Position numbers and translations under genes: made by a program
Notes under the pieces: model-generated
Seen by the model: only the letters and a program-made list of their open reading frames with translations
Database searches by the model: none
What the model was told of the DNA's origin: nothing
Shown here: positions 1 to 24,784 of the stretch, piece by piece
Numbering within the stretch: position 1 is the stretch's first letter
Layout: each line of letters begins with the position of its first letter
From: a virus
Direction: 5' to 3' (one strand)
Virus record (IMG/VR): IMGVR_UViG_3300045926_000040
Location: 1-24,784 of that record
DNA length: 24,784 nucleotides

Positions 1-110
1 TGCCGCGCTCGCGTGACAAGGAGAAATCCATACGCGAACACTGGCAGAACTGCGGCCACGAGTGGGACGGCTACGCAAAGAAGGAGCCTTTTGGTGAAGC
101 CAACTATTAG
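1..110 (+). CDS. C-terminal fragment of an unidentified protein (cut by window edge)
   Basis: An open frame enters from the left edge (first full codon at position 3) and stops with TAG at 108-110, leaving 35 visible residues. They are hydrophilic and charged, rich in Lys, Glu and Arg, and end in FGEANY. I do not recognise the protein. The frame reads as coding because the next gene starts at a GTG inside its last codons (94) behind a good Shine-Dalgarno, AAGGAG at 81-86, which is the overlapping style seen along the whole plus-strand operon. The N-terminus lies outside the window. Confidence 0.55.
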   Translation, partial: PRSRDKEKSIREHWQNCGHEWDGYAKKEPFGEANY

Positions 111-324
111 CCGTAGCACGGAAACAGACGCAACAGAGCCAAGCGTAGACGACGTAGTGCGCGCGTGGAATGCCGCCATTGAGTGCGAAGGAATCGGCGG
201 CTCACGCTCGGAAACAATGCGCGAACTGATCGAGATCCGCAATCGCAAGACGACGTGGTTCGGCAAGTATGAGAACGACACGCGCTTTGCGATCGACAAT
301 TACATCCGAGCGAAGATGCGATGA
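94..324 (+). CDS. Small phage protein, unknown function (76 aa)
   Basis: GTG at 94 is chosen because AAGGAG lies 7 bases upstream. The frame is open further up to 13, but that part overlaps the upstream reading frame and reads as arginine- and threonine-rich non-coding translation. The 76-residue product is soluble: a polar N-terminus, an acidic patch followed by VVRAWNAAIE, and a basic C-terminal half. No known domain is visible. It ends in the ATGA overlap with the next gene (321), so the two are probably translated together. Confidence 0.6.
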   Translation: MKPTISRSTETDATEPSVDDVVRAWNAAIECEGIGGSRSETMRELIEIRNRKTTWFGKYENDTRFAIDNYIRAKMR

Positions 325-521
325 CTCACGCCAGCAACACGAACTTGGCGAAGTTGATGAGAGACGCGGAAATCGTCCGCACCCTGATAGATGTAGGGGA
401 GCAACGGTTACTCGCAAGCGACGGGCCAATAGACCATCAGTTACCCGACCTGACGCCAGGAGAATGGAAGCGCATCTACCTCGCATGCAAGCGGATCGCT
501 AAGGCGTTCAATGGCCGCTAA
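321..521 (+). CDS. Small unknown protein, paralogue of the gene at 2662-2895 (66 aa)
   Basis: The ATG at 321 overlaps the upstream stop as ATGA. The 66-aa product is helical at both ends around a central VGEQRLLASDGP segment, followed by WKRIYLACKRIAKA. The protein at 2662-2895 carries VGDQRLLVSDGP and WRRMYRVLDKARKA at the same spacing, so the two genes are diverged copies within one operon. No catalytic motif or membrane segment is visible and I do not know the function. The last 11 bases overlap the start of the next gene at 511. Confidence 0.7.
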   Translation: MTHASNTNLAKLMRDAEIVRTLIDVGEQRLLASDGPIDHQLPDLTPGEWKRIYLACKRIAKAFNGR

Positions 522-849
522 CAGCTATAGGGCTGATGCCGTGAACCTCGCTCGCAATATCCTTGGGTCTGACGTGCAGTTAGTCACCGATAAAGGGATA
601 GCCCTGCTCGCCCAAGCGGTCCTCGAGATGGACCGTGCTCTGCTCAATGGGCCGAACGGCGAAGGCTATCCAGGCATCGCGCACGACTTCGAGACGTTGC
701 GACTCGCCGCATCCAAGTTGCGCGACGGATTCACCTACGACCCGGGTCATTCCGACCTAGACAACGAGCAGCCGGTATGGGTCCGCTGCAGCCTCGGCGA
801 CTGGCGCCGCCTTGATGCTGCGCTCAATGCCACAAAGGGAGGCACATGA
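511..849 (+). CDS. Hypothetical protein (112 aa)
   Basis: ATG at 511 lies inside the end of the preceding gene, with AAGG about 6 bases upstream. The 112-residue product is soluble and mostly helical: an N-terminal stretch with NLARNIL, an ALLAQAVLEMDRAL helix, a DFETLRLAASKL helix, and a C-terminus with PVWVRCSLGDWRRLDAALNA. The final tryptophan-arginine helix loosely recalls the C-terminal helix of the 321-521 and 2662-2895 proteins, but the resemblance is too slight to call homology. It ends in an ATGA overlap with the micro-gene at 846. Function unknown. Confidence 0.65.
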   Translation: MAANSYRADAVNLARNILGSDVQLVTDKGIALLAQAVLEMDRALLNGPNGEGYPGIAHDFETLRLAASKLRDGFTYDPGHSDLDNEQPVWVRCSLGDWRRLDAALNATKGGT

Positions 850-926
850 TCGAGTTCGCAGTCGGCTTCATCGCAGGGTTCTTGTTCTGCGTGGCCCTGG
901 TGCTGTACGCATACCACCGTGGCTAA
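846..926 (+). CDS. Micro-protein with one transmembrane helix (26 aa)
   Basis: ATG at 846 overlaps the upstream stop as ATGA, with GGGAGGCAC just upstream as ribosome binding site. The product is only 26 residues: a short N-terminus, a hydrophobic run from Ala5 to Tyr21 (AVGFIAGFLFCVALVLY), then AYHRG. This is a classic single-span micro-protein. The overlaps on both sides (start with the 511 gene, end with the GTG gene at 919) favour a real gene. Possible roles, all inference, include a small toxin, a superinfection-exclusion peptide or a membrane anchor for a partner. Confidence 0.55.
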   Translation: MIEFAVGFIAGFLFCVALVLYAYHRG

Positions 927-1092
927 TCGTCCGATTACCCCATTGCGCGAAGAGTCGCCCTCGAAGCGAGACGCCATCGCCAACTGTTTCCTGGCCTTCG
1001 CAGCGATGATGAAAGACGACTACGGCATCAGCAAGGAAGCCGCTGTGCTGTGCATCGCGGCGGCCTACGACACGAACGCGGAGGACAAATGA
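919..1092 (+). CDS. Small hypothetical protein (57 aa)
   Basis: This frame starts at GTG 919, inside the last codons of the 26-aa membrane micro-gene, and stops at 1092, overlapping the next gene by ATGA. The 57-residue product is helical, with NCFLAFAAMMKDDYGISKEAAVLCIAAA broken here only by its own turn residues, and ends in NAEDK. It contains two cysteines. No domain is recognised. A frame without stops, fitted exactly between two neighbours in the same overlapping style, is the main support. Confidence 0.5.
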   Translation: MANRPITPLREESPSKRDAIANCFLAFAAMMKDDYGISKEAAVLCIAAAYDTNAEDK

Positions 1093-1400
1093 ACAAGGTG
1101 GGCGTCATCGCTACCGAGTGGGTCTACGACCGCTTTCCGCGCGTGGACGAGGTCATCCTTACTCAGGTGTTGCGCGGCGAGGGCAAGGACTACAGCGATC
1201 CGGTGCGCGGCGTGGTGCAGGTCCACATGAAGGACGGCACTTTCATCGCCGAGATGGACCCGCTGGTGAACATGGAGAAGCTGCGCGGACGGCTCCAGCG
1301 CGCCGAGGCCCTGCTGAAAGCAGCGCCGCCCTTGGGCCAGGAGGATGCGAAATGGCGCGAGCGCGTGGACGACTTCTTCGACCCGGAGCCACTGGCATGA
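1089..1400 (+). CDS. Hypothetical protein (103 aa)
   Basis: ATG at 1089 is preferred to the upstream GTG at 1050 because GCGGAGGAC lies directly upstream and because it makes an ATGA overlap with the 919 gene. The N-terminal half looks like a small beta-rich fold (VGVIATEWVYDRF, then VVQVHMKDGTFIAEMDP). The C-terminal half is a charged helix with EKLRGRLQRAEALLKAAPP. The acidic tail ends DDFFDPEPLA. Nothing identifies a reaction or partner. Confidence 0.6.
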   Translation: MNKVGVIATEWVYDRFPRVDEVILTQVLRGEGKDYSDPVRGVVQVHMKDGTFIAEMDPLVNMEKLRGRLQRAEALLKAAPPLGQEDAKWRERVDDFFDPEPLA

Positions 1401-1615
1401 GCGACAAGCGCCTCGAATCGCGCTCGAACGGAGTAACTCGCGTGCTACGCGACCTGCCGAACCAGACGGGCTACAAGTTCATCGGCATCGACCTTGAGGG
1501 CAAGGAATGGGAGTGCCGCGTCATCAAGGATGCCGTTGGTTGCCATACCGTCGAGCGCTGCTGCGACTACGAGCCCTTTTTCTTCAAGCTGTATGGCTGG
1601 AGGCCCATCGAATGA
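1397..1615 (+). CDS. Small cysteine-containing unknown protein (72 aa)
   Basis: ATG at 1397 overlaps the previous stop as ATGA. The 72-aa product has a basic N-terminus, a beta-like stretch GYKFIGIDLEGKEWECRVI, and a C-terminal part with GCHTVERCCDYEPFFF. Five residues, C46, C52, C53, H54-adjacent acidic residues and an aromatic cluster, could suggest a structural metal site, but the spacing fits no standard zinc finger. The gene ends in an ATGA overlap with the 1612 gene. Confidence 0.55.
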   Translation: MSDKRLESRSNGVTRVLRDLPNQTGYKFIGIDLEGKEWECRVIKDAVGCHTVERCCDYEPFFFKLYGWRPIE

Positions 1616-2202
1616 AGAGCGACGCCTACTTCGTGGAACAGGCCGATGCGGGATGCGAGCGCTGCTGCGCTGGCCGCACTTACGCAATCGTCGGGCCAGA
1701 TGGTGTCGGGCTCGGACGGACTTGGGATGACGCGGACGAGGCCGCTGTTCTAGCGGCATCGCTCACCGAAGCATTCAATCTCGGGAAAGACTCCATTCGC
1801 TCCGAGACACCCGCTTCGTCCAATCCGGAGCCTTCATACTCCGGCAATGCTGGCCTAGGGCCCCAGCTCCCCGCCCCTTCGCCCCAATCGCGCAACTGCG
1901 AAGATATAGACGCTGGCGCCCTACTTAAGCGAGCGTCGGCATTGGCGGCTAGGGCATGGCTGCGTGAATGGAATGCGCATCCGGAAAACGCCATGAAGTG
2001 GAACATGACCGTGCATGCGGCGTGGGTTGCCCCGATCTTCGAGGCGCTGCTACATGAGCCGCTATCGGAGACGCCGACCATCACTCAGAAGGAACTGGAG
2101 CAAGCCGTCAACCGCCTCGGGTACGACTCCAGACTCAATCGGGCCGACTTCGAGGTGGCAGAAATCATCTTCGACAGCGCGCTACGGTGGAGGGACAAAT
2201 GA
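1612..2202 (+). CDS. Two-part hypothetical protein with a disordered linker (196 aa)
   Basis: ATG at 1612 forms the ATGA overlap with the gene before; the frame is open back to 1507, but that stretch is antisense to nothing useful and overlaps the previous gene. The first 55 residues form a compact unit with GCERCCAGRTYAIVGPDG and an alanine-rich helix. Residues 60-100 are rich in Ser, Pro and Asn and probably unstructured. The last 90 residues are helical, with TQKELEQAVNRLGYD and VAEIIFDSALRW. The CxxCC group could bind metal, but this is inference. The arrangement resembles modular early phage proteins in which small domains are joined by linkers. Confidence 0.6.
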   Translation: MKSDAYFVEQADAGCERCCAGRTYAIVGPDGVGLGRTWDDADEAAVLAASLTEAFNLGKDSIRSETPASSNPEPSYSGNAGLGPQLPAPSPQSRNCEDIDAGALLKRASALAARAWLREWNAHPENAMKWNMTVHAAWVAPIFEALLHEPLSETPTITQKELEQAVNRLGYDSRLNRADFEVAEIIFDSALRWRDK

Positions 2203-2669
2203 GCCACGACGATAAGCCGAACGGTCCCTGCCAGCATCACCGACTGACGTGGGACATTCTCTATGGCAAGGGGTTTTGCTTGGACTGCGACGCGAAGATC
2301 AGAGCGTGGCACGGAGAATGGTCGGATTACGCGTATCGTTCTGCCGAACGAGCGATTTTCTCAGCGGACCAGCTTCTCCAATTGGCCGAGGACCTAGACG
2401 ACATCGCCATCCTGAACCCGCAGAACATCCTTGACCTGCTGCGCGCCAAGGCGGCGAAGATCCGCAAGCACATCGCCAATGCGCCGCGCTCCGCAACACG
2501 AGCCACAGATCCCGACGTTCAGCGCGTGCTGAAGATCCTCGGCACCTACGCAGAAAACGCCGCCGATCGGAAGCTCAACGGTCACAACGGATGGATTCCG
2601 TTGGAGGACTGCCATCTTGAAGTGCTGCTTAGGATGGCATCGACAGAGCAGGGGGCGAAGCATGGATGA
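2199..2669 (+). CDS. Hypothetical protein with a possible N-terminal zinc knuckle (156 aa)
   Basis: ATG at 2199 is chosen over GTG at 2187 because GGTGGAGGGAC lies 5-12 bases upstream and the start overlaps the previous stop. Near the N-terminus CQHHRLTWDI is followed by GFCLDCDAKI, giving a Cys/His group and a CxxC about 17 residues apart, a plausible zinc-binding pair. Residues 45-95 are helical. The C-terminal third contains NAADRKLNGHNGWIPLEDC and ends in a helix. Function is unknown; a small nucleic-acid or protein-binding role would fit a zinc knuckle. Confidence 0.6.
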   Translation: MSHDDKPNGPCQHHRLTWDILYGKGFCLDCDAKIRAWHGEWSDYAYRSAERAIFSADQLLQLAEDLDDIAILNPQNILDLLRAKAAKIRKHIANAPRSATRATDPDVQRVLKILGTYAENAADRKLNGHNGWIPLEDCHLEVLLRMASTEQGAKHG

Positions 2670-2895
2670 ACAGCGCACCGGGCGGCAGCTTCACCGCTAT
2701 CGCAGCCGAATCGCCGAGCTTACGGAGGCGATCAACATCGCGTGCGGCATCATCGAGGTCGGCGATCAACGCCTACTCGTGAGCGACGGTCCAGCGAGCG
2801 GCCCGCCAGATATATCGCTAGCCGAATGGCGCCGCATGTACCGCGTGCTGGACAAGGCGCGCAAAGCGAACCGTTCAGAGGGTGGAGACGCATGA
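2662..2895 (+). CDS. Small unknown protein, paralogue of the gene at 321-521 (77 aa)
   Basis: ATG at 2662 lies inside the end of the preceding gene; the frame is open to 2617, but the overlap start is preceded by a purine-rich GCAGGGGGCGAAGC. The 77-residue product has a basic N-terminal helix with RYRSRIAELTEAI, then VGDQRLLVSDGP, then a Pro-rich turn and WRRMYRVLDKARKA. The central and C-terminal segments match the 66-aa protein at 321-521 in order and spacing. This copy has a longer N-terminus and a SEGGDA tail. No enzymatic motif is visible. Confidence 0.7.
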   Translation: MDEQRTGRQLHRYRSRIAELTEAINIACGIIEVGDQRLLVSDGPASGPPDISLAEWRRMYRVLDKARKANRSEGGDA

Positions 2896-3179
2896 GCGAC
2901 GATATCGTAGACGCGATTGCTCGTTTTCGCGTGGCGTTCCTCCGCGAGAACATGGAACCGCCGATGGCTATCTACCTCTCGACACACAAAGAGGGCATGC
3001 GATTCCTTAGCTACATGTGCGGGTCGAACTTCTGGACGACCATGGTAGGAGATCCGCGCCTAGGCCAGCCAGTCGAGACAGCGGACGGCATCTACATGGA
3101 GGTGGAAATCATGGGGATGAAAGTGCGCTGGCCGGCGCAGAGAATCGCCCTACCCAGCGGCGGGTTCAAGTATGCATAA
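2892..3179 (+). CDS. Hypothetical protein (95 aa)
   Basis: ATG at 2892 overlaps the previous stop as ATGA and follows GGTGGAGACGC. The 95-residue product begins with a helix (DIVDAIARFRVAFLREN), has a middle part rich in Met and aromatic residues (MRFLSYMCGSNFWTTM), and ends in two probable beta strands (GIYMEVEIMGMKVRWP). No known family is recognised. It is the last of the small unknown genes before the methyltransferase, about 30 bases downstream. Confidence 0.6.
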   Translation: MSDDIVDAIARFRVAFLRENMEPPMAIYLSTHKEGMRFLSYMCGSNFWTTMVGDPRLGQPVETADGIYMEVEIMGMKVRWPAQRIALPSGGFKYA

Positions 3180-3209
3180 CCGTTCTTCCACAACAGGCGC
3201 GACTAAGGG

Positions 3210-3902
3210 ATGAGGGTGGAGACGATCGGCCAAGCGACGCTGTACCTTGCGGACTGTCTGGAAGTGATCCAGGCGCTACCCAAGGTGGACGCGCTTATTA
3301 CCGATCCACCCTACGGCATGAAAACGAACACGATGAACAAGTCGTCCGGTCGCGGCAAGAACATCAACGGCGGTTTTAGGTTCGTAGAGGCGAAGGACTA
3401 TGGCGAGCTTGTGGGCGACGACAAGCCTTTCGACCCGGCGCCGTGGGTGGCGTTCAAGAGGGCGATCTTGTGGGGCGGCAACCACTACTGCAGCCGCCTG
3501 CCTGATGCCTCGAAGTGGCTGATTTGGGATAAGCGCGAGGAAACGGCCTCAGATGACAATGCAGATTGCGAACTAGCATGGACCAACCTGGGCGGGGCGG
3601 CGCGCATGCACCGGCAACTATGGCGCGGGATCTGCCGCCGCGGGGAAGAGAATATCAGCACCGGACAAGAGCGCGTCCACCCCACGCAGAAACCGGTCGC
3701 CCTCATGGCGTGGTGCATCGAACAGTGCAAGATCGCGGCTAACGCACTAGTCCTAGACCCTTACATGGGGAGCGGAACTACAGGCGTCGCAGCAGTGCGT
3801 GCCGGGCATCGCTTCATAGGTATCGAGATAGCCGAGCAGCACTTCGAGACTGCGTGCGAGCGAATCGACATCGCGCAACGTCAGGAGAGGTTATTTGCGT
3901 AG
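3210..3902 (+). CDS. Site-specific DNA methyltransferase, N6_N4_Mtase family (beta class)
   Basis: This enzyme should transfer a methyl group from S-adenosylmethionine to an exocyclic amino group in a specific DNA site, probably adenine N6. Residues 32-35 are DPPY (catalytic motif IV, the form typical of N6-adenine enzymes). HPTQKP is at 157-162 and DPYMGSGTTG (SAM-binding motif I) at 183-192, followed by GIEI at 204-207. Motif IV before motif I is the beta-class order. At 230 aa it is short, with a small central region for target recognition and no restriction partner in view, so it is best read as an orphan phage enzyme that protects DNA or marks it. The start is ATG 3210 or GTG 3216; the latter has the better-spaced AAGGG. 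A 13-codon frame (3172-3213) overlaps the start and could couple translation. Confidence 0.93.
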   Translation: MRVETIGQATLYLADCLEVIQALPKVDALITDPPYGMKTNTMNKSSGRGKNINGGFRFVEAKDYGELVGDDKPFDPAPWVAFKRAILWGGNHYCSRLPDASKWLIWDKREETASDDNADCELAWTNLGGAARMHRQLWRGICRRGEENISTGQERVHPTQKPVALMAWCIEQCKIAANALVLDPYMGSGTTGVAAVRAGHRFIGIEIAEQHFETACERIDIAQRQERLFA

Positions 3903-3921
3903 CGACGACATATAGAGCGGC

Positions 3922-4671
3922 ATGAGAGGGATTTCCTACCCGAAGTGTTGGGCGCTCGTGAGCGGCGGGAAGGACTCGCTTTCAAACGCCCAAGCGCTTG
4001 ATGAGGCCGGGAGGCTTTACGCCTGCATAGCGATTAAAACGCACCTCTGCACCCCTGATTGGGAGCAGTTCGTTATTGACACCTGTAATCAGCGTAAGTG
4101 GGGGCTGGAAATCTACGAGGCCGAGCCAACTGCCTACGAGGACTACGTGCAGAAATATGGCTTCCCTGGTCCGTCCAAGCACCGCCAAGTGATGACCGAG
4201 CTAAAAGGTAAGGTTATCCGCAAATTCCGCCGCGCTTGGCCGAAGGCCATTCTCGCTAGTGGCGTCCGCTCTGACGAAAGCACCAAGCGCGCCGCAACGA
4301 CGAAGCCCGTGGGTTTCTGGGAGGGGGCGCCGATCCTCGCGCCCATCTACGACTGGACCACAGACGAAACGTGGGCGTTCTTTCGGGATCGCGGCTTTGA
4401 GCGCGCGCCGGCCTATTCGACGCTTCAGATCAGCGGCGACTGCCTCTGCGGGGCCTATGCACGCGAGGATGAGTTCCGGGCCATCGAATTCCACTACCCA
4501 GAGGTCGCTGGTCGCCTGAAGGCTCTCGGCGAGGCGGTTAAGGAGAAGCATCCGACGCGCTGCCAATGGGGCTGGGGCGCGAAAATGCCGATGAAGCCCA
4601 AAACCTCTAGCGAGGCGCTGGTCTGCGTTGAATGCGCGCCGCGCGACTTATTCGAGGAAGTGCCAGCGTGA
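3922..4671 (+). CDS. PP-loop ATPase of the PAPS reductase / DndC-like group
   Basis: SGGKDS at residues 14-19 is the PP-loop that binds ATP or an adenylylated substrate in PAPS reductases and related sulfur-transfer enzymes. SGVRSDES at 113-120 matches the second conserved region of that family. Cysteines at 174, 176, 214, 235 and 238 (GDCLCGAY and CVECAP) could hold a metal or an iron-sulfur cluster, as in DndC-type proteins. The 249 aa length is normal for the family. The gene lies 19 bases after the DNA methyltransferase and overlaps the next gene by GTGA, so all three are probably co-expressed. A role in DNA or tRNA modification is inference; true sulfate assimilation is unlikely because no partner enzymes are present. 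Confidence 0.85.
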   Translation: MRGISYPKCWALVSGGKDSLSNAQALDEAGRLYACIAIKTHLCTPDWEQFVIDTCNQRKWGLEIYEAEPTAYEDYVQKYGFPGPSKHRQVMTELKGKVIRKFRRAWPKAILASGVRSDESTKRAATTKPVGFWEGAPILAPIYDWTTDETWAFFRDRGFERAPAYSTLQISGDCLCGAYAREDEFRAIEFHYPEVAGRLKALGEAVKEKHPTRCQWGWGAKMPMKPKTSSEALVCVECAPRDLFEEVPA

Positions 4672-5009
4672 GAACTGTCACCGAGCCCTCTTTTACAGTC
4701 GAGATTTATATTGCAGGGAACATGCAGGATATAGAGCGGCGATGCGCTGAACACTGCATGGAGGTCGGGCTGTGCATTTCGGTCGAGCCCGTGAAGTTCG
4801 TCTACACCGGCGGCCGAGAGGATGGTGCCGTGGTGCGGCTGGTCAACTACCCTCGCTTCCCTTCAACACCGGAGGCTATTCGTTCCAAGGCAAACATCTT
4901 GGCGGAGCTTCTAGTGCGGGCGTGCTCGCAATGGTCCGCGCTGATCGTGGATCGCGAGCAGACGACTTGGATAACGTACCGACCTGACGATCGACCCAAT
5001 GGAGATTAG
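4668..5009 (+). CDS. Hypothetical protein downstream of the PP-loop gene (113 aa)
   Basis: GTG at 4668 is preferred because GAGGAAG lies 7 bases upstream and GTGA overlaps the previous stop. The frame is open up to 4632, but that part lies inside the PP-loop gene. The product begins with a beta strand (FTVEIYIAGN), has a cysteine-containing helix (IERRCAEHCMEVGLC), then a strand-rich middle and a helix (KANILAELLVRACSQW), ending in a short strand. This alternating pattern suggests a small alpha/beta fold. I do not recognise the family. The tight coupling suggests it works with, or is regulated together with, the PP-loop protein. Confidence 0.65.
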   Translation: MRTVTEPSFTVEIYIAGNMQDIERRCAEHCMEVGLCISVEPVKFVYTGGREDGAVVRLVNYPRFPSTPEAIRSKANILAELLVRACSQWSALIVDREQTTWITYRPDDRPNGD

Positions 5010-5013
5010 GGCT

Positions 5014-5256
5014 ATGACTCAGGAAATGCTCGAACGCTTCTATGTCGAAGTCACGCATCCTGACGAACTTGGTCTAACGGACGCGCGCTTCAAGGATGTT
5101 TTTCAGATGGCTCGCCGCTACCTCTACTTGCGGGACAGAATGCCGCGGCCGGTCGAGGGACAGCAAGCCTTTTGGCTACGGCGCGGCGATGATCTGGACG
5201 AGGCCGTAGATGCTGCTATGCGCCTCGAACCTCAGCACGGGAGCAATGAGAGATGA
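5014..5256 (+). CDS. Small hypothetical protein (80 aa)
   Basis: The start could be ATG 4999 or ATG 5014. I choose 5014 because GGAGATTAGGG lies just upstream, while 4999 has no visible Shine-Dalgarno. The product is helical and polar, with MLERFYVEVTHPDEL, FQMARRYLYLRDRMP and DDLDEAVDAAMRLEP. It contains no cysteines or membrane segment. Function unknown. It ends in an overlap with the 5253 gene. Confidence 0.55.
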   Translation: MTQEMLERFYVEVTHPDELGLTDARFKDVFQMARRYLYLRDRMPRPVEGQQAFWLRRGDDLDEAVDAAMRLEPQHGSNER

Positions 5257-5408
5257 ATGACGAAGAAATGATCGCGGAGAAAGCCCGCAAGCTCTGGCAT
5301 GCAATAGTCGGCTACGAGGCTAACGAAGCGCTCGTGCTTCGGATGCTGCGAGAGGCATACGAGGACGGCTGGAATGCTGGACGCAACGCCGCAGGGGAGA
5401 GCAAATGA
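5253..5408 (+). CDS. Small helical protein (51 aa)
   Basis: ATG at 5253 overlaps the upstream stop as ATGA. The 51-aa frame stops at 5408, again overlapping the next start as ATGA. The product is a charged helical peptide: EEMIAEKARKLWHAIVGYEA, then LVLRMLREAYEDGWNAGRNA and a short tail. The YEDGWNAG stretch resembles the C-terminal helix seen in many small phage proteins. Function unknown. Overlaps at both ends are the main evidence that it is a gene. Confidence 0.55.
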   Translation: MNDEEMIAEKARKLWHAIVGYEANEALVLRMLREAYEDGWNAGRNAAGESK

Positions 5409-5551
5409 GAATGCTGCTTTGGTGGGCTGGCGCGGTGGCCTTAGTGTGGCTACTCGATTACTTCGGCCTTTGGAACGACCACCTGTTCTGGGTTGCTGTT
5501 GGCAGCGGAGCCGCGACAGCTTTCCTGGTCACCTTTGCGATGAACAAATGA
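5405..5551 (+). CDS. Two-span membrane micro-protein (48 aa)
   Basis: ATG at 5405 overlaps the upstream stop as ATGA and follows GGGGAGAGC. The 48-residue product is almost entirely hydrophobic: residues 3-20 (MLLWWAGAVALVWLLDYF) and 28-46 (LFWVAVGSGAATAFLVTF) form two likely transmembrane helices joined by a short GLWNDH turn. Two-helix proteins of this size include class II-like holins, but this gene is in the early-type operon, far from the endopeptidase, so an inner-membrane accessory or exclusion role is as likely. Function is therefore open. Confidence 0.6.
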   Translation: MRMLLWWAGAVALVWLLDYFGLWNDHLFWVAVGSGAATAFLVTFAMNK

Positions 5552-5760
5552 ACCGTACTCTGGACCGAGCCGAGAAAGAGAAGCTGATGCGCGAGCATCC
5601 GCTGGCGACAAAGCAAGGTCTCGAACTGTTCGTCGCTGCTCTCTTCCACGTCGGCGCGATGTGCCCAAAGTGCAGTTTCGGCACGCGCGTTACCAGCAAG
5701 CGGTGGGCGAAGTGCAAGAAGTGCGGTGAGCGCGTGGAACGCAGGGAGCTTCCCAAATGA
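5548..5760 (+). CDS. Zinc-ribbon protein (70 aa)
   Basis: ATG at 5548 overlaps the previous stop as ATGA. The N-terminal 35 residues form a charged helix (RTLDRAEKEKLMREH). The C-terminal part holds two CxxC knuckles, MCPKCSFGTRV and KCKKCGERVERR, about 17 residues apart, the pattern of a zinc ribbon that would bind one zinc ion. The product could bind nucleic acid or serve as an adaptor for a host protein; the sequence does not decide. It ends in an ATGA overlap with the 5757 gene. Confidence 0.65.
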   Translation: MNRTLDRAEKEKLMREHPLATKQGLELFVAALFHVGAMCPKCSFGTRVTSKRWAKCKKCGERVERRELPK

Positions 5761-5927
5761 GCCGCACCCTGAACCGAGGCGCAATGAAGGTCTGCCCAGG
5801 AGCCTTCGGACGGCATTTGTGGTCGAGATGGAAAGGCTACGACCCCGCCACAGGTCGCACGCGCAAGAAGTGGTTGCTTGGACGCTCTACAAAAACGCCA
5901 GTGACACAGCCAAAGTGGACGCCATAG
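5757..5927 (+). CDS. Small basic protein (56 aa)
   Basis: ATG at 5757 overlaps the previous stop as ATGA and follows GGGAGCTTCCCAA. The 56-aa product is strongly basic (RHLWSRWKGYDPATGRTRKK) with little acidic content, and ends KWTP at 5927. The opening MSRTLNR is like the MNRTLDR opening of the preceding gene, which may mean a local duplication of the start region. Nucleic-acid binding is possible but unproven. The downstream membrane protein frame overlaps its 3-prime half, so one of the two starts may be placed differently. Confidence 0.5.
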   Translation: MSRTLNRGAMKVCPGAFGRHLWSRWKGYDPATGRTRKKWLLGRSTKTPVTQPKWTP

Positions 5928-6403
5928 GCATTTCCGTTCTAGGTTGGGTTTCGGCGTTCATCGCCTTTTATTTGTGGCATTTTTTCGCCAGCCCGCCCGC
6001 CATGAAGCGGCAGTCTGATGAGGAGATCAACTCTTTGCGGGAGGAAATAACTCGCCGCGATGCCAGGGCTAGAGCTGCAGATGGGCTAATGGACATTTAC
6101 GAGCGCGCGCTTATTTTGGACGCGAACCCAGAAAAACTCGCTATCGGGGCTTGGATTAACCGATATAGCCAATGGAAGACTGACGCCGAGACCGCGCTAG
6201 CAACATTTAGCCGAGTTGAGCTTTGGATGTTCAGAACGATTGGTGATTTCAGACTTCAAATGCCGGACGGCGAAGAGCAGCAACTTAAGATGCTTAGACA
6301 AGAGCTTAGGGATAGGCGAGTCAAGCTACGCCTCATCGTTGCCCGCGCCCTACCTAAAGACGATCCGCGAGCAGATGTGATGGCCGGCAAAGAGGATGCA
6401 TGA
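5828..6403 (+). CDS. Membrane-anchored coiled-coil protein (about 190 aa)
   Basis: The frame is open from 5726 to 6403. The start is uncertain: ATG 5828 is given, but GTG 5870 or GTG 5915 would remove most or all of the overlap with the small basic gene. Whatever the start, residues about 33-53 (IGISVLGWVSAFIAFYLWHF) form one transmembrane helix. It is followed by a charged heptad-like region (SDEEINSLREEITRRDAR) and a long soluble helical C-terminus with MLRQELRDRRVKLRLIVARA. A single-span anchor with a cytoplasmic coiled coil is the likely topology. No enzymatic motif is seen. It ends in an ATGA overlap with the next frame. Confidence 0.6.
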   Translation: MERLRPRHRSHAQEVVAWTLYKNASDTAKVDAIGISVLGWVSAFIAFYLWHFFASPPAMKRQSDEEINSLREEITRRDARARAADGLMDIYERALILDANPEKLAIGAWINRYSQWKTDAETALATFSRVELWMFRTIGDFRLQMPDGEEQQLKMLRQELRDRRVKLRLIVARALPKDDPRADVMAGKEDA

Positions 6404-6738
6404 ACGTCGTAGAAGTTGACGCGCACGGCAGCGCAGGCGAGAATTGCAGTCGCCTACGGCCAGCCCGTTGGCAGGGGAGACGGAGGGGGTCCGCCGCAAA
6501 CGAATTCCCCTCCGTCGCCTTGGTCTTGGCGGCCTGCCCCGCCTGGGGCTATATCATCGGCCGCCCCCTTTCAGCCGTAATGCTCCTTTGCGCTGCTCAA
6601 GCGCAGCAATCACGATGGGCGTCTTCGGCGTTGGTTTCCATAGACGGAATCCCTCGTCGGTCCGCTCGTTCGTGTAAGCCTCATGCGCGGCACAACCGGA
6701 ATCAGCAGGCTTTCGTTAAGTACATACTCTCGGGTTAA
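6400..6738 (+). CDS. Doubtful ORF; possible Ash-family remnant
   Basis: An ATG at 6400 overlaps the previous stop as ATGA and follows AGAGGATGC, so translation could begin here. The 112-residue product is low in acidic residues and has no clear fold, so the ORF itself is weak. Its C-terminus (RSCKPHARHNRNQQAF) and the neighbouring plus frame (ITMGVFGVGFHRRNPSSVRS, 6444-6677) together recall the C-terminal part of phage Ash-family proteins as I remember them. The resemblance changes frame near 6665-6673, where four bases look duplicated (CGTTCG). If real, this is a frameshifted remnant. The region also holds a strong hairpin at 6479-6516. Confidence 0.3.
   Translation: MNVVEVDAHGSAGENCSRLRPARWQGRRRGSAANEFPSVALVLAACPAWGYIIGRPLSAVMLLCAAQAQQSRWASSALVSIDGIPRRSARSCKPHARHNRNQQAFVKYILSG
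6479..6516. terminator. GC-rich hairpin, possible bidirectional terminator
   Basis: GACGGAGGGG at 6479-6488 pairs perfectly with CCCCTCCGTC at 6507-6516 around an 18-base loop. It sits about 75 bases after the stop of the long plus-strand operon. There is no T-run on either strand, so it may work as a Rho-assisted terminator, an RNA-stabilising 3-prime hairpin, or something else. Confidence 0.4.
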
Positions 6739-6791
6739 TAGAGAGACCGATTAACGGGAGGGGCCAGCCCAGCAGTCCGGGCACCTCTCCC
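6734..6791. other. Two adjacent hairpins
   Basis: GTTAAT (6734-6739) and ATTAAC (6750-6755) form a perfect 6-bp stem over a 10-base loop. Directly next to it GGGAGGGG (6756-6763) pairs with CCTCTCCC (6784-6791), with one G-U pair, and an inner CCC/GGG pairing is possible. The tandem arrangement suggests a structured RNA or a terminator for minus-strand transcripts that run past 7105. An operator role for the AT-rich inverted repeat is also possible. Confidence 0.35.
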
Positions 6792-6858
6792 ACCAAATCC
6801 GCCCTATCGTGTAGTGAGACGCGTGCTACGAAGGCTAGAATTTGCGAGGGGGCAGCGC

Positions 6859-6957
6859 ATGCTCAAGAGCAACGGTCGTCTACTGTGGCCGCGGACGCGC
6901 AGGGTGTGGCGATACTGGATTCCGTTTCCAGGGCCGGTGTACTGGAAGGAGAAATGA
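6859..6957 (+). CDS. Micro-protein rich in Trp, Arg and Pro (32 aa)
   Basis: ATG at 6859 follows a strong Shine-Dalgarno (GAGGGGGCAGCGC). The 32-residue frame ends at TGA 6955-6957, one base before the GTG start of the next gene, whose Shine-Dalgarno (AAGGAG) lies within its last codons. The peptide is basic, with LLWPRTRRVWRYWIPFPGP and four tryptophans. The good ribosome binding site and exact spacing support a real micro-gene. It could be membrane-interactive. Function unknown. Confidence 0.5.
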   Translation: MLKSNGRLLWPRTRRVWRYWIPFPGPVYWKEK

Positions 6958-6958
6958 C

Positions 6959-7129
6959 GTGAATCAGTGGGAAATAGAGTTCCGCTACCAAGTAGAACTA
7001 GCCAACCGCAGGACGAGAGTTGGCGATGGGCAGGCGCCTTGGGAAGTCGTCATGGAGGAAGTCATAAAACTACGTAACGAACTAGTCCAGAAGAACATCC
7101 TTAATCAGGACGTTTCTACCGGCTCGTAA
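6959..7129 (+). CDS. Small helical protein at the convergent end (56 aa)
   Basis: GTG at 6959 is preferred over the open frame to 6842 because AAGGAG lies 8 bases upstream. The 56-residue product contains a helical first half (NQWEIEFRYQVELANRR), a turn (VGDGQAPW) and a second helix (VVMEEVIKLRNELVQKN). Its end overlaps the 3-prime end of the minus-strand helix-turn-helix gene by 25 bases, so the two messages are complementary there. No domain is recognised. Confidence 0.55.
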   Translation: MNQWEIEFRYQVELANRRTRVGDGQAPWEVVMEEVIKLRNELVQKNILNQDVSTGS

Positions 7130-7305
7130 ATCACCATCCGCACCAGCCCGAGTGCCACGCAGATAGACGGCGAAATCTTCTGCCTGCCGTGTAGTACCTC
7201 CGAGACGTACGTCCGCGGCAGATGGCAGCGCCAGGCGAAAGCCTTGATGGACCCTGCCTCCTCGCAGCGCTGCCTGAGCAGCTCGCGCACGTCCTCGTCT
7301 CTCAT
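7105..7305 (-). CDS. Small helix-turn-helix DNA-binding protein (XRE/Cro-like)
   Basis: The 66-aa product has a short N-terminal helix (DVRELLRQRCEEAG), then a segment at about residues 20-54 that reads as a Cro-type helix-turn-helix: IKAFAWRCHLPRTYVSEVLH followed by GRQKISPSICVALGL. Single-domain proteins of this type bind operator DNA, usually as dimers. It is the last gene of the minus-strand block and overlaps the DUF1353 gene by ATGA, an unusual place for a main lysogeny switch, so late regulation or a structural use of the fold are possible. The start is ATG 7305. Confidence 0.75.
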   Translation of the reverse strand: MRDEDVRELLRQRCEEAGSIKAFAWRCHLPRTYVSEVLHGRQKISPSICVALGLVRMVIYEPVETS

Positions 7306-7661
7306 GCGGCCTTCTTCTCGTAGGCCGAGGCGCCAAAGCCGCGCACTGCCCAGTACATCAGATGCGCGATTATCCGGTTAATGCCCTCGACCTTCATGGC
7401 CGCCAAGAACACCTCGTCTGCATAGTCGCGCCCGGCCTGCGTGGCGTAGAGATAATCGTGCAGCACGGCGGATTTCGGAGCCCTGCCGCCGGCCACGAGA
7501 TAGGCAAGCGGCAACCGCGGCACCGAGGCAAGATCCGTGATCCAGCCGCCAGGGACGGTTATTTTCCTGTCGTCTGCCGTGGCGGCGAATTGCTCTAGCA
7601 CGTGCCACTTATCGCCGTCATCTTTCTCGAGCCGCAGCGGAGTCAGGAAAGAGACGTTCAT
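7302..7661 (-). CDS. DUF1353 family protein (119 aa)
   Basis: ITDLASVPR at residues 41-49 and AVLHDYLY at 65-72, followed by RDYADEVFLAAM and MYWAVRGFG, are the hallmarks of DUF1353, a family common in tailed phages and often found near lysis genes. Its reaction is not established; the conserved His-Asp pair has led to suggestions of a hydrolase-like site, which I treat as inference. ATG 7661 is chosen because it overlaps the lipoprotein stop as ATGA; an alternative GTG at 7685 has no ribosome binding site. Confidence 0.85.
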   Translation of the reverse strand: MNVSFLTPLRLEKDDGDKWHVLEQFAATADDRKITVPGGWITDLASVPRLPLAYLVAGGRAPKSAVLHDYLYATQAGRDYADEVFLAAMKVEGINRIIAHLMYWAVRGFGASAYEKKAA

Positions 7662-7846
7662 CCTCCACCAGCCGGGACCTTGCACTTGGCCGTGATGATG
7701 AGCTGCGTCTGGTTGCGCTCGTATTTCACTTCATCGCAATATCGCAGGGACGGTGCCACATCGGTGACGCCAAGTCCCAAGGCGTTCAGGACAGCGGTAC
7801 AGCCAGAGAGGAGCGAGACAAGCGCGAGCAGCATGACGATTTTCAT
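7658..7846 (-). CDS. Small lipoprotein, candidate outer-membrane spanin (62 aa)
   Basis: The N-terminus is a lipoprotein signal: a hydrophobic stretch (IVMLLALVSLLSGC) with lipobox LSGC, giving lipidation at Cys16. The mature part is about 47 residues with two more cysteines (37 and 55) that could form a disulfide. The position just after the M15 endopeptidase gene, with an ATGA overlap, is where many phages of Gram-negative hosts put an Rz1-type spanin. However, it lacks the proline-rich body of classical Rz1 and no obvious inner-membrane spanin overlaps it. A lysis or membrane role is likely; the spanin call is provisional. Confidence 0.65.
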   Translation of the reverse strand: MKIVMLLALVSLLSGCTAVLNALGLGVTDVAPSLRYCDEVKYERNQTQLIITAKCKVPAGGG

Positions 7847-8142
7847 TCTGGGTCCAGTTCAACATGTACGTGGTCGCTCTCTTCCAGGACATCGTAATCA
7901 GGGCCGAGAGCTTGCCTGATTGCCTTGAGCAGCTTGGGGCGCATCGCTACTGGAACCGTGCGCTTTCGGAAGTCCAGCGCCAGCCCCTTGTAGTGGAGCG
8001 AGCCCTTGATGTGCTGCCCGTCCGTGCCTGAGGTGATGACGCACTCGAGGCCGAGTTTCTCGTAGCAGCCTTCGACCCTTACGGCCGCCTCGAACATCTG
8101 CCACCGCACGCCCTTGAGCGATACGCCAGGCTTGAGCGTCAT
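7843..8142 (-). CDS. Compact M15-family peptidase, probable endolysin (99 aa)
   Basis: The product should cleave peptide bonds of peptidoglycan at cell lysis. SLHYKGLALDFR gives the zinc ligands His50 and Asp57, and SDHVHVEL gives His93 with Asp90 as likely catalytic acid, the pattern of M15 peptidases. At 99 aa it is near the lower size limit for this fold and has no separate cell-wall-binding domain and no signal peptide, so export would depend on a holin. It overlaps the holin candidate upstream and the lipoprotein downstream by ATGA, forming a lysis cassette. The start is ATG 8142. Confidence 0.85.
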   Translation of the reverse strand: MTLKPGVSLKGVRWQMFEAAVRVEGCYEKLGLECVITSGTDGQHIKGSLHYKGLALDFRKRTVPVAMRPKLLKAIRQALGPDYDVLEESDHVHVELDPE

Positions 8143-8414
8143 CGGCGGTTCGCCTTTCCGCCGAGCGCGCGCAGGATCTCGGCGTGGTGGTCGTCCATGC
8201 GCCGCGTGACTTCGCGGAACAGTTCCTCGTCGCGCTCCTGGTGCTGCTCGAGCTTCTCGCCGAGTTTCTCAAGCGCGTCCTTGATGTTGGCTATTTCGAG
8301 GCGTTGGCCGCGCCAAACCTTATTCGCGAGCCATCCGATGAGGCTGACGGCGCCTGCCACGACGGTTGCCGGATGCGTCGCCACGTCCTTAGCCACTTGA
8401 AACTCGGTCGTCAT
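8139..8414 (-). CDS. Single-span membrane protein, candidate holin (91 aa)
   Basis: From ATG 8414 the 91-aa product has a polar N-terminus, one hydrophobic segment at residues 14-33 (HPATVVAGAVSLIGWLANKV), and a charged coiled-coil region (ANIKDALEKLGEKLEQHQER) ending in a basic tail. One transmembrane helix plus a coiled coil fits a one-span holin or holin-like protein, and the gene directly precedes the endopeptidase with an ATGA overlap. GTG 8465 is a possible earlier start that would add 17 residues. An inner-membrane spanin is the main alternative. Confidence 0.65.
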   Translation of the reverse strand: MTTEFQVAKDVATHPATVVAGAVSLIGWLANKVWRGQRLEIANIKDALEKLGEKLEQHQERDEELFREVTRRMDDHHAEILRALGGKANRR

Positions 8415-8676
8415 CGGCCCCGACTTATCAACGTGTCCGTCGAGCCGATTGGTGCTAGGGTTCACATCCCGCCCGGTGGGGGGAGGGCCCTGGCCAAAGG
8501 CTCGGTCGCATCGAGCTGGAGGGGTTCGTTGATGTCGCAACCATCATCGGCCGCCCTCCTTTAGCGATGACACCCTATTGACTGTTTCTCGGATATTTCC
8601 GTGAAATAGTTGGCATTTTTATAAATTATTGTCATGCAACTGTATCGTCTGGCGACATTGCAAAGTTCTAGAATTT
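8415..8676 (-). promoter_or_regulatory. AT-rich intergenic region ahead of the lysis cassette
   Basis: Positions about 8566-8676 are clearly more AT-rich than the rest of the window. On the minus strand a TATAAA lies at about 8620, with AATAAT just before it, but no good -35 hexamer stands at normal spacing, so the promoter type is unclear. An inverted repeat (TGGCGAC at 8650-8656, GTCGCCA at 8681-8687) spans the end of the fibre gene. Nearer the lysis genes, AAAGGAGGG precedes tandem ATGs at 8547 on the minus strand, opening a 30-codon frame of doubtful value. Confidence 0.4.
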
Positions 8677-10134
8677 TTAAGTCGCCATTTCCAGTTGACG
8701 GAGATCTGCATCACGCTTGGCGGCATGGCGCCAGTTGACTGCAACAGGCATCACGCCCGGAGGCGCGGCGCGACTGAGCGGCACATTGCCGATGCGAATG
8801 TAATCCTTGTAAGCAAGCTCGAGCACGAACTCGCCAGCGGCCTGCATGCGCGACAGACGCTCGACCAGCGGACAAACCGGATCGAGCAGGACTACCGTCT
8901 TGCCCGCAAGATTGCCGCAAAACGGGTGCGGGACCACAGGCATGTCGGATTGCTTCAGCGCCTGGTCAACCTCGATCACCTCTGGCGCCAAGTACATCTT
9001 CTCTAGCTCCGCGTCACGGCGGGCAGGATCTAGGAGCGCGGCTCGGTCAAGGCGTCGACGGCGAAGTTGATACTTTCGGCCATTGGCCCCAACGAAGTCA
9101 TGGCGGATGTCTGTCGGACCATTATTCGCCCAGGGCGGATCCTCTGCGCTGTACATCGCCATAATGCTGCCTGCTGAGTCCAGCAGCGCGAATACGAACA
9201 GAGGCACCTCGCCATCGCCTAGGTCGTAAGGGGGAGACGCCTGGATGTACCTCTGGCGGGCGTTACCGTTGCCGCTGCCTGTGTTATGGGTCAAATTGAT
9301 GACTGTAATGGGGCTGGTGCTATTCGACCCGCCGGCAACGCCGTTTATGCCGGCGATGGTGGCGTAGATGGGCGCTACGGGGTTATCGCACCACACTTGA
9401 GGATAGAACCCATACTCTCCTCCAGGGAGAGTGATGACTTGATCTGCAACCCCGCCGATGCTCACATCCCCGAATGTAGTCTTTAGCTTCCCCTGCGAAA
9501 CGATCGAGCTATTAAGACCACCCTCAGTGAGTCCGGTGCAGTTGGCGAGGTTGCCGGACGTAGGCGTGCCGAGCGCCGGGGAAGCAAGCGTCGGACTGCT
9601 CGCGAATACCAAAGCACCTGAGCCAGTTTCATCTGAGATCACGCCTGCCAGCTCGGCCGAGGTGGTGGCTGCGAATGCGGACAGTTTCGTGGCACTGTAA
9701 AGTGGGCTAGATCCGACTGGGAAATAGGCTATTTCGCGCCAGTTCCCGGAGCCTTCAGAGATGACGACCTGCGTGTCCCCGTTCGCCGTGGTCCGGTTTG
9801 CGCCGCCCAGGAGAATTAGCGAGGTCGCGTTGTGCGTGAGAACCGCGGCGCCCTCATACTTCAGTATTTTCCAGATGCCGGCGCGGACAGTGCCGTAACT
9901 AGTGATGGTGGCCGAACCCGTTATATCGTGCGCCAAGCCTTCAATGGCCCCCAGGTCAGTAGTGGCCGCAGAGGCGATATCCGCCCCCTTATGGGACAGG
10001 CCGCGGACGACGACGCCTTGCAGCGCCCGGAGATTATCGTCGAGGTTCGTACTGACGGACGTTGATCCGCTTGGACTATTGCTAGCGTCCGTGGACGACC
10101 AGCTAACTAGTGTGCTTCCGACATCTGCGGGCAT
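8677..10134 (-). CDS. Tail fibre protein (485 aa)
   Basis: The protein is low in cysteine and rich in Gly, Ser, Thr and Ala, as expected of a trimeric fibre. Residues 181-191 (PTLASPALGTP) continuing into SGNLANCTGL form a repeat-like element that recurs in many phage tail fibres. The first 60 residues probably attach to the tail. Residues 210-330 are beta-rich, and the C-terminal 130 residues change to a charged, arginine-rich composition (YQLRRRRLDRAALLDPARRD), possibly a chaperone or attachment domain rather than the receptor tip. ATG 10134 follows GGTGAGAA. It lies between the ejection-type genes and the lysis region, separate from the other fibre at 16045-17634. Confidence 0.8.
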   Translation of the reverse strand: MPADVGSTLVSWSSTDASNSPSGSTSVSTNLDDNLRALQGVVVRGLSHKGADIASAATTDLGAIEGLAHDITGSATITSYGTVRAGIWKILKYEGAAVLTHNATSLILLGGANRTTANGDTQVVISEGSGNWREIAYFPVGSSPLYSATKLSAFAATTSAELAGVISDETGSGALVFASSPTLASPALGTPTSGNLANCTGLTEGGLNSSIVSQGKLKTTFGDVSIGGVADQVITLPGGEYGFYPQVWCDNPVAPIYATIAGINGVAGGSNSTSPITVINLTHNTGSGNGNARQRYIQASPPYDLGDGEVPLFVFALLDSAGSIMAMYSAEDPPWANNGPTDIRHDFVGANGRKYQLRRRRLDRAALLDPARRDAELEKMYLAPEVIEVDQALKQSDMPVVPHPFCGNLAGKTVVLLDPVCPLVERLSRMQAAGEFVLELAYKDYIRIGNVPLSRAAPPGVMPVAVNWRHAAKRDADLRQLEMAT

Positions 10135-10181
10135 TTCTCACCGGCTTGCGCGGTGACGGGTTGATGGGGTAGCCTATCCAC

Positions 10182-10376
10182 ATGGATATGCACGACTTCG
10201 GCTATTACTTCGGCATTTTCGTGGCTTCGGCCGTGGGGCCGTTCCTGTGGGTTTTGCTCATTTCCGGCCTGCTCTGGATCGGTTATCGGGTTCTTCCTCA
10301 TAGAGCCGGGCAGATCCTATTCGGGCACCGTTGGAAAAAGTACCGGCCCGAAAGCGGTATTCAGCACCGTCATTGA
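10182..10376 (+). CDS. Plus-strand small membrane protein inside the late block (64 aa)
   Basis: This frame runs opposite to all neighbours, in the gap between the tail fibre and the ejection-type gene, and overlaps the 3-prime end of the latter by 60 bases. The 64-residue product has a long hydrophobic part from about residue 9 to 37 (FGIFVASAVGPFLWVLLISG then LLWIGY) and a basic C-terminus (GHRWKKYRPE), which would place the C-terminus in the cytoplasm. The start is ATG 10182 or 10188. A membrane protein with its own orientation may be a moron expressed alone, for example for superinfection exclusion. No clear promoter is seen, so gene status is moderate. Confidence 0.5.
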   Translation: MDMHDFGYYFGIFVASAVGPFLWVLLISGLLWIGYRVLPHRAGQILFGHRWKKYRPESGIQHRH

Positions 10377-11951
10377 ACCGCCCTTGACCGCAGGGCGCGC
10401 AACTTCTCCTAGCGCCTTGAATGTCCGTGGATTGCGAGCTGCCAACAGCGGGTAGGCAAGCGCTGCCGGATGCGTCGTAAGTTGCGCCGCCGGATATGAC
10501 GTGATCGCCCCGAGCGTGGTGCTGAGTGGATTTGACATCAGCGTGCGCTCGTAAGTCGGCGAGCCTGCCTGCAGCGGCTTCATGGTTTCGCCGATCTGCG
10601 CCACGTCGTACAGTGGGTTGCCGGCCATCCGACCTTCACGAAAAGCCGCAGGATTCTGCGTGCGCATGACCGAGGCCAGACGCGCAGGGCTCACGTTGCC
10701 ACCTTCCGCTACGGCGCCCTTCTCTAGCATCTTCAGATTCGCATATTGCGGGCGTGCCTCGCGCAGTGATTGCGCTAGCGCAGTGTTTCCGGTAGCACGT
10801 AGCGATGCGTCCGCAGAGTCGTCTACGGCATCAAGCAATTGCCGGTAAAGGGCTCTATTCGTCCCTGAAGCCTCGTAGGACGATTCGGATAGCCCTGAGC
10901 GGATCAATTGGTACGTCTCGCCGTCGATACGGCCGCGGTGCTGCGCCACCATCTTTGCCTGATTGGCGAGATTGATTAGGTTTTGATCCTGCTGCGTCGG
11001 TAGCATTTTTCTTTGCTGGCGCAGGATATCGTCGGCCACATTACCTACTTGCTGGTCTATCCTGATCGGCTTACCGCCTAGAGATTTGATGCCTTCGAAT
11101 ACCTGTCCGAGACGCTGATTCGCTGCCGCAAACACGGCCGGTGTAAGTTCGTCCGCCGTCTCCCCGATGCCTTCAGCGGCTGCTCTATTGAATGCCGCCT
11201 TATTCGCCTGCTCAAAGCGCCGCATGACTCCAGCGCCGCCCGGCGTGCGAGCTGCCCAGTCCTCTACTCGAGCCCAGAACGGGCTATTTGTGACCTGAGA
11301 TAGCCGAGGGCTTACGCCGACGTTCTCCATGGCGCTGAGGGCGCCGCGCTGCGTGGCGGTGAGCGTCTCGTCTATCGGGTTGACTGCTCGAGCCGCAGCA
11401 TTGCCTAGGATTCCTCCGGCAAGAGATGTCCCGAATGTAGTAAGTCCTCTTCGCTCCCGTTCCTGCGGAGTACCGTATTTAGCGGCTTCAATGCCGCCCA
11501 TGAGAAGCGCTGATCCGAGCGTGGACGGAATCGTTGCCGCCACCATGGACGGTGCCCCCTCGCCAACGCCTGTCACGAACGGATATTTCTTCTGGTAAGG
11601 ACTCCAGTACAAATCTCGCTGTTCTTGCTGTTGCTTGAGGGCCTCCTGGGAGCGCCTGGTGAGCGGTTCGGTCATCGGGTATGAAGGCAACCCGAGGTAT
11701 GCCTGTTGCACACCGGCGATGAGCTTGTCCGTGCCCCTGCCAGCGGCGGACAGCATCGCTTCGCCGCGGCCTGTTTCTGCAGCGGCTTTCTTAAGCCCCT
11801 CTTGAACTGGGTCCGGTGTCGCTCCGAGTTCAAGATTTTGACTCTGCATCATGCGGCGCATTTCTGCAGCGAGTTGCTTTGCGCCTTCTACATCGCCAGC
11901 CGCTGCAGCGCCCTGCAACGCCTTTTCGAAGCGTTCAAATTCGCCGTTCAT
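10317..11951 (-). CDS. Internal virion / DNA ejection-type protein (544 aa)
   Basis: The protein is rich in Ala, Gln, Arg and Gly and mostly helical, with a charged N-terminal helix (FERFEKALQGAAAAGDVEGA), a hydrophobic stretch at about residues 130-160 (PSMVAATIPSTLGSALLMGG), a further glycine-alanine segment, and a hydrophobic C-terminus. It is the last and largest of three adjacent ejection-type genes, each overlapping or touching the next. In short-tailed phages such proteins sit inside the head and form a channel across the envelope for DNA. I see no lytic transglycosylase motif. The assignment rests on position and composition, not on a specific motif. Confidence 0.6.
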   Translation of the reverse strand: MNGEFERFEKALQGAAAAGDVEGAKQLAAEMRRMMQSQNLELGATPDPVQEGLKKAAAETGRGEAMLSAAGRGTDKLIAGVQQAYLGLPSYPMTEPLTRRSQEALKQQQEQRDLYWSPYQKKYPFVTGVGEGAPSMVAATIPSTLGSALLMGGIEAAKYGTPQERERRGLTTFGTSLAGGILGNAAARAVNPIDETLTATQRGALSAMENVGVSPRLSQVTNSPFWARVEDWAARTPGGAGVMRRFEQANKAAFNRAAAEGIGETADELTPAVFAAANQRLGQVFEGIKSLGGKPIRIDQQVGNVADDILRQQRKMLPTQQDQNLINLANQAKMVAQHRGRIDGETYQLIRSGLSESSYEASGTNRALYRQLLDAVDDSADASLRATGNTALAQSLREARPQYANLKMLEKGAVAEGGNVSPARLASVMRTQNPAAFREGRMAGNPLYDVAQIGETMKPLQAGSPTYERTLMSNPLSTTLGAITSYPAAQLTTHPAALAYPLLAARNPRTFKALGEVARPAVKGGSMTVLNTAFGPVLFPTVPE

Positions 11952-13276
11952 TGCGGTGCATACCTATCCAGCAGCCGCTGAGTTTCCGGGTTGATCTGTG
12001 GGCCTGAAGCGCCGCGAGGAGCAAAAATCGGCGGAACCCTGATCCTGTCTCGACTGACTCCGGTTCCTTCCAGAGCCTCGCTTGGGATCTGGTTGACCCT
12101 AGTTCCCCATTTATCTGCAGAACTTACTGCGGCCTTGTGCGATAGCGTTGCGAGGCGCCTGATCGTCTCGGCTTCCATCGTCACGCGGCCGGCTTTGGCG
12201 TCCTGCAGGAATTGGCGGTCCTTGTCCGTGAATCCTTGACCGCTGCCGAGTCCCGAACCTTGGATGGCGTCAAGCGTGCTGCCGGCGAGATCGGAAACAA
12301 GCGATTCCGTGTTCGCCAGAGTCTCTTTGTCGCTCAAGCCAGCCAAACCGAGCGCCTTACCCAAGGCAAGCCTGTAATCCGCGCCTGCCCCTGTGATGAC
12401 CTTGCCGCTAGCGAGCGTCTCGAGCACACGGTTAGCGCGGGTCGCAAGTTCCGGGGCTTTCATGGCTGTGTCGCGCATGTCGCGGTCCGCTTCTGCGATC
12501 TTGGTAGCGAACGTCTCACCGTATTTCTTGCCGGTGGATACCGTGATCGGGACCGTAGTCGCGCCTGCCTTGGCCTTGCCGGTAAGGAAATCGCGATATT
12601 CAGACGGCGGGATATCCTGCGCTTCATACGGGCGTGAGGCAGGCGCCGCCCCCATAGGCATTCTCTGGATGATCTGATTGGTGCGCAGATCGCGGATGAC
12701 TTGCTCGTTGCCGAGGTTTTCTACACGTGTCTTTGGCTCGAGCGCCTCGTTGTACTTGAGCGCTTCCCCGATCGGCACGCCTGCCGCCATGGCCTGCCGG
12801 ATGCGGTCCATCGGAATCTGCGGATACTGCGGCGCGGCTCCTGGCGCCTGTGCTACCGCCTGTGCCGCATCGAGCCGCGCGACATTCCCCAGCGTAGGCC
12901 CCACATCCCCGGCCTGCGCTCCCTGAGCGAGTGCAACCTGTACCGGCTGCATGGGTGTTTCCGTGCCAGCGAAAAGGCTCTTGCGGGCGTTCTCGAGGTC
13001 CATCTGACGCTTTAGCCCCATCGCTTGCACCGCCGTGAGTCCAGCCGTGCGACGCTCTGCCATCTGGTTGCGCAGCTCGTTGTTATAGCCCTCGAGACCC
13101 TGCAGGCCGCCGGTACCAAGAATGCCGAGCACGTTCCGAGGAAGCGGACTCGGCTGGTTAGCAGAGAGAATGCCGAAGCCCGCGCGTAACATGGCATGTT
13201 GTCGAGCCGCCTGTTTCTCCTCAGGCGTCGGCCCGGCCCGGAACATTTGCAGGATGCCTTCTAGGTCGTCTGTCAT
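11948..13276 (-). CDS. Internal virion / ejection-type protein (442 aa)
   Basis: ATG 13276 is chosen because it lies 4 bases after the upstream stop; the frame extends to 13312, but that part overlaps the neighbour. The product begins MTDDLEGILQMFRAGPTPEE and is rich in Gln, Ala, Arg and Gly, with long amphipathic helices and a low-complexity middle (QAVAQAPGAAPQ). The C-terminal half contains ETLANTESLVSDLAGSTLDA and a helical region. No enzymatic motif is seen. Size, composition and position between two similar genes suggest an ejection (pilot) protein. It overlaps the downstream gene by ATGA. Confidence 0.55.
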   Translation of the reverse strand: MTDDLEGILQMFRAGPTPEEKQAARQHAMLRAGFGILSANQPSPLPRNVLGILGTGGLQGLEGYNNELRNQMAERRTAGLTAVQAMGLKRQMDLENARKSLFAGTETPMQPVQVALAQGAQAGDVGPTLGNVARLDAAQAVAQAPGAAPQYPQIPMDRIRQAMAAGVPIGEALKYNEALEPKTRVENLGNEQVIRDLRTNQIIQRMPMGAAPASRPYEAQDIPPSEYRDFLTGKAKAGATTVPITVSTGKKYGETFATKIAEADRDMRDTAMKAPELATRANRVLETLASGKVITGAGADYRLALGKALGLAGLSDKETLANTESLVSDLAGSTLDAIQGSGLGSGQGFTDKDRQFLQDAKAGRVTMEAETIRRLATLSHKAAVSSADKWGTRVNQIPSEALEGTGVSRDRIRVPPIFAPRGASGPQINPETQRLLDRYAPQ

Positions 13277-13280
13277 ATGA

Positions 13281-13961
13281 TTACCCGAACGGTTTCCATC
13301 CAAGGCCGCCAAGGGCTAAACCTACCCCGGCGATATTGGCGAGCGGGCTCGGCTGGAAGTAGGGCTGCGTACCCACGCTCTGCTGACCGTAATTCCCACC
13401 TACAAGCCCCTGATAGCGCTGCAGGGCTTCCCAAGGCGATGATTCCTGCATGCGCGCTGCGTTAAGTGCTGTTGATGCGTCTGACAGGTCCGTAGCGGCA
13501 AGTCCAGGGGCCGCAGCCGTGGCCGCCATCTGGCGGTTGCGCTCGTTCTCGTAGGCTTGTGATGCGAACGGTAAACCCGCAGCCGTGATGCCACGGCCGA
13601 GCCATTCCTGGTGCGCCGAGCTGCCGAAATTGTTTCCGCCGAATTGCTGATTGATCTTCGCGCGCGCCATGCTCATAGTGTCGTCCATCACGCCGCGGGC
13701 GTAAGGGTCACTGTAGCCGCCTTGGATGGTCTTCAGCGTCTCGGCTTGGGCGGCCTGATTGAGCGGCGAGCCAGCCATGCCGCGGTTGTAGATCGCATTC
13801 TGCGCTGCCGTTACCTGCGGTGTCGTCCCGGTCTGGTTCTGACCGTATAGCGATTGGGCACGCTTGAACAGGTCAGTAAGGTATGGCTGCTGCGCCGCCC
13901 ATGGGCTCGTGTCCTGCCGAGTCTCGATCGTTTTTGCTTTGCCTTTTAACGCGCTACCCAT
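13281..13961 (-). CDS. Small internal virion-type protein (226 aa)
   Basis: The protein is rich in Gln, Ala, Gly and Asn, with an N-terminal basic segment (GSALKGKAKTIETRQ), a middle with PYLTDLFKRAQSLYGQNQ and YARGVMDDTMSMARAKINQQ, and a C-terminal hydrophobic glycine-rich tail (LANIAGVGLALGGLGW) that could insert into a membrane. This resembles the smallest of the ejection-protein sets of short-tailed phages. It overlaps the 13954 gene by 8 bases. The assignment is from position and composition. Confidence 0.55.
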   Translation of the reverse strand: MGSALKGKAKTIETRQDTSPWAAQQPYLTDLFKRAQSLYGQNQTGTTPQVTAAQNAIYNRGMAGSPLNQAAQAETLKTIQGGYSDPYARGVMDDTMSMARAKINQQFGGNNFGSSAHQEWLGRGITAAGLPFASQAYENERNRQMAATAAAPGLAATDLSDASTALNAARMQESSPWEALQRYQGLVGGNYGQQSVGTQPYFQPSPLANIAGVGLALGGLGWKPFG

Positions 13962-14334
13962 TGATATCCTTCCGCAGTAACACTTTTTTCCGTTTGAACC
14001 CTTGCGGCTTCAGGCTCCGTTCAAGTCCAAGCCTGCAAAGCGCCTCAATCGCAGCGCACCCATGCGCGGCGCCGAACTTCTCGAGGCCAGCCACAACCTC
14101 CGCCTTGCGCTCCTCAAACCCGTCTCCCACTAGCAGCAGCACTTGCAGCACCGTCTCCGTTTGATATTCAGTAATCTCAGTCCAGACCCAGCAAGTGCCG
14201 AAATCGTGGAACTGGTAGGCCCCTGACCTAACCCTATTGTCGATTTCCTCAAAAGGCAAAATCCGCAGGGAGCCATTGGCGAGCTTGCGTAGCGCATTGG
14301 GCTTCAGACGGTGATCGCCCCCCAGGTCTTCCAC
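13954..14334 (-). CDS. Conserved phage protein of the tail region (126 aa)
   Basis: GTG 14334 opens the frame, overlapping the previous gene by 31 bases; a later non-ATG start is possible but cannot be decided. The protein alternates strands and helices: LRILPFEEIDNRV, CWVWTEITEYQTETVLQVLL, then EERKAEVVAGLEKFGAAHGC and AIEALCRLGLERSL, ending in a basic strand. This alternation, with an active-site-like Gly-Ala-Ala-His-Gly, loosely recalls the GNAT fold and the small gp13-type virion proteins of T7 relatives. I regard that as a possibility only. It lies between a small fibre-like gene and the ejection genes. Confidence 0.55.
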   Translation of the reverse strand: MEDLGGDHRLKPNALRKLANGSLRILPFEEIDNRVRSGAYQFHDFGTCWVWTEITEYQTETVLQVLLLVGDGFEERKAEVVAGLEKFGAAHGCAAIEALCRLGLERSLKPQGFKRKKVLLRKDING

Positions 14335-14582
14335 GTCCCCGGGGTCCCCGAGGTCACGCAGACCCAGCCGATAAAGCCTCCCCCGGACGGGGCGCTATTC
14401 CAGACGATATCCCCGCGGACCCAGTTCCCGGTTGTGGGGGCGGCCGTCATGGCGTTGTGCCGCGCGACAATCAACCCCTCGGCGTGGTCGTTCGACTGCT
14501 TCTCGATCTGGCGTATGACTTCCTGCAGGTCCGCCTGATCGAAATCGCGTGAAATGCGGTGCGTGAGGGTGAGCTTACTCAA
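14304..14582 (-). CDS. Small tail-associated protein (92 aa)
   Basis: The start is TTG 14582, overlapping the end of the nozzle-like gene, with AGGA upstream. The N-terminal half is a charged helix (FDQADLQEVIRQIEKQ). The C-terminal half (GNWVRGDIVWNSAPSGGGF then IGWVCVTSGTPGTWKTWG) is a compact tryptophan- and glycine-rich motif found at the ends of many tail fibre and tail spike proteins and in small accessory tail proteins. A coiled coil followed by such a module suggests a trimeric tail attachment or tip protein. Confidence 0.6.
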   Translation of the reverse strand: MSKLTLTHRISRDFDQADLQEVIRQIEKQSNDHAEGLIVARHNAMTAAPTTGNWVRGDIVWNSAPSGGGFIGWVCVTSGTPGTWKTWGAITV

Positions 14583-16044
14583 GGCCGTCCTGCTGCAATT
14601 CTGCGTTTAGTTCAGGCATTTCCACCTCCCCGGTGAAGGCGAACGCCGCCCGGTGCCAGTTCGCCGAGCGCAGCACGTCAAAGCGTCCCTTGCTGTCCAT
14701 GGCAATGGTCGTGTCCGTGGTGAGCGAGTCGCCGAGGTTCTCCCGGTAGTAGTTCGTCATCGTGGCGCTGGTGGGCTTCGTCAGAAACTGCGGCTGCACG
14801 CGCGAGAGAAGCGACACGAACGCATCCGCGCCGTAGTCCCCTGTCGTCATCGCGCTCGAGGTAGAAGTGCCGTCCAGCGTCTGGAATACGTGCGACGTGT
14901 TGAAGATCCCAGGAGACGGGAAGCCAGCGGACAGGAACGCCGTGTCGTATGAGCTGCTCGGGAAGTCCGCATACGTCGAGTAAAGCGCCCCGAGGCCGTC
15001 GTAGGTGACGCCAGGCTGGACCCACTCCACCGCAGCTTCAATGGTGCGGTCGTCCCTGCCCCACATGTTGCGCTTGTAGTGGTACACCACGCACTTATCC
15101 GGGGTGATCGCGCTGCCGGATGGGTAGTAGAAATACACCCTCTGGTTGTTCCGGTCGTGCAGAGTCATGCAGGCATGCACAAAGGCGCGGTTCAGTTCGC
15201 CGAATACGGTTTGCCTGACCGGATTGCCTATGGGGATCGGCCTCGAACCGTCGTAAATGTAGAAGTCGTCGTAACCCATGGTCAGGTGTATCGGGTTATC
15301 GGCCGTGCCAACGTCTACGACTACATTATTGGTGAGTGCCCCCGCATCCCCAGGAATCTGCGTGAAATCCCAGCCGTTCACGCCGATATAGACGCCCTGG
15401 TACATGGAGCGGTCTTTGTAGGCAATGGCGACCTGTCCAAACGCTTTCCCGGCCGTGATCTTCCCTGATGTGCTGGTGAGTTCTCCCGTGTAGGCTTCGT
15501 TTGCTACGGATGGGGTCCACGTCCCCGAGGTCCTCGCCGCCCACCAGCCGTGTGGACGGTCCGCTGAGTCGAATATCGCGCCCTGATCCAGAACGTTCAT
15601 CAGCATGATGAAGCCGTTCACGATAAAGACGATGGCCGCTTTTGGAGCCGTGGCGGCATTGTTCGCGAACGCTCCAGACGTGGAGGACTGCAGGATGTCG
15701 GACTTCGCCACGGCAAAACTCACGTCCCCACGCTGGGCGAACGACCAGAAATCCTCCGACCCAAGCGCGTAATCCCCGCCCACGGCGCGCGTGCGGTCGG
15801 TCCACGAGCTTGCGGCCGCCTCGTATAGTTTCGTCGTCGTCCCGGCAAATAGCCGCGTGGAACTGTCTAGCTTCCGTAGCAACGCCGCGCCGCGGCAGGC
15901 AGAGGCCAGCGCCGGCAAAGTCTTCGTCTGCGGCGTGGGCGCGCCCTTCATGCCCTTGAGCGATGGCACGAGCGAGGTGCAATCGGTCAGGACGCCAGGC
16001 GTTCTCGGGTCCAGATCAGGGCCGTAGCCGACGAGCGCGACCAT
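14575..16044 (-). CDS. Nozzle-like tail protein, probable beta-propeller (489 aa)
   Basis: The protein is beta-rich and aromatic, with repeated blades such as ALLRKLDSSTRLFAGTTTKL, then SFAVAKSDILQ, FGQVAIAYKDRSMYQGVYIG and RVYFYYPSGSAITPDKCVVY. This is the look of the nozzle proteins that close the tail of short-tailed phages (P22 gp10, SU10 and T7 gp12 types). Gene order supports the call, since it follows the adaptor and the first fibre in the same block. Length is in the usual range. The specific family was not checked, so the name describes the expected role. Confidence 0.65.
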   Translation of the reverse strand: MVALVGYGPDLDPRTPGVLTDCTSLVPSLKGMKGAPTPQTKTLPALASACRGAALLRKLDSSTRLFAGTTTKLYEAAASSWTDRTRAVGGDYALGSEDFWSFAQRGDVSFAVAKSDILQSSTSGAFANNAATAPKAAIVFIVNGFIMLMNVLDQGAIFDSADRPHGWWAARTSGTWTPSVANEAYTGELTSTSGKITAGKAFGQVAIAYKDRSMYQGVYIGVNGWDFTQIPGDAGALTNNVVVDVGTADNPIHLTMGYDDFYIYDGSRPIPIGNPVRQTVFGELNRAFVHACMTLHDRNNQRVYFYYPSGSAITPDKCVVYHYKRNMWGRDDRTIEAAVEWVQPGVTYDGLGALYSTYADFPSSSYDTAFLSAGFPSPGIFNTSHVFQTLDGTSTSSAMTTGDYGADAFVSLLSRVQPQFLTKPTSATMTNYYRENLGDSLTTDTTIAMDSKGRFDVLRSANWHRAAFAFTGEVEMPELNAELQQDGLE

Positions 16045-17634
16045 TCAGCGGATGAACCACAGTTCAACGGTTGCGGATACGTCTTTCATCTTTCGCCAGC
16101 GCGGGTTGACAGGATCACCCTTGCGGATGAGCACTTGGCCGACTAGGCCGATTACGTTCCACTCCGGCCGCTCGGCGCGCGGGATATACGGCACGGCTGG
16201 GTCCCACGCCGGATTAAGCTTGCGCTTCTTCTGCACCTTAGTCGTGGCATTGGGCGGTATCGTCATGCCCTGAGGAATCTTGTAGCTCGCCACGCTGCGC
16301 ATGACGCGCCCGGTCGGCTTGGTTTGGTCCGCCTCTTCCCACTCGTAAACGGTGTAATCCTCAAGCAGGTATTCGCCGGTTTCATCGTCGCGCAAGTATT
16401 TGTTCGTCCACTTCATGGAAGCGGAATTGGCGACGATAGAAGCGTGGCCGGACTTCGGCCGTACTACGCCCATGATGTCGTCAAGTGGGTCGCCCACAAC
16501 CGCCCGGCGCACCTTGTCTCCGACCAGCACCACCGTGTTGCCTAGCGGGATGGCATTACCGCTTACGCTCTCGAAAAACTCGGCGTAGTCGGCAGGCGTG
16601 CCCCATGCAGTGCCGCCGTCTTGAGAACTTACACCGTCGCCGCGAAATGCGAACTCCGTATCAGGAGTCCCGTTTGTATCCGAGCCGCACGACATAAAGT
16701 TGAATGCACTGCTAGCCGCGCGAAAAGCGTTAAAACTACTGATAGTCGAAGCGTAAGATTCGCTTTGCGCCTCGATGAACGAAACCGAGTTGCTCGCCCC
16801 TGTGTGCTGTACGGCAATACCAATTCGAGCCGCAGTTTCAGTAACGATGAGACGGGCAGAGGCTGACGGGTTCGTGTTGTTGATCCCGACGCACTGATTG
16901 CGGTCGATACGCAGACCTTCTATAGAACCTTCCGCCCCATCCGGTGACGTAGCAAGTACCAGTCTGGTAGGCATGTCTCCGGAGCCTGCGGTTCCGTCTA
17001 CGGCAGCAATGATTTCTGCTCCCAAGGCAAAGTCTGTTCCATCAGCGCCGTAAAACTGAGTGGTGCCTAGGCGGTCGTCTGCCTGCGCGACCGTGAACGT
17101 CCCGACAGTACCAGCGCGCGATTTACCGAACTGGATAGCTGGACCCCCAGCGTCGGCAGTGAATCTCGCAAACATCCCGAAAGATTTATCCGCAGTAGTG
17201 CCTGCGACTTGAAGCGAGGGCAACGTAGAAGACGCCGTAAGAGCGGACGTGAACCCGACAAGCACGCGCTGCGATGAGTCAACTTGTAGCGCCCCCGTGC
17301 CGCCAGTCGAGACGGCGAGGTTGTTAGCCGAAGGAGAGGAAAGCCCGTTTTGCTCATCGCCGACCTTGAGAGCCGGGGTCGAAACTGAACCGTCAGCCGT
17401 GATGAGTTGCCCGCTGTGGGTCACGGCGCCGCTAAAGGTATGCGCTCCGCTATGCGTGACCGGACTACCCTGCCACGTCACGGATGACGGCCATATAACG
17501 AGCGCGTCGCCTGCAGCGTCGCCTATTTGCGTGTCACCCTCTACGACCAGATCAGTCTCAATCGTAGAGATTGGCTCCTCTTCCGCGCCGCTCCAGACCG
17601 TGCCGCCTACCTCGTCATTGGTCCAGATCGTCAT
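16045..17634 (-). CDS. Tail fibre/appendage with C-terminal peptidase G2 chaperone domain (529 aa)
   Basis: Residues 1-345 form a beta-rich Gly/Ser/Thr/Ala fibre with elements such as RNQCVGINNTNPSASARLIV, typical of tail appendages. From about 345 to 515 the sequence matches the peptidase G2 intramolecular chaperone: ADYAEFFE at 348-355, DDIMGVVRPKSG, NKYLRDDETGEYL, and YIPRAERPEWNVIGLVGQV. This domain, known from phi29-type neck appendages, trimerises the fibre and then cuts itself off. MEROPS places it among glutamic peptidases, so a glutamate is expected as nucleophile, but I cannot name the residue here. ATG 17634 overlaps the adaptor stop as ATGA. It is probably one of two host-recognition proteins. 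Confidence 0.85.
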   Translation of the reverse strand: MTIWTNDEVGGTVWSGAEEEPISTIETDLVVEGDTQIGDAAGDALVIWPSSVTWQGSPVTHSGAHTFSGAVTHSGQLITADGSVSTPALKVGDEQNGLSSPSANNLAVSTGGTGALQVDSSQRVLVGFTSALTASSTLPSLQVAGTTADKSFGMFARFTADAGGPAIQFGKSRAGTVGTFTVAQADDRLGTTQFYGADGTDFALGAEIIAAVDGTAGSGDMPTRLVLATSPDGAEGSIEGLRIDRNQCVGINNTNPSASARLIVTETAARIGIAVQHTGASNSVSFIEAQSESYASTISSFNAFRAASSAFNFMSCGSDTNGTPDTEFAFRGDGVSSQDGGTAWGTPADYAEFFESVSGNAIPLGNTVVLVGDKVRRAVVGDPLDDIMGVVRPKSGHASIVANSASMKWTNKYLRDDETGEYLLEDYTVYEWEEADQTKPTGRVMRSVASYKIPQGMTIPPNATTKVQKKRKLNPAWDPAVPYIPRAERPEWNVIGLVGQVLIRKGDPVNPRWRKMKDVSATVELWFIR

Positions 17635-18224
17635 GCTAGCCTCACGATGGGCGCGGCCGGGTAGCGGCCTTCCTTATGCTCGCCGTTCACCTGATCGCGC
17701 ACGCCCTGATAGAGCGTCTCCCAAGGCGGCATATCCTCGAATTTCTTCAGGAACGGGATTGCTACCGACATGGAAGCGTAGAGATACAGGTCAGGGTTGT
17801 CCGTGAAAAGCGTATTCACCGCAGAGGACAGCGCCGCCAAGCGCTTGTAGTACCAGAGTTCCACCGTCTCTGTGGGCGTGCGCGGGAACACCAGCTCGTC
17901 CCCGAAAATCGTGAACATCTTTTCGGTGGACTGCGTGTTGGATTCGAACGTGGCGAAGAACTGCTCAGGCGTGATGTACTTCAGCCAGCCCACCGTAGAG
18001 CCCTGCAGGCGAATGCCGCGGATGGAGATATAGTCGCTCGGGAGGCTCATATATTGCGACGACGGCGTGCTGCTTACCCGCTGCTCCATCTGCCGCGCGC
18101 GCACCTCGCGCCCGATGCGAGCCTCGCCTAGAGAGACGAATTCCGGCGCCCGCGACGTGAGCCCACTCCGGTGCAGCCAGTTCTCTATGGCGGTCAGCAG
18201 CTCGTTGTAGGTCGAGATCGCCAT
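17631..18224 (-). CDS. Head-tail adaptor protein (SU10/gp6-like type)
   Basis: The 197-aa product begins with TYNELLTAIENWLHRSGL, continues FVSLGEARIGREVRARQME and SLPSDYISIRGIRLQGS, then FGDELVFPRTPTETVELWYY and a helical C-terminus. This order of a helical N-terminus, a PSDY-type strand pair, and a YYKR segment is typical of adaptors that bind below the portal in SU10-like and other short-tailed phages. ATG 18224 has GGAGG 8 bases upstream. It overlaps the G2 fibre gene by ATGA. In a standard layout this gene would lie close to the capsid gene; here it is separated by the accessory cassette. Confidence 0.75.
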   Translation of the reverse strand: MAISTYNELLTAIENWLHRSGLTSRAPEFVSLGEARIGREVRARQMEQRVSSTPSSQYMSLPSDYISIRGIRLQGSTVGWLKYITPEQFFATFESNTQSTEKMFTIFGDELVFPRTPTETVELWYYKRLAALSSAVNTLFTDNPDLYLYASMSVAIPFLKKFEDMPPWETLYQGVRDQVNGEHKEGRYPAAPIVRLA

Positions 18225-19049
18225 TTAGGCGGCCTCCATCATGACGGGTTCAAACAGAGACTCGTCGCCATCGGCAAGGCGCCGATAGAGCTTCCCCACG
18301 GCCCGCAGCGATGTCTTTTCCTTTACCTCGCGCATGCGGTCGCGGCCTCGCTTCCAGGACGGGCTGCCGAAATTGCCTCGGGCGTACTCGATGGCCTCCC
18401 ACGGATCCATGTCCTTGTTCACGAGGTACGGGTAATCCCAGCCGAGGAGTTCTACCGCGCCAGGGTCATCAAACGTAATCACGTTCGCGCTCACCGCAGA
18501 GGCCGTCGAAATCTTCGTGCAAGGCTTGAGCAGGATGTCCAAGTCGTGCCGCCGCTGCAGCGCGATATGCAGGTTGTACTTGGATACGTTCGGCAGGAAC
18601 TCCTCGGTCAATACCACGCTCGCGCCCTTCCAGAACTCAGGCCGGTTGAACGCCTTGCCGATATAGGCCGTTCTCACCTGATCCTGCGGCGCCGCGCCGC
18701 TGATCCTGAAATCCCACTGGTGCGGAATGACCGCAAACCGAGCATTGGGAAAATCGCGCTTGTAGAAGGAAATGCAGGAACGGTTCGGGACGATCAGCAC
18801 GTCGATCAGGTCGCCCCACTCGTAGCGCTTCCCCCTGTAGCAGTAGTAATCGATGATATCGAGCACGATGCGGTTGCCGCGGTCCTTCGCATCCAGCACC
18901 AGCCCGCGCTCGGCATCCTTCACGAATACGACGGTATCCTTCTTCGTGCCGTCGATGGTCTGAAAGAACACTCGGCAACCGAGGTGATCCGCAATGTGAT
19001 TCCCGCGCAGCTCGGATGAAGTGAAGTCGTTATTGACGCAGAAAATCAT
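18225..19049 (-). CDS. Glycosyltransferase-like protein (GT-B fold, 274 aa)
   Basis: The product looks like a GT-B enzyme: N-terminal half with IVLDIIDYYCYRG (61-73) and a VLIVPNRSCISFYKRDFPNA strand-helix, IPHQWDF at 108-114, and a C-terminal nucleotide-binding region PCTKISTASAVSANVITFDD (176-195) running into PGAVELLG. The latter follows the K/E-x-x-A-x-A-x-G-x-P-V-I logic of donor-binding motifs in imperfect form. The family is uncertain, and the enzyme is short for a two-domain GT-B. It lies at the end of the sugar/methyl cassette, overlapping the methyltransferase upstream by ATGA. A role in adding sugar to a virion or host glycan is inference. Confidence 0.6.
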   Translation of the reverse strand: MIFCVNNDFTSSELRGNHIADHLGCRVFFQTIDGTKKDTVVFVKDAERGLVLDAKDRGNRIVLDIIDYYCYRGKRYEWGDLIDVLIVPNRSCISFYKRDFPNARFAVIPHQWDFRISGAAPQDQVRTAYIGKAFNRPEFWKGASVVLTEEFLPNVSKYNLHIALQRRHDLDILLKPCTKISTASAVSANVITFDDPGAVELLGWDYPYLVNKDMDPWEAIEYARGNFGSPSWKRGRDRMREVKEKTSLRAVGKLYRRLADGDESLFEPVMMEAA

Positions 19050-19564
19050 TTGTAGCCCACAATCCGCATATCGCGCGGCTCTTTCATCTTGTAGTGCGCC
19101 GGCTCCTGGTGGATGTCGTGTAGGCCGACGATTTTTAGAAGTCCTGAAAGCGAGCGCGGGCTATAGCCCCACTTGTGTCGCATCGGCAGAGCTTTGTCTG
19201 CCGGGTCGCCATAGACGGCTTTTAGGGCCTCCGTCCACAGCGTGTCATGCTTCAGCTTCTCGGCCTCCAGAATCATCGCCGCGACGCCGTGGATGTTCGG
19301 GCACTCCACCGTGAAGGTGCCGCCCTTCTTCAAGATGCGGACCCACTCGCGCAAGATGCCAGCGATTTCCCACGGCCAGAAATGCTCTATGACGTGGCAA
19401 CTGAACACCTCGTCAAAGGTGCCGTCATCGAACGGGAGCGGCTTGGAAATGTCCATTTGGCGGTAGTTGACGCCCACGGGCCCGTCACCCTCTCCCAGAT
19501 CGACGTTCAGCCACTCCTCACCCGGGAATGTGCGCCCGCCGCAGCCGAGGTTGATCTTCTTCAC
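19046..19564 (-). CDS. SAM-dependent methyltransferase, class I (172 aa)
   Basis: NLGCGG at residues 5-10 is the SAM-binding motif I, WLNVDL at 18-23 provides the acidic residue for the ribose, and FDEVFSCHVIEHF at 50-62 is the typical post-motif. LKKGGTFTVECPN follows as strand 5. The pattern is that of small methyltransferases common in polysaccharide and O-antigen gene clusters. The C-terminal KWGYSPRSLSGLLKIVGLH is also typical. The start is GTG 19564 (GTGA overlap) without a clear Shine-Dalgarno, so translation is probably coupled. The substrate is unknown; a sugar is plausible given the neighbours. Confidence 0.8.
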   Translation of the reverse strand: MKKINLGCGGRTFPGEEWLNVDLGEGDGPVGVNYRQMDISKPLPFDDGTFDEVFSCHVIEHFWPWEIAGILREWVRILKKGGTFTVECPNIHGVAAMILEAEKLKHDTLWTEALKAVYGDPADKALPMRHKWGYSPRSLSGLLKIVGLHDIHQEPAHYKMKEPRDMRIVGYK

Positions 19565-20061
19565 GGTACGCGGAGGAGGTCGATTGGAGCCAAGTCTGGC
19601 AATTCGCGCTTTTTCTGCACCACCCAGCCGAGGCTGATCCGGCCCACGATGCGGATATCGGTTGCGTCCGGGAACACTCTTACGACGTGCTCCGGCTCCA
19701 TGCGCCAGTAGTCATCCGGATAGGCGTGGCGGCCCTTCTTCGTGCTCGCGATCGTGACCACCAGCCAGCCGCCAGTTTTCAGCACCTCCCACATGGCGGT
19801 CACGGCCTCGCGCCACTTCTCGACGTGCTCGAGCGTCTCTGTCGTCACCACGGCATCGAATTCGCACGGCTTGAAGTGATCCAGAAGGTCTTCAGCCTTG
19901 CACACCACGTCCACGCCGCGTCCTGGGCGCATGTCCGTACCGATGCGGTGCGGCACAAGCTCGGTCAAGCCGCCGTTTACATCATAAGAACCAACCTCGA
20001 GCACGTGCCCGTCAAGCTTGTCAAGGTGATCCATGACGTAGAGCATCACGCCTGGGTGCAT
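19561..20061 (-). CDS. SAM-dependent methyltransferase, class I (166 aa)
   Basis: [10 protein letters not shown] at residues 21-30 is motif I in the variant that has SYD instead of [16 protein letters not shown] at 68-80 and [14 protein letters not shown] at 95-108 are the later strands. [15 protein letters not shown] resembles the substrate region of small glycan-type methyltransferases. ATG 20061 with GGGAGAGGGC upstream is preferred over GTG 20073. It overlaps the HNH gene by 16 bases at its start and the other methyltransferase by GTGA at its end. It is less similar to its neighbour than two duplicates would be, so the two probably have different substrates. Confidence 0.8.
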
Positions 20062-20402
20062 GCCCTCTCCCACTGACCACGAGAATTCCTCACTAAGTTC
20101 TTTCCGAATCCGCTGATGTCTTGGCGCCCCTTACGCATCATGTCGTGTGTGTTTTCCTTTGGCGTACCTAAGAAAAGGTGGTCTGGGTTAACACAGGAAC
20201 GCACATCACATGTGTGACATACATATTTGCCAGACGGGACAGGACCGTGCATTTGCTCCCATACGTAGCGGTGCACAGTGGTCGGCTTACCCAGCACTCG
20301 GCGATTCACCATTCCATAACCCTTGTAGCTAATATGGCCTGTCCATATCCAGCAGCTACAAAATGGAATGCGGATGATTTTGTCTTCAATGCGTTTATCC
20401 AT
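20046..20402 (-). CDS. HNH endonuclease (HNH_3 type, 118 aa)
   Basis: [14 protein letters not shown] at residues 17-30, VHRYVWE at 43-49 and [20 protein letters not shown] at 61-80 define the HNH_3 domain; His63, Asn72 and His75 are the likely metal-binding and catalytic residues, and the Cys pairs probably hold a structural zinc. [13 protein letters not shown] after the domain is also conserved in the group. Free-standing enzymes of this type are often selfish homing endonucleases in phages. The gene sits between the TPR glycosyltransferase and the first methyltransferase with short overlaps on both sides, so it may have inserted into or hitch-hikes with the cassette. Confidence 0.88.
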
Positions 20403-21810
20403 TGGCGAACGCCTTCAATCGTTCAGATACTTCTTTCAGAGGCCATTCCTCCTCTTGCCTGAAAAACTCTAGCGACGAGTACCAAGGCGATTTGCTTCCC
20501 TTCAGCCCGTACCACCACCTCGGCTTGCTCGGCACTAACGCCCAACATTCCTTGCCCAGCGCGCCGGAAAGGTGAACCACCGCAGTACAGACCGAAATGA
20601 CAAGATCCAGCTCGGCGACGATGGCGGCCGTGTCGTCATAATCATCCGACTCCGCAGCCCGCGCCCAATGGTGGATTTTGATTCCATTTTCGGCCTCGAA
20701 TTCCTGAATGTCGTCTATCGGGTCCTGATACTGCAGCGATACCCACGACACGCCAGGAACGCGCAGGATGGGTAACAGGCGCTCGAGCGACAGGCTGCGG
20801 CGCTCGCGAAACGTGTTCTTGTATCCTCCGGTCCAGGCGATACCGACCTTCTTCCCGGGGAGCGAGTCGAGCAGCGCGCGCCACTGGATTCGGCGCTCCG
20901 GGTCCGCCACGAGGTAGGGCTTACCCGGGAAATCCTCGTCCCGGTTGCGGCGATAGGTCGCGAGCGAGCCGATCAGGCAGTGCGCGTCGAATTTGCGCCC
21001 GGCGAGCCAATCCTTCTCCGTCTGCTTCGTCTTCCTGGTGGAGTGGATCTCGATTCCAGGGAATGAGCGCTGGAATAGGCCGCCCAGCTTCTCATCGCAG
21101 TCGAAGACGACATACTTCTGCCGCGCAATGACTTCAGGCAGGATGGACGCGAAGCTGATCTCGTCGCCCAAGCCCTGCTCGCCCCGGATGTAGAGGTCAT
21201 GCCCGTCCGAGCCATCCCAGTAGGGGCACTCCGGATAGGGTGGCTTTAGCGGGCGATACTTGGACTTCCCGATAAAGCGCTCATAGCCCCGCCAGCCAGG
21301 CGCCCACTCCCCGAGCATGAGATGCGCGTAGCCGAGCGACTCATGCACGTCCCATAGGTCAGCCTTGAAGGAAAGCGCCTTCTCGCCCAAGTCGATCGCA
21401 AGGCGCGGGTTGCAGTCGTAGACCGCGAGCAGGCACAGAAGCGCAAGTGAGCGCTCGTCATTCGGCCGCAGGCGCCGCGCCTCTTGCAGGAGCCGGCGGG
21501 CGTCCTCCAGGCGCTGCATGCCGATGCAGGCGGCCGCGAGGTTGTTGCGCGTGTCGTAGCGGTCCTTGAGCCCGAGGGAGCGCTTAAGGAGGTTGTAGGC
21601 AAGCCCGTGGCGCTGCATCCGCACACAGACGCGGCCGGCGATGAGGAGCGCAATCGGGTGGTCCGGATCGTCGTCCAGGACGCCGTTCGCGATGGTCAGC
21701 GCGTCCTCGAGCTTCCCCGCCTCTTCGAACTGGTGCGCGATGGCGAGGTCGATATCCGCCTTGGTCGCCTTGGCGTCGAGTGGCTTGCCGACGAGCGCTG
21801 GGAGGTGCAT
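20395..21810 (-). CDS. TPR protein with C-terminal glycosyltransferase-like domain (471 aa)
   Basis: Residues about 19-180 contain several tetratricopeptide helix pairs (for example [20 protein letters not shown] and [20 protein letters not shown]), a protein-binding scaffold. From about 195 the sequence becomes a GT-B-type domain with GEQGLGDEI at 210-218, KVGIAWTGG at 321-329 and [19 protein letters not shown] at 402-420, which resemble heptosyltransferase-type (GT9-like) and other TPR-glycosyltransferase fusions of bacteria. ATG 21810 overlaps the upstream stop as TGATG. The gene starts the accessory cassette after the capsid group. It may glycosylate a virion protein or host surface; acceptor and donor are not shown by the sequence. 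Confidence 0.8.
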
Positions 21811-22169
21811 CAGACGATGATCTTGTCAACGCATTTCAGGTAGGACCATTCTGGGCGGCTTACCATCCGCATCAACTCCTTCGGGTCATTGATGTCCACG
21901 CCCTCCACGTGCCACTTGAGGAGGATGGCATCCGGGATGTGGGCCGCATGGACCCAGCTCTTCTTGACGCCCTTTTTCCAATGAGCGTCATCCTTCTGCA
22001 GCGCCTTGGACGCCTCGAGTTCCGCATACACCGAATCGAACTCCTGGCGTACCGCCCATTTCTCGCCCTCGCGGCCGTCCGAGGAGAAATAAGTCCGCAC
22101 CCCGCTAAACGGGTCGTAGTCGAGCAGGCGCTCGTACTGGAATGGATGGTCGTTCTTGATGATTTTCAT
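21810..22169 (-). CDS. Conserved phage protein next to the capsid gene (119 aa)
   Basis: ATG 22169 is chosen because AGAGAGACC lies just upstream and it overlaps the stop of the zinc-ribbon micro-gene; the frame is open to 22400 but runs into the terminator and capsid gene. The product is charged, with DYDPFSGVRTYFSSDGREGE at 17-36, a helical middle, and a C-terminus with HIPDAILLKWHVEGVDIND and RPEWSYLKCVDKII. It has no membrane segment or enzyme motif. Similar small proteins lie between capsid and tail genes in several phages, but their role is unknown to me. Confidence 0.65.
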   Translation of the reverse strand: MKIIKNDHPFQYERLLDYDPFSGVRTYFSSDGREGEKWAVRQEFDSVYAELEASKALQKDDAHWKKGVKKSWVHAAHIPDAILLKWHVEGVDINDPKELMRMVSRPEWSYLKCVDKIIV

Positions 22170-22264
22170 GTGGTCTCTCTTTTCGGTGCCGGCTGCTTCG
22201 CGCTGCATTTCGGGCAAAAGCGGCCTCGGGCCAAAGGTGAGCTGCATTCCCAGCAGCGCGCCAC
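22166..22264 (-). CDS. Zinc-ribbon micro-protein (32 aa)
   Basis: This frame, too short for usual gene calling, starts at GTG 22264 and stops at TGA 22166-22168, where it overlaps the ATG of the 119-aa gene. The product starts VARCWECSSPLARGRFCPKC, a clean CxxC-x9-CxxC zinc ribbon, and ends with a basic tail. The motif and the overlap are strong evidence that it is real, although no good Shine-Dalgarno is seen before the GTG. It starts 12 bases after the T-run of the capsid terminator, so it depends on readthrough or a separate start site. Similar mini zinc ribbons bind protein or nucleic acid. Confidence 0.6.
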   Translation of the reverse strand: MARCWECSSPLARGRFCPKCSAKQPAPKRETT

Positions 22265-22275
22265 AAACGGCACCG

Positions 22276-22333
22276 AAAAAAGGCCCCCACAGCGCCACGG
22301 CTGGACGTGGCAAGGGAGTTTTGCGTGGGGGCC
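22276..22333 (-). terminator. Intrinsic terminator after the major capsid gene
   Basis: On the minus strand GGCCCCCAC (22333-22325) and GTGGGGGCC (22290-22282) form a perfect 9-bp stem followed by six T residues (22281-22276). A second small hairpin (GCCACG/CGTGGC, about 22294-22311) lies in its loop. It stands 8 bases after the end of the capsid gene, the usual place for a terminator that limits expression beyond the highly expressed capsid gene. Confidence 0.85.
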
Positions 22334-22341
22334 GTGAGTCA

Positions 22342-23361
22342 TTACTTGGCGTAGTTGATATCTCCGACCTTGAAGTGCGCGAACGGGTTCTGCACCACAA
22401 GGCAGGCCTGCAGCCAGACCATGCGTTTCTGCGCGTGGCCGTTGATGGCCAGTTCCTTCTGCGAGAACGGCTGCAGGTACGCGACCCCTACGTAGTCAGG
22501 GTCGATACCGAACAGCACAGAAGTTCGCATGAAGCGATCGGCCTTGATGACGTGCTCGCCGAAGTCGGAGATGTACAAATCAGCACCCCCGATGATCTGC
22601 GCCTGGTCGCGGCTCGGCACCTCGCGGAACCTGGTCGCCACGCCAGAGAACGCGGTGCTGATTTTCTGCTTGCCGCGTGGCGGGACGAGAATCACGCGCG
22701 GGTCGCCGCCGTTGTCGAACGTGTTGGCAATGCAGTTCTTCAGGATCGTTTCCGAGATGGAGCCGGCTGAGGTGGAGTCCGTGGGCGCCGTGATCGGGAA
22801 GCCGTTCGCCGTGGTGAATCCTGGCGTGGTCCCCGCAGCGCCTTCCTGCACGCTCGTACCGTTCGCGGTCTTGATGGTGGCCGCCTGCTGGCCGGAGTAG
22901 CCCAGCCAAGACTCGAGCGACGCCATGAGGGCAGCGGATGCCGCTACACCGGCCGTGCCGGCGTTATTCTGCAGGCACGCGGCCTCAAGGTCGCGCTTAA
23001 GCTCCTTCACGCGCTTTGCCATCTGGTAGGACATCGACCCCACGTTGCCGTAGGAACGCACGGCTTCCTGCGTGTTGGACACGAAGGCGACGCGGTCCAT
23101 CAACTGGCAGTGGTTCTTCAGGTTCACCGCCGGGATGGCGGTGTCGGCCGCAGCGTCGTCACCTTCGATTGTTGCGTTGCCGGCGGTGTGGGCGGACAGC
23201 TCGTCCGTGAGCCACTGATGCAGCCTGTTATCCGCCTTGAGCCGTTTCGCCATCTGCACGAATGGCGTCTCGGTCGGGGAGATCATGTACGCGGCGTCGT
23301 GGAAATCCTCCGCGTTACCGATCGTTTGGTACGTTTGCAGCGTACCGGATGGAACAGTCAT
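22342..23361 (-). CDS. Major capsid protein, SU10/DUF5309 type (339 aa)
   Basis: The 339-aa sequence opens with a segment around DAAYMISPTETPFVQMAKRL (28-47), has VNLKNHCQLMDRVAFVSNTQ and a Gln/Asn-rich helical middle, then VILVPPRGKQKISTAFSG and FGEHVIKADRFMRTSVLFGI, ending in VVQNPFAHFKVGDINYAK. This matches the HK97-fold capsid family first defined on phage SU10. The order scaffold, capsid, terminator fits. ATG 23361 has a GAGAG upstream, 21 bases after the scaffold gene. No delta domain or protease is seen in this part of the window. Confidence 0.88.
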   Translation of the reverse strand: MTVPSGTLQTYQTIGNAEDFHDAAYMISPTETPFVQMAKRLKADNRLHQWLTDELSAHTAGNATIEGDDAAADTAIPAVNLKNHCQLMDRVAFVSNTQEAVRSYGNVGSMSYQMAKRVKELKRDLEAACLQNNAGTAGVAASAALMASLESWLGYSGQQAATIKTANGTSVQEGAAGTTPGFTTANGFPITAPTDSTSAGSISETILKNCIANTFDNGGDPRVILVPPRGKQKISTAFSGVATRFREVPSRDQAQIIGGADLYISDFGEHVIKADRFMRTSVLFGIDPDYVGVAYLQPFSQKELAINGHAQKRMVWLQACLVVQNPFAHFKVGDINYAK

Positions 23362-23382
23362 GGAATTGCTCTCAGCGCATAG

Positions 23383-24477
23383 TTAGCGCCTTACGGGTTG
23401 GATGAACGAGCCCATTACCGCCGCGGCAGCGTCGATATCGTTGCCGTTCTTGGAGAGGGCCGTCCGTGCGTTCTGCGCAGCCTGGGTCTGCGGATTCGGC
23501 TTCTGCTCGCTGGCGCCTCGCTTGAGCACCGGCGGCACGGCCACTACCTTCTTCTCGGCGGTTTCTTTACCCGCCTTGAGAAGGTGGAACTGGTGCGCGT
23601 CGTGAAGCACGCGCATAACGCGCGGGTCGTATACCTCTCCGACCTCGTCGGGCTTGAACCCGTATGTGTCTACGCCACGCTTCAAGAGCGCGCCGTAGAG
23701 TTCATCGCTCCAGCTCGGAATCGCTTCCTTCAGCTTCGCTCTGGATTCCTCAACCGCTTTGTCGAGACGCTCCTTGCGTTCCTTCGACTGCTGACCGAGG
23801 ACCTTTTCGTACTCCATGCGGACCGCTTCCTGTGCCGCATTCACTTCCCGCGCGCGGTTGGAAAGCCGAACGTATTCGTTCGGGTTCTCCGCGGCGAGCC
23901 TGCTCCAGTCCACGTTCGCGAGGTCGGGGGCTGCCGCCTGCAGAACGAACCGGTGCAAAGTTTCAAGGGCGGACAGGTACTGCGTCCGCTCCTTTTCCAT
24001 CGCCTGCTGAGTGTGCGCCTCCACCTGGCGGCGCTGCTCGGCAAGCTCCTGTGTCTTCTGGGTATAGTCGGCCTTGAGCATCCGGCCTTCCCGCAGGTCT
24101 GCGAGAGTGACTTCTTCCTCCCACTCCTTTTCCCCGTTCTTCATGGGGATCTTGAGCTTGATGTCCTTCACCTCGTCCCACTTGACTTCCTCTTGCGCGG
24201 CTTCCTGTTTGGCTTCCTCGGCTGGCTTTTCAGCCTCTGCGGCGGGCTTTTGCTCGGCCGCTTGCTGGGCGGGTGCTTCCGCTGGCTGGTCTGCCACGAA
24301 TCGCCCCTGCGCGTCGCGCGCGCGCTCGGCGCTCTGCACCTGAGGCTCGCTCGGCGGCGCGATGAACCGCGACATGATGTCCTCGTCCGAGGCCGGCACC
24401 GGGCTCGTGAGAGGGAGACTCTGCTGCGGGGCTTCCTGGCTTTGCACGCCTTGCGTGGCTTGCGCGAGTGTGGTCAT
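23383..24477 (-). CDS. Scaffold-like head assembly protein (364 aa)
   Basis: The protein is highly charged and helical. Residues 1-100 are low-complexity, rich in Gln, Ala, Glu and Pro (PAEAPAQQAAEQKPAAEAEK). Residues about 120-250 form a long coiled-coil-like part (REGRMLKADYTQKTQELAEQ and KEAIPSWSDELYGALL). The C-terminus is a short basic segment ending FIQPVRR. Such a layout directly before the capsid gene is that of a scaffold protein, which is present in the prohead and leaves or is cut before packaging. ATG 24477 overlaps the upstream gene as ATGA. Confidence 0.8.
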   Translation of the reverse strand: MTTLAQATQGVQSQEAPQQSLPLTSPVPASDEDIMSRFIAPPSEPQVQSAERARDAQGRFVADQPAEAPAQQAAEQKPAAEAEKPAEEAKQEAAQEEVKWDEVKDIKLKIPMKNGEKEWEEEVTLADLREGRMLKADYTQKTQELAEQRRQVEAHTQQAMEKERTQYLSALETLHRFVLQAAAPDLANVDWSRLAAENPNEYVRLSNRAREVNAAQEAVRMEYEKVLGQQSKERKERLDKAVEESRAKLKEAIPSWSDELYGALLKRGVDTYGFKPDEVGEVYDPRVMRVLHDAHQFHLLKAGKETAEKKVVAVPPVLKRGASEQKPNPQTQAAQNARTALSKNGNDIDAAAAVMGSFIQPVRR

Positions 24478-24773
24478 TTGCTAAAGCGGGAGACGAAGCG
24501 TCTTCCCTTTTCAACGAGTGAAAGTTCTTTTTCCTGAAGCGCGATCTTGCCCGTATTGAGCACTTCCGCCAGCGATTCCTCGAATTTCAGCGCGACCTGA
24601 TACTGCTGCCAAAGCCACTCACGGCCGTCCTTGTCGCGCGCCGGACATGCCGCCCATGTGTCTATGATTTCCTTTTTCATCTTGTTCATGGAGTCCACGT
24701 ACACCGGCGAGGCGAGAATGGAGCGGGCCTCATTGGCGCGGGCGATAGCTTGCTCAACCTGTTCAGGAGACAT
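24474..24773 (-). CDS. Conserved small phage protein upstream of the scaffold gene (99 aa)
   Basis: The 99-aa protein is helical: SPEQVEQAIARANEARSILA, NKMKKEIIDTWAACPARDKD and WLWQQYQVALKFEESLAEVL. Short helical proteins with an AACPxRD-type turn are frequent just before scaffold genes in short-tailed phages, where the portal lies on the other side; the portal itself would be to the right of this window. ATG 24773 is 11 bases from the window edge, so the upstream ribosome binding site is only partly visible. The role is unknown. Confidence 0.65.
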   Translation of the reverse strand: MSPEQVEQAIARANEARSILASPVYVDSMNKMKKEIIDTWAACPARDKDGREWLWQQYQVALKFEESLAEVLNTGKIALQEKELSLVEKGRRFVSRFSK

Positions 24774-24784
24774 GCACCCGCCCG

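Follow-up and report, generated by a model that had tools for sequence, protein, structure and literature searches.

A gene cassette predicted to glycosylate virion proteins, located between the capsid and adaptor genes of SU10-type podoviruses

Between the major capsid gene and the head-tail adaptor gene of an uncultivated podovirus lies a run of genes resembling sugar- and methyl-transfer enzymes, which raises the questions of whether these genes form one pathway and whether such a pathway would act on the virion itself or on the host. To our knowledge, few phages are known to have glycosylated virions, and it is unclear how such systems select the acceptor. The window, by which we mean the whole stretch of DNA analysed, comprises positions 1-24,784 (24,784 bases) of IMG/VR record IMGVR_UViG_3300045926_000040; no tRNA was found in it. 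Our reading is that the capsid-adaptor interval is probably a glycosylation module dedicated to virion proteins of this SU10-type podovirus. The relevant features are as follows.

23383-24477, minus strand: scaffold, a virion gene.
22342-23361, minus strand: major capsid protein (SU10_MCP; PF17236, 1.7e-74; phrog_1328), the upstream anchor of the cassette, 86% identical to the capsid of the closest relative.
22270-22345, minus strand: long, terminator-like hairpin and U run directly downstream of the stop codon of the capsid gene (RNA fold -32.4 kcal/mol, z -2.7).
21810-22169, minus strand: u119, a small protein matching phrog_3982 (no function given), between capsid and TPR-GT.
20395-21810, minus strand: TPR-GT, a TPR-glycosyltransferase (TPR_19, 1.4e-8; AlphaFold2 model).
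20046-20402, minus strand: HNH_3 endonuclease (PF13392, 2.2e-15; phrog_1872, 4e-29).
19561-20073, minus strand: MT1, class I SAM methyltransferase (Methyltransf_11, 5.1e-8; phrog_32762, 9e-16).
19046-19564, minus strand: MT2, class I SAM methyltransferase (Methyltransf_11, 6e-12).
18225-19049, minus strand: GT-B-like (GT4-type) protein, a tentative label, with ~57% identical proteins in loci L004, L006 and L017; the gene is overlapped by a longer antisense open reading frame.
17631-18224, minus strand: SU10_adaptor head-tail adaptor (PF24175, 1.4e-22), the downstream anchor.

All genes that the initial annotation had named between capsid and adaptor are present as minus-strand open reading frames at these coordinates, and the common strand and few-base overlaps it described are borne out, neighbours in the interval abutting or overlapping by 1 to 28 bases. 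We take the frames to be real genes because same-strand counterparts are encoded on a relative contig. The protein labels of the initial annotation stand for the TPR protein, the HNH protein and the two SAM methyltransferases, which have Pfam profile matches, whereas the GT-B label is weak. One gene that it had left unnamed, u119, sits on the capsid side of TPR-GT. This gene is part of the phage core of the SU10-type group and not of the cassette; u119-like matches occur in 28 of the 40 intervals that contain TPR-GT and in 44 of the 52 that lack it. The idea that capsid and adaptor genes normally lie near each other also proved correct: 52 relatives that lack TPR-GT have a gap of 0.33-2.6 kb (median 1.0 kb), against 1.7-5.3 kb for the 40 loci carrying the enzyme and 4.1 kb for the window.

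The shared strand and the overlaps suggest that the cassette may be expressed with virion parts, and the terminator-like hairpin divides the capsid gene from it. As judged from its sequence, this hairpin with its U run would hold expression of the cassette enzymes below the capsid level. Hairpins occur at the matching place after the capsid gene in the relatives L008, L010, L011 and L026 and are absent in L004; a simple terminator scan did not pick up the capsid-downstream hairpin.

TPR-GT, of 471 residues, joins a TPR domain at the N-terminus (about residues 17-178) to a GT9-like GT-B domain at the C-terminus (about 199-471), and its AlphaFold2 model, built with 19 sequences, has a pLDDT of 91.5 and a pTM of 0.86. 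The C-terminal half superposes on the GT9 structure 3tov (VIA-align Z 18.2, 3.2 A over 256 residues) and on the heptosyltransferase WaaF 1psw (Z 16.9, 3.5 A over 251 residues), and a GEQGxGDE motif (G210-E217), W326 and D402 are conserved across phage and bacterial members. Since the Pfam GT9 profile gave no match to the window protein at E 0.1, we call it GT9-like in fold and do not file it as GT9. A Foldseek search with the model ranked SPY and OGT first, at low TM (0.3-0.4), and the sequence match to these GT41 enzymes is confined to the TPR part, with none in the GT domain; the likeness is thus one of shared arrangement and does not imply kinship. TibC-type enzymes were absent among the structural matches listed. 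We propose that TPR-GT is a predicted initiating protein glycosyltransferase.

Single-protein scans of viral contigs returned no relative of TPR-GT and one contig for the GT-B-like protein, and a TPR-GT profile search, which yielded 22 viral loci, was needed to reach viral relatives; their gene maps share the order capsid, TPR-GT, adaptor. Contig IMGVR_UViG_3300044711_000030 encodes counterparts of the capsid (86% identity), TPR-GT (73%), MT1 (60%), MT2 (41%), the GT-B-like protein (57%) and the adaptor (35%), with a GT8-like gene at the place of the HNH gene and the order of MT1 and MT2 swapped. In podovirus MW202512 two small genes separate the capsid gene from TPR-GT (35%), after which come, in this order, HNH (44%), a methyltransferase gene, one for a GT8-like protein and finally the adaptor gene. 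We pooled the profile-found, capsid-selected and GT8-selected loci with the window, MW202512 and a Thiotrichaceae MAG-binned contig. In this set both flanks are visible in 40 loci, some of them near-identical, and every one of these carries TPR-GT between its capsid and adaptor genes; 15 further cut loci agree with this placement. Two other homologues, both weak (93 and 112 bits), are located outside the slot, and each of ten phage records searched whole carries a single copy. TPR-GT is present in phages with SU10_MCP and in phages with Phage_capsid_3 capsids.

The accessory genes of relatives encode GT8, FkbM and other methyltransferases, a capsule-type glycosyltransferase (weak match) and a DegT aminotransferase, and their set and order differ from phage to phage, TPR-GT being the sole constant. 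The proposed five-gene block is therefore upheld in part: its genes are linked and not scattered wherever checked, but the exact set varies. In L113, L116 and L140 the adaptor match starts 11-38 bases after the end of the TPR-GT match, so the smallest form of the cassette may be TPR-GT by itself. Among 80 capsid-selected control loci the adaptor is visible in 64, and the slot there holds TPR-GT in 12, a GT-A enzyme (GT2/Anp1-like, after u119) in 26, neither in 26 and both in none. We considered mutual exclusion of the two enzyme types and set it aside: Fisher's p is 0.0009 unthinned and 0.15 after thinning at 70% capsid identity, which is not significant, and exclusion is therefore not used as support. 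Of the annotated phages, Venkman and MW202481 show little space between capsid and adaptor, and MW202462 has a longer gap without an annotated transferase.

The bacterial homologues of TPR-GT bear on the kind of acceptor. In 79 bacterial loci, with pilins and flagellins called by motif within the fetched stretch, a type IV pilin gene lies nearby in 13 and a flagellin gene in 8; Pfam confirmed the motif calls in all eight loci tested, and 24 of the 79 carry a GT8-like gene. A tree of 119 GT domains, made by a quick method and rooted at the midpoint, unites its 24 phage rows in one clade (one change needed; SH-aLRT 89), which falls in the part of the tree containing all pilin-linked rows, with the flagellin-linked rows in the other part. 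Going by these homologues, one may guess at betaproteobacterial hosts for the cassette phages. Because these bacterial kin lie beside pilus and flagellum genes, the phage enzyme probably glycosylates a protein of its own virion. The same pilin linkage of the closest relatives makes a host target the main rival: the module would modify a host surface protein, likeliest a type IV pilin, or a host glycan, and so shut out superinfecting phages or alter the receptor in the late phase of infection, in keeping with the glycosyltransferases by which temperate phages alter host serotype (PMC12619734). We regard this as unlikely, since the cassette lies in the late virion block, always adjoining the capsid gene, and an unrelated second type of glycosyltransferase fills the same slot in other phages; these two features speak for a virion target without proving it. 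A further point against a host target is that no integrase was noticed in the window.

The other members of the cassette differ in how well they fit a sugar pathway. Endonuclease matches of several kinds occur in 5 of 40 cassette intervals and 2 of 52 intervals without TPR-GT. Judging from its HNH_3 domain and its sporadic presence, the HNH protein is probably a putative free-standing homing endonuclease, a passenger inserted in the cassette; we rejected it as a member of the sugar pathway because it is missing from most cassettes, and the cases are too few for a cassette driven by a homing endonuclease. MT1 has a 60% identical counterpart in L004, in the same block, and the profile matches of both methyltransferases are generic (Methyltransf_11). 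MT2 is 44% identical to the C-terminal part of a glycosyltransferase-methyltransferase fusion protein in a pilin-linked cluster of Methylococcus (L037), the N-terminal part of this protein weakly matching GT4-type transferases; counterparts of both halves are encoded by adjoining genes in bacterial locus L109. Given this fusion and adjacency, we propose that MT2 is a predicted sugar O-methyltransferase. Should the methyltransferases instead act elsewhere, on virion side chains, DNA or RNA, while TPR-GT glycosylates a protein, their generic profile matches would be accounted for; we think this quite improbable, as MT1 and MT2 both lie within the cassette in relatives, MT2 homologues are fused to or adjoin glycosyltransferases in bacterial TPR-GT clusters, and other cassettes carry FkbM, whose family is linked with O-methylation of sugars.

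The GT-B-like protein of the window matched nothing in Pfam, PHROG or NCBIfam; of three relatives, two give a weak match to Glyco_trans_1_2 (best E 0.034). Its AlphaFold model, from two sequences only, has a pLDDT of 37, too low to be of use. No match was found in annotated phages, in solved structures or in ten genomes with TPR-GT clusters, and hhalign of the protein to GT4-like domains stayed below significance; against the glycosyltransferase half of the Methylococcus fusion it likewise gave no significant match, though the path is collinear. We tentatively suggest that the product of 18225-19049 may be a second glycosyltransferase of GT-B/GT4 type. The joint sugar and methyl module of the initial annotation thus fares unevenly: the linked block, the kinship of TPR-GT with enzymes near pilin and flagellin genes and the fusion of an MT2 homologue to a glycosyltransferase argue for it, but the HNH protein is a likely passenger and the GT-B assignment is weak. 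The slot of phiM5 holds a tRNA and an SGNH hydrolase, so that position alone could reflect an insertion-tolerant junction collecting unrelated cargo with no joint pathway, to which the several kinds of homing endonuclease and the varying accessory set and order would also conform, but we consider this very unlikely because the content of the slot is strongly skewed to sugar and methyl transfer, strong TPR-GT homologues in these phages are found only there, and Methylococcus has a homologue of MT2 joined to a glycosyltransferase.

A module dedicated to virion proteins might work as follows. In the cytoplasm of the host, the TPR domain of TPR-GT would recognise a co-expressed virion protein, to Ser/Thr of which the GT domain would transfer the initial sugar from a nucleotide-sugar of the host. 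The GT-B-like protein could then add another sugar, and O-methylation of the glycan would fall to MT2 and probably also to MT1, with the HNH protein a presumed passenger outside the pathway. The accessory enzymes differ between phages, and the sugar on the coat would therefore vary. The capsid is the leading candidate acceptor, with u119 or the adaptor second. Across relatives, TPR domain identity did not co-vary specifically with that of the capsid, the comparisons with capsid, u119 and adaptor gave no clear lead to the acceptor, and the capsid alignments revealed neither an insertion nor an S/T-rich tail peculiar to phages with the cassette; a longer capsid loop is shared by the window and L004 alone. 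As a wider and more tentative possibility, a whole group of uncultivated podoviruses may carry acceptor-specific capsid O-glycosylation that descends from pilin glycosyltransferases of bacteria; interchangeable modules for sugar and methyl transfer would diversify the coat, with a GT-A enzyme filling the slot in sister phages.

Our literature search returned no direct precedent for TPR-GT in phages or for TPR-type pilin glycosylation. Virion glycosylation as such is already known from mycobacteriophages, and TPR-GT in phages, on which we found no paper, is apparently a new variant: an enzyme akin to pilin- and flagellin-linked bacterial enzymes, fixed beside the capsid gene in many environmental podoviruses. 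If our reading is correct, virion glycosylation is commoner than thought, acceptor recognition by a TPR-guided enzyme becomes testable domain by domain, and the capsid-adaptor slot can serve as a marker for finding glycosylating phages.

Several known systems offer points of comparison. OGT and SPINDLY (GT41), the top Foldseek matches, share the TPR plus GT-B architecture but superpose poorly and have no sequence match to the phage GT domain, while the GT9 enzymes 3tov and WaaF share the GT-B fold of the C-terminal domain, to which the phage protein adds a TPR domain without matching the Pfam GT9 profile. In mycobacteriophages, capsid or tail-tube subunits carry glycans and the phages encode glycosyltransferases (Freeman et al. 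2023, as recounted in PMC11256854 and PMC12619734). The podoviruses likewise encode glycosyltransferases, here tied to virion genes, but the phages and hosts are others and TPR-GT occupies a fixed slot with variable methyltransferases. By analogy, the nearest characterised design is FlmG of Caulobacter crescentus, a flagellin O-glycosyltransferase of 596 residues with TPR and GT-B domains, whose TPR domain alone binds flagellins and whose GT domain without the TPR fails to restore flagellin modification (PMC7591256). TPR-GT differs from FlmG in being phage-encoded, shorter (471 residues) and adjacent to a capsid gene, in grouping with pilin-linked and not flagellin-linked homologues, and in that no pseudaminic acid genes were seen with it. 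In architecture it resembles FlmG, with an N-terminal TPR domain and a C-terminal GT-B domain; its bacterial homologues likewise occur near flagellin genes, and, like FlmG, it would be expected to act in the cytoplasm on the subunit of a large polymer.

Among the 64 SU10-capsid podovirus loci whose capsid-adaptor intervals were compared (L113-L192), 26 carry a GT-A (GT2/Anp1-like) glycosyltransferase after the small core protein gene u119, in the slot of the TPR-glycosyltransferase (TPR-GT), and in none of the 64 were GT-A and TPR-GT found together in one interval. The capsid-adaptor interval of various phages also harbors endonucleases of several kinds, HNH_3 being assigned from a profile and the NUMOD4-like and LAGLIDADG-like types judged by eye:

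Endonucleases in the capsid-adaptor interval
L004:1539-2198 (-), endonuclease
L014:4744-5412, endonuclease
window 20046-20402 (-), endonuclease
L002:8073-8549, endonuclease

Further cassette members include a trypsin-like peptidase gene 3' of TPR-GT (L019:9516-10106, also L021 and probably L022) and a DegT/DnrJ/EryC1 aminotransferase (L015:11540-12256, L027:11412-12464), whose presence points to an amino sugar in the cassettes of L015 and L027.

In the window, a terminator-like hairpin lies 3' of the capsid gene (22270-22345), with hairpins at the matching position in L008, L010, L011 and L026. The adaptor is separated from the next virion gene by a tail spike/fibre (16045-17634) that bears an autoproteolytic Peptidase_G2 domain; in the phage relative L004 the adaptor and that next gene directly adjoin. 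On the plus strand, a DNA N6/N4 methylase adjoins a PAPS-reductase-like protein gene (3210-4671).

Within bacterial TPR-GT clusters, in Methylococcus and one Burkholderiaceae MAG, GT4-like domains are fused to domains resembling the cassette methyltransferase MT2:

GT4-like/MT2-like fusions
L037:2857-4461, fusion, pilin nearby
L050:2697-4313, fusion
L055:11702-13015, fusion, pilin nearby

Another podovirus, L112 (MW202713), encodes a glycosyltransferase annotated as TibC, together with a methyltransferase and a PLP enzyme, immediately upstream of the terminase.
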